DNA of 64,000 nt, from NCBI GenBank assembly GCA_950295325.1, contig OX485804.1, forward strand, positions 12,462,001 to 12,526,000. Reading direction: 5' to 3'. The position numbers and the translations under genes were made by a program. The DNA comes from Polytrichum commune. Lineage: Eukaryota > Streptophyta > Polytrichopsida > Polytrichales > Polytrichaceae. This document shows, piece by piece, positions 1 to 64,000 of the stretch (its first letter is position 1; every line of letters starts with the position of its first letter). The notes beneath the pieces were generated by a model. It was given only the letters and a program-made list of their open reading frames with translations, searched no databases and had not been told where the DNA came from.

Positions 1-997
1 CCAATTACGTTCACCAACAAGCCTACAATTGTTACCATGTTTTTAAGACATACTCCAATCTACTTTAAAGACATATATTTTTGGTGCGCATTCTTACATC
101 CACACCTAACCACACACCACTCCTATGATTATGATTCAGAAGATTAATCATGAAAGGCCCATTTATATTAACCATAGTCTCCAAAGAAACCCATATTTGG
201 TTGATGGATGATTTCTTCCCTACATTAACCCCACCTAGCTCATTCATCCGCAACCAAAATTAGTATAAACGTCAAGGCAACATGGATATCAACCCATAGA
301 CACATGAGCTGTGCAATTTTGAGATGATTAGAATGTGGGATTTTCTTGTATCAAAGAATGAAGTGGTCACGTTTTTTATGTGTTGGAAGTTCATGTGAGG
401 GTGTTGACTCCAATCAGTGGTTTCCACTCCAAAGCAATTTTTGCATGAATGTTAATGATGCTTATTTTGACAAAAATGATTTATTATTATTTTAATGTAA
501 AAATGCCCTTTGTGTTCACACCGAATGTTCAATTTAACATTTGGACACTCTCTTAGTTATAGAGAACTCTTTGCATATATGTGGTTAGAAATAAGAGACA
601 ACTTACATACTCCAAATGCAAGGTGTCTAGCCTATTGCGGTTTGCACACTTTGCCATGAGAATTTGTGGAGGCGCTCAACTATTAAGTCGCTCCCATCTA
701 GTGGATCACACAAGCATTCCACTCATTTTCCATGTGATTCTGAGTTGTCAAAGATTTTTTCGGGGGATAAAACACATCAATTTCTTGTGCATCTCTTCCT
801 TTCATATGTTATAATGTAACAATCCAAAGGGCTATTCATGCCCATTCTTTCCTTCAAAATAACTCATCTCCCATTTTTCAAGATCCTTCATATAAATCTC
901 ATATTAACCTCAAAAACTTGTTAATTAAAATTCCACAACGAAACATTGAGTGATATGCGCTCAAAACAACCCTTAAATAGGGGGTTAAGTACACTAA
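1..997. other. Intergenic sequence, no gene seen
   Basis: AT-rich DNA with only short open frames (the longest are under 80 codons) and no recognisable protein motif. The frames show no intron signals, codon bias or similarity that I recognise. It ends at the left terminus of the MITE at 998. Confidence 0.6.
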
Positions 998-1550
998 GGG
1001 TCGGTTCACACCATGGACCATGAAGTTGGACCATGGAAGATGGCCATTTCCATGGTCCAATTCCTTAAGAAGTCAATTTACAAATCTTTGGGCCCTTCAC
1101 TAGGTGTAAACTGAACGTGGACCAAGAGGAATGATCATGCACCAAAAAATTGAATGTGTTCATTTCTTTAATATATGCCCAAAAAGGGCAATTTTGAAAA
1201 GAAAAAAAATCTATCATTCTTGTGTCTTCTCTTATCTTCATCTTCTCTTCCCCCAAAAGAACTCATTGTATGATTGAAGAAAATCTATTACAATAGTATT
1301 CCTCTGCCATGGGCCTTTGCCTTCTTTTATCAGGGCACCTATTTTGCCTCTTCGACTGCAAAACCCATTGGACCATGTCAGCGGATAATGTAGACCTTAA
1401 ACTATGTCTTTTGGGGACATTGAACTCCATGGTCACTCCAACATGTATTCCTCAGTGTAAACTGCATCGACCTGGGGACGAGTCCAACAACAAATCGCAA
1501 ATTTTACAGGGCCTTGGGACGACTTCACAGTCCATGGTGTAAACAACCCC
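998..1550. mobile_element. PIF/Harbinger-like MITE, copy 1
   Basis: A 553-bp non-coding element. Its left end begins GGGTCGGTTCACACCATGG and its right end closes with CCATGGTGTAAACAACCCC, which together form a terminal inverted repeat (TIR). The left flank is TAA. The right flank is AAA, so the target duplication has decayed or drifted. The same termini and internal blocks (for example the motif CACTAGGTGTAAAC near 1097) recur at 15257, 32687, 32780 and 59358. The PIF/Harbinger assignment rests on the TTA/TAA duplications seen at sister copies. There is no transposase inside, so it is non-autonomous. Confidence 0.8.
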
Positions 1551-3276
1551 AAAATATGATATATAATGTCACTTAATATTTGGACTTACACACTGCCATA
1601 GTGCATCTCTCGTTACTCGTTCTTGGATGTAATATTGTTTTTTGCCAAGTGAAGATGTTAATGTTCTTTAGTGTTCAAACAACCACTTTGACCAATTCAA
1701 CACTCAGAATGTCACGTGGTTGGAATTGTCCATGTTCCACTGACAATGGCTCATTTTCTTGTGGAATCATGATGAAGACTTCCCAAAACAAAAGGGGGGG
1801 GGGGGGGGGTATGTGAAGTATAAAGTAAGGTTCTGTATACCTAAGATGATTGTTCTTAAATACTACTCTTGAAAATACAATCTTCACCGTGCTCTACACG
1901 TGGGTCATTCAGATGTGAATTTATTTGTATATTGGGTTACTGATTGCTTCGGAGATTACTTTATGGTTATCAGGTTTAAATAAAAACAGAATAAGCTGTC
2001 GTAAATTTGTTTTATTTATTTTCAAATCAAGAAGTATCTATAAATCTGTAGAATACATGCAGAAATGGTATCTAAATGTATAGCCCACCTGACATCAACC
2101 ATTTGCCTTCAAACAATTCACACTTTCAACTGCACGTGTTCATCGTCTCCAAAATATTAAAAATCTTCCTAAAATAATACATAATATTATTATGGAAAAA
2201 GAAGTTCACATGTCCAAATGTTTGGAAATCATTCCAAATGAGGTCTCCAATTCATCATAATCTTTTCACAGTGAACAAGTATGACATACCATCACCCAAC
2301 TTGTAATATGAGTTCCCTATACTATACTATAGTATGTGGCCTAAGATTCTTGGCTTAAGATTTTGTTGTCATGTATTTAGCCGGTGCCAAGCCCCATGCG
2401 ACAAGCATGCAAGCAAATCAACACACTGAAAGCAGTAAGATGGAATTGAATCTTTTAAAATCAAAATCTTAGTATTGCACATGTAATGGAATCTCGGGTT
2501 TAGACAAGGTGTTGGTATGCCTTCACATAATGAACAATGTTTAGGCTAACTACGATTCGTTTTGTGAAGGCAAACCAACAGAAATGGGTCAAGATGCTCC
2601 CGAAATTCATGACACTAGTGAGCAACACCCTAGTGCTAACCAATGTTATGAATTTAATTACTTGAATACATAGTTGCTAAGATCAATGCTCTAAGAGAAA
2701 CACTTCAACCACCACATATGATTTAGAAGATTAACTTGAAGACTCCAATCTTTTGCGTTTATTATTATTATTAGACGGAAGACCAAAAAGCCAAAACCAA
2801 AATGAACAAAGTAGCCCAAGGAAAACACACCTAGTTCAAGGGGAGGCGGAGCCCCTCGGACTCCAAGCAATTCCGAATGGTATGCAAATTATATGGAGCC
2901 CAAAGGAACCAAGCATATCATATCCAATCTCATCTCAACTTCGATCATGTTGATGAAGAAGCCGTTCATAGCCGACTGATCCCTCGATACTAGGCTCTTT
3001 GACTCCTTGATTTGCAGCATATTTTATACTCAAATCACATCATTAAGTTAGTACTACTGCTACTGCCCTAAACTAAATCCCTGATTGATGAGCCATAATT
3101 TTCTACAGGAATTAGCTCCCTATTAGGTAAGGTAGTTTAGATTTAGATTCTAGTGACCTAATTAAGTTCCAAATGGAGTGCGACCCAAATTTATCCTACT
3201 TTGTGTCGCTAGGGTTGATCCAGATTTTGGTTCCGGATATATACTCCGATGCCAAACATTAGTGGGGCTACCCTCA
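1551..3276. other. Intergenic sequence with a poly-G tract
   Basis: No gene is recognised. A run of about 15 G lies near 1795-1810 after CAAAA. The short frames on either strand (up to 78 codons) carry no known motif. Around 2753-2953 a slightly GC-richer patch holds a 66-codon frame with no family resemblance. Confidence 0.5.
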
Positions 3277-3291
3277 CTCTCAAAATTGAGT
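3277..3291. repeat. Outer left copy of the Tc1-element terminal motif
   Basis: The 15-mer CTCTCAAAATTGAGT is the inverted counterpart of the motif at 4985-5002 (TTGACTCAATTTTGAGAG). Inner copies of the core occur at 3627-3640 and 4800-4813. Together the four sites flank the dead Tc1-like transposase in alternating orientation. Confidence 0.6.
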
Positions 3292-3305
3292 AAATTGACT
3301 CATAG

Positions 3306-3461
3306 CATGCCCACACTTATTGATGTGGGCGACCAGTGAATGGTTCCTACCAGCAGGGGTCATTTGTAGAGTTGGTTCAGTTAATGAGAGCTAGTGGATG
3401 TAACCGGTGTTGGTAATGATTGTTCACTGCTGGATTGCACTAGTAGGTGTGGGTGGGCTAT
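3306..3461. mobile_element. Short 156-bp MITE, family C
   Basis: A short non-coding repeat. It starts CATGCCCACACTTATTGATG and ends GTGTGGGTGGGCTAT. Its reverse complement matches 34443-34599 along the whole length with scattered differences. A third copy, interrupted by PIF-like elements, is seen as 32669-32686 plus 34257-34360. The ends are imperfect inverted repeats of each other. The superfamily is unassigned. Confidence 0.7.
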
Positions 3462-3624
3462 CACTACATCAAATTTCACACACAATGCCAGACAAATTAG
3501 CACACGAACATACAAACTTTCACTTGTGTAAGTTAACAGTCATAGTCTAGTACATCATTTCCAAAGTTTTGTGTCTATTGCAAAATTACACATGGAGAAA
3601 TAGTGGTTTGAAGAAAACTATATA

Positions 3625-4813
3625 CATTGACTCAATTTTGTAAACTACATCTACCTATAGATCAAGAATTTGTCCACCCTCTTTTAGAAGATAAAGCAAC
3701 TTGGATACAATTGGGCATGCTATGATATAACTTTTGACATTGCTCATGAGTGATGGAATGGAAAGAAGCTTGCACACGCTCACACAATGAAGCATTCTTT
3801 TGGTTGGTTTTGGATATTCATTTAATTTCCATTTCACAAGTGTCTACCATGCCCCATTGGATTTAGGCTAGGTGATTGAGGAGGCCGAGTAAGTATATCA
3901 TAATTTTGCTTTGACAACCACTCCCTGGCTAATTTTGCAATATGTTAAGGATCATTATCATGCTAAAACACGACATGAGAAGGGTTGAAATAGTGACATT
4001 CAGTTGTCATCATGATCCCATCTTGAGGAATGCTAAGATATATAGTTTGCATCATTTCCCCCTCTATGTCGCACATGTAACCCATGCCACGAGAAGTCAT
4101 ACGACCCCACACATCCATGTCTAATTGTATGAGTCACATGATGAGTTTGTAATTGAGATTCTCCATCCCTCACCAACACCAAGTGCACCCATCGGATTCA
4201 ATATGATTGATCTTAGTCTCGTCACCAAAAAATCACCCTATATCAATCCTGATTAGTCCAGTGTTGATGATGTCGAGCAAATTCCAACTTGCGACACACA
4301 TTCTTGGTTGTGAGCGACGACTTGTATGCTTCTCTAATGATCCAAGACTCACTTCATGAAGTGCACGCCTCACTATGTTGGTGCTCACAACCACATTCAA
4401 GTGCTCACTCAAAGCATTCCTCACGTCTACAACATTATCTAGTCCACCAACTGCGATGGCTCGTACACAAGATTGTCAATGAGTAGGGGTGATGCTTCTT
4501 GGGCGCCCTCCTCTTGAAGGCGCCACATGAAGAGCACACTCTCTACAAATCCTAGAACATGTAGATTGAGAGATACCCAACAATTTTGACACTTCACATG
4601 TGGTATGCCTATCCTACAACATGGCTTTAGCATTCAGCCTCTTCTCCTCTGGTAATGCTCTTATGTGAATATAAAACCTTCACAATCATAAGAGAAAATG
4701 TCCTAGGAGACCACATTACTAACCAAAAGTGAGAGGAAGAACCTTAGGTGGCAATGTGAACTTATTCTTGCAATCAAATGTAAATGATGAAAACAATTCC
4801 AAAATTGAGTCAA
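3625..4813 (-). mobile_element. Degenerate Tc1/mariner-like element
   Basis: About 1.2 kb bounded by an inverted repeat: CATTGACTCAATTTTG at 3625-3640 and CAAAATTGAGTCAA at 4800-4813. It encloses a minus-strand Tc1-type transposase relic. The size suits a Tc1 element. A TA precedes the left end, but the matching right-hand TA is not clean. A second, outer pair of the same motif (3277 and 4985) suggests a double-ended terminal structure, or insertion into an older relative. Confidence 0.7.
3655..4680 (-). pseudogene. Tc1-type DDE transposase, decayed
   Basis: Read on the minus strand in several frames, this gives a full-length Tc1-like transposase (DDE_3 type) broken by stops and frameshifts. 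About 4233-4424 holds the helix-turn-helix linker, with SEHLNVVVSTNIVRRALHEV. Around 4195 is GDETKINHIESDG, which carries the first catalytic aspartate. Around 3950 is the HDNDP box with the second aspartate, followed by a stop. Around 3865 the family box SPDLNPIEH is SPSLNPMGH, so the catalytic glutamate is replaced by glycine. The tail KLNEYPKPTKRML lies at about 3800. By eye it is closest to Tc1 transposases of the type common in fungi and some early-diverging plants. It cannot be active. The family call is firm and the exact ends are not. Confidence 0.88.
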
Positions 4814-5185
4814 TAGACCTAAGTTCATTCAAAATGAAAATTCTCTATCGTTGCTATAGTGTTCATGCTAAAAATTTGAAGGATGATAATCAACTTGGTT
4901 ACGCATCTGACCCAATTTACAATTTGGCAAAAAAAATTCAATACTCTTCCAAATAAGACTTCTCGAAATTTGTTGTTTAGCTTATTGACTCAATTTTGAG
5001 AGTCAACGTACAAAGCTAGAGGCTCAATTCCTACACATTGAGGTCAAGAATATTGGGCAAAGGTACAAACTTTGAGGCAACCATTTGAGGTTGCCTTCAA
5101 GGTAGCTTGAATTGTGGTTGACTTGTTCAAACTATGTTCAACCAAGTTGGATTCATTATCAATAACAACTGTTGGGAAGAGGAAA
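4814..5185. other. Tc1 right flank, no gene
   Basis: Contains the outer inverted motif at 4985-5002. Otherwise no coding or RNA signal was seen. Confidence 0.45.
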
Positions 5186-5803
5186 TTATCACATATGAGC
5201 TTACCTCTCATCCATGCAACATAAAAACTTGGGCCCCTTATAGATTTGTGACCAAATCTTCTCAAATAACTTCGACTAGTTTTATCTCATAACATTATTC
5301 AGTAGGAGGTAGTTGCACCATGGGGTGAGAGTTTCGCAAGCAAAATGCCCCTATTATCTTGGGCCACCCTTATAAAATAAATAGTATTCAATTTGAGTAT
5401 TGTTTATTCTGCAAGGGTATATTGTTAGTTGGGTTGGCACTTGGGCTTGAATGACCAATTTAATATCAAATTTAAAATTCAAAACATGATGACAATGTAT
5501 GTATGGCAACCAAGGCCACATGTGGAGCTCGACATGGGCTAGCCAAGTTAGCACCAACACTAGCCTACCAAGCATGGGGATCGAGATTCCCCATTTATGG
5601 CTTGTGGGGTCAACCTAGGCCTACCTATCCAACTTTTGAAAGGGTGCAGAATGGGGTAGGCTTAGTAATGTTGTGTTGAAGTTTGGATTCTTCAAAGCTA
5701 ATTCTAGTGTAACTAGAAAGAAACAAAAAAAAAAAACTCCAATTTGCATACTACTTCATTGTTTTTATGTTGAATGACTAAGAGGTATGGTCGTATGCAA
5801 TAA
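5186..5803. mobile_element. Inverted-repeat element, family B, copy 1
   Basis: A 618-bp non-coding segment with TIRs of about 42 bp. The left end starts TTATCACATATGAGCTTACC and runs on through CTCTCATCCATGCAACATAA. The right end, reverse complemented, starts TTATTGCATACGACCATACC and runs on through CTCTTAGTCATTCAACATAA. The same TIR pair bounds shorter elements at 17279-17504, 19672-19870 and 27418-27534. I could not identify a target duplication, so the superfamily is left open. Confidence 0.75.
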
Positions 5804-7751
5804 GTCCCTCCCTTCACCTACTGTCAAGTGTTGTTTACAACAACCTCGGGGCCTTGTTACAGGTGTTTGAGGTCAGAAACGATGAAGATGGTTTGAAATG
5901 GGGTTGAGCTTTGTGAAGTACTAGTCATCCATAGTTGATGAAGAGGGTTATAGTAGAAATGGACCCACTTCTATGAGTCGAAGGCAAATTCATTCCAACT
6001 AGATCTCACTGGACCAATCCAAAAATTTCAATGCCATATGTTACTATAAACAAATATGATGCATACTTTCGAATGACTCGTTACATTGTCACCCTCCCAA
6101 CGGATGAATTTGCATAGACACCATGAATCTTTAATCTACAATCCAAACCCTAAGACATTTACTTTTAATTTCGCACCCGCTTCTCTTAGGATATGAAGCA
6201 CCCAATTTGTGCAAGATGATTACCAAACCCAACTCGAGGTTGTGACCGTTTTCCTTGCAAGTCTCGGAGCTCATGGTAATACTTGATTCCTTGACAAGGT
6301 GGAGATTTCATCGCTTATTGAATGATTTATAATGTTGGTGATTGAACCTAAAATAATTGACAAATTTCGTATCCTTTCAACTACGTGCATTTTGGGTGTC
6401 CGTTCTTAGATCTACGCCTGATTACACACCACATTGACACATGTGGCCGATTAAGTATGATAAGTGACTGAATTAGGCGTGCCTTGGAAACGTGTCACTC
6501 ACTCTGTAGCTGTTCATTCCAGAGTGTGAGCTGGAATGACAACTTTTGAGCATTAACGTACATAATCACTTGCTTGAGGGTTAATTAAGGGGAGAGCTTA
6601 GGAAGCAAGACTTCACCTTCAATCACTTGATAAGTACATCATAAGTTCAACATCACTAAACTGTCGTCACTGATACAAAGTCCCTGGCATGTTACCATGG
6701 GTAATAAGCAGGGTTTGGCACATCTTCAGTCAAAGTTCGAGCAAAGTCGTGTCACATGTCATTTAACTTAATTGCTAAGTCGGAACCTCTATAGAAGGCT
6801 CACATGAAAAGAATTCAAAACATTAGCCGTAACTCAAGCATGCGTTTGGACATGTTGTTGTGTAGGATATTGTTGTGTATTTGGAATTGTCCGTGATGTT
6901 TGTAGTGAAGATGTGCTCACATGCAAGGTGTGTTGTACCTTCAATCACCTTTCTCCCCAACAATTGGATTGTCGTTCTTGGGTCTCATTTGTTAATTATG
7001 CCCCTCCCATGTTGGAAATCCAACAAAAATCAAACACCTCTGTGTCGGTGACAAAAAAAACTTTCAATTGGGCACAAGCATGCCCATTGCCAACGTATGG
7101 CATAGTTTATAGTTGCTCCTCATCGCGTTGTGAGGCAACAACAACAATGCCTATGCGAGAACACAAATCCAAATTGTCATAATAATTTATTTTTTTCGAA
7201 ACTTTCGTTCCATGAGAATTCCAAAAAAACATGCATGTACATAAACTTATTGGATGTAAAGTGAAGGCTCCCTCACATGTAGTGGGTGAAGAAAGTCTAC
7301 ATTTGTTGCCTAGTATAACAAGGGGCGTGACCAGTACATGTCAATGTCTGCCATAAAATGGATGACCATTGCTATTGGATGAGGGGAGCAAGAGTGTCAC
7401 AAAGTACATTAAACTGAAGCTTGTTGTTGAACCTCTTGGACCGTTAGGGACAAACAAATTGGTGCAAGTTAAGTTTCTTACTATGTTTTTTTTTGTGCCT
7501 TCCATTGCCTCATATGTATTGTTGGATATTCAAAGGAGCCAATATAATACCAATGCAAAAAATGCATCCGGGTCTATTGGGTCCTTTGGATCCCAACTTC
7601 ATGTATGTTATGAAAACGAAACAAGTGTCCCCTAAATCCCAACAATACCCAATGAAGTGGTCTTCACGAGTTTCTCAAATTTGTTGCACCCTTCTAGGCG
7701 TTGGATGGGTGTTCCACATATAAACTTGGGTATCCGCATAATGTGTGTGCA
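5804..7751. other. Intergenic sequence, no gene recognised
   Basis: Nearly 2 kb without a recognisable gene. Frames of 76-89 codons at 6913-7182 and 7369-7635 show no family motif and no convincing splice context. This may be old retroelement debris flanking the copia element, but nothing identifies it. Confidence 0.45.
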
Positions 7752-8070
7752 TTATTGGAAGTCAATAGGACTAAAGATGAGAATGCACAAGCAATAACAC
7801 ATACACAAAGGCATATGAATAATGCTTGGAGTGAGATGGTCTCATGTTCTCCTTGCTTTGCCTTTATTTTATTTTTTCCTTTTCCTTGGTTCATTGAAAT
7901 AATATGCGATGACTATTATCCCTCTCATACCAATGTTGTGACCTTATTCTAACCTTATTGTTTCTCATACCTCTTTCATTACACTTATATTGACCACGAG
8001 CAATCTAATTCTCCACCTTCAACACTCTCACTTTGCGAGTAGTCAAAGACTTGTGATACTAATGAATGTT
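7752..8070 (-). repeat. Putative 3' LTR of the copia element
   Basis: The block starting TTGGAAGTCAATAGGAC and running through AATGCTTGGAGTGAGAT matches 11695-11785 closely. Beyond that the match is looser but still visible, down to CTCCACCTTCAACA near 8011-8024 (compare 11941-11954). The outer boundaries are approximate. Confidence 0.65.
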
Positions 8071-8145
8071 TAATTTCTCAACCTTATATAGTGCGAATCA
8101 AACATTGGCCCCACATTTCCACATATTATACATAATTGCTTCACT

Positions 8146-8586
8146 TCAACTCAAAAGAACTTCCAATATTAGCACATTGGCATGTTCCTCACTGTGTTGA
8201 GGCAAAATGTGGGTTTCCCACCATTCTCCAAAAGGTCGCCGCTCCCTCGTAAAATACCGCCGCTCTCCGCCAAGTCCTTCAACAATAATGTCGTCGTTTA
8301 CCACTCCAAATCCTCCACATGCCTCTTCAATTGCAAGCCCATTACCGTCCACTTCCTCGTTGTCATCCATGAATTGTCCACCTCCATCAAACAATGGCAA
8401 TTTAGAAGATTCTTCCATCACCATCACCATATGGCCTTCATTTCTCTCACTTGGACACACCTCCAAATCGTTTAAAATGCTCCCACTATCTTCCATAAAC
8501 AAAACATCTCTTATTTTTATGATTTTGTTTGTTTCCAAATACATCAACCTATATGCCTTCATACCTTCAAAATATCTGAGAAACAC
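8146..8586 (-). pseudogene. Copia polyprotein, integrase C-terminal region
   Basis: A 146-codon open stretch beginning FLRYFEGMKAYRLMYLETNK. This matches the copia box after the integrase core (FLGYSEGTKAYRLYDPETKK type). It ends with a linker containing RRYFTRERRPFGEWWE and HILPQHSEEHANV, as is common just before the copia reverse transcriptase. That reverse transcriptase is missing; the LTR-like repeat lies beyond. The plus-strand frame of 182 codons over the same region is its antisense shadow. Confidence 0.85.
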
Positions 8587-8589
8587 AAA

Positions 8590-9305
8590 TTTAATTCTTT
8601 ACACATCGAGTTTCTCCCTCTTTTTATTCATGACCATTGCATATACATTGTTTCTGAACACACGCATGTGTGTAATGCAAGGCCTCCTCCCGCTCCATGT
8701 TTATTTGGGTGTAATGAAGCGCAAGGCCCTCGTCGGACATCGGTTTAGTGTGTAAACCACATTTGCCACACTTACCGCCCCAAAGCAATGTCTCAAGCTT
8801 TTGAGCTTTGAGCATTTGCTTTGTCATTGCAACAATGGTTCAATTTTGCACACTTTGTTGGTCCAATGTCTTTAAGCGTACTCTCAATATTGTGTTCCAT
8901 TAGATTTTTTTTTAAATCAAATTCTTTGGAAATAGAATCCCCTCCTCTCATCCACGAAACCGCCTTGATTTCATGCTCCGATTACGTTTTTACAAATGCT
9001 CAAAACTCTTTAAACCTTGTAAATCACTCTCCTTTGGATTTCATCATGTAAACCCACACCTTCCTCGAAAAATCATCAAAGAAAGTGACAAAATACTTTG
9101 ACCCTCCCACAGACACGTTCCTCATGGAGCCATAAACACCCGAATGTGCAATCTTAAAGGGTGTTGTTGCCTACCTCTTCTCATCGTTGCCCAACTTTGC
9201 TCCATATTGATTATTCTCCCTACATACTTTGCAAACCAATATAGAGGTGGAACGAGAAGTTTTACCTAAGATCATGTCCCTTACCATGGTTTAAAATATA
9301 TAAAC
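8590..9305 (-). pseudogene. Copia integrase core, decayed
   Basis: The reverse strand reads MVRDMILGKTSRSTSILVCK from about 9291. It continues with VCREN, which supplies the CxxC half of the integrase zinc finger (VCKVC). Then comes GSMRNVSVGGSKYFVTFFDD followed by FSRKVWVYMMKSKGE (about 9150-9030), a typical copia rve core with the FxDDFSRKxWVY box. Further on it is broken by stops and frameshifts. The part between about 8990 and 8590 is only patchily recognisable. Confidence 0.8.
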
Positions 9306-9928
9306 GCTTATGACATTCAAATGGTCGTGTGAATATACATCATAACATATAATATATTGTGAGAAAAAACATATTCTAATAACAATACAACATAATAACA
9401 ACAAATGTGCTACTAACATAATCTTAATATAGAATATTAAATCAAAGATAAGATAATGAAGGAGGCATGACCTTTCTTAACATTCATATACAATTCTATA
9501 TTTATTCACATTAGGCTAGCTATTTCTCACTCCACATGGGAAGAATCTAAGAGTGTAAAATAAAATGAAAGCAAATTTATGAACCATACTGAATGACAAT
9601 CCGCCATGTTTGAAGCACAATTACATCACAAACTTTCTCTCACACACACACACAACTACAAGATTGGAGTTGACAAGAATGTCAAGTTCAGGTAGTTGCC
9701 ATGCCTCGACCCCCTAAACCCACCCTTAAGTGGGTCCCATGACAAGGGGGTGGAAACCTTCCAAAAGGTGGCAAAGTCCCAAAAAACAAAGGTGACTCCC
9801 AAACAACTTTATTAATCCGGGTAATTACACTGAGGATTAAACTAACATGGCTAATTAGCCTAAAGGCTAACTAACTAAAACGTGGTTCGATACCATGTCA
9901 CGTGACATGCCCCTAGGTTCATGTCCAT
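9306..9928. other. Foreign segment splitting copia pol
   Basis: About 600 bp without retroelement coding sequence sits inside the gag-pre-integrase domain. Both sides carry diverged versions of the same coding stretch: about 9266-9330 and 9905-9970 share TATAAACGCTTATGACATTC and flanking bases. The core contains (CA)n at 9641-9652 and nothing codable. It is either an insertion or a recombination join between two related copia copies. Confidence 0.55.
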
Positions 9929-10063
9929 CACCATAGTTTGGAGTGTATAAACGCTTATGACATTCAAATGTCCGAGTTGGTGGTGCCAAAGTTGCCCGAC
10001 CGCCTCCCACACTTGAACACATGAAGTTGGCTGCATCCACTCCACATACCTCCACGAAGGCAT
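9867..10063 (-). pseudogene. Copia gag-pre-integrase fragment
   Basis: The reverse strand reads QLWHHQLGHLNVISVYTLQT followed by MVMDMNLG, which matches the copia LWHxRLGHLNxxSVxxLQxM motif. It contains the histidine pair (HHQLGH) of the integrase zinc finger. The frame is then lost at about 9900. Confidence 0.8.
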
Positions 10064-10214
10064 TTAGTATAAATCCCCTTCACAACGAGTTATTGCAACC
10101 ATGTTCTTATTCATACCTTTTACAGTGCATTAGTTTACGCGCAATCGCACCTTCAACATGTTCGAGAAAAGCTTGTTCACGGAGAGCAAGTTGGAAGAAG
10201 AAGAAGAAGAAGAA

Positions 10215-10240
10215 CTCCGGTCCCTATCCAGGGACCGGAG
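10215..10240. repeat. Perfect 11-bp hairpin inside the copia remnant
   Basis: CTCCGGTCCCT, a four-base loop, then AGGGACCGGAG. It lies just after a (GAA)n tract at 10195-10213, between the pre-integrase and protease remains. Confidence 0.6.
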
Positions 10241-10363
10241 TGAATAAAGTGTATGTTCGTAGGACAACCGTGGCCATACCCCAGGGTAGTGGCGTTGGGT
10301 GTAATACTACTTCACCCTTTGCAGGGAGTAGACACTATGTTAGTAACTGAGGTTTTAACCGGT

Positions 10364-10391
10364 TGAACCGGGGGGGGGGGGGGGGAGGGGG
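10364..10391. repeat. Poly-G tract
   Basis: A long G run broken by a single A follows AACCGGTTGAACC. It sits in a non-coding insert between the copia protease and pre-integrase remains. Confidence 0.7.
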
Positions 10392-10433
10392 TGTGTAGGG
10401 TGCATGGTTTTAATTAGAATTTGGTGGGTCTTG

Positions 10434-10838
10434 TTACTTTGTTTGAGACGAGAGGCGTGCGTATTTGTTTGGAGAGCAGAGCAAGTTGGCTTGTAACTTG
10501 GGCACGTGAAGCACTTCCAAGATGTGAATTCTATTTGTTTTGCCTTTTGTTTCAACTCCAATAACAATGGATCCCATTTTGATAGCTTTGGCCACGCTAC
10601 TATCACCCAAATGCACATTGCGTGGATAAATGACCTCGTAGGTATCAAATGCAACCCTATGCGAAGTCATGTACTTTAAGGCTCCCGAATTTATGATCCA
10701 CTTGCAAACACTCCTCAAAATGTGTTCCATGTTGCGTTGCAAACGCGAATTTGTTCTCGTGCTTCGTATTTTTGGCATTCTTCCTCTTTTTGTTCTTTGC
10801 TTTGTAGCAAAATCATACAATGAAGCTTGGTTTGTCAC
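10434..10838 (-). pseudogene. Copia aspartic protease region
   Basis: An open stretch of 134 codons. It contains WIINSGALKYMTSHRVAFDT, the copia retropepsin box (family form WIIDSGASKHMT), so the catalytic aspartate is asparagine here. It continues with GDSSVAKAIKMGSIVIGVET and HILEVLHVPKLQANLL, both typical of the segment leading to gag-pre-integrase. It follows the gag remains directly. Loss of the aspartate shows the protease is dead. Confidence 0.85.
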
Positions 10839-10879
10839 AATAGAAATTCACCCTTACACCTTACCACATAAGTGGATTG

Positions 10880-11262
10880 TCCGCTATACTTTGAATCGAC
10901 ACCATTGCCGCTTTTGCGTTTTGGAGTTCCCTCTCCTTGTACTTCGACATCCCATGCAACAAACGTGCCGTCACTTATTGAATCATCAACTCCTTCATCA
11001 ACATCGCCACCAAGGTGGTGATCAAGTACTTATACGACTCTGGCAAGATCTTGAGCAAAGTTATCACAATGTCTTCCTCTTGCACAGGTACATCCAAGCA
11101 AGTGAGCTGCTATGTGGGCACCTTAGTTTTGTTGATGTGGTCCAACAAATACTTAACCTCTTGCATCTTGCATGTGAAAAAATTTCTACGAACAAAGAGG
11201 ATGTTAGACAAACTCATTGTATGAGTCCACTTGCTTTCAAACGTATATTAAAAAATTTATGA
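10880..11262 (-). pseudogene. Copia gag fragment
   Basis: The reverse strand reads LFVRRNFFTCKMQEVKYLLD then HINKTKVPT, a stop, QLTCLDVPVQEEDIVITLLK, ILPESYKYLITTL and VTARLLHGMSKYKERELQNA. This is the standard order of the copia gag UBN2-type domain. Two in-frame stops break it. The N-terminal part of gag and the zinc knuckle are not recognised. Confidence 0.82.
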
Positions 11263-11694
11263 CTCATGTTAAACAACACTTCCTTTAACTCAAAACACCT
11301 TGAATGGTTTCAAACAAGCCTTTCAACATTCAACCCTCACCAATCAGCCTTTAAATACTCAAATCATTCAACTTATATTTTTTTGAAGTCTAAACGCCTC
11401 CAAACCTCTCAAATAATCTTCTCAACACTCAAAAAACTTAAGTTAGATGTTTTCCAACCCTAAACACCTCCAATGCTCTCAAATTAATGGAAATGCAATC
11501 AAACCATTCTAGTCAGCATATTTTGAATCAAGCAAACATTCAAACGAAAGCAAAACACAAAGAAACACTTACAACAACCAAATGCACGTTTGGACATCTC
11601 CAACGCTATGAAGTTCCAAAGCACCAACCCCTCAGTATCCACTATGCAACCTCAAATCTCTAGGCTCTTCACTTGCATGCATGGGCTCATAACC

Positions 11695-11989
11695 TATTGG
11701 AAGTCAAGAGGACTAAAGATGAGAATGCACAAGCAATAAAATATGCAAAAAGGCATATGAATAATGCTTGGAATGAGATACTCTCTTTGAGCGCTTGCCT
11801 TGCCATTTATTGTTATTTTCATCTTTGGTTGATACAAACAATATGGGAGAACTCTTCTCCCACTACAAACCAACCTTTATGACTTATTACAACCTTATTC
11901 CTTCTAGTATTACATTTCTACAACTCTGAGAAATTCAATGCTCCACCTTCAACAACATAGGCCGATGTGGGATTTAGGACGACAAATCA
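11695..11989 (-). repeat. Putative 5' LTR of the copia element
   Basis: Matches 7752-8070 and is therefore the upstream LTR for a minus-strand element. Its outer end, read on the minus strand, carries CCCACATCGGCC close to a TGATTTG start, a motif common near the start of plant copia LTRs. The outer boundary is set at 11989 by the terminal TG/CA rule and is tentative. Confidence 0.6.
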
Positions 11990-12046
11990 TATATATACGT
12001 ATATACATGTATATACGTATACGTATACATATATTACATGTTTTAA
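11990..12046. repeat. ATAC/GTAT microsatellite
   Basis: An alternating run of TATA, TACG and TACA units with several palindromic GTATAC steps, directly outside the copia LTR. It is followed by AAACCCTAAACCCT, two telomere-type units that are too few to be a telomere. Confidence 0.8.
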
Positions 12047-12060
12047 ACCCTAAACCCTCT

Positions 12061-12366
12061 CTAGATTTGAGAAGTGAAAAGAGGAGATCCCAAAAGTTTC
12101 ACCCAACTTTTAAAGTAGGCTCCAATGTGCGGCGAGCTAACAAACTTTTTATTAGAAAACACTCTGATAAAAGGGCCAAACGTGAGGTTTTGTCTCTCAT
12201 TGAGGAATTCTTGGATAACTCTATTGTGATGGATATGGAGGTGGAGCATGACCTCATTGTGGTTCATATTAAAGGTTATATAGAACCTATCCACCCATGT
12301 ACAATTCTTGTTCATTTGGGTAGCACACACATCATGGTGTCAACCAAGTTTGCTAGGAAACTATAA
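12061..12366 (+). pseudogene. Retropepsin-like fragment, Ty3/gypsy type
   Basis: An open frame of about 100 codons. Its end reads PCTILVHLGSTHIMVSTKFA then RKL, resembling the retropepsin start of Ty3/gypsy polyproteins (ILVDSGSTHNFIS type). The catalytic Asp-Ser-Gly is His-Leu-Gly, so it would be inactive. The DNA at 12088-12220 is related to 56870-57010, so this is a dispersed repeat. No reverse transcriptase follows. Confidence 0.5.
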
Positions 12367-12904
12367 CTTCTCCTATTTCCAATTAGAAGAAAAGACATGA
12401 AAAGATAACATTGATGTCTTAGTACATCGACGTGAATGGAAGCCCGTTCTTCCATACGTTAGTCATGTTTTACCAAGTGACATTGTATGGTTTCTCCTTC
12501 TCTTCATAAGGTGAGCTCCATCACTATATTGGTCCTAGTTTAAATTAGTTGGGTGCTTTGCCTTAGGATGGGTATATTGCAAGTTGTTTGTCCTCTAGCT
12601 TTCTTTTGTCTAATATTCAAAAAGGATAGGTATTTGATAACCATTTGGTGTTTATATTTCATAGCTTTTGTTATGCTTTTAGTGGGTGTTTTCAGGCGTT
12701 CGAGAGGTTTCATTGAGTGTTCGTGGACATCTCCTCTTACACCTACAGTGATGGTAATTATTGTGCTTTCCAACCAACTAATATAAGCATTTGTATGAGT
12801 GGGTCATATTTACTATGTTTTTTTTTCTAAAAGAAATTTAACTTTAGTGGAGAATCTATCACGGTCGAAAGTGAATTCTATGACTTTAATAGTGAGCAAG
12901 GGGA
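12367..12904. other. Intergenic sequence, no gene recognised
   Basis: Possibly more of the retroelement whose protease-like frame ends at 12366, but no reverse-transcriptase motif can be read. The 77-codon frames on both strands have no motif. Confidence 0.4.
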
Positions 12905-12912
12905 TGTACATG

Positions 12913-13245
12913 CTTGGGGGGGGGGTAGTCATTGGTTGGAGTAGCAATATACGTGCGAACAAATGATAGGGTATTTTAAAAACATGGGGGCTAAAAATTA
13001 TAAATAGACTTAAGAGTAATATAGGGTATCAAAAATGGCATTGGACATCTTTAAAGTACTATAGGGTATGGAATAATAGGTAATTTGGAATTATAAGTAA
13101 TTCAAGCCATTTTTCTATTAACCCAAAGTAGAAATTTACATAATGATAGCATGTGAAAAAAAAAATTGAAAGTAATACCCCCCTATAAAATAGTGGTTGT
13201 TCGCACCTATATCCTTAACTTTTTAACACACTGCCCCCCCCCGAG
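12913..13245. mobile_element. hAT-like MITE with exact 8-bp target duplication
   Basis: A 333-bp non-coding element. The left end starts CTTGGGGGGGGGG. The right end, reverse complemented, starts CTCGGGGGGGGG. Both TIRs converge again on GTGCGAACA about 40 bp inside. The octamer TGTACATG lies immediately outside on each side (12905-12912 and 13246-13253), identical and in the same orientation. An 8-bp duplication fits the hAT superfamily. There is no transposase inside. Confidence 0.85.
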
Positions 13246-13253
13246 TGTACATG

Positions 13254-15256
13254 GGGTGATCTTGCATATACACTGCAATAAGGTAGAAACATCTAAAGCT
13301 GCGAATGACCACTACAGTAGTGGTGCATTAGACTAGGGGTATAATGATTATTGTGCGGACCCAAAATGGGTGATAGGAAAAGCGGTGGCCTGAAAAGGAT
13401 GCATTGCTAGATGGGATGCAATGATTGGTTGGATAGGTGTTGTTTCACACCACTTGCAATCACTTTCGGATGCCACTAAGTTAACCATTTTGCGTGTCTT
13501 TGTATGCGGAGTAGAACATTTCGATGTTTAAATTATTAGGGAGACTCTATTGTACAAGTAGAGGATTTTACTTACTTGCCTCTTTGAAAAATGGTAACTA
13601 ATTATTTACAAGGAATACAATTACAAAACAACTTGCATTCCTCGTCATTTCTTCTTCTCCATCTCTAAAAAATGTTGCACAAAATTTCAAGCCACTCGTT
13701 CTAGCCGAATCAACTTATTTTCACCACTTTAGTATTTCTACCTTATAACATATTTTTGCCTTGCTACCAATCAATGAATCCACCAAGATCGATCACCGGC
13801 GTGAAAATATGTGGGTGAGACTTCGAGTGGTTTGCACTACAACTGACTTTGAAGTTTGGCACAAAGCACAATATGGCGTTATCCTTGGTATGGCATGGGT
13901 CGTACCATGTAGATGAGCTCATTGCTTGCAAAGGAGGCATGGTGCATGGGTAAACCCTATGGAAAACTAAACTTCCACAAAAGCTTGTGTTGGAAAATGT
14001 CTATATCACCTCTCTTATTGAATCAAGGTACCACTAAGGGATAACAATAATGAGCTTCATCCTTAGTTTCAATAAGGAATGACACTATCGACCCTACATC
14101 TTTCTTACTCAAGAGGGTGACTCGCTCCCAATCTCTTAATTATGTTATGGAACAAACAATGTTTTTTGCAGTGGTAATTGAGTGGTAAGTTCCATTGATA
14201 AGAAGTAAAATAGACTTCACAACAACAAGGAGAAGAACAAGTGTTTTGGTTGTCAAAACAAATGGTTTGAGTTAGATATAGGGTTCTAATGAGTCAAGAC
14301 TATGAATGGTTTGTTTTGAGTGAAACAACTCTTACTTCTTAAAAAAAACACCGTTGATGTTCATACAAAGTTTGCATCAGAGTAGCAACCAATGACATGA
14401 GTGAACAACTTCACATGAGCTCCTAACACAACAACAAAAATGATCACTTCCCAATTACACATTGTTTTTCACATTCTAATCATATCCAATTTCCACGGGA
14501 TAGGTGTCTATGGGTGGATATCCATGTTGGCTTGATGTTCATAGTATTTTATTTTCCATCATGGATGAATGAGGTAGATGGGGTTAATATAAGGTGGAAA
14601 TCATCCAACAACCAGATAATGGCCCCTTGGGAAGTGAGAGGTTAAGAGTCAACCTATAAGGTGGTGCATATGTTTCCCATATAGGAAGTTAGAAATAAAG
14701 AGGACAACAATATTTTTTGGTAATTTTACTCCTTAAATTGAAATTACGGTGAATTTTTGAAGCCAAAAGTTGCCCCAATTACATTACCAATATCTAGAGT
14801 TTTCCATAACCGCTCATTTTGAGACAAATTCCTCCTCACTTAAACACTCAAAACCGTGGACATGTGTCATGGCACTATCAATTTCCTAGTGATACCATAA
14901 GTGAAGTTGGAGACTTAGAAACCAAGAATTATTGGTGTACAAGTTGGTAGGAAGGCTGTGGATTGTTGTCAATCATCATCAAAAAAATTCCGCCATTGTC
15001 TATGGATTGTGAGCTTTCTTCTTCAACCCTAGGTACTCCATGCAACCCTTCTTCATGTATGTAGCACCTGCAACTATTTGGAATTTTGGAGCTAAGCCTA
15101 AAAGAATTTCAAAGTTCTAAGCACTTTATTAGAATGGCTCTCAGATTGTAAACATATGTTCAAAACGTTCATAAAAATTAAAAAATAAATGCCTTCATAG
15201 GGTCTAGGTTATGACTATTAGACCCTTGTTTTTCTGGAATGATTTGCTTATGATAA
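13254..15256. other. Intergenic sequence, no gene recognised
   Basis: About 2 kb of AT-rich DNA with no recognisable protein, RNA gene or clear inverted-repeat element. Stops are frequent in all frames. Confidence 0.45.
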
Positions 15257-15825
15257 GGGCCGGTTTACACCATGGACCATAAAGTTGGACCATGGAAGAT
15301 GACCTTTTTCCATGATCCGACTTCATGGTCCAACTTCCATGGTCCAGTTTCTTAAGAAAAATAATTTACAAAGCCTTTGGGCCCTTCACTAGGTGTAAAC
15401 CTAATGTGGACCAAGAGGAATGACCATGCACCAAAAAATGAATGTGCTAACTTTCTTAAACAAAGGGCAGTTTTGAGAACAAAAAGGTCAAGTTTGACCA
15501 TTCTCTTGTCTTCTCTTGTCTTCATCTCCTCTTCCCCCCAAAAAAATCATTGAAATTTTATTATAACATTTCTCATGCCATGGGGCCTTGCCTTTTTCTA
15601 CCATATATAGCACCTCTTATGCCTCTCCCACCACAAAACATGTTGGACCATGCTAGTGGATGATGTAAGCCTTAATATATATCTTTTGGGGACCTCGAAC
15701 TCCATGGTCACTCTGACAACCTTTCCTTGATGGAAACCGAAGCGGTCCGAGGACGAGTTTAACAACCAATCCCAGATTCTACAGGGCCTTGGGACGACTT
15801 CATGGACCTTGGTGTAAACAACCCC
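15257..15825. mobile_element. PIF/Harbinger-like MITE, copy 2
   Basis: A 569-bp relative of the 998-1550 copy in the same orientation. The left end starts GGGCCGGTTTACACCATGG and the right end closes with CTTGGTGTAAACAACCCC. The flanks are TAA on the left and TTA on the right, which fits the TWA target preference although they are not identical. Confidence 0.85.
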
Positions 15826-15828
15826 TTA

Positions 15829-16794
15829 CTTCTAAAAACTTTGACACTCTCACTAACTCGTGCTCTAGTTATCATGATTATTGGCAGTCATGTCATACTA
15901 TGCTCAAAACCCAAGCCGTGATGAAACGTGGAACCTTATTCTAACCACCTACGAAAAGCAATTACCAAAATCAAGCCTAGCTTCATTGAAATTCCGGCAC
16001 CCTATGGATTCCTCGTCGGGAATACGTGGGTTAAAGTAGCACTTCAAGTGACTTGGTTGCATCAGCAGATTGAGAAAGTGGCGGCCGAAATCAGGAATGT
16101 TTCTTTATTTAGAAGCTATAGAATTCCAAACTCAACAGGCTCAACTGACCTTATACTACATATAATGACATGAATGAATGGATGCATTAATGGATGGATG
16201 CATTAATGAATGTCATCCAAACGACCATGTGGGGCCCATTCCATCCCGGCAGATCACCTCCATTCTAGTAGAGAATGAAGTAATTTAGCCTAAAAGTTTG
16301 GGTGTTTGCTTTTAATGCACCCTTGGTCACCGGCCTAACCTTGGGGGAATGTAAAATCACTCCAATTTATCCTTAATATTGGCATACCCATTTTAGTATA
16401 ATTAAAGTATATGGGTTTTCACTTGGGGTAATTCGGTGGGGCCCATCTCAAAGAGATGGTTGTCTAGCCTTGGCCCTACGAGGGGGTAGGAGTTAAAACT
16501 TGGTCTCTATAGTAGGTTGGTTGTTGATTCACCCCAATTTAAGCTAGATGTACTAATTGGGGTTTTGGACCCCAATTACGCTTTTTGCTACAAATATAAA
16601 CATGTTATATATACAATAGAATCATAGTTTTCACCCTCTTCTTTCCCTAATTCATCTCACACCCCCCCCCCCACTTGGTACATGTTGTGAACATTCGCCC
16701 ATATTGTATTTGGTACTATTGTGGACACCTCCAACTCCATAGACAATTTTGGCTATTGGATTGCATTCAAAATCAGCTCATCCAATAATGATTG
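15829..16794. other. Intergenic sequence, no gene recognised
   Basis: An 81-codon frame at 15928-16173 has fairly protein-like composition but no motif I recognise. A (GATGGATGCATTAATG)-type short tandem duplication lies at about 16177-16208. A poly-C tract lies at about 16663-16674. Confidence 0.4.
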
Positions 16795-16905
16795 TGAATG
16801 GTAAAGATTGTCAATTCAAGTTCTATAGTCAATAATTGAGATGCAGAAGTTTAAAGAGGTCAAATGAAGGTTGTCATTCTGTGTAAGTGATATTTGTAAG
16901 TCATC
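16795..16905. repeat. Dispersed repeat R1, copy 1
   Basis: The segment around GAGATGCAGAAGTTTAAAGA with downstream TCATTCTGTGTAAGTGA matches 56215-56330 in the same orientation with moderate divergence. No coding capacity. Confidence 0.6.
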
Positions 16906-17278
16906 GGCTTGTGTTGATTGTTGATCAGTTATGGTGTATGTATTTTGAGCACAAAAATCCACTCTCAGCACAACACACGTATTTTGGGTGGACATTCTCA
17001 AGTACGAGCCTTGCCGTAGACCACTCAAATACAAGTGTTAGAGTGAAGAGTGACTTGGACATAAGGCCCACATATCTTAGTGAAAATTCCTTGTAATCTA
17101 CCAACAAGGCTTGTATAGCTAGAGCTTTGTGTTATCACATGTAAACTTATCGATCGGGATTGAGCAATTGTATTGCATCAAATTCTATACTTCAAGAATT
17201 GTTAATTTCAAATATGGCATCAAAGATCCCAAATTACTTTCGTGCATCCACTTTGAACGATGATCTCTCGACTTACAA

Positions 17279-17504
17279 GAATGTCACATACATGGACACC
17301 TCTCATCCATCAATGTTAAAAATAGAACATCCCTTAATTATGTTTGTGGTTGACTCATTAGAAACATGTCCTGCTAGTAAACAAAATTGGAATCTACGAA
17401 GCTCATCATGGTGTCAACTTACCTCAACAAAATAACCTCCACCCCACATATTATTTCAAGGTTGCATTCACTGCATGAATGAGAGGTATGCTTGTATGCA
17501 ATAA
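17279..17504. mobile_element. Inverted-repeat element, family B, copy 2
   Basis: A 226-bp element. The left end reads ATGTCACATACATGGACACC then TCTCATCCATCAATG. The right end, reverse complemented, reads TTATTGCATACAAGCATACC then TCTCATTCATGCAG. It is the same TIR pair as the 5186-5803 element with a shorter, unrelated interior. Confidence 0.7.
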
Positions 17505-18404
17505 TTCCACATCATTGATCTATAGGGGGGTGTGGCTTCATTGCTATAGACCATGATGGATAAGTTTACCTAGTCAACATACCACAAAACCCAAGCCTCT
17601 AGCACGTAGGATGATACATGTACTATGCATATATGAAGGTATGTGGATGTACCTTGATTTTGATTTTGTTTTTTCATGTTATCCAAGTTCTACCAATTAG
17701 ATTTACACAATGGAACTTATGTTACGTAATATCGTCCAAGACTAAGAAGATTAGTCTAGTGGGATCCAATTGGGATGAATCAAACACAAACCTATTGGGG
17801 ATGAGTTTTACCATGCCCCATACAAATCCCAAGTCGGTGATGCAATAGCCATGTATTACTAACCTAAGACCTAATCCTAGCTTTGAGAAATTTCAAGTCG
17901 ATTCACTTTGACACCAAAGTTGTAGTTATCCTCAATCAAATGCAATGAGATTATATAGATAGATAGGTTGATAGATATTACAGTTCAAATTCTAGAGTCA
18001 CCAAAAGAAGGATAAGTGTGTGCTCTAACTTGTCACTTGGGGCATTCTCTAGCTTTATGGTGAATGCATATTCCTTGGGGTCCCATTACATGGAACATGT
18101 TGGGAATCAAATTGGTGTCAAATCAACCTTGAAACATATAAAGTTTTCAAGGAAAAGAAATATACTTTTACAAATTGAGGTTGAATGATCATAGTTGTCA
18201 ACACCTATCGCACTCATTACCTTGGGTTTAATGTTAATGTGGGTAGAAATTAGTGTGGTGCATTGTATTTTATGTGTGGGTTGAAAATCATGGTGGCTTA
18301 TAGACTATCAATATCAATTTAATATAAAAAAATTGTATACCATTGATATCTTGATGATATTATATTTCTCAAACCACAATTATTCACATTTTTTTTTGAG
18401 CAAC
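17505..18404. other. Intergenic sequence, no gene recognised
   Basis: A 76-codon frame at 17618-17848 has no motif. A short GATA-type repeat lies at about 17955-17976. Confidence 0.4.
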
Positions 18405-18903
18405 TTTGCTTCCATATTCCTAGTTTCTAAAATACAATATTGTGGGCTCAAAATGGTGTGGGCCAAGAACAATTATTGATTGACCATGACTATTGTGGTA
18501 TGTCAAAATTATAGCGAGGCCATCTTAGTAGAAGTGAAAGATCTACCTATGCAATTTTATTCAAATTCATTGAACTACTTGCATGTAAGTTTAAGCTAAC
18601 ATGCTCTTGGAAAAACACCATAGATATTGACTCAGTTTGGTGGAGTCCAATTGGAATGAATTTGTCATAAGTTTTTATAAATCTCATTGAGAAATTTGGA
18701 ATCTATTTTTTTCGGTACAATAATGCTACATGCTCATTGTTGGACCTACTCCAAGCTACACCAATCACACCTATTATTGTGGCCCACAATAATTTTGACA
18801 TACCACAATCAATGTGGTTAATGCAATTTTTCTTGCCCATGCCAATCCTGAGCACATGATATCATATGTTCAAAACTAGAAATGTGGAATAAGAAGTAGT
18901 CAC
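18405..18903. mobile_element. Foldback element with arms of about 115 bp
   Basis: The left arm (about 18410-18520) and right arm (about 18790-18903) are imperfect inverted repeats. Matching blocks include CTATTGTGGTATGTCAAAAT (18492-18511) against ATTTTGACATACCACAAT (18794-18811), and the ATTCC...CTAGTTT region against its complement near 18880. About 270 bp of spacer has no coding sequence. The superfamily is unknown. Confidence 0.65.
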
Positions 18904-19671
18904 ATTCATATAGAATTCTTTGGCATGTGAAACATTTTTGTTTGTAAGAAATCACTGCCTCACTTAATATAGAGGTTTCAAAGTTACATCTTCCCAAAAT
19001 GTTTTATCGTTCTTCATCTCAAATCATGCCATCCATCCTACCACCTTGTTCCAAGAAAATGACACATATATGTTCAAAATTATTGTGTTCCACCTTAATT
19101 CTAACCCGCACATAAAATATAGTACACCACAATGTTTTCTACCCACCCTAACTTTCATCCCACAGTACGAGGTCTGGTCGGTGTACTCGTGTACCTCTCG
19201 ATTCAAGCTACACCCAAATGTGCATGGACTTTTTTGCATGTTCCTCTACGACAAAAAAATTCACATTACTTCTTTGATTGATGATATGCACTAAATATTG
19301 CACGCAAGGAACCATGTTACATCCCAAACCAGAGATTTGAGATCGTCAGGGCTTCACAAAATCTTGTTGAATGTATTATGAATAAATACATAAAGATTAA
19401 AGTTCTTTGCACTAAGCACATAACAATGCTAAGCCTCATGTTCCTTCACCTTCTTATTATATATAAAAGAGATGTCAGTTTCCTTGGGAGACTTGGATGT
19501 GGGACAAAAGCCCATGCCATCGTTTTTCTAGATCCAAACAAAACACGTTTGTGCCTAGCCCTAGGGCAGTATTCCCATGCCCGAGGTGAGGGTGCACGAG
19601 GCATAGCAAGATTATGAAAACTTGGAATGATAGAGTTGGAGCAATGTTATGCAAACTTGAGCAAAGAGGGA
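18904..19671. other. Intergenic sequence, no gene recognised
   Basis: Overlapping 71-85 codon frames on both strands lack motifs. Nothing else was seen. Confidence 0.4.
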
Positions 19672-19870
19672 ACCATCGTATAGGAGCACACCTCTCATTC
19701 ATCCAACATAAAAACCATGAATTAGTATGCAACCCAGAGGTTACTTTGTGAAGTTAAAGCAACACGAAAATAAGTGTAGTTGAAATCATTTGAAATAAAT
19801 CGGCAACAAAACTATAAGGGGGTCAAAGCTTTTATGTTGGATGGATGCGAAGTTTGCTTGTATACAAGAA
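19672..19870. mobile_element. Inverted-repeat element, family B, copy 3
   Basis: About 200 bp. The left end carries ACACCTCTCATTCATCCAAC and the right end, reverse complemented, carries TTCGCATCCATCCAACATAA, preceded by the family TATACAAGC stretch. It is more diverged than the other copies. Confidence 0.6.
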
Positions 19871-22211
19871 TTCGTGTCCCCAGAGTATCATCGCTTAAGA
19901 GAGAAGTTATGGTACAAAGTTGTTGCCAATACAAGTATCACCGTAACAAAATACTAGGTCATTGTTCACTCAAAGACAAACCGGCCTGATGGCTACATAA
20001 CAAGTTACTCACAATTAAACCATAGTATTTTGGTCCCCGGGGCCCCCCTTGACTATTTGAGGCCCTTGGATTATGAGACACGGGGGCCCCACGTAGGCTT
20101 TGATGCTGTCCAGACTCGCCACGTCACATTTCTAGGTGGCCAAGTGGAGCCTTGAGGTCCCCAAAATCCTGGGTGGATTCCGCCACTTGGCGCGCTTGGA
20201 GAGCATCATCAGCACTTGAGGTCAAATGGAAGGGAGAATGAATCATGCTTACTCAAAGGCCCCATTTTAATAGTAAACTTCCCCTTTATAATCTGGCCAA
20301 GCCTTTTGTCTCTATAACTAACATAAGTTACTGCCATATGGGACCGTATGGTGGAAGAGTGCTTCTTGCTTCCGCCGCTTCATATACTAATAAATCATTC
20401 CTCTTGAAGTCTTTGCCACGTGGCATCCTTCCATTGATTGAGATCTTTCAGTACCACGTGGAAATTATGCTTCCGCAATAAAATAAAATAAAATAAAAAT
20501 GGGGGGGGGGGTGGGTAAAGCAACTTATGATACTACACTAAATATGATATTTAGTGTGATTTACTATTTGGAATTACGCAATGTTGTCATTGTCTACTAT
20601 GTATGTCTTTTTTTTTTATCAACCATGGTCGAATCGGTTGTTTGAACACTATAGATCATTAACATCTTTACTTGGCGGAAAAATACATCAATAATAATAA
20701 GATATAAGAACATGTAACTCCGAACATTAACTCACACTAAATGACATATATAGTGTAGTGATTATTGTAAGGCATACATATATATATATATATATCAAGG
20801 ATATTAATTTTTATATTTTTAGGATGTTAAGGGTGAGTTTCCATGTAGGCCGCTTGCTCACTAGGTTCTAGATAATAGTGGGTTGGAGGTGTTCACATGT
20901 AGTTAAGCACAAGCCGTCATCCAACCATATTCAGATAGTTTGTTGTTAAGATGTGGAGGGCCATGGACATGGGTTGCTGACTTCCATGGACCCAATAAAG
21001 AATCTTTAACCTACAAGTGCTTGTCACTAAAGGATTAAGATCGGTTGAGGACTTGAGAGAACCAATGATGGTCTAGAACTTCGTCGTTGGTAACCGGGAG
21101 AAAGAGGTTAGTAGGTGGGCTTAGATTTGAGAAGATGAGAGATGTTTATTAAGGAGAAACAAAGAAAATGAAAATTCTAGAGAGAGGGACATGACATTAC
21201 TCAGTTTATGACGTGTGTTCCGGCCCCATGTTTGGTTTGGCTGCAAGCATCCCTCACTAACTTAGGGTCCAACCACACCACCTAGTTAAGAGAGTTAGCC
21301 AACTTACGAGTTAGTGAGGATTGGCTAACCATAATTATAACTAAGTACAATCACAGTTGCACCACATAGCTAGGAAAATTAGCTATCAATTTGAGTTAGT
21401 GAAATCCACTACTATAGAGAGCACTCTATTCCAACATAAAATAAAATATCCCCCCCCCTTGACAATTGCCACTTCTTGTGCTCACATTCGCCATGACCCA
21501 TTCCTATCCCACGTGAAACTCCATTCTAGCACATGTAAATATCAGATAGGGAGCCATGTACAGTAACTTGCATGTGAGCTAACCGATTGCACGGCCGCAC
21601 ATCCCAGCCGGTTGCCACTAACCAAAGGTTCACTGAAAAGAGAAGTTGACCAGCCAAAGTTTTGCTCAACTTGTCCAAGTTTTGAGCACGACACTAGGTA
21701 TGATACATTATAATTATGTGGCCCACACCATTAACATTTCATTGTGATTGAAATAATCAAAAGTATAACAAGTATAATTAAATGATATAATTTTTTTATC
21801 TAATTACAAACATTGAAAGTTGATATTTTAATATTTTAATCAATAGACTATTTTGTGATAAAAATCTATGATAATATAGGACGATTTGAATAGCATGGTC
21901 CACCTTGTAGCATGTGGAGAAGAGATGGGAAAAATGAAAGGCAAGCATTCATGATTAAAAAAAACCTTGAACGACTCATTTGTAAAAGTTAGTTAGCGTT
22001 AGGGGTACGGATGATTCAAGCAAGGTCCCAAAAATTAAGCTCAGTTCTATTTTGATAACTATTTTGTATACCTTTATTGTCAACTCGGTGGTGTGGCCTT
22101 GAGATAGGTTAGCTACCTCAAGTGATAGCTGAATCTCTTACCTAGCCAATGCGGACATAATATAACTAATTTGAGTGGTTACCAAAGCCTTTAACCGGGA
22201 CGTGCAACTGG
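19871..22211. other. Intergenic sequence with simple repeats
   Basis: No gene was recognised. Noted inside: a GC-rich block near 20030-20230; (AAATA)n and a G run at 20480-20515; a perfect palindrome at 20535-20557; (TA)n at 20778-20794; a poly-C run near 21451. Frames do not exceed about 80 codons and show no motif. Confidence 0.5.
20535..20557. repeat. Perfect 11-bp palindrome
   Basis: ACACTAAATAT, one base, ATATTTAGTGT. Nearly the same palindrome occurs at 33860-33882, so it is probably a mobile-element motif and not chance. Confidence 0.7.
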
Positions 22212-22322
22212 ACCCTTAGAAGATTTGGGCGAACCAACCCATACACTTGTTCCTTGTTAAATGCCTAAACCCTTGCCTCCAAGAAACCAGTGTACGGGTT
22301 GGTTCGCCCCAGCCCCCTTAAG
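22212..22322. mobile_element. Short hairpin element
   Basis: 22227-22247 and 22289-22309 are 21-bp inverted repeats with one mismatch (GGGCGAACCAACCCATACAC on the left), separated by 41 bp. Weaker symmetry continues outward to CTTA on each side (22215-22218 and complement near 22317-22321). This looks like a very small MITE. Confidence 0.6.
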
Positions 22323-22433
22323 TAAAACCCCCAGCCAATAAATAAAAGTGTTACCTGAGATCTTTGACACCATCTAAGCTACTGTAGTAGTCGGAACCAA
22401 TACTAACACCACGTGATCCTTGACCCCGGGTCT

Positions 22434-22455
22434 CTTTCTCTCTCTCTCTCTCTTG
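22434..22455. repeat. (CT)n microsatellite
   Basis: A pyrimidine dinucleotide run within a GC-richer stretch. Confidence 0.8.
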
Positions 22456-23336
22456 CTCGCTCGCATACAACAACAGCCATAGTAGTCAAGCCCACAATCC
22501 GCAATTGGTAGTGCTCGAAACAGGAGATGCGGGCCCCCAAAGTGCCTCAAAGTGATCATGCGTCATATATAGTGCAAGCAAGCTATATTTGCAACCCAAA
22601 TCACATGATGAAGGGGCCCAAATTGCCCCCGAATGTGAGCAGTGGCGTAGACGTACTTGCGTACTACCTTACTATCCCCATGACCATGGGTTGAGGCCGA
22701 ACTTTCCAAAAGTGGCAAAGCAACGCGACTAACAACCCGGTTTCTAATTCACTTTTAACCCAACTCATGGAACCAACTGAAGCCGGGCGCCCTGGCGAAT
22801 ATTCACAACAGGCCAAACGCATCATCTCGTGTCAGAGCCCCAAACCCTCCACCCCTCCCTAAATTGAAGGCCCATCAACTGAATTTAGCCGCTTCTCAAC
22901 ACACCATGTTTCTCCTTTTCAGTTATGAGTCACCGTCTTCTGCTTTGCGAATCCCCGCACAGGGGCATCATCGCTTATTACTCTACTCCCTCTACCTCAC
23001 TGCCTTTATGTCCAGGGTCACCGTACATTGTACCAACAGTGGCGTCCATTAAATGCACTTAAATCAGGTAAAAAGGTTGGAGACGGAAGCGCATGTGAAC
23101 GGTTTGGGTTCTCTAATAACACTACACTTGCTGAGGGGGCGATAGCACAACCGACCCCGCCCCTTCTATAAGTTGATTAGGAGCCGTCCCAATTATAAGC
23201 TCACTCGACTAATTCGAGGCCTTTGACCCCGGTTTTGCGGTTAAGTAAGTTAAGCAGCCACGGGAAGAAGGGGGGGAAAAAACACAACAACAGCAGCAGC
23301 ATCATCACCACTCGGGCATCTAGAATAGTAATCAGC
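22456..23336. other. GC-richer intergenic sequence
   Basis: GC is visibly higher than around it, and a (CAG)n-like tract lies near 23285-23305. No exon structure or protein family could be read. It might include an unrecognised promoter or first exon, but nothing supports a call. Confidence 0.4.
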
Positions 23337-23461
23337 GGTTTCATCCTCTCCTCCCCTGGTTCGCCCTCGGCTTCGGTCGCGAATCGGGAGCATTAGTGCC
23401 CGGGAAGTTCTTGGGCATAGTCGGTCAAGATCCGAGTGGTTCTAAATCCAACCGGTTACAT

Positions 23462-24162
23462 CAGGCCTCCTAAGATATGGCAAACGCCAATTTTATCGCT
23501 TTTAGTTTAAATTCGGAGTCCAAAACTCTTCGAAATCGGCAATATTTATAAGAAAAAAAAAGTGGTAAATTGTCTCGAATTTAATCAAATTCCATGACGT
23601 AAGTTGTGAAAGTGTCAGTTGTTTGTTCTATTGGGCCCCAACGCCATCATCGAACCCAGCCGGACCATGACTTCCCATCACAACACGGCGTTGCTTGGCC
23701 TGAAAGATGGCCTCCAACGTCAAGTTCATCGTTGACAGCTGAAAGTCATATTTTCCCCATTTCAGAATGCTGAAATTCGACTCAACGCTTGTTGTGCCGG
23801 CGAAAGCATTTGCCAATCCACCGCAAAACATCCGCAAATGCTCAAAGCGTCCCTTCAAATCATCCCATCCCGTATTGAAGAACGTTGTGTGATCCTGCTT
23901 GTCAATGAGGAGCTTGGAGCCGGGTTCCCTCTACGACGACTTGGCGCCCTCGACGACTAGGCGTCGTCGACGACGAGGTTGGATCTACGACTCTACGGAC
24001 ACCTAGTCATCGACGATAGTGTCATAACATAAAACACCTCCAATGACATGTCTGCGTAGCGTTCCCGGACAAAATATTCACTTCTTATTTCCGGCGTCCA
24101 GAAAACCTTACATTATCTAAACGTGGTGTCTAAAAATAGAACGCCACATTTTAGGAGACATG
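23462..24162. mobile_element. Non-autonomous hAT element with exact 8-bp target duplication
   Basis: A 701-bp element inserted into a tandem-repeat unit. GGTTACAT flanks it on both sides (23454-23461 and 24163-24170). The TIRs are CAGGCCTCCTAAGATATGGC on the left and, reverse complemented, CATGTCTCCTAAAATGTGGC on the right. The uninterrupted sister units at 24251 and 24466 show the empty site (CCGGTTACATGTTGACATC). Inside is a remnant of a hAT-type C-terminal domain on the minus strand, so it is probably an internal deletion of an autonomous element. Confidence 0.9.
23628..23950 (-). pseudogene. hAT-type transposase C-terminal fragment
   Basis: The reverse strand reads DKQDHTTFFNTGWDDLKGRF, then EHLRMFCGGLANAFAGTTSV and ESNFSILKWGK, then STMNLTLEAIFQAKQRRVV. 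The TSVESNFS...KW block followed by LTLEAIFQAKQ resembles the C-terminal dimerisation region of a hAT-like transposase lineage. It lies entirely within an element with hAT-type TIRs and an 8-bp duplication, which supports the call. Only about 100 residues remain and the catalytic core is missing. Confidence 0.75.
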
Positions 24163-24690
24163 GGTTACATGTTGACATCTTCTCCCAGTTTAGGTTCGTT
24201 CATTCAAGGTATATTCTTCTATAGATTCCTCTAAAACGATCGGTATCCCTCCCAGTTTCATCCTCTCCTCCCCCAGTTTGCCCTCGCCTTCGGTCACGAA
24301 TCGTGAGCATCAGTGCCCAGGAAGTTCTTGGGCATAGATAGGCGGTCAAGATCCGAGTGATTCTAAATCCAGCCGGTTACATGTTGACATCATCTTCCGG
24401 TTTAGCATCGTTCACTTGAGGTATATTCTTCTATAGATTTCTCTAAAACCATTGGTAACTCTACCAGTTCCATCCTCTCCTCCCCCCTCTCCCTGTTCGC
24501 CCTTGCCTTCGGTCACGAAATGTGAGCATCAGTGCCGGGGAAGTTCTTGGGCATAGATAGTCGGTCGAGATCCGAGTGATTCTAAATCCAGCCGGTTACA
24601 TGTTGACATCATCTTCCGGTCTAGCATCGTTCACTTGAGGTATATTCGTGTATAGATTCCTCTGAAACGCTTGGAAATTCTCCTGAAAGT

Positions 24691-25142
24691 CAGTCTCCAA
24701 CTTCCACCGGCTATATCTCAAACTCAACCGGATCATGTGGAAGTAACGGCCGGTTGTTTCCCGGGCACTGGTGAGCATTCAGCAGCCGCCTCCCTCTTCC
24801 CTCATCGGGTTCCCCCATCCGTTGGGGGCCGGCGGGAAGCCGGGAGATGGAATCGGTCGTCGTTGTTTCGGCTGCTGCTGACTTGGGCACTGCTTGCTTT
24901 TCTGTTGTGGACAATGATGCATGAGTCGTGCCATTTTGGGTGCCACGAATAAACGCAAGTGACGAGGGTGGGGTGAGAGAGAGAGAGAGACATGGAACAC
25001 AAGGAACACAAGGAGCACAGGCCATGCAACGGAACCCAATGAACGGACCGGGGGGGGGGGGGACCGACCGGTGGTTACGGATGAACCGGTTGAAGATCCT
25101 CGAGACTTCAGGGAGTTTACCGACCGTTTTAGATGAATCTGC
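24691..25142. other. GC-rich intergenic block with G and GA tracts
   Basis: Contains (GA)n at about 24975-24989 and a run of about 13 G at 25050-25062. Overlapping 75-125 codon frames on the minus strand are low-complexity (Leu-Ser and Pro runs) and are not accepted as genes. Confidence 0.5.
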
Positions 25143-25151
25143 AGAGAATAC

Positions 25152-25637
25152 CTCATATTACACCCTAAACTCCGTAATATCCACCTTCATAGTGTCACAC
25201 ACTCTCGAGTATCCCAAAACCCTAGGGAACATATGTTCATAGTTCACATCTCACTCCTTATTGTCACATTTCTCTCCCTTGTTGTCACAAAATTTGTCAA
25301 CCCACCCAAGAAGTCAACCCACACCCTCGCATTGCGCCTTGTGTCAACATGTGGAGTGTCTTCTTCTTCTTACTCTTCTTCTTATGTCACTTGTTGAATG
25401 TTGGTGCATGTATCCGTCACATTGTCCAGGAAGGCCAAGTGGAGTGGACCACATTAGTGTAGGTGATAGGAGATCGAATTCAAATTGTCCTCACATCTCC
25501 TTTGTGTTATTCCATAATGTCACATGCTACACTAATTTTATAGTATCACACATCCATGTTAACACTACAAAACTCTGTAATATCACGTGCACTTTGGTTG
25601 CCACAGGTGTGATACTATGGAGTTTAGAGTGTAATAA
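25152..25637. mobile_element. Mutator-like non-autonomous element with exact 9-bp duplication
   Basis: A 486-bp element. AGAGAATAC lies directly outside both ends (25143-25151 and 25638-25646). Just inside, the left end reads ATATTACACCCTAAACTCCG and the right end, reverse complemented, reads TTATTACACTCTAAACTCCA, giving a TIR of about 30 bp with a few mismatches at the extreme tip. A 9-bp duplication fits Mutator-like elements. A 145-codon plus-strand frame starts inside it but has no known motif and runs out of the element, so it is not called as a gene. Confidence 0.82.
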
Positions 25638-25646
25638 AGAGAATAC

Positions 25647-26940
25647 TGAAAGATCACAACATATAACGGGTTGGGCTTGCGGATTACTAGGGTTTTGACC
25701 AATCATGCCCAAAATTCTTCCCATACAGTTTTCAAACCAATTACCGTGGAGCACCTGGAGGACGGCATAAGGTAGATGGGTCTTAACGGTGTCGTGGAGA
25801 GAGGGGTCCGCTTTATGAAAGCACGGGGCTTCTGGCTGCAACTGGTTTCGCTCGCCGGACCGTCGAATCTTCAATTGTCCTCAAAACTTCCTCAATCTTT
25901 CAAATCTTTACAAACAAATCTATCAATAAGTCTTACTCTCTCAAAGGATTGTTGCCAACAAAGACTTGTCCGTCTTTTTGTGGACAGTCGAAGTCTCAGC
26001 TCTTTCTATGCAAGAGCTAGCAAACTTCCCTCCACTCAAACTAGCACAACTTTGTTTTCGCTCACTCTCCTTCAAGCATGTAAACACTCAAGATAAAACA
26101 ATCACATGAAAACTCAATTGCATATTTTATTTCAAGTTTTCTTCTCCAAAAAAAACACACAACAACCGTCGAGCTTTCAACAACAAAAAAACTTGTCTCT
26201 CCCCACTCTCTTCTCCTCAACCACATATATGAGATAAGGCCTCACATCCTCCTCTTATCCTCATCACGTGATTTCTAATTATCCATTGGTCTAAAGATAA
26301 ACTAAGGATAAAACTAGAAATAAGGCTAAAAGGGTAATAAGAGTAAACTAAGAGTAAAAAAAAAAGATAAGAATAAAAAAGATAAACTAAAAGTTACTAA
26401 GAATAACTATGAGTAACAAAAAGGTAATCTAATTCTACTCCCTTTTACTTTCCTCCTTCATCTCCAAATGAAGGAATCACCATGAAACACAAAATACATA
26501 CACATGTAAATAATGTACGTATTTACACTACGACAACGGTTACCTTTTTTCTGACCACTTCTCCTAGGATATGTAACACATGATTAGTATGAGATGGTTA
26601 GCTAATCCAAATCAAAGATGTAGCCACTTCTATGATCATTTTTGAAGCTCACATTTCCGAAGTGAAGATTCTTGTGCTCAATATGTGGTGGTCGTATAGG
26701 TCCATGTCAATTATGTTGACTATTGAGCTTAGAATGGTTACCATATCACGAGCATGCCATCTAATCTCTTCTAAGTACATGTCTTCTTGGTGTTTATTTT
26801 TGGCGTCACAACAACCACATACCGTTTGATTAAGATAAGGGTTTGGATGAGGCGCAAACGTTTACTTTATTTTTTGTAGGGCTCTCCAAAGTTGGAAGTT
26901 CAACTACCACCATTGGACACCTTAATTTGTGCCAAGCTTA
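25647..26940. other. Intergenic sequence, no gene recognised
   Basis: A 106-codon plus-strand frame at 25776-26096 is Ser/Leu-rich with no motif. The section 26280-26440 is a purine-rich, degenerate GATAA/AGTAA repeat. Confidence 0.4.
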
Positions 26941-27252
26941 GGGTGGGTTTACACTAGGGTTCAAGGTCAAAGAGTATCCAAAACGAAGTGATCATGTCAG
27001 TCATGGACTAAATTGTGGACCCAAGGAGTTCACACCAGGGCTTGGGTCCAAGGGTGCCATAACATGAAAGTGTCAGTAACATGGCATCACTATGCTGCCA
27101 AATCTTGATAGCCTCCACTCATGAAAACAATCTCCTACTTTGAGAAATCAATCATTTGAGCTTTGGTCCTATGTTGAGTCCAAAAGTAAGGTCAAGTTAA
27201 AGGTGTTTTGGGCCGCAAGTTTTATTGACCGGACCCCAACGTAAACCCACCC
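26941..27252. mobile_element. PIF/Harbinger-like MITE, shorter subfamily
   Basis: A 312-bp non-coding element. The left end is GGGTGGGTTTACACTAGGG and the right end closes with AACGTAAACCCACCC. The flanks are TTA (26938-26940) and TTT, which is one base short of a perfect duplication. The TIR resembles the GGGCCGGTTTACAC family. Confidence 0.75.
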
Positions 27253-27417
27253 TTTGTGACCTCTACTTCAAGAAACCATTATAAAGCTAGGTTGTAGTAG
27301 AAACTTGGCTCTTTAAAGTTTCTTGTGTTGTCACTAAAAAATGTATTATAATGTGCCACTCCTAGACAAAGAGCTTATGGTGTATCTTGTTTAGGATATA
27401 AAAGATAGGCGAGAGGG

Positions 27418-27534
27418 AGTAGTGCATATGGGTGTACCTCTCATTCATCCACATTTATAACATCTTAATCACAAACCTATAGTGGTCATGTTTTTTTAAC
27501 ATGAATAGATGAAAAATATGCTCATATGCAATAA
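27418..27534. mobile_element. Inverted-repeat element, family B, copy 4
   Basis: About 117 bp, little more than the two TIRs. The left end carries GTGCATATGGGTGTACCTCT. The right end, reverse complemented, carries TTATTGCATATGAGCATATT. Confidence 0.65.
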
Positions 27535-27578
27535 TGAACTCTTGCCAAAGAATCAAATCAATTGTTCTTAAACCATAC

Positions 27579-27900
27579 CAGGGGTGGACTCTTCATTGGA
27601 AACCTAAATGATATGTGTGTGTCGATATGAAACTAAACCCATATATACAAGAAGTTTATAGAGAAAAAACAAATGTATACATACCCGCATCATGCTAAAA
27701 ATTGACTCATGTATTTAGATTAAGCATTTCATTATAGTGTGGCAAATGTCTCCACTATGTGTACCAAAATATACATCATGAATTAAACATGCCTTTATTA
27801 CACATAAAATTCACTTTCACTTTTAATTGGAAAAAGTAATTTTCATCCATAGCATGTAACTCAATGATTATATCAAGCAAACAAATACAAGAGCATAATA
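27579..27900. repeat. Dispersed repeat R2, copy 1
   Basis: Matches 36237-36545 in the same orientation over about 310 bp. Shared landmarks include GGTGGACTC, GAAACCTAAATG, ACATACAAGAA-like and TTCACTTTCACTTT. No coding sequence. The superfamily is unknown. Confidence 0.7.
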
Positions 27901-29319
27901 ACTTAGCCACAATCCAGAGAGCATAACACAGGGAAGTCATGAGTACTCCAAGAGCCTCTAGTTTGTACAAACCTAGAACCCAAATGCAAACCTAATTAGA
28001 ACATACATGGTCAACGAGAACTATGACCATATGACAATAATGGATGAAATATGAATTGGATGAAACTAACACATTCATTGACAACCTTTCCTCTAAACTT
28101 TAAGGTCCCCTTTCATACATCTACCTTTACTTCAAAACATTTAGTAGCCTTTTCATATGTATACACTAGAGAAAACACTACCCCCCCTTATGTTACTATG
28201 TATGTTAACACCTCAAAAAATACCTCCTCTCACAATCACGTTAGTTTGTACATGGTACGAAGAGTCCCCCCCTTCCCACCGCGCAAGTCACCATACTTCA
28301 CCCACACGACTGCAACGAACTATTGAAACTACAAAGCATGTCGTCAACAATGCACTATACATATGATAATAAGTGATTCGTACTATTGACCCACGTAAAT
28401 GGTCTTGCAAACCCCCGCAAAAGCCCTTTGAATTCTTTCAAACCAAGTTCATTCTCAACCACCGACAACAACTTTTATTCCCAAGGTTGTTTGAGGAGCC
28501 AATTGATGTGGACCGGCAAGTGTTAGGTGTTGATACATGCATAGTAATGTCACTATGGTGGCCATTTGTTGCACATCTATAGGTGTTGTGGGTGGCATAA
28601 TGCATAAGTTACATGGGCATATGTTAGGCTAGAGTGCCGGTTTTCAGAATCATTGGCATTTGTCTTCACACTTGTGTCTCATCATACCCAGCTTATTCCC
28701 AAACATCCCACAACAAAAATGGAAACGGCGGTCGCATATGAAGTGCTTGTACTTACATTCATTAAAGAACAACTTTCCACTTGGCAACAACTGGTTAGTC
28801 CTCTTCATGTGAGCCCTATCCTCACTCTACCCCAATACGGAAATTGAGAATACTATACTTGTGTGTTGGAGAGGCCACACCTGCTTCTTTCCCGACCTAG
28901 ATCCGGAGGCAAGCTTCCCCTCTCTTTGCATTGTGGCAAGAAGAGAGGCGGTGGCTTGCAATAGCAAATAATAGCTGTCTCGTAACCCCATTAAAGAGAT
29001 CCTTAGGCAAGTTGATAGCGAGGAATTAGTATTCGATTGCATAGTTCCCATGCTCAACCACATAGCTTTCGCATGTTGGGGATCCAACAAATTGTTTTGT
29101 GTTCGGAAATCGTGATGACATGGCCGAGTTAATGGAAATATGGTTAATTGTTTTACATGCACATTATGTGGGCATTATGTGGCCACTCTTCTTCACCGAA
29201 CACCTATAGTTGAGTGGTAGTATAAGGGAAGGCTTGTAGTTTAGAACTAACAACACTACGACATGGGTTATGATATGACGAGACTAAAGGGGGTGGCTTA
29301 AACTCCAGGCCTTTCGTAC
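27901..29319. other. Intergenic sequence, no gene recognised
   Basis: Frames of 91-111 codons at 28051-28326 (plus) and 28827-29162 (minus) show no family motif. They may be decayed retroelement sequence but cannot be assigned. Confidence 0.4.
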
Positions 29320-29535
29320 CTTGGCCACACCTTTGAGAGGGTCTATGTGATTGACAAAAATCTTCACTTTAAGTTTTCTTATAGCTTTTGCAACTTAACT
29401 CTAATTTTGAGACTTGAAATGACAAGTTCTCGCGATTCGTGATTACTAACTAGATGAGACGATTCCCGATCCGATCAAATGGCCATAACTCATGTATGTG
29501 AAATTGGAAAGTATGGCGTGTGGACCTTACGGAGT
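29320..29535. repeat. Dispersed repeat R3, copy 1
   Basis: Landmarks are GGTCTATGTGAT, AATTTTGAGACTTGAAATGA, ACTAGATGAGACGATTCC and GAAATTGGAAA. Related copies lie at 30275-30365, 31130-31330 and 31440-31640, so four copies are packed into 2.3 kb. Confidence 0.7.
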
Positions 29536-29700
29536 CACTCTTCTCCCACTCTACTCACTCAATGCCAATGTTTGAGTGGTATATGGCATGAGTGTAATTA
29601 GGAATTGAAACGAAAAAGACATGCGTCACGATGAGATGAAACTTTTGTTAAACAAAAACAACTCAATAACTAACATAATTGGCAATGCCTATATAGTAAT

Positions 29701-30176
29701 ATCCCACTTAAGTACGCACTTGGAACCGGAGCCGTTGGTGCGCACTTAGTTGGTAGGTGTGTACTTTACTTAGATCACTTCTAGACCCTCTGATTCGATG
29801 AATCGCAACGGGAAATGGACGAAACTTGAGGCAACCCACTTGACCGAAATCCAACCTATCGAGACATTGGTTGAATTTGAAATTGCTACCGACTTCAAAG
29901 GCTTTGAATCTCCACACAACACCGTCCTCGACATCGACATCCAATTGCTTTGCTCCGATGTTCAAATGGAAGCTAGACAGATGTATGATGAATTGTGACG
30001 ATCGTTTGAAATGTTTCAACAAAACGTTAACAAACTAACATTGAATGTCTAGGGGAAAAAAATGCTTGCATTTGCGACAAATCACTCTGCATGACATGTT
30101 CAAACAATAAAGTATGAACCCTAATTTTTGTCAAAAGATTTGCGCACTTAATCAGGATGCATACTTAAGTGGGAGA
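29701..30176. mobile_element. Inverted-repeat element between R3 copies
   Basis: The left end reads ATCCCACTTAAGTACGCACT and the right end, reverse complemented, reads ATCTCCCACTTAAGTATGCA. The interior (about 470 bp) holds a 66-codon plus-strand frame at 29798-29998 and an overlapping 104-codon minus-strand frame. Neither has a motif I recognise. No clean target duplication was found. Confidence 0.6.
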
Positions 30177-30274
30177 TTCCTGTACACGATCATCTAAACA
30201 TCATCTGAAGAGAAAGTCTTCCCTTCAGCCTCTTCCCATTTTGTACCTCCTTCAATTCCAAAACTTTTAAAGAT

Positions 30275-30365
30275 ACTCTTCGCAACTCTTCGCAAGTGCT
30301 AGTTGATTGAGACAATTCCTGATCCAATCTAACGGTCAAAATCCAAGTATGTGGAATTGGCAGCA
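30275..30365. repeat. Dispersed repeat R3, copy 2 (partial)
   Basis: Contains GTGCTAGTTGATTGAGACAA and TGTGGAATTGG, the second half of the R3 unit. It is followed by a (CA)n tract at 30379-30391. Confidence 0.6.
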
Positions 30366-30485
30366 CTCGGCAACGCGCGCACACACACACACATACTTTC
30401 AAGTTCTAACTTCATAGTTGCAAGGTTGACTTCACAACCTTTTCGGGTTAGCTGGAAACTAGGCAGTACTGATCCTCATTAATGC

Positions 30486-30897
30486 ATGCTGGCTTTGAGC
30501 AGAGAGAACCTCAGCAGGACAGAAAGGCTTTTCCGCTGCCAAAAGCGAAGACGCTTCCTATCTTTAATTTGCCCCTTTGGGTCTTTCCTTCTGGAGAATC
30601 GAGTACAAAAGCGCGATTGCCTCCAAGATAGATTCCAAGCTTGCCTCCCTCCTCACCCAACAAAATTTCCCCCAACCTCCAATCTGTGTGACTCCACACA
30701 CCCATCTCCTCCTCCTCCTCTATTACGTTTCTTCCCGCAATTACGACCGGCTCCTCGAACAACACAAGAATTTGGAGCTGCTACATGATCATGTGGACAG
30801 GGAAGCAGTAGCGACGCGAACTGAAATGCCATCCTATGTACCCGTCCAAGCAAATAGCACCAATGCAGGCTGCATTATCAAAGGGCGGTGGATGTAA
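30486..30897 (+). other. Unrecognised GC-richer open region
   Basis: The base composition is richer in GC than the surroundings, and overlapping frames run 100-106 codons. The plus-strand frame ending at 30897 has a plausible hydrophilic helical tail (NYDRLLEQHKNLELLHDHVD) but matches no family I know. A 5' piece of an unannotated gene or a captured gene fragment are both possible. No splice partners could be identified. Confidence 0.25.
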
Positions 30898-31129
30898 ATC
30901 GCAGCGATTGAGGCAACTTCGCTAATTTACTCGTTTGTCTGAAGAATAGAACCACCGCCATTCTTCTTCATTTTCGGAGATAAAGGTCATTGTGGGGCCT
31001 TATGTGGTCGCTCATCTTGATCAAATACCTCTATTGGAGTGAAAAGAAAACCGAAAAGAGGCATGTTATGGTGAGATTGGACTCATGTGCTAAAAATACA
31101 GGCCCCGTTTTAGGTTCAGAAGTTCACAT

Positions 31130-31330
31130 CACTGGCAAGGTCTATGTGATCACTTAAACCGAAACACGATTTTTACATTTTCCTCTTATATAATATCAAT
31201 ATTTTAAAAAAATCTAAACTTCAATTTTGAGACTCGAAGTGGTACTTTTTGTTGTTTGCAATTGCTAGCCGTATGAGATGGTGCCTAATTTGAAACATAC
31301 AAAATCCGTGGAGTAGGAAATGCCTATAAT
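31130..31330. repeat. Dispersed repeat R3, copy 3
   Basis: Starts at AAGGTCTATGTGATCACTTA and carries CAATTTTGAGACTCGAAGTG and GCTAGCCGTATGAGATGG, following the same order as copy 1. Confidence 0.65.
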
Positions 31331-31439
31331 AGTCTCACATACCCTTATATTACATCGCCTATACAGGCAATTGTTACTGAATGAAATTGGACTATGCACT
31401 CAAAATATATACACCAAGATTCTAAGCTTAATAGTAAAC

Positions 31440-31640
31440 ACAAATTGGGAGGGTCTGTGTGAACCACTTACTGAGAACGAGAATCTTCACATTCACTTCT
31501 TAGGACTCTTGCATCTGAACTCCAATTTTCAAATTGTAATGACAAATGTCGTGACCACAAGTGCTAGCTGGATGAGACGATTCTCAATCCAATCCAAAAA
31601 CCGAAATTTGTCTGTGGAGTTGGAAATGTCCACATACCTT
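31440..31640. repeat. Dispersed repeat R3, copy 4
   Basis: Starts near GAGGGTCTGTGTGAACCACT and carries ACTCCAATTTTCAAATTGTA, GTGCTAGCTGGATGAGACGA and GTGGAGTTGGAAATG. It overlaps a 142-codon frame (31320-31748) that is therefore not a gene. Confidence 0.65.
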
Positions 31641-32038
31641 ACACCCTGCACAGATGCTTGCTTGCATGTTGCTGAAACATGGACAATCATTGACGATCAT
31701 CGACGCGGATATTTACTTTATGAAAATTTTCTGGTTTCTGGCAGCTGATCTGCAGCACACCTGGTCATCATCAGCGAGTCAAAAGTTGAAAGAAAAAACA
31801 AAATCCAAAAAATATCTAGCGCGTATATTAAACTCGTCAAGTTACCCAAAAAATACCTCCATACTTTCCCAGTGAACTACTTGCAAGTAAGATAGATACG
31901 AGCTCTTTTAAGCTCATCATGATGGATTGATAACTACAGCAGATGTCACATGCCACATGAGGTCTAAATTTGACATATTTTCTAAATCAAGTTAATCAAG
32001 TTCGTTTGCGGCACTTGATTTGAGTTCCTCACAGCAAC

Positions 32039-32111
<73 letters not shown>

Positions 32112-32566
32112 ATGACAGTAGCACCTGAATTTCTCTAAGTTAGCCAGCTTTTGGACTCCATGTGACAGAGCCCTACAAACTTTGCAGGTGAGGCATCTAC
32201 ACATAGATAAAAACAACAGATCCGTTTTCCCTTGCTTTTTCTTGATTGCTAACTTGTAATGTTGGTCCAAGTCGCGAGCCTTTTGGGGCATCAGCCCGTG
32301 ACCCAATGCATACTCTACACTGACCACACTGATGGTGCCAGGGCACTTTTTCTAGTTTTCAGTTATGTATTGAGGTGGTAGTATTGCTTGCTGGGTCCGC
32401 TCTCTCTCCACCATCTGAGCATGTGCGATGCGGCCAAATTGGGTACTGCAGACAAATTCCCGAGGTGCAAGTGTGCCTTTTATGTATAATGATTTTGAGA
32501 CCGCCAATTAGAAGCAAATCGGTTCCAAAAGCTTTGAGGTTTAAATTTAGAGCTAGATTACCTCCT
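31641..32566. other. Intergenic sequence
   Basis: No gene was recognised. It includes the long (AG)n tract. The minus-strand frame across that tract encodes a Leu-Ser run and is an artefact of the repeat. Confidence 0.5.
32049..32109. repeat. (AG)n microsatellite
   Basis: About 30 uninterrupted AG units preceded by a short (AT)n run. Confidence 0.95.
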
Positions 32567-32779
32567 GCTTATTAGGCACTTGCCTCACACTCACATTGAT
32601 TGCTGGATTGCATTGGATGCCACAAAAGATGATACCTTCGTCTATAATTGCTTGCTTCAGCCCCGCCAATAGCCCACCCACACTTAGGGCCGGTTTACAC
32701 TATGGACCACGAAGTTGGAACAGGCCTCTGTAAGGCAGTTGATTGGATGCTGAAGTTGTCCCGGGACAACTTCGGTTTA

Positions 32780-33274
32780 GGGGCGGTTTACACTATGGAC
32801 CATGAAGTCGTCCCACGGCCGTCTAAGCGATGTGATTGGACGTTGAAGTCGTCCCGGGACGACTTGGGTTTACACCAAGGAAAAAATGGCAGAGTGACCA
32901 CGGAGGTTGAGGTCCACAAATTTGTTTTTTTAAGCCTACTCTATCCACTGCCATGGTCCAACGGGTTTTCCGTTGGGACAAGCAAAAGAGGTGGTCTAGT
33001 AAAATAGCAAGGGCCCATGTCAGAAAAATGCCGTTTTAATAAAAATTTTGGATTTTTTTAATGATTTTTTTTCCAACTTAGTTAATGACTCCACTTTTTG
33101 GTGCATGGTCATTCTTCATGGTCCACATTCGGTTTACACCTAGTGAAGGGCCCACGAACCATGAAAACTAATATTTTAGTAACTCGGACCATGGAAGTCG
33201 TCCCATGTAGCCGTCCCACGCAAAATAGGCCTCTTACGTGGGACGACTTCATGGTCCATAGTGTAAACCGCCCC
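32780..33274. mobile_element. PIF/Harbinger-like MITE nested in a relative
   Basis: A 495-bp element. The left end is GGGGCGGTTTACACTATGGA, and the right end is its near-perfect inverse closing with GTGTAAACCGCCCC. TTA flanks both sides (32777-32779 and 33275-33277). Removing it restores TTCGGTTTACACTAAGGAAA, which matches the uninterrupted order at 59443-59462. It therefore inserted into the TTA of the motif GGTTTACAC inside the older element. Confidence 0.92.
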
Positions 33275-33628
33275 TTACACTAAGGAAAAAAAGTCAGAGG
33301 GACCATGAAGGTCGAGGTCCCTAAAATATAATGCACTGACATGGTTCAACGGGTTTTGCGGTGAGAGAGGCAAGAGAGGTGATATGGTGGTAAAAGGCAA
33401 GAGCCCATGGCAAATAGATGTTGTTTTAATAAATTTTAATGAATCTACCCTCTATGTGCCTTAATCATATCATAGTCCATGAAACATACCATTACTATCT
33501 TGCCCTACCCCTTAAACCGGCTCCCACATGTTTCACCAAACAACGTGGGACATCTAAAACTCAAGAATTTGAGAGCAGATTTGTTTTTTTCCTCTACCAA
33601 CTAAGTTTTTTGGAATTCTGGGGCTTGT

Positions 33629-33675
33629 AATATACCGTTGGAAAGGTCTTGAAAATACCTTTCCAACGGTATATT
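33629..33675. repeat. Perfect 19-bp hairpin
   Basis: AATATACCGTTGGAAAGGT (33629-33647), nine-base loop, then its exact complement (33657-33675). It lies in the portion of the PIF-like element that the 59-kb copy lacks. Confidence 0.85.
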
Positions 33676-34442
33676 ATGTGCTGATTTTTTTAAAAAATTT
33701 ACAGTTGAAAAATGAAAACAAAAAATCTATAGTCGTTTAGTGATTGTAGATCAGGGTGGTCAAAAGAACCGCAATGGGAAATCTTCCAACACTAATTATC
33801 GAAGAATTAAACTTTAGTGTTGGGCGAGGCAGGGTGGTAACAACATTAAATATAATCAAACACTAAATATCCTATTTAGTGTAGTGACAACACAAGGTAC
33901 ATTTCACATGCACAAATTAAATTGCTCAATTTTTTGTAAAAATTGTTGTGAGAAGATTTGCAAGCCACATCTTTGACACATTTAACAAGTGAAGACAAGT
34001 GAAGCCCAAGAGAAGACAAGAGAATGGTCAAACTTTAATTTTTTCAAAATTGTCATTTTTGGGCATGTATTAAAAAAATCAGCACCTTCACTTTTTGGTG
34101 CATGGTCATTTTTCTTGGTCCACATTTGGTTTACACCTAGTGAGGGGCCCAAGGCTCTCAAAACTAATATTTTATGAAGTCGGACCATGAACTCGGACCA
34201 TTTACAAAGGCCATCTTCCATGGTCCAACTTCATGGTCCATAGTGTAAAATGGCCCTTATTGGTGCAGATCACATGTGAACGGTTCTTACCATGACCAGT
34301 TACATCCAATGGTTCTCACTAGCTAAACTAACATTGAAAGTGGTCCCTGCTGGTAGGCACTTGCTTAACTCACATTAGTTTTGAATTACAATGAAGGCCT
34401 TAGCAGATGATACCTTGGTCTACAATTGCGTCAACCATGCCA

Positions 34443-34599
34443 ATAGCCCACCCACACTTACTAGTGCGGGTCACCAATGAACGGTTCCTACCATAAATGG
34501 TTACCTCTAGTGGCTCTCACTAGCCAAACTAACTATAAAAGTGGCCCATGTTGGTAGGAGCCGCTTGTTGGTCGCCCCACACCAATAAGTGTGGCCATG
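34443..34599. mobile_element. Short 157-bp MITE, family C, intact copy
   Basis: Starts ATAGCCCACCCACACTTACT and ends AAGTGTGGCCATG. It is the reverse complement of 3306-3461 along its length and holds the empty target site (TTA at 34458) of the PIF-like insertion next door. Confidence 0.75.
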
Positions 34600-36236
34600 T
34601 TGCAAGTTTCAACAGTCAACTTCCCATACGACCTTCATTCACACAAAGCAAGATGACTGGAGTCAGCTATAATGTTGCCTAGTCAAATCTTCCTATTTTA
34701 TCACCAAGCTTGTGTAACCTTGTGGGTCAAAATCACACGGAGGGAGGGATTACATCTATATACAGCAGACAACATGGTGATGATGGCAAGGCCATTGCTC
34801 CCGTTCCACACCGTTCCCCATCGTTCTAGAAAGGTGGGGGAGTGATGTGTCATATGTATGAGTGCAAGGGGCCATGATGTAATTTCATACAAATGTACCT
34901 CTCACCCATCCACCATAAACACTTGACCCCATGCACGATATAGCTATTGAAGGTGGCACATTCTTCTCAAATAACTTGGACAATACTAATTCAGGATCTT
35001 TGTAGCTAATTATGACAAACGCTAAACCTCCCCCTACGAACTGTCAAGGGGAGGTGGATAGGGGTTGGGGCCCACGATCCAGCACCTCCTGGCTACCCCC
35101 ACAAAAAAAATTAAAAAATTAAAAAATTCCGACCGAAAATTGTTGCCCGCTCCGCCCGACTTTGAAAAATAAAATTGCTCTTGCATTCTTAAAGGCCGCT
35201 TGTCCATATAATCCATATTGAGTGCACTTCATCTTCAAGGTCCAAAATCCAATATATGCATACATACATATGCATATACATATACATATACATATATATA
35301 TATGCTCATTTCCATTGACTAAATAAGTAATTGATTGGGATTTGATTTTTGAAGTGAAACTGTCAATAAAGCACGTAATTAACTTGGAAGTCAAAAATAT
35401 TACAAAACCCTCACTAGCACCAAGGTTATAATTTTTGTGACTTACCATTGAAATGTAGACCATGAACTCGTACCGCGGAATAAGGCATCTTCCGTGGGAC
35501 GAGTTCATGGTCTATGGTGTAAACCGCCCCTAAGTCAACCTAAATTTCATTTAAGTTTATCTTATGATATGTCCATTTTGTTGAGATTTTCCTCATTATC
35601 AACCTAAATTTGTTTAAGATTTTATTACTAAACTCTGAATTAGAAATAAACTGTACCCATAAAATTTATCTTTTGAAGTACTTTTTAAGATTTATCCGCA
35701 TGATGTTGTCACAAATTTCACATACTTTCACAAAATTTCAATTTTACTTACATACACCGTAAATTTTCAATAAGATCCCGCTCTAAATTTGTTATCAAAG
35801 TTGTCACCTAGGGACCCCTAGGGATAAGTCGCATGCACCATTGCTTCTCTTGACTTTAGAAACCGAACTTGGAGATGAAGATATGCAACACTAAGGGAAA
35901 GTGCATATGTCCCCGCCCTAATGATTTGGCTGGGAATTCAAACGTCTACGTAAGCTCATATGACAACAAAATATGGATGACTTCATCGGGTGGGTGGAAA
36001 TGGAAATGAGTTTGTGCCTTTGAATTCTCTTCATTAAATTATGTTAATTTAATGATCTTGAATCCTAATCCACCTCACAATTTACAAGGCTCATATCTGC
36101 ATTTATATTTATGTGCATAGAGTATATTCAACCATTTCAATCAAAATATTAATAATTGTACAACTTGTAATAATAAAATAAGTCAATTGTCATATCAAAT
36201 ACAATATTTTTTCATCCATCATATAGGTGAATGCCC
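34600..36236. other. Intergenic sequence with a PIF-like remnant
   Basis: No gene was recognised. A (CATATA)n microsatellite lies at 35256-35301. A short remnant of the GGGGCGGTTTACACC family spans about 35440-35530. Confidence 0.45.
35440..35530. mobile_element. PIF-like hairpin remnant
   Basis: About 90 bp. GACCATGAACTCGTACCGCG on the left is inverted as CGTGGGACGAGTTCATGGTC on the right, then GTGTAAACCGCCCC with TAA outside. The left tip has decayed. It is an internally deleted family member. Confidence 0.65.
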
Positions 36237-36545
36237 CAGGAGGGGGTGGACTCTATATTAGAAACCTAAATGCCGTGCGTGGATCACCATGAAATTAAAC
36301 TCCCTGTACATACAAGAAATTTACAGAGAAAAACAACATGCTAGATAATGGACTCATGTATTTATACTAAGATTTTTAATTCAATGTGATAAATGCCTTC
36401 CTTATATATACATAATATTCAATCATGAAATTAAATAGGCCTTTATTGTAAACACATAATATTCACTTTCACTTTCCAATCAGGAAGTCATTGAACGTTC
36501 TTTCATTCATAACATGTTACTCAACGATTGTATCAAACAAACATT
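36237..36545. repeat. Dispersed repeat R2, copy 2
   Basis: Same orientation and order as 27579-27900, with small indels. Confidence 0.7.
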
Positions 36546-36672
36546 GAAACCCTAAGACAAACCACAAATGAGTAATTTCATGATTCTCGGAAGGTTGTGT
36601 ATTGTTTGCCAATGGACGTTGCAAATGGACATTGCCTATAAGGGACATGTGCGAGGTAGATTAGGGTAAGGA

Positions 36673-36900
36673 CACTACAAGAGAAACAAGGGTTTTTAGT
36701 ACAGTGTTTTAGCATGCATGTGCTAATTGGACCAACACTTCATGAAAAAAAGGAAATCGATATGTTTCTAGTATAAGTGTTGGAAAATAGTCATTGTTGA
36801 CAAATTGACACCCCGATATTGTTTATAGGACGACTCACATCGTCCTATAAACAATCAGACAATTTGCCCAATAAATTGTGTGAATTATGGTTGGTCATTT
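36673..36900. mobile_element. Possible CACTA-type element terminus
   Basis: CACTACAAGAGAAACAAGGG at 36673 resembles the conserved tip of plant CACTA (En/Spm) transposons (CACTACAAGAAAA). It is followed by a perfect 16-bp hairpin: ATTGTTTATAGGACGA at 36818-36833 with its complement at 36840-36855. Subterminal hairpins of this sort are usual in CACTA elements. The opposite end was not found, so this may be a truncated end. Confidence 0.5.
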
Positions 36901-36929
36901 TTAGGGCGTATGTGGAAAATCATGTACAC

Positions 36930-37790
36930 AGTAAATAGTAGACAATCTCCAGTATATAATAAACAAAAGTCCGTTAATAGTAAAATAATATACTATAAAT
37001 AGTAAATAAGAATAGCACACCATTAATATACCTAATATAACTAATATAATATAATAATAAATATCAGACAATAAATAGTAAATAATATACTATATACAGT
37101 AGATAAGAATAACATACTGAAAATAATAAATAATATATTATATAAAGTAGATAATAATAAAATATTATAAATAATAACCAAAAGACCATTAATAGTACTA
37201 ATATACTATGAATATTAAAAATTAAATACCATACTATAAATAGTAAACAATATACTATATACAATAGATAATAATAAAATACTGATAATAATAAATAATA
37301 AACACCAGACCATTGTTAGTAATAATATACTATAAATAGTAAATAGTAACCATCATCCCATAAATAGTAAATAGTATACTATATACAATAGATAATAATA
37401 TCATACTGAAAATAATAAATAATAAATAATAAACATCAGACCATTAATAGTAATAATATACTATAAATATTAAATATTAAATATCACACCATATATAGTA
37501 AATAATATACTATATACAATATATAATAATAACATACTGAAAATATAAAATATTAAATATTAAATACTATAAATAATAAACCATAAACTATAAACAGTGA
37601 ATATTAGGTAGTACATAGTAAATATGATCATATAAATAGTAAATACGAGGCAGTAAATAGCAAATACGAGACACTTAATAATAAATAATAGGCATTATAC
37701 AACAAATACTGTATAATCAATTATAAATAGTAAATAATATATGCCGTATATAGTGGATATTATATTGTATACAGTCAATAAAAAGTAAAG
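36930..37790. repeat. Extremely AT-rich imperfect tandem array
   Basis: About 860 bp built from AAATAGTA, ATACTATA and TAATAATA blocks. A higher-order unit is visible through the anchor GACCATT at 37194, 37308 and 37439 (spacings 114 and 131 bp). There is almost no G or C. The frame at 37064-37264 is a shadow of this repeat. Confidence 0.85.
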
Positions 37791-38258
37791 AATAACTTGG
37801 GGCCTCTCTATACAAATGTTTTAAATATAAATACTTCTAACATATCATGCGCGGAGTGGTGGCTTACAGTGTCCGGGAAGTTTTATACAAAAATTGGTAC
37901 ATTGCCGATCTTTTATAAAGACATTCGGATTTTTATTTTTTTGCTCGGAAGCTACCTAAATCCAAAAAAAAATCTCGGTTAAAAACCGATATTTAACTTT
38001 ACCATTCGGTAATTTTCCGACTTTCTGAATTTCATTTCGGTATGTTTCCGAAGATATGTATTGTATGTCGGATTTTTTTTTTTAAATATTGTAAATTTTT
38101 TTGGTGTTATGCTTGTAAAGGGGTGAATTTGTGTTGATAGAAAATCCAAGTATCCTTGGAAGGATTTGAACCTTGCCAAGCCCCCACCAACTTGGGGCCA
38201 AGGATTTAGCCTTTAAAAAAAATATAAATCCAAAAAGGGTTCATACATTATTTAGAGG
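37791..38258. other. Spacer with a possible SINE B-box on the minus strand
   Basis: The minus strand near 38164-38212 carries TGGCCCCAAGTTGG (A-box-like) and GGTTCAAATCC (B-box-like). The spacing, about 29 bp, is shorter than in tRNAs, so a SINE call is weak. Otherwise empty. Confidence 0.35.
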
Positions 38259-38960
38259 CTAGTTAGTACAACAATACATGCAACTTTTAAACATCCGTAT
38301 CCTCATAATTAGAAAACACAGTTGAACTTTCTGAACAAGATGCATCACTTGCAGAAGACACATAACGTGAAGGATTAGCATATAAAAACCGGTATTTGGT
38401 TCCAGTTTTCCACAAATGAATTGCCTCTTCAATAATATTATCAAAGTTTTCATATGGTCCCTCTAAAGCAATTCTAAGCATAGCTTCCAAATTTTTACTT
38501 CCAAGTTTGTTTCTCACTTGTGTTTTTATTAAATTTTGGACACTAAATGCCCTTTCACAAGTGGATGTTGATACACATTGTACTCTAGCCAAATCAACAA
38601 GGACAAGCAAATTAGGATATCGGGTTTATAAATAATGATTTCATGTGATCATGCCCCATAAATCTCTACAAGTTTTATTTCCCCATTTAGTGGTGGTTTG
38701 CAGTTTGAAAGCTAGAAATTCACGCTTACAAGCCATCACATCAAAGAATGAGGAAATTTTGAACCTTCTTGATAGCGATCATGCCCATAGTGTGCTAGTA
38801 ATTTTTCTAATTCAATCACCCCCAAATTTGGAGGCCTATCTGCCTTGAAGGCATATTAATAGGATTTAAAATTTTAAAACATGAAATAAGATCATTGTCT
38901 ATAAATCTAGCATCTAAGCCTACGCAAACAATCTCTGCAAATGCACGTTGGATTTAAGTG
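38259..38960 (-). pseudogene. hAT transposase C-terminal region, decayed
   Basis: The main open part (38287-38610) reads VDLARVQCVSTSTCERAFSV then QNLIKTQVRNKLGSKNLEAM and LRIALEGP. STSTCERAFS followed by KT.xRNxL is the hallmark of the hAT C-terminal dimerisation domain in the lineage related to vertebrate ZNF862-like proteins. Upstream (38640-38960), broken frames give NMPSRQIGL and ELEKLLAHYGHDRYQ, the segment expected just before it. Stops and a frameshift separate the pieces. The catalytic core is missing. No TIR or 8-bp duplication was found around it. Confidence 0.82.
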
Positions 38961-39569
38961 CTTCCTCAAGGTCATCTTCTAGTCTAGACCGGTCCATTTC
39001 AAAACCGTGATACATTTTTCCAGAGCAGGTGGATCGCCGCACCGAACTGGACCTCCAAAACAAATGTCTCCAAGTAGATCGCAAGTGGATGCGGAAACAA
39101 ACATAAGCGAAAGAGCAGTAGTGAAAGAACACAGAGAGAAATTCCAGTAGAGGAGTGAGAGGAGTGAGATACTTTGCACAAGGGACTCAAACTCCTTATA
39201 CTCATGAGAGAGGGTCCTTGGGTGCTTAGAGCCTCAAAACCCTAATCGGCCCAGTGAACGGAACCAACCCTAAATTAATTAACCTCCATGGTTCTTGACC
39301 TTATGAGTCATGACTCTAGTATTACCCTAGTAGAAATTTCCGCCCTATCCCTAGTCCTTTCGGCTACTTGCCTAAAATTTAAAAATTGGCTCGGTAAATA
39401 TCCTAAAATATGATGCCTCAACCGGCTATATTGCCGATCTTTTCTCATTTGAACCGGTCAATTTCCGACCTTAACAATTTTAAGTCGGTACCTCGTCCGA
39501 ATCATTGTGAACTCATTCGGAAATCTCCAAAAAATTTCGGCTAGCTCGTAACTAAAGTTCGGTACTCCC
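38961..39569. other. Spacer, no gene recognised
   Basis: Three overlapping minus-strand frames near 38979-39205 have no motif. The part at 39000-39100 might be upstream hAT sequence, but the match is not convincing. Confidence 0.4.
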
Positions 39570-39725
39570 CGTTCATTGGTGGCTTAGTGGCTAAGGCCTC
39601 TATGTGGGAGCCAAGAGATGCAAGGATCAAATCCCTTGGGCCCCGCCCCTGGCTTAGCCTACTAGGTAAGTGGCTAGGCACTTAGAACTATAGGTGCTTA
39701 TAGATGGCAAGGCTCGGGAGGTAAG
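39570..39725 (+). mobile_element. tRNA-derived SINE (or tRNA pseudogene)
   Basis: An RNA polymerase III A-box (TGGCTTAGTGG, 39580-39590) and B-box (GGATCAAATCC, 39624-39634) are spaced 44 bp start to start, as in tRNA genes. The B-box sits in a CAAGG/CCTTG stem-loop. The acceptor stem does not close well, so it is not a functional tRNA. About 90 bp of non-tRNA body follows with no clear A-tail. Confidence 0.65.
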
Positions 39726-42700
39726 GATTGGACTTACTAATGGTGGATATTTCTTTTAAATGGCACTCATTTGTTAAAAAATAGGACCACTCATTATTCA
39801 ACATATCAACCAATGATAGCCCTACACATGCATGCACGCTTTAACGTTAAGTAATAATTTAGTGTGGAGCCCGTAAAACTTTTAGTATATTTAGACATCA
39901 TAAGCAATGGTCCTAAACATATTGGCTATGTCCAAATAGACGATTCATGGGGTGTAGGGCATGGTCCCCCAAGACATGTCGTAGACAACACACTTTCTAG
40001 TAATATATGCTATTAGGTCACGTCTTTGTTTACTTCAATAAATGTCTTGTTACATGTCTAGATTGTACACAATCTCTAGTAGTGGGATCGGGTAGTTGAG
40101 GTATATTTGTCTTGGCTTTTTGGCAAAATTAGCTGAGTTTGTACGTTGGGTGGGGCTAGGAATAAGCCATATATTATTCGTATGTTTATTCTCATAGTAA
40201 AGCACTGCACTGGCAAACGCAAGCTGAAAATTTCCAATGAAGCAATGTACTTATATTATTAGAATGAATCGGTTGGTAACAATTAAATGATGTTATGCAA
40301 GTGTAGCATCCATTCTCCTTGATTTAATATTTGATATGAGGCTCATATAGGAACCAACAACAAGTGGCATTACGATTTTATTGATTATTTGATGATAGAG
40401 TGAAAAATGATAATTACATTAACTTCTATGACATATATTGCAAACTTAGATGCATGTGAATCACATATGGGCGATGAAAGAGGCTTCAATGATTTTATTA
40501 ATGAATGCTAGGGTTTTGAATTTAACATATTATAAGGCACGATTGTTATATAACAATATAGTTGTATACTTATGTTATTCACTATATAAGAATGTAACAT
40601 TTTTTATGTATACGTATTGTCACTTGTATTTGTTATCATTGAAAATTCAGATGGGTGGCTTGATTTTAAAGAGAAAATAAGTGTAACGTGTATTTACTTA
40701 TTTACTTATTTATTTATTATTTACAACCTCTAGTTCAACTAAACTCCTATGCTAGAAGACTAGAGGCTCCACCCTAGGTGCTCTAGTAGTTCTACAAGGT
40801 AAAAGGAGTTACTACTAGTTGAGACTATGGTGTTACACTAGGTTATCACCTCGTAAGTGACAATCATGAGTTAAGTATACTTAGAGTTATCCTAAAGGCA
40901 TGGAGGGAGAGCTAGTGGTATATCTTGCACTACTAGTTGAAGGGAGCCTCAACTCATAGTAGTAGCAAGTATATAAGCTCTAAGGTTAGGTGGAACATGC
41001 CTCTTGAATCTCATTATTTCTGAGATACGTTACAAGAAGAAAGAGAAAGACAATAACTTGTATGTAGGGGGCATTTAGAGTATATTGTGAATGCACGTGG
41101 TTTTTAGTTTTCAATGAAAGTACGCTAATGCCTCATATTATACCCCTCTTTACACTCACATTGGTTCATACATGCTATGAAGAATCCACCATACATGCAT
41201 GCAAAATGTCTTATTTTCTATTGCGCATATGTCTAGATTACATATTACAACAAATCGCCAATACTAATGGCTAGTGTAAGATTAAAACATACTAGTGTTT
41301 TTTATTTGTATAATGAACACCATTTGATTTAGAAGATATTGATCAAATGTAAGGGTATCAAAAGGATTATGGAGATAGACTTAGAATTAATATACAATAA
41401 GTTTAAAACTATAACTTTCATGCCAAAAGGTAGATGTTATACAAAGTTAGGAATTTGGGTTAGTTATTGAAATTTACAAGCTAGGAGATAGGTATTTGGA
41501 TTTGAAACTTAGAAGTTCAAGCAATCAATAATTAAGTAAATTGGGCCTAAGTCCAAGTCTAGAATTATAACATGATAAATTCTATCATAAGATCCTACAA
41601 TAAGATCGTATGTTAAGATCCTCTAATAGAATATGCACAATTGATTATGAAAATATCATAGTAGTTGTTTTGATTATGTTTTGATTATTCGAGATTTAAT
41701 CATATAGATTTAACATCAAACAATATTTATTTTATTTTTCCTATCATACTTTTGTAGCATAACATTCAAGTAACCATTAAGGATTCACGTATCTCCCATT
41801 GCATTTAGGTATATCAGAAGTGTATCAACACATCTGCCCATAAATTGAAGCAACTTAAAAGTATAGATTTTGAAAACATGTACATGTTTACATATATACA
41901 AGGTAAACCTAAGTACGTCACTTTTTATTGCAAGCAAAATAATTGATCATATCATTTTATGTTCGTTGTTTATAGGCTACATAGAACAACATCCTCCTAT
42001 GTAACCTTATTCTCTGCACTAGATGTAAGAGACAACAAATATAGTTGTTTCTTCACGTGAATAGTTTGACCAATCAATGAGATTGGTACTAGATTCAAAT
42101 GATTAGGTGTAATATATGTTTAGGTGTAATATATGTTAGGAGAATTATGTTTTATTTCATGCTTGAAATGGTTGGGTTTGTTTAGGTTTTGGTTTATGTA
42201 TAGTCTTATCATAGTTAAATCTTTGTCATACATTTGTTTACTTCAAGGCAAGTTAATAAAAAATATTATGATGTTATTAACAAATCCCATAATATATCAT
42301 AACACTCACATTTTAAAATTAAAAAATTATACCAAAACATGTATTATAATTCTCTCATATCTTTATAGTGATCCAAAACATATCTAACAATATATTTATT
42401 TCAAATCAAAATGTTTTTATGCTATAAATTTATTTATAATAATTAATACAAAATGTCTTCTATGACCATATTATATATTCATGTTCATGAATATATTAGA
42501 AATGTATAAGTAGCAAATCATGGATCATTGTGCACATATATCATGAGCATTTTAGCCAGTTTCTTTTGTTTAACATATTAAAACCGTATGAAGTTATCGA
42601 TCTCCTCATGTTTTGCAAACATCTTTCTTAAATATAAGGCCACATGTTAGGCAAGTATAACCGTTTTATTTACTCTTCACAATTATGTGTTCAATATTTA

Positions 42701-43337
42701 TTTCATTTAACTATTCAACCTTCCATATTATAAGTAAAATATCTACTATCATTTCAAGTGTCATGTCAATCAATCAAATTAATGCAAAAACTCACATGTA
42801 TGGATTCACATAACCAATTACAATTGTTAGGATGGGATGAACTTAGACCAAATCAAGAAGGAAGCAACACCATAAATCTTACTAGTGGCAACATCACAAT
42901 TATCTCTTCTCCTCCTCCAAAGAGCAACCCTAGTTTGGCAATTTACTCTAGTTGTCGGAGTTTGGCTACACTATTCCACTCACCTTGACAAGGAGTGCCA
43001 AACTACATGTGCATTCTATTGTTGCACCAACTTGCTTATAAGCGATGAGATCATGCAATCTCTTGTATATGTGGTATATTATCAATGTTAGAAATGTGTG
43101 TGCATGCGCGTTTTACAAGAGATTGTTTTCCAAATGTTAAAAAAAGCCTAGGATGGGAAAGATTACTATAGGAGTTTGAGATAAACCTCCAACTCACTAT
43201 CCCACACTATGCCTCACTATTCGTCTCCATATTTTATAGTGCAAGCATCCAACTCTAGTTGTGAAATGCCTTGTTGTTGCACCAAACATAGCATTATTCA
43301 ACCATGTGGATCGGTTCCACTGACTATGGAATAAATA
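39726..43337. other. Long gene-free AT-rich stretch
   Basis: No protein-coding family was recognised in 3.6 kb. The segment 40680-41130 has LTR-like features (TATATAAG near 40970 and a CTCATTATTTCTGAGATACG block), but no partner LTR, clear TG..CA ends or duplication were found. Frames of 76-84 codons at 40450 and 42133 are AT-driven and have no motif. Confidence 0.4.
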
Positions 43338-44707
43338 AATAATATTATGTGCCCCCCCCCCGGGAACAAAGTAGTAATATTAAGTTAGTGTTCGTATATT
43401 TAGACAAACACTTGGAAATATGGATGGAGTTATTTTTCCAACACTATTTGTAGGAGGCATTGTTCATCCACACACTATTCATAATAATCACACTATTCAT
43501 AGCACCACTATTCACTATTCATATCGGTGTCAGTTTCTTCATCTTATCTAAATTTACTCCCATGAAAGTAAGACAATGAATGGCCCTATCATATGCTACA
43601 TATAGAAACCAAAACTCGACCATAAGGTTGAATAATGCTATGAAGTGCCCATTGCCATAGCCAAAACTTTTGACAAAAACGAATATCCCCTACTTTTACT
43701 TAAAGATACAATACTTCACAAGTGAATTTGTTGTCTTAGTCGTTGCTTTTGCTACACGCAATGCAAATCAAATTCTAGCTTGAATCTTCGATTTGACACA
43801 ATCCTTGTCCAATCCCAACGACCTTATTGCGCTTAGGGATCTATGTCACAATACAAACAACATATTCTAAGGCACATAGCTCAAGTGCAAACTTTTGGTT
43901 GTGGTAAGGTAGATGAGGTTGATTTGGTTGGCTTCCTTAATCAAAGACCTAGTTGTTGCTCTTAATCGGCGGTACAATCGTTTTAATTCAGCGGGTGTGT
44001 AATACATGGTGATTTAGGAGTTGCATTGATGATATTTGGGTTAATTGCCTTGGCAAAAGTCAATACACCCACCATCCTCCATAATTAGGAGTGTTGTCCA
44101 CCAAGTTGTGATATGCTTGAATTTTGTGCCCGAGGTGGGCCAATTAGGAGGCGACATGTGGCTATAAGGTGCCAATCAACTTGTATTATGGGTACTCTAT
44201 AATGAAAAGACTATTCAACATCATTTTATTTTACATGTGGCCACTTAAGAGACATGGCACAATCGATATTGGCATTCAACTTGGTTTTCAATGGCAAATG
44301 ACCCATGCAAAATCTACTAACGATGTTCTCTACTTACACAACATTGAACAATAAAAGAATCCCCCCCACCCTAGATGAGAATCTTTGATTCCAGAACCTA
44401 TATCAACACCTTCCTCAACTTTGATTTCAACGATTTGACATTCTTTGGTCTTGATTCGCATTCGCTAACATGCTCAAGCTTCTAATGCTCAAATCCATTG
44501 GTTGGATGATTCCATATAGTTGGAGGCGTTCATATTAGCCTCATCTACCTTAGTGCAAAGGAGGTTTACCTCAAAGAAGGTTGCTTAGATGTCAACCATT
44601 TGGCATGCCTTCCATTCTCAAACACTATATTGAGTTGACTAAATCCACTTGGAAAGAAGATTTCTACTCACTACAACAACTATTGTAGAGGATTCTCTAA
44701 ATCGTGA
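43338..44707. other. Gene-free stretch before the LINE fragment
   Basis: Begins near a poly-C tract (43351-43360). Part of it may be upstream LINE sequence, but no reverse-transcriptase motif can be read before 44708. Confidence 0.4.
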
Positions 44708-45163
44708 GCATGCATACAAAGACTTTTGAACAAACTATATGAGTTTTGCACTTCTTCTAGCCTTGAAGTCAATTTATCTAAGCCAAAAAATATGATATTT
44801 GGCCGCAACAAAAGGAAATTAAACAATGATGCATTTTACCTAAAGAAAGATAAAATCGAGATCACCCATGAATACAAATATTATGGGATTTATTTTTTAT
44901 TTACATGGTTACTTGAGTCATCCAGTAAAAGGCAAAGAATTGTAGCCTTGATGGGCATTCTAAGGAAAGAAACATTAGTTGGAGTCACATGTTGGGAACT
45001 TAAATCCATCTATTCAAGGGTTTGGTGCATCCTAATTTCAAGTGTGGCGCCGGAATTTGTGGAGGCAACTTGCAAAACTCTCATAGAAAGGTTTTCGAAA
45101 AGAGCATGAAGATGCATATGATGTCGCACGTCAAAGTGTGTTCTTCAATTAAGGTAGGTGGTG
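44708..45163 (+). pseudogene. LINE reverse-transcriptase 3' region, frameshifted
   Basis: The frame reads LLNKLYEFCTSSSLEVNLSK then PKNMIFGRNKRKL, ITHEYKYYGIYF and LRKETLVGVTCWELKS. The SLEVNLSKxKxMIFG box followed by YKYLGI is the thumb-side end of plant non-LTR retrotransposon reverse transcriptases. Near 45020 the reading shifts frame and continues as CGGNLQNSHRKVFEKSMKMH then MMSHVKV. The catalytic YADD and upstream domains were not found, so this is a truncated copy. The region at 45430 onward is unrelated. Confidence 0.82.
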
Positions 45164-47835
45164 CTAAAACCAACACCCAACCCAAAAGCAACACCTATAA
45201 ACACCTCCCAATCACCAACACTCTACTACCTTGAATTGTTCCCCATGGAAAAGGAGTGTATGGGCCCATGAACTTACAAATTTAGGTGTCATTAGTGGCA
45301 CCATCACATATTGCCCTCCACTACCTCCATATAGGGTAGGTAACATGCTCCACTCTATCTTGGGTTGGTTGAAGGTGGGGTTAGGGTGGCTTTCCAATGC
45401 CTATTCTAGCCATTCTATTCAAGGGGGGGGGGGGGGGGGGGGATGGTTCAAGCCCACAAAGCCAAGGGGGGGTCGGTTATGAGTATAAAGGGGTCGGTAC
45501 TTGGGATGCTAGGGAGGCAATTCTACAACCAAACTAGGTGGGATCATGGAGGTGGCCATGTTGGGCTTTGATGAAGCTCAAGTCTAGTACCCACATATGT
45601 TGTGTCGGTTCTAGGCAATGAAGGTGGGTCATACACAGGGCCTAGCTAGGGATCAATTTAAGGAAGCCAGTGGTTATGACTTTGAATATTCATCGAATGT
45701 TCAATTGAGGCTAAAACAAATTTCTCCTTCTTTATACCAAAGGCTAGAATGAATATATGTGTTTTATATCAACCACACATCCATATGTAGAATACATATA
45801 TTATAGTAAAAATCTTGACTTTGATAATGAATAAGATATTTATGTGAGCTTCGAAATCATCGCGAAGGTAATGGCTAGAACCTCGATGTGGAACTTATTT
45901 GTCTCGTGTTAATCAATGTTCAATATACCATAACAAATCCCCCACCCCACCCCCCAACATATATATATATAGGCCTAAAATTTGAACGGGGAAAAAATGT
46001 TTGTTATAGGCCCGCTTACCATAAGGTCGGTACGTTCACATAAGAGTCCAAGTCCATAGACCTTGGATTCCAAAACACCCCTTCACACACATGACATGTG
46101 GATTCAAGATCAAATACCCATCCTAGGAGGAGTATTGTCTTGAGTGGAGGTTGGGATTTGATAGTAAAACATTCCCAAACTAGTGCCACTTCGTTTTTCC
46201 ATACACATAAACTCTATGGGGATCCAATTTTTTGCTATTGACCTATGAGATCGCTTTATATTGAGGTTTGTTTGGTCTTGGACCATAGTGTAATTCCACA
46301 CTTAGTCAACTTCAAAGTTAATTGACTAACTTTAATTGTTAAGTCTCAAGTTTTAGCTTGAAGTAAGTTGGTGTTTTAGATGTCTATGAAATGATCGCTC
46401 AAATGTGGACATACGAGTAATATGATAACAACAACACATGTGCCAACAATGATAATGCTAACGGGCTATTTTTAGTAGTACTAGGCCTTTAACGTTGTGG
46501 ATGGGTAAACCTTGATGTGTCCAAAACCTAAAGGCAGTTGTGCCTAATTGAGTTTCTTATCTTACATGTGCACCTATATTTGGATATGGTTGGATGTGCT
46601 TTAAAGATGGACATCAAAGAGATAGTTGTTGAAAAGAAATTGAATTACATGTTCAAAGTTTGTTAACCATTCTAGACATAATAATCATCATAGTTGGGGC
46701 GGGAGGAAGACTTATACAACCATTAAATTAACAAAAATAAATTTCACTTTGACAAATGAATAGGATATTCACGCGAGCTCCCAATAATATGTAGAAACCT
46801 TGGTGAGGGCATGCTTTGGATTTTCTTGTTTCATATCCTATGAGAAGTGCATGCATAGGAGAAAGTTGTTCATTAAAGGTTCGTTCACCTTATTCAAGGG
46901 CAATTTACATGGGGATCCACAGTCCAAGAACATAGGAACCAATATGAAGTAATTTGACACAAATTGAGCCCTTGAATTGGACCCTCCTTTGGACCCTACT
47001 TTCCAAGATGGTTGTCTAAAACATAAGCATGTACTTACTTATCGGGTCATTCTATTAATATAGACTTCCTCCTAAACATTATAGGAAAGAAAAAACACGC
47101 AAAGAGACATGTCACCAACACCTATGACTTTGATTGGTTGAAGTAAACACACACGATTCTTTGTAGTCCATGCTCGAAGCCTCTCTCCCTGATTGATATT
47201 CCAACACAAACTTGGCCTAACCATGCAAGTTGCAATGAAGCAAGAGTTATGTAAGAGTTGCAACTTGCATTTTTTGAGCCATCTCCACAACATAATTTTT
47301 TTACTTCACTCGCCAAACAAAAAGAACAAGTATAGTATAATAAAAACCACGACACTTACAAGCCACAAAAGACAAACATCAAATAAGTATCGTGTGCTTC
47401 CAACAAAGCTTAAAAAAGTATGACATCAAAACCACAAAACCAATGCATCGCATGTTACAACAATTATGACATTATGCAATAAGGCATAATGAGCAACCCC
47501 CCCCCCCGACTATGGGCCTGACGGCAATGCTGCCTTCCAAAAACACTTCTAAGTTCTCACCACCACCTACTACTTGTCCCCAACCCCATTGAAATTTCAT
47601 AAAAGCATCCTCCCCCCCCCCCTTGCCTCCCCCCCCCCCCCTTGCTTGCAACCAATACCAAGCTTCATTTGCTGAGAATGTCCACTATGATTATTTTGGC
47701 TAATGGTGGTACAACACTCTACATATTTTCTTGGTTTGAACCATTAGTATTTCCCTTCAAAATGATGCCATTATAGGCATTGGTATGTAAGGGACACCTC
47801 ACTTTGTCTTTTCTTGGTGTGGGACCCTCGTATAA
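45164..47835. other. Intergenic sequence with G and C homopolymers
   Basis: No gene was recognised. It holds a run of about 20 G at 45424-45443, a poly-C run at about 47499-47508, and two poly-C runs at about 47611-47642. Frames of 60-80 codons carry no motif. Confidence 0.45.
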
Positions 47836-48326
47836 GGGCCAATTCACACACAAACCAAGAGTTGTGACCATGAAATTATGAAAGCACAAAAGAAGTGCCC
47901 CAAGGTCGTCCCAAGACACTTCCAACATCATGTAGTGTGGTCACGGGCCCTCAAGTGTACCGTGAAGTCTTATGTGACTGGACCCTCAAACAAATGCTAT
48001 TTCAATGCACTCTATTCATGTAGGATCTCATACATGATAAAATATCTTAAATCAACAATTGTGAGATTTCAATGTGCCATGGTCTCCCGGTTTTTCTATG
48101 TCCAAGAAGTGGTTTATGAAAATAGTCCAAGTGCCCATGAAACACGATCCATTTTGACGCCATATAGAAATCCATGTAAACTTTTACATCCAACTTGCAT
48201 TCACTTACTCCAGTGGTCCCTCAAGCGTGGTGTGAAGCAAACATGGACTAGCTCCGGCTTTCCCACCAATGAGAGTGTTTGAAGTGCAATGATCACGGGC
48301 CCTCAGTCTTGTGTGTGAAGTGGCCC
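47836..48326. mobile_element. PIF/Harbinger-like MITE upstream of CLPTM1
   Basis: A 491-bp element. The left end is GGGCCAATTCACACACAAAC. The right end, reverse complemented, is GGGCCACTTCACACACAAGA. TAA flanks both sides (47833-47835 and 48327-48329), a perfect 3-bp duplication. It belongs with 57708-58308. It ends about 90 bp before the likely promoter G-box of the neighbouring gene. The 134-codon frame at 47878-48282 lies wholly inside it and is not a gene. Confidence 0.9.
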
Positions 48327-48339
48327 TAAAGGCCTTTGG

Positions 48340-48500
48340 TCCAATTTATACCTCTCCGCCAATAGGATTGTTCCATTTTGTTGGACCCGCCCCGTGGACC
48401 CTAAATAGACGTGACACGTGGCGGAGAAACGGGCCGGGTCCCCGGGCCTGGCCCTGCCCCGGCCCGGCCTGCTGCCTTTCTCCTCTCTGGCCCTGGTGCG
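48340..48500 (+). promoter_or_regulatory. Likely promoter region of the CLPTM1 gene
   Basis: The DNA turns abruptly GC-rich here. CCAAT occurs at 48341 and 48359, an AT-rich CTAAATAGA at 48401 could serve as TATA-like element, and CACGTGGC (48415-48422) is a perfect G-box containing the ACGTGG core bound by plant bZIP factors. Transcription probably starts within the next 100-200 bp. No transcript evidence is available. Confidence 0.55.
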
Positions 48501-48622
48501 TCTATCGTTACTGTTGATGTTTCCGCTGCTCCTTGTATTCTCCGTTTCCGCTGCATCTCGTATTCTCCGTTTGCAACTTCACGCAGAGATCTTCGCGGTC
48601 GACCTGCGCAACACGGAACATG

Positions 48623-49681
48623 GTAAGTTTCGTATTCTCAATCTTCCAATGTTCTATCCTCTATAATTTCCCAAACTGATGCGTCATTGTTCCGCTCCAT
48701 CGTTGCGCCCGAAGCAGCTCTGTCGTGTTGGTGTAAGCCACGCGATCATTTTAGGGTTTGTAACATGTTAAGGCGATCGTCTCTATGGGGTTATGTCATG
48801 AGGGTAAGGGGTTTTTCTCTTCCTTTCGTGACAGATTCGTAGCGGCTGTTATCTCTCCTCTAAATCACCGTGTAATACAATGGGATTATTTGTTTCCATG
48901 GCTTTAAGTGCGAATGTCTGCCTCCTACCCCCCTCATGCTTGGGAAATTTATGGTATCTATTGCACAATATACAAAGGAAGAGAATAAAAGGCTCTTACT
49001 TGATTGAAACAAATGAAGTTCGTTTTTGTTTTTAATTTTTTTTTATCAATTGGTGAATTCCTATGTGACTCTAATCTTTTTGGCCAAGAGTTTAGGTTTA
49101 AGGAAGAACGTTGTCGGATGGCGTATTTCGCGTTGGTTATTTGTTGTAACAGGTGTTTGGAGGGTTGGCTGTAGAATTTAGTGGAAAGACTACACTCCTT
49201 TTTTGTTTGTTTGCATAGCATGTGTCAGTAGGGTTTCAGTTTTAATTCCTGGGTTTTGGTGAGAAATGCTACTCGTTCTCATTGCTGATAATTTCGAGCA
49301 TATTGACTTCAACGTTCAAGTGAGGAGTTTTAGGGATACGCATGTTACGCCAAATTATTTGCTCTGATTGAGGTCTACCGTGTTATTCGTGTTGTGAATT
49401 CCTTTCTCGATGAATGACTTTGCGTTGAGAATGAATTGATCTTGTTTGAGTTGGATCCTTGTATTAGGTTTCACAGGTATGTTGGAGTTCATCAGAGTGC
49501 TTTTAAGAATAGGCGCTTGTTGTGGTTGAGCAGCTAAGAGGGTTCTGATTACTGGATTGGTTGAATCTGAACGTGGCTTGCATTCGTCTAAGTGTATTGT
49601 GGTGACTTGGGAGTGCTGGGATTATTGCTTCATCAGGGTTGGTTTTAACCATCTCATTTCATGGTTGGATAAAATTTGCAG
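48623..49681 (+). other. Putative 5' UTR intron of the CLPTM1 gene
   Basis: A strong donor, ATG|GTAAGT, stands at 48622/48623, directly after a GC-rich leader. The acceptor TTTGCAG ends at 49681. The 50 bases after it lead straight to the start codon at 49732. The intron is about 1.06 kb, T-rich and without a coding frame. Long first introns in plant 5' UTRs often boost expression. The splice pair is inferred from sequence only. Confidence 0.65.
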
Positions 49682-49731
49682 CAACAGGAGCAGCAGGTAT
49701 TCAAGAACTGAGTAAACCCTAAGGTTTGGCT

Positions 49732-52700
49732 ATGGCGCCTCCCCAGGTGGCAGCCACTCAGGTGGCACAACCTGGCCAACAACCGCCAGCACAGCAAGGC
49801 TGGGCTGGATCCATATCTGGTATCATCCGCATGGGTATCTTTTGGTACTTTGCGATGCAGATGTTTGGATCCAAGAAAGTGACTAATCCTGATCTCCTTA
49901 CCAACAATCTCTTCAGCAAGGGCGAGAACTTAGTATGTCTTGAGATCCTTGTCTTTATTTAAATCCATGTTGTGGGTCAGTGGTAAGGTTATTTCCCAAT
50001 TTTTGTGTTGGTGCAAAATGAACATCTACAATTTTACAAAGCAATTTATTTCTTTAAAAAGAATTTCAATATGTAAAATCATGAGTGTGCATGGATATAA
50101 TGCATTTGTCATTCTTGGGTATGAAGATTATCAGGGAAAAAGTTCAAAACCAAATGACTGGTTTTGACTCCAACTAGCCAAACTTCCTCACCAACATTCA
50201 CACATTGGTCACATTTTTGCAAGATCTCCACACACATAGTCTGCTAATAACAAAAATATTTCCTTAAATCTCGTAATATATTCTAGAGTCATGAAAATCA
50301 CCAAATCATAAGCTTTGAAAATGCTCACATGGAGCTTATGAAGTGAAATACATCCACCAACTCTTTGTGGTTTTCTTCATGGAGATTTTCCTCATAAATC
50401 TGTACTCTTCACCTTCTAGTCAATATAAAAATTGTGGGACAACTCAGGCATTTAGGGCTTTAAGTGACTCTTAAAGCGACATTGAATCATTCACAGACAT
50501 GTCAAGCATGAGCTTCATTACCTTGACATAGTTCTTCTATGCGGTTCCTTGCCAATCACTTCCTTCATGTTAACCCCTAAACTGTCCAAGCCTATATCAA
50601 GTCATCAAAAAAGTGAATTTGTTATCATCTCAACCACACAGATCTTTATTGTCATAGTTGTTGTCTTTCCCTGCTGTAGTGACATGTGTTGAATTGTAGA
50701 CTCTAGCAGGTTAGACTATATGCTAATAGTAGGATGGTTGGAGGAACCGACATCTGTGTGTGCCCTTCAACAGGACTTTTGGCTGTACATGTCAGAGACT
50801 CCAGTATTTTCTGATTTTGGAAATGAAAATGCTCTGGTTTGGCATGAGACAAACGTTCCTTATGCTGTTTGGACACCAGAGAGTGTTCGCCACAAGAGCT
50901 TTGTGTATAAGCTTTCAGAGGTAATTGTAAATGTGAAAACTGAGGTTTTTCTTTGCTCTTAGTTTCCAATTATATATTTCTAGTCTAGGATGGACATTGG
51001 TGTTCCTGGGAGCTAAGAGTTTCACATGGTAGCCAATCATTGTACTAGATGCTTGTCAAAGTTGTTTCCTTTCTGGACTAGTTGCAGTTGTAATTTGTGT
51101 CCGTCTACTGTGAAGACTCTGAATTTACTCCTTTTAAATTACATCAATGCATATTGTGTTGTTATGAAGTCAGCCATCTCAATCTCTGAAGTCTCTACTG
51201 GTTCTACATCATGTGATATTGTTATGTGTGGCAGAATGTCCAGCGAAATGGAAGTGTATATGCACATGTCTTTTTTGCAAAGGCAGGGTATTCCCCTGAT
51301 CCAAGCAGCGCTGAATATGAACGCACAGCCTCCTTCCACAAAACGCATTGTAAGATTGTTTGTCTATATATCAAATATGTCATAACCACCTTATCATAAT
51401 TTAAACCTCCAGTAGGTTTTGTGGGCTCAGTTTATATGTCATCCTTGCATCCAATCATTCTGAGTTCATGTGCTATTCAGAAATAGTTGACTTCATCTAA
51501 AATGTAGACGTTTTGTGCAGAAATACCCCTTTAAGTAGTATGGACATTCTTTGGCATGACATGTAGACATCTATATTTATGGTTCATCCAGTGTGTTGTT
51601 GTACATGGAAAAGTTTAAGTTACACAAAGTGTTGTAACTGAAGTTTGCATGTGTGATTGCCACTTGCAGCATTTGTTGTGTACTCACCAAAACCAAAGGA
51701 TGACAAACGGAAGAGTCTGTGGGCAAAGGATGATAAGGACGGTGTTGAAAAAGCTGCAGAGGTTTATCATTGTTCATGGATTTGATATACTTCTATCTTC
51801 TCTAGTGTTCTCTTGGATTTCTTGCATATATGGTATGTGAACCTGTTGTAGGTGTAAACATGATGCCAATGACAGACTAGTTTCACATCCATGTCAACCG
51901 TGGATTTTGGTTAAGATGTAGGTGACTTCCGATGTTAATGAGGCTCTTGTCTTTGTATTTTTGCAGCAGCTTCTGGAGCTGCCATCAGAGGAAGAGGATG
52001 AAGCCCCCCAGACTTGGGTCTCATATTTTAAGCCCAATATGACCATCAACTTAGTGGACGACTTTACGAAGTAAATATTGTGGCCTTACTGCTTGACCAT
52101 GCTGTTATTATCTTTCAAAAGAGATTCTATGTGTCATGTTAGAGAGTGGAACAGTTTACATTCTTGTATGTAGGAAATGTAGGAGCTGCTGGAAATCATT
52201 TTGGGTTTGATTTGAATCCAATTCTATGAAAATTGTTATAGGGTTCAAACTGAAAGTTGTTAGGTATGTGTATTGGCTATTGGCTTCAATCTAGGTCTAA
52301 AAGTGAGATTGGTGTGGATGACAGGTATCCTAGAGACGGAGCTCCACCTCCTATTTCTGGATGTATCCTCCACAATTTACTTCTTTGTTAATTGCAGTTA
52401 CTAAATAAATCTTCCAACCTAAAAACACATGCAAACTTCAGTTACAACACTTTGACAGTGATTTGTATTTGTTTAAATGGACTGTTTAATTTGGAAATAC
52501 AAATGAAGTACACTAAACCATGTATTAAGTGGGGACCACATTTAATCCAAAGAATCCGGTGTCCGCATTTAACGGGTCCCATATTGTTTTTCATCTAGGC
52601 TAACCTCCCATACTAATTACACATTTTTAGTGTTGACAGTTGGCAGTTAGGGTAAAATGGACCAAGACTAATAAGTGTGTCTATCTTGAGTTTGACGGGT

Positions 52701-55482
52701 CAATATATTGACTGGACTAAATTTGTTGTTTGCTCTCTTGCCGAGAACATGTTCTTCTTGACTTGAGACACCAGACTTGAACTTTGATAATATTACTGGT
52801 GATTATTATCCAACTGTGTACTTCAATGAATTCTGGTTCCTGAAGGACAAGCTTGTGCTTCTCAATGAGACTGTCAAGGAGATTCCTGTGAACCTAGAGT
52901 TGGGTCCTATCAGTCTCACTCGTTGGCAGCTTTATCTACAAGTTGACCAGTCTTTCCAGATTCATCGCTCTTACGGTAGCATGCTTGATGGTGAAGCTGA
53001 TGAGCTAAAGGTATGACTGTCCATGTATATTGTAACTGATGTTACCTTCTGAGCATATAATTTTCCTAAGTACCTGAAATAAGTTCCTGGTGACCAATAT
53101 GCAGAACAAATGTACTTTGATGTGGTTTTGCAATATCCTGCATTAGCAAACATGGCATTGAGGTGCTTGCTCAAGAAATAATGAAATGGGAAAGCATGAA
53201 CAACATAGTACATCAGGTCATGGATAGAGAAATTAATTGAGATATGATTTGTCAATGGATGATTGTCTGAGCACTTTCTAATTGTTCATCTCGGGTATTG
53301 CAGAGGGTTTTTCTGGAAGGAAATCCATACCTGCTTGGTTTGACGATGTGTGTTTCGCTCTTGCACACTGTTTTTGACTTCTTGGCTTTCAAGAACGGTA
53401 AGTCTGCCTGTATTTGGTGCTGGAGGATGTTCCATGTCATGTTACTCCTTTCAATATCTCTCTTGTGTGACCATCGCATTGAGTACACTTGGAACCTGGA
53501 TTTTGATATGTTTTGGTGCTTTGCATATTGAACTATTTTTCTGTAGTATGGCTGTCGATGGAAGCCTTTGTTTGTGTATACATGTTTTTCTGTGGTTCTT
53601 CCCTAACCATGACCATGCTTTTGATGACATGTCTTCATGCAGATATTCAGTTCTGGAACAAGAACAAGTCTATGGAAGGTTTATCAGCACGATCTGTAGT
53701 GATCAACTTTGCCTGCCAGTTCATTGTGTTTTTGTATCTGCTTGACAATGAAACTTCTTGGATGATTATTGTTAGTGCGGGGTTGGGCTGCTGTATCGAG
53801 TTTTGGAAAATCGGCAAGGCCATGCATATTGAGGTACCCTTGGAACAATTTCTACATAACCTTCACGACAGGAGGAACTTCAAATTGGTGTAGGTTTTGA
53901 TCCTGTGACATGTTTAAGAAGAAATTGTAGCAGATCTCTTGTATATTGTTGTCCCTTGTGCTTTGCTGACAACTTTTTTCCCTTGATACTATCCCATTGA
54001 TTTTGTGCAGGTTGATCGGAGCAGAGGATTCCCCCTTCTTAGGTTCAGGGATCGGGAGTCGTATGCTGGTAATAGGACGAAGGAATATGATGACTTGGCT
54101 ATGCGCTACTTATCCTATCTTTTGTATCCCCTGGTTGGGTGTTTTGCGGTGTACTCACTAATGTATGAAAGGCATAAAAGCTGGTACTCTTGGATTCTTG
54201 GATCCCTGACAAGCTGCGTCTACACTTTCGGTAGGTCCACACTGTCTACATTAACCCTCTTTTCCAAAATCTCCCAAAGTGTTTGGAGGATACAGCACTA
54301 TTGGTCACACGCAAGATTAACTTCTCTTTTGCACATTGTCAAGGATGTAATAGCAGTCTATTTGTGGTCACATGTGGCTCAATCCTTTTGGTCTTGTTCT
54401 GATGGTTCTCGTCGCTTGTGTGCAGGATTTATCATGATGTGTCCACAGCTGTTTATTAACTACAAGCTTAAGTCAGTGGCACACATGCCCTGGCGACAGA
54501 TGACATACAAGTTCCTCAACACGATAATCGACGACTTATTTGCATTTGTTATCAAAATGCCCCTCTTGCATCGCCTGTCAGTGTTCCGTGACGGTACAGT
54601 TTCTTTCCTCCGTACAACTTTTTTCTGTCAAAGTAACCTCTCCGAAGCCAGTACTCATCCACATTTAAGGTCTTGTGGTAGGTCTTGAAAGTTCCTCACT
54701 TGGACTATAGTTTTGATGTCATTTGTGGCTGTAGGCAAGAGGCTAAATGCTAACTAAAGAGTTCCTGAAATACTGTAGCTTTTTTAGAGAACAGTGTCAT
54801 CCTTTCCCTCTATGAGACTTTCCGTTGGGAGTTGGTTCTCTACAATTCCCATTGGTTATTTTGCAAAAAAAATGAACTCCCACTTGTGGTGCATGCTTGT
54901 AGAGGTATTGTATGAATTTGAATATAGAGCACCCTCAGTTGGTACCTTGAGGACCAAATTTATTTTAGCACCTCTTGGCACTCTCAATGAACTGATATAG
55001 AAATGTCCCTCATTCAAATTCAAACCCTACCTCCAAGCATGCACTTAAAACTTACTGAACATAGCAGGTGTTGTATGCAAAAAAAGAGTCAATGGGAGGT
55101 AATAGGCATCCTGAATCGACCTCACAACTAATGTGGTGGCATGCTCCTCTGGTATACTTGATTTGCAGATTTGATTTTCCTCATCTACTTGTACCAGCGA
55201 TGGGTGTATCCGGTTGATAAGAAGCGTGTCAACGAGTTTGGGTTTGGTGGAGAAGAGAAGAGCGAGGAGGGAGCAGAGAAGCTTCTGGAAGGGGCAAAAG
55301 AACCTGGAGTGGAGGAAGACAAAGCTGGGGAAGCTAGGTCAGATGGACCCAAAACAGGTATCACACAGGATCAGGTCAGCAGGACATCTGCAGGAATTAG
55401 GAATGAGAAGGACACTAGTAGTAGTAGTGAAGTAGGCAGAGCCAGGGTGGAGTCCAAAAAGGATAGTAAGAAAAGGTCATAG
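49732..55482 (+). CDS. CLPTM1: CLPTM1 family multi-pass membrane protein (12 coding exons)
   Basis: Plant homologue of cleft lip and palate transmembrane protein 1, an ER/Golgi multi-pass protein. Exons: 49732-49932, 50774-50920, 51235-51349, 51670-51761, 51967-52070, 52325-52362, 52775-53010, 53304-53397, 53643-53833, 54011-54230, 54426-54593, 55169-55482. All borders are GT..AG and phases agree, giving 1920 nt and 639 residues without a stop. This is near the family length. The start ATGGCGCC gives MAPPQVAATQ, as in other plant members. Landmarks: a hydrophobic helix at about 28-46; the ectodomain with FSDFGNENALVWHETNVPYA (from about residue 78) and SFQIHRSYGSMLDGE; hydrophobic segments at about 320-340, 358-376, 382-400, 438-460, 467-490 and 536-545. 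HRLSVFRDDLIFLIYLYQRW then VYPVDKKRVNEFGFGG is the conserved C-terminal signature. The acidic/basic tail ends KKRS, which fits a dilysine KKxx ER-retrieval signal. Human relatives act in trafficking of GABA-A receptors and lipid scrambling; the plant role is not established. Probably intact and expressed. Confidence 0.95.
51625..51654. repeat. Intron 3 arm of a 30-bp perfect inverted repeat
   Basis: Lies in the third intron between coding exons, 15 bp before the exon 4 acceptor. It is the exact reverse complement of 52425-52454. It starts CAAAGTGTTGTAACTGAAGT. Confidence 0.9.
52425..52454. repeat. Intron 6 arm of a 30-bp perfect inverted repeat
   Basis: Lies in intron 6, 62 bp after the exon 6 donor. 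It pairs perfectly with 51625-51654 across exons 4, 5 and 6. It starts ACACATGCAAACTTCAGTTA. Confidence 0.9.
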
Positions 55483-56214
55483 GAGTTTATTTTATTTTTC
55501 AGTCTTTGTACCTTTAATTCAAACATACATGTCTGTCTTTACTTGGTACACTTTTTTTGTGCGTTTCTGGGTAGCCCCTACTGGACGCTATGATAGTTGT
55601 TCAACCTGTTCCAAAGTCTAGAATCAATATTTCATATGTCTTCCTATCAAGGACGCAGGAGTAAACAAGTGAGCTGGATTTGGCCTCGTGGCTTTCCATA
55701 CTCCAAACATCTCATTCTGGTATTGAGAGGACTTGAGGTGTCCTCCTTAATTGTAGTCAGCAGGAATAAGGTTATTTGAAGTGAGATGGGTATCATCTCG
55801 TTTTGTAAACTAGACAACAGGTGTTCTTAGAGATGTATATCATGCAAATGAATTGATTCTGGAGTGGGCTCGTGGTCTTTGCTTGCCAGCTGCACACTGG
55901 TATCTGAAGTTTTGATATTTTACCCTGTGAAGCTCAAAACAGGAAGATTTGAAGACATGACATGCTTAGATCTTTAATAATTTGAAATGCTTGTACATAT
56001 GAAACCCTAAACTCACACATGACCAAAACCTTCAAATTTAGATGGTGAACCTAAAGTGCTGAGTATCTATAAACACGTTTCAATGCACTATAGATGTAAT
56101 TTTATCATACAAGATATTTTGGATGGGGCACTATAACCACCTCTTTCCACATGAGGGGTGCCACTTCGGTGGTTTCACAAAATTCTGAACAAATGAAAAT
56201 TGTATTGCCCAACT
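55483..56214 (+). other. 3' flank and probable 3' UTR of CLPTM1
   Basis: T-rich sequence with several TTGTA and TTTGTA near-upstream motifs and AATAAGG at about 55764. No canonical AATAAA is close to the stop codon. The polyadenylation site cannot be placed from sequence. No other gene was seen. Confidence 0.45.
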
Positions 56215-56330
56215 ACTGTAGCAATTGCGAATGACCAAGTTGTCATTTCCAAGTTTAAAATGTAAAGGTGAGATGCAAAAGTTATAAGAGGTCAAAGTGA
56301 AAATTCTCTCTTTGTGTGATCATGTATGGC
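56215..56330. repeat. Dispersed repeat R1, copy 2
   Basis: Matches 16795-16905 around GAGATGCAAAAGTTATAAGA and TTGTGTGATCATGTATGG. Confidence 0.6.
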
Positions 56331-57707
56331 CGAGTCCCTCCCAATTATGTTAGCCACTGAACCTAGAGTGATGCCTTTATTTTAAGCACATGTTCCAATC
56401 TCATCATAGCAGGCAGTCTTCTGGTGTTTGTTCATACTATGAGCTTTGCCATATAAGGTATGTGGGCGTTCTTTGCTTTGCTTACTTTTCTTAATTGGAT
56501 GCCTATATTCGATTGACGTGTGGTTTGGTGAGGATCAAATGAACAAACACCATCAAGACATGTGTTGGAAAGAGAGATTGGACTACAATTTCAAATTTTA
56601 TCAACCACTCTACACTCAATAGAGTTTTTCATGAAGTGAAGCAAATGAAACCATGAATACAGACATCAAACCTTGAGCTTATGAAAATAAACACAACGTC
56701 ACCCAAGTTTTCTTATTGCTTAAACCATAATACACAAAGAGTGTTGTCGGGCTATTAAAAATTGATTGTCTGGCTTGTCAAATTGGTAGGGGGTGGGCCA
56801 AGCTAGGCTAATATGGGATTTCAAACCACACGTCCCATGTGCATGTCCTATTTTAGATCTTAAAGAGTAGGTCTTGAAAGTTTCACCCAACTTTCAGAAC
56901 ATGCTCCAATACACGATGAACTAGTGAGCTCTTAATAGAAAGCTCTCTCAAAGAACAATCAAACCCATGGTTCCATCCCTCTTTGAGAAACTTTACAGAT
57001 AACTCTAACACTGAACAAAACTGGGAGGACCTACGTATTTTGTTAGGAAATCAACATACATGTTCACCTTTTTTATGGGCAAATATGAGCCATCTTACTA
57101 CCTTTAACCTACCCCTTTGACCTTAACCTATGAAATAAAGGGTCTAGATTTCCTAATTTTGCCACATGTCAGCATCGTGGCAGCCAGCCCTTGCCACTCT
57201 TCCTTTGCCATGATGAATTTTATTGCCAGTCACCTTGTCATCTGTGCAAGAGGATTGGCTTGGATTAGACATGATGATGGGGCATCCTACCTCATTTTGA
57301 CTCCACTGTCTAAGGTAGAAATACCATAACCCGTTAACCACCCTCTAGGCATGCACTAGACCCCCATCATAATGATGAAGTGCCATTTCTAAAACCGATC
57401 ATGGCTCGGCAGCAACTTCAATGCGTGTACACTTAGTGTAGCCAATGAGAGTTGAGTGTTAATGTACTCATGAGGTAACCGATTCTGGCGATGTTCTGTA
57501 TGGAAACGCGGATTACCGTGTTTGGTGTAGGGAGAACCTAGTGAACGAGTAGGGGGTTGGACAAACTTTCCACTTTGAAAAATTATGAATTTTTTTGTAT
57601 AGGGCAGAGAAATATGAAACAACTTGCATTCTTCATGAATCCTTCTCATCTATCTTGGAAAATTATCTCATGATTGTCAGACCAGATCTTCAATGCAGAC
57701 CACCTTA
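56331..57707. other. Intergenic sequence with a retropepsin-repeat relative
   Basis: 56870-57010 is related to 12088-12220 (shared AAAGTTTCACCCAACTTT-like start, GCTCCAAT, and GATAACTCTA end). The relative here has no open frame. No gene was recognised elsewhere. Confidence 0.5.
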
Positions 57708-57964
57708 GGGCCACTTCACACATGAGCCAAGAGCCGTGACCTTGTAATGGTGAGGACCCTTGACTCTCATCCAAAGGCCGTACCATGGGTGTTGGGAAAG
57801 CCATTTTGTGTAGTCTTTGGCCCTCAAGCATAGTGTGAAGTGAGAATGAACCATGTTGCGGGGCCATTGCATATTTTGTTGGCGGAAAAAGAGGGGAGGA
57901 TTTGGTTTAATATAATATGTCTCCAAGTTTATTAATTTAAGATAACTACTTGGTGGTGTTTGTC

Positions 57965-58036
57965 TGTCCTAGAATCTGTCTTGGAATGTGTCTTGGAATC
58001 TGCCATGCAGTCTGTCCTGAAATTTGTCCTGCTGGA
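57965..58036. repeat. 12-bp minisatellite, six units
   Basis: Units are variants of TGTCYTGGAATC: TGTCCTAGAATC, TGTCTTGGAATG, TGTCTTGGAATC, TGCCATGCAGTC, TGTCCTGAAATT, TGTCCTGCTGGA. The period is exactly 12, with no indels. Confidence 0.88.
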
Positions 58037-58052
58037 AAAAATATTAAAAAGT

Positions 58053-58123
58053 CATGGTCTCCCAGAATTTGCGTCAAGCCCACCTCTTGGAGGTGGGTCT
58101 GACGCAAATTCCGGTAGACCATG
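58053..58123. repeat. 34-bp-arm hairpin
   Basis: Left arm 58053-58086 and right arm 58090-58123 are inverted copies with about four mismatches and a three-base loop. The arms start CATGGTCTCCCAGAATTTGC. It lies inside the 57708 MITE. Confidence 0.88.
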
Positions 58124-58439
58124 CACCCTTATCCACAACTAGCCATGTAGGACTCCATGTAGACTTTTCATCCACGAACTTTTCTTTGGGCCTTTAGGCC
58201 TTCACCTCCTAGTGTGAAGTGAACTTGGACGGTCTCCGCCTTTTCGACCAATGAGAGCTCTTACATTGCCATGGTCAAGGGCCTTCAGCCTTGTGTGTGA
58301 AGTGGCCCTTAGTTTCAAGGGTTATGGTATTTCTACCTTATTTGTTCATTGAAGCTCCTCCTCCCACCCGCCACGTGTCTCAAACACCTCTCTAGCACCT
58401 TTGTGTACGAAGGTCATACCCTGCTCTCCTTGTGTTTGT

Positions 58440-58680
58440 GTCAGTACCTTATGCTTTTTGGGCATAACCGGTTGAGATCCGAGTGTTTGCAAGTCCAACC
58501 GGTTACATGTGGACATCCTCCGGTTTTCCTTACTTAAATTGGGGAATATTCTATAAATCCCTCTAAAACGATCGGTAATTTTCCTGCAATCTTGAACTTC
58601 AACCGGTTATTTCTCAAACTCAACCGGTTCTTCTATAACTAACTGCCGGTTCTCCCCGATCATAGGTTTGTGTGCATTTT
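58440..58680. repeat. Distant copy of the 24-kb tandem-repeat unit
   Basis: Shares TTGGGCATAACCGGTTGAGA, GATCCGAGTG, CAACCGGTTACATGTGGACA, TAAAACGATCGGTAA and ACTCAACCGGTTC with the units at 24251-24780, in the same order and orientation. It lacks the Pyr-rich CCTCTCCTCCCC start. Confidence 0.8.
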
Positions 58681-59357
58681 GGTGTTGAGGTCTTTATTGC
58701 AGCTTGCGTCAAGGCTCAACATAACATTAAGTAACAAGCCCATATTGACCTTTTCAAGAGCAAAGGTAGCACTAAGTTTGAGTTTTACTTAGGCTATTCT
58801 TAATCTATTTGGGTAGTTATTTTCAATGCTTAGAATTAATTATGTTATTTTCTAGAACAAAACTAATGCCAAGTGATGGTAAAGGTTCTAATATAGGCTA
58901 AATTATGATGTAAACAAATCTAAATAGCTATAAAGCAAACGGGAAAGTTGGTGAGGTCAAAAAGGAAGTTGCACTTTTTGGAAAAGTCTCCCGACACCCG
59001 CATTGGAAACCTCTTTCATACCTTTTTGAAGCTTCTATATTTGATTAATTATCCATTCATTCACCCTTGCTTTGCAAAGCTTTTCCCTTCTTGTTCAGGT
59101 AAATTTGTGTGTACTCAAAGGGTACCCTCCTAGTAGTGCTACTTAATGTTATGAAGCTCGTTGCCTTAAAGCTCTGATTTGGTGTGCTTGAGCTCATTCA
59201 ATATTTTGAGGCTTGATGTCATTTTGATGGCGTTGGTGTGCAAATTGTATACAACTCTCCCAATTCATGGATGTTTCTAACCCTCTTTTTGTTTGTGGTT
59301 GGTATTATTGGTGGTTACTTAATCCCTACCATCGCCTTCGTTCAACAAGACAACCTA
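58681..59357. other. Intergenic sequence, no gene recognised
   Basis: Short frames only. A 61-codon frame at 58948-59133 has no motif. Confidence 0.4.
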
Positions 59358-60318
59358 CATGGGATAATGGACCATGGACCAGGAAGTTGTCTCAGGTTGA
59401 TGTAAGACCGTTGATTGGTTGTTGAACTCATCCTGGGACCACTTCGGTTTACACCAAGGAAAAAATGGCAGAGTGACCATGGAGGTCAAGGTTCTCAAAA
59501 GACATATTTGAAGGCCTAATTAATACATTGACATGGTCTACCGGGTTCCACAGTGAGAGAGACAAGAGAGGTGTTATGGTAGGAAAAGGCACTTGGCCCA
59601 TGGCAAAGAAATGCCGTTATAATATTTTTTAAATGAAATTTGTTTTTGGGGCTTTAAATACAACTCTTCCCACTAGGTAAGGTTCACAAGGCACACTTTT
59701 CAAAATCTATGTAATGTAATGAATCTTTAAAAGCAAGTCCGCCCTCTACGTGCCTCGATCATATCATAGCCCATGAGACATGCCATATCTTACATGCCCT
59801 ACCCCTTAAACTGGCTCCCACATGTTTCACCAAACAATGTGAGACATCTAGAACTCAAGAATTCGAGTACACATGGTGAAGCGGGTTGCAAATAATGCTC
59901 AATGTACAACACAAGGTACATGTCTCATGTAAATCACATTGAACATGTACAAATTAAATCACTCATTTTTTTGGTGAGAATTGTTGTGAGAAGATTTGCA
60001 AGCTTCATCTTCAACACATTTAACAAGAAGTGAAGACAAGTGAGCCCAAGAGCATACAAGAGAATGATCAATTTTGATTTTTTTTTTCAAAAATACCCCT
60101 TTTGGGCATATATTAAAAAAAATTAGCACATTTTCTTTCTGGTGCATGGTCATTCTTCTTGGTCCACATTCGGTTTACACTTAGCTAGCGAGGGACCCAA
60201 AGGCTTTGTAAATTGATTTAAAAAAAATTAAACCATGGAAATTGGACCATCAAGTCGGATCATTAAAAAATGCCATCTTCCATGATCCGACTTCATGGTC
60301 CATGGTGTAAACCAGCCC
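59358..60318. mobile_element. PIF/Harbinger-like element, long copy
   Basis: About 960 bp. The left tip has decayed (recognisable from GGACCATGGACCAGGAAGTT). The right end closes with CATGGTCCATGGTGTAAACC then AGCCC. Internal order matches 32687-34256 once that copy's nested element is removed, including GGTTTACACCAAGGAAAAAA near 59447 and GTTTCACCAAACAA near 59824. It therefore serves as the empty-site reference for the nested insertion. It has no transposase. Confidence 0.85.
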
Positions 60319-61675
60319 TGAGTCTCATTTTGCATCACCTAAACAAGACCAAGTGCTTATCAAGCATTGGATAGAACAACCCTTCCTCAGTTGGTTTTTG
60401 CTTAACTGTGTTATTTAGTTTAATAGGCTTCACAGTGCCAACCACCCATGTCCTTTAGATAACTCGCAAGAGCCGGGTCTTTAAACTTACTCTAGAGCCA
60501 CATTTATTTATTGCATGAAAAGTGTGGTAGCCCACATGGCCAACACACACTACTACGTGGCTTGTCTTTCGAGCCACCTTCATGAGACCTTCATCTTCTA
60601 GCAGGTTTGGAAATGCTCACCAACAAGGGCTTAATTTCAAGTGGGAATAGTTTTCACATCTTGCATTATGCAATGTTTAGGGTAGCCTAGGAGTTGGGAC
60701 ACGTAATGCTCTTAGAGGAAGGCAAGCTAGCCCCCTTGGCAATGGGTTCCTAACATTGCATCCTAGATGTGTTCACATGGGGGAGTGAACTGCAACGCTT
60801 ATGATTGGAGAAGATCAATCACTATTAAGGTAGAAATCAACATTGTGTTTGAAGAACATAAATATCCATAATAAACCAACTTATCAAGAACTGACTAGTT
60901 GGTCATAAATTGTCGAAAGGGCAAAAAATCCAAGTTTCCTAGTTGATGACAAATCTGTCCCTAATGTAATTAGTTGTTAGAACATCCACTAGTTGGCTTT
61001 TTACCGTTTTACTACTGAGCAGTCTATTAAGTAGTAGTAATTATTTGGTGTTAGTGACTTAGTTGGTCAAAAAATGACTTGTTGGTCCAAAGTTATTAAA
61101 ATGGCATTGTAAATTTTGTACTAGTTGATTGTTTTTTATGACCTCAATGTGCCAGCTGCTCATGAATTGGATAGAGGGCAAAAACGCCTTGCAGTGTTGT
61201 AGTGTTTTGACATGGTGGCAACCTACCAAGTTGACCTACCTAGTAGGTCAACTTGAAGTTGTTTTGAATTATATAAGGATTGTCCTAGAGCATTTTGGCT
61301 CTATTACTTCACATATGCGAAGATAGCTTAGACTCTTAGAGAGGGTGTGTATGCTTGTGAAATTTAGATTTGGATGGGTAGCGTCCTGGAAATGTGTGGC
61401 AGTCCGGACGGACAATAGTCCTCGAAAACAAGCAATAAAGTGTTGATGGAAAGGATTTAAAGAGTAGACTCATTGTTGGTATTCTCCTATTATTGCTCTT
61501 CTTGTAAGCTAACATAGTCGTTAATGTAGACAAGACAAAGGTGTTGAATGTGATATTATAAATGTGCATTAGACAACTTGTGATGTATTACCTAGGAAGG
61601 CATTAGGCAGTGGAGAGGGTAGATATGTGTAGACGTGACGTTCATGGGAGGACGTCTGGATCAAGTGATCAGAAT
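60319..61675. other. Intergenic sequence, no gene recognised
   Basis: Frames of 64-77 codons on both strands with no motif. Confidence 0.4.
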
Positions 61676-61925
61676 GACTTGAAAATTGTCCCATAGGTTG
61701 GTAGAATATTGGAAAGGTCATATTTGGACTCAGTTTGCAGAAACCACCTCCGGAAGTTGGCCGATCTAACCGAAAATGCTAGCTAGTAAGCAAAATGAAA
61801 GTAGTTAGAGTGACCTAAATACTCTACCATTGGTTGGTTGAAGGTTAGAGATGCCAAATCCAAGCTTAGTTTGTGGAAACGACCTTTGAAAGTTGGCCAA
61901 TCATGGCAAAAACATGAGCTGATAG
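61676..61925. repeat. Diverged tandem duplication of about 135 bp
   Basis: 61676-61790 and 61812-61925 share TTGGTAGAATATTGGAAAGG/GGTTGAAGGTTAGAG-type starts, then CTCAGTTTGCAGAAACCACC against CTTAGTTTGTGGAAACGACC, and GAAGTTGGCCGAT against AAAGTTGGCCAAT. The function is unknown. Confidence 0.6.
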
Positions 61926-63149
61926 ATAGTGTTCATAGCATATGTTCAAGCCTTAAACATAAGTTTTAAGGTATTATATGTTGGAGGATCATTCTAGAGA
62001 TGAAGGACTAGCTTGGGAGGTGTTTTTGCAAGGCTTGGATATGACTAACTACAAACTAGTTGATGGAGTAAAGAAGGAGTGTGAAAACCCATTAACACTT
62101 ATTAAGAAAGGCTACATATGTCAAAAAATTACTAAGTATGCGTATATTAGTGCAATGTATGGAAATGATAGAATGTCCTTCTATTTGCATGTATATAATT
62201 TAAGGACTACTATAATAGTTTTTATGACCTTAGACCATAGTACTTGCAATATGCAAAATACTCGAATCCTTTTCCTTAACCCACCTATCCTACAAGTCCC
62301 ACTTGCTCATAAGTAGAATGGGAGGTGGCTACATATGAAAAAAAAGTATACTAGCCACATATCTTAATGACCACATACTTGTTTGTCACAAAATGACCCA
62401 CTCACAAAGCTTAGTTAAGATCTTTAAGGACATAAAAGTGATTCAATCCAAAAACGTGCATCTAGCTATGCATGTGTTATTATAGTAGACAAGTCTATAA
62501 GTTTTACCAATTCATAAGGAATTTTTTTCCATGTAGTTTGAATTCAAGGTTATACATGTCATAAATGAATCCAAGGGTCTTGAAGAAGAACACAAAAGTG
62601 TGAGTGTACTTCTAAAATTGAGAATGTATGAGAGAGAAACATTATAGTGTCAACAACATCCTACCATTATGAGCCAAGAGAGGTTTGGCCAAATGAAAGG
62701 GATGAGAATGATGAATAAAATCCCCTTGGATGTAGAGGTGCATGATGGATTCGGTATACATTATCACATTGTTCATTTTTAAACCTCGGTGTAACGGTTA
62801 TACCACAAGAGGACGCATTGATAACGTCACCAAAAGATTGGAGGAAATAAAAATAATATTGGGTGAAAAAGTCAATGACCCAATAGTCATCATGTGCAAT
62901 CATAGGAAAAAAATAATAATCAACTCATGCAAAAATCCAATTTTAAACATGTACAAGAAGATGAAGTAAAACCCAAATTTGAATGTCTTGTATTTCTGCA
63001 ATGAATGATCACGAACCCATAAGTAAGGAGAATTGACTGCCTTAACCCGAATTGCGCCTCTCCTCACATTCTTCCTTCAAATTATAATCACCTTCATGTT
63101 ATTATTCACTTCAATAAGGTTGATTATTGTATTGGCTGAGGAGTGCGAG
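61926..63149. other. Intergenic sequence, no gene recognised
   Basis: A 112-codon plus-strand frame at 61978-62316 has ordinary composition but no motif that I recognise. It could be retroelement debris. Nothing else was seen. Confidence 0.4.
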
Positions 63150-63249
63150 TGAGCATGATGAGTAGGAGGTGATTGAACGTGATAAATAGGAGATAAATGT
63201 GGAAGAGCATTAGCCGGATGCCATCTCGAATGTGGTGGGGAGTACCAAA

Positions 63250-64000
63250 TCTGGTTCCGTCAACCTCTTCTTTGATTTCACAAGTTCATCATCTTGCCTC
63301 AAAGTATAATATTTATTTGTCATAGGTATGCTATGGCATCAATGTTGATTCTAAAAAAATGTTGTATAATAATATCTTGCAAAATTTGGAGGTTCATGCA
63401 AATTGCTTGCGGAGTCTCCAATGAAGCTTGAGCTTGCGCACACACTGCTTGTTCTCTAGTCCTCCCACTTGCCAATTTGTCCTTAGCCTTTTTGGTACCT
63501 GGTGGCCAAATGATTTGGTGATGTGCTTGCTTGTCGATTAGCTTGCTCGACGATTAGCTTGTTTTGCGCACAATGTATGCTTCATAATCAACTCTCTATA
63601 GATAAATCCTCTTGTCCATCCAATGCGTAGGCAATCCTCGTCCTCTTGAATGAGTTGGGAGTCTTCACCAAATAATTGTGAAGCTCTGTCCAACATGGTA
63701 CGTCCCTCAAAATGTGCCAACAATGCTCAAACCCAAAATCAAACTCCTTGGGAGATTTCAATCCATAGAAATAAAGAGAATCGTGAATTAAATCTTCACA
63801 CACTTCGTACTCTCATGAAAGCGTTAACATTTAGGTAGATTCCATGGACCTTGGACACATCATGCTTGATGCTCCCCCACTTTGTCTTCAAACTCCTCAC
63901 TGCCCTTTCCCCAATTGTTCATGGCCATCTTTGGTTTCAAGTTTCTTGGACCTTCACTCAAAGTACATCCTTCTTTTGTTGGGTGTTGATGATAGGGTTT
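63250..64000 (-). pseudogene. PIF/Harbinger ORF1-like (Myb/SANT) protein, decayed and cut by the window edge
   Basis: The reverse strand reads RAVRSLKTKWGSIKHDVSKV at about 63905-63850. After a frameshift near 63800 comes CEDLIHDSLYFYGLKSPKEF then DFGFEHCWHILRDVPCW (to about 63690). Later come RYQKG and LASGRT-like basic text near 63500-63450, and a tail with AQAQASLET. SLKTKW...DVSKV followed by FxFEHCWxILRxxPxW is the pattern of plant proteins of the Myb/SANT plus NAM-associated type encoded as ORF1 of PIF/Harbinger transposons. The DDE transposase (ORF2) is not in the window. It could be the kind of autonomous relative that once mobilised the MITEs here, but no TIR links them. Confidence 0.7.

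Follow-up and report, generated by a model that had tools for sequence, protein, structure and literature searches.

A perfect 30-bp inverted repeat with arms in introns 3 and 6 of a CLPTM1 homologue, probably a templated inverted copy

Introns 3 and 6 of a CLPTM1 homologue carry the two arms of a perfect 30-bp inverted repeat, which is real and beyond what chance would produce. In our interpretation, which we hold to be probable though well short of secure, the repeat would be a recent and near-neutral templated inverted copy between the two introns, and would be unlikely to give rise to a circle or a skip of exons 4-6. As found, the repeat matters little, being no more than a further short inverted duplication in non-coding sequence, and the caution to be drawn from it is that the spliceosome class of complementary introns should be checked before a circle or a skip is inferred.

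The window, by which we mean throughout the whole 64-kb stretch of DNA that was analysed, contains the following parts of the gene and of the repeat:

49732-55482, plus strand: coding span of the CLPTM1 homologue, with 12 coding exons encoding 639 aa (gene model and Pfam)
51350-51669, plus strand: intron 3, with the U2-like donor GTAAGA, phase 1
51625-51654, plus strand: left arm of the perfect 30-bp inverted repeat, in intron 3 (sequence match)
51670-51761, plus strand: exon 4, 92 nt (gene model)
51967-52070, plus strand: exon 5, 104 nt (gene model)
52325-52362, plus strand: exon 6, 38 nt, opening with GTATCCT (gene model)
52425-52454, minus strand: right arm, the reverse complement of the left arm, in intron 6 (sequence match)

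The predicted protein matches the Pfam family CLPTM1 (PF05602) with E = 1.1e-147 over residues 35-458 of 639, and the same 639-aa protein has a PQ-loop match slightly below the cut-off (21.8 vs 22). A search of the PDB by sequence with the homologue matched no chains, and the exon 7 peptide gave eight pattern matches in viral_contigs, none of which was upheld by tblastn. Exons 4, 5 and 6 sum to 234 nt (3 x 78) and, because the gene model puts both introns 3 and 6 in phase 1, joint loss of the three exons would stay in frame; the first-pass annotation had claimed as much from the exon lengths (92+104+38), correctly, and on reading the exon 3-7 junction the split Ser codon is seen to become Tyr. 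The residues lost would number 78 (155-232) and lie inside the Pfam-matched stretch. The frame would be shifted if exon 4 only (92 nt), or exons 4 and 5 together (196 nt), were lost. A tandem CAGCAG (NAGNAG) acceptor is located ahead of exon 5, at 51964-51969, and could add or drop one residue.

By exact comparison within the 64-kb window, the two arms are 100% complementary and are separated by a spacer of 770 nt, with 15 nt between the left arm and exon 4. Both the perfect repeat in introns 3 and 6 and the 15-bp gap to the exon 4 acceptor had been described beforehand, and both descriptions are borne out. When up to 3 mismatches were allowed, the 30-mer had two matches in the window, which were the two arms only, and none in 100 dinucleotide shuffles. 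The longest exact inverted match in ten first-order Markov windows of 64 kb was 15-20 bp, against 30 bp in the real sequence, and the top inverted match among 50 Markov copies of the 4.5-kb gene region was 20 bp. A chance origin is ruled out by the absence of matches in the shuffles and the 20-bp maximum in the Markov windows. The exact 30-mer had no matches in viral_contigs or in genome_contigs, both of which are ill-suited for a eukaryote. Ranked by length across the whole window, with low-complexity words removed, the repeat stands third among 41 exact inverted matches of at least 16 bp, of which the best 40 were viewed; the longer matches, of 39 bp (32779/33237) and 33 bp (1013/34209), both overlap repeats that are multiply present in the window.

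Several other repetitive features were observed. The 39-bp pair at 32779/33237 belongs to a dispersed repeat composed of exact blocks of 16-39 bp in both orientations, found at about 1008-1505, 15262-15790, 32665-34439 and 59446-60290, which is probably a transposable-element family. Minus-strand ORFs at 8146-8586 and 10434-10838, with Pfam matches to SH3_retrovirus (at the cut-off) and Pol_BBD in a scan that covered 5 of 10 ORFs, are copia-like retrotransposon remnants. A near-identical block around TGTGTGAAGTGGCCCT is present at 48308, 57705 and 58290, that is, on both sides of the CLPTM1 gene and once inverted, and the window also contains an AT-rich imperfect tandem array with many overlapping periods (36975-37694), a 219-bp tandem repeat (24163-24668) and an (AG)30 run (32049-32109).

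The match between the arms stops abruptly at its ends. Ungapped identity in the flanks is 6/30 and 7/30, and gapped scores for the flanks only were reached by 160 of 300 and 86 of 300 shuffles, i.e., they are not above shuffles; when intron 3 is aligned, with gaps, to the reverse of intron 6, the top-scoring alignment does extend past the arm, with a score of 79 of which the arm accounts for 60. An exact nearby copy (30/30) between unrelated flanks is what is looked for in a templated insertion and, with the abrupt ends, suggests that such an insertion took place recently and in inverted orientation. We propose that one of the two introns served as template for 30 bp inserted in inverted orientation into the other, most probably as filler DNA made during break repair, whether by theta-mediated end joining or through a comparable switch of template. 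The likelier source would be the left arm, since it sits where the branch point of intron 3 is expected, and the repeat would be without a dedicated function. If both arms have evolved neutrally, the perfect 30/30 match sets a 95% upper limit on their age, which comes to about 7 My for a rate of 7e-9 changes per site per year and to about 25 My for 2e-9. In Arabidopsis, according to an excerpt of PMC10923293, theta-mediated end joining is characterised by insertions whose template lies close to the break, and the fillers often map to the immediate flank; for yeast, an excerpt of PMC11724301 describes inverted templated insertions at breaks, mostly of 5-34 bp, and foldbacks between inverted homologies that lie no more than 63 bp from the break. 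The distance between the arms, about 800 bp, exceeds that of the typical templated cases in these excerpts for either organism.

Alternatively, the arms could derive from a dispersed or transposable element, for example from the ends of a small inverted-repeat element, of which fragments inserted twice and in opposing directions. In favour of this idea, the window does contain further dispersed repeats and remnants of copia type, but only two copies are found in 64 kb at up to 3 mismatches and the flanks of the two arms are unrelated, and we consider such an origin unlikely. A single element with the arms as its ends is likewise unlikely, given the three exons of a conserved gene that separate them. 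An Rfam scan of the window at gathering thresholds returned no matches, and so offers no structured-RNA explanation.

What a templated inverted copy in these positions might do to the transcript depends in part on how intron 6 is spliced, and two further features are relevant here:

52363-52774, plus strand: intron 6, probably U12-type, with donor GTATCCTCC, ending in CAG, phase 1
52753-52761, plus strand: U12-like branch-site match CTTCTTGAC (7/9), with its A 13 nt from the end of intron 6, the coordinates being derived from that distance

U12 introns carry a branch site of the form TTCCTTRAC, which lies in a zone 8-21 nt from the intron end. Two properties are peculiar to intron 6 among the 11 introns of the gene: its donor matches RTATCCT at all of the first seven positions, and a 7/9 match to the U12 branch site lies 8-21 nt from its end. 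Its donor agrees with RTATCCTTT at 7/7 of the first positions and 7/9 overall, and the strict RTATCCTT donor rule for U12 introns, as it appears in an excerpt of PMC2846911, is broken at +8; when compared by eye with UCCUUAACU from the same excerpt, CTTCTTGAC also scores 7/9. Considering both strands of the whole window, GTATCCT is found at 6 of 7361 GT sites, the intron 6 donor included, and 291 of 7061 AG sites are preceded by a U12 branch match of this kind; GTATCCT also supplies the first bases of exon 6. If the branch zone is widened to about 37 nt, intron 8 matches at 8/9 (36 nt from the end) and intron 9 at 7/9 (24 nt). The intron 9 donor, GTACCCTTG, equals that of intron 6 at 7/9 overall, but has 6 of the first 7 positions, which makes intron 9 (53834-54010) a near miss for a U12 donor. 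The U2 donor score is 3/6 for intron 6, and equally low in introns 4, 9 and 11; the GTAAGA donor of intron 3 scores 5/6. On these consensus counts intron 6 is a probable U12-type (minor-spliceosome) intron, and intron 3 looks to be U2-type by its donor. In a literature search combining CLPTM1 with U12, PMC2423196 matches by virtue of a table row for CLPTM1L and, in its excerpted text, excludes U12 introns, and the remaining matches appeared unrelated as judged on titles alone.

This combination of intron classes bears on the expectation, raised in the first-pass annotation, that pairing of the arms would loop out exons 4-6 and so promote their circularisation or skipping. Pairing would bring the exon 6 donor to the exon 4 acceptor, yielding a circle of 234 nt, or exon 3 to exon 7, yielding an in-frame product with 78 fewer residues. 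The geometry, the preserved frame and the capacity to pair all hold: in predicted folds of introns 3-6, or of exons 3-7, all 30 arm pairs are present in the minimum-energy structure with a mean probability of 0.994, and the isolated arm duplex is predicted at -48.4 kcal/mol, these being figures for naked RNA. An excerpt of PMC6965350 puts the minimum repeat length for circularisation at 30-40 nt, which can suffice in general, and the complements in the two flanking introns, with 30 nt at 100%, lie at the bottom of this range; in the plants reviewed in the excerpted part of PMC6454147, complementary flanks are rare around circRNAs, and we take the present genome to be a plant's. The expected splicing outcome does not hold so well. 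By consensus counts, the exon 6-to-4 back-splice would join the U12-like donor of intron 6 to the U2-like acceptor of intron 3, and the exon 3-to-7 skip would join the U2-like donor of intron 3 to the U12-like acceptor of intron 6. U2 and U12 splice sites are generally incompatible, which is partly why skipping is near-absent around U12 introns, although a few mutually exclusive hybrid cases do exist (both points from an excerpt of PMC3584512). Added to this, the back-splice would depend on a branch-point region that is itself covered by the left arm, and the skip would cut into the Pfam-matched stretch at residues 155-232. Since intron 6 probably depends on the minor spliceosome, neither an exon 4-6 circle nor an exon 3-7 junction would be expected, and we judge either to be very unlikely. 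A more elaborate possibility, that the duplex ties a U2-type to a U12-type intron and forces a hybrid back-splice circle of exons 4-6, with the slow minor intron acting as a timer, would break a general rule of splice-site pairing if true, and seems to us extremely improbable. Splice sites of compatible class inside the loop would allow a back-splice from exon 5 to exon 4, or the joining of exon 3 to exon 5 or to exon 6.

Any effect of the duplex would more likely fall on intron 3. The arms could pair in the pre-mRNA only if intron 3 were still unspliced as the polymerase passes 52454. A scan of intron 3 for branch-point patterns found no fit to CTRAY or to YTNAY, and two loose matches to YTRAN, one of which lies within the repeat:

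51638-51642, plus strand: loose branch-point candidate CTGAA, with its A at 51641, 28 nt from the end of intron 3 and inside the left arm

The other, TTAAG, has its A at 51618, 51 nt from the intron end and outside the arm. The left arm had also been suggested to hide the exon 4 acceptor on pairing, and here the predicted folds point the other way: inclusion of the right arm raises the probability that the acceptor region is unpaired from 0.325 to 0.463, and lowers that of the in-arm branch candidate, which is mostly paired even without the right arm, from 0.170 to 0.001. The duplex would therefore mask the branch region and not the acceptor. If it acts at all, the likelier consequence of a masked branch candidate would be that intron 3 is retained, or exon 4 skipped, in some transcripts. 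In a designed construct, splicing was inhibited when a branch point was masked, with exon skipping possible, according to an excerpt of PMC2275289.

It might be supposed that such masking has been selected as a kinetic switch, in which slow splicing of intron 3 allows the arms to pair, and exon 4 is then skipped (92 nt, a frameshift) or intron 3 kept, so that the protein is lowered. The predicted closure of the candidate with the right arm, and the designed precedent, are what such a switch would call for, but the arm contains no strict branch-point consensus and the other loose candidate lies outside it, and the switch would be abolished were intron 3 removed before the polymerase passes 52454. 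A selected switch is possible but unsupported, and we think it decidedly improbable. A templated inverted copy with no dedicated function, which might incidentally cover the branch-point region of intron 3, continues to be the interpretation that we prefer.

The repeat has analogues in several known systems, each of which it resembles in part. Like the filler DNA of theta-mediated end joining, as set out in the excerpt of PMC10923293, it is a short exact copy of nearby sequence with abrupt ends, of a kind that may be in either orientation; unlike that filler, the putative insertion would have its donor some 800 bp away. It shares with the short templated inverted duplications of yeast its inverted orientation and a length within the 5-34 bp that most of them measure, but the local foldbacks described in the same excerpt (PMC11724301) have spacers of tens of bases, compared with 770 nt here. 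The arrangement also recalls circRNAs with intronic reverse complements, in that the complements bracket internal exons and have the minimum length given in the excerpt of PMC6965350; however, the donor and acceptor in this case are apparently of different spliceosome classes. Finally, the predicted stem over a branch-point candidate is reminiscent of branch-point sequestration as excerpted from PMC2275289, but there the stem is engineered and ligand-controlled, whereas here it is a prediction in which the partner strand lies 770 nt downstream, past three exons.
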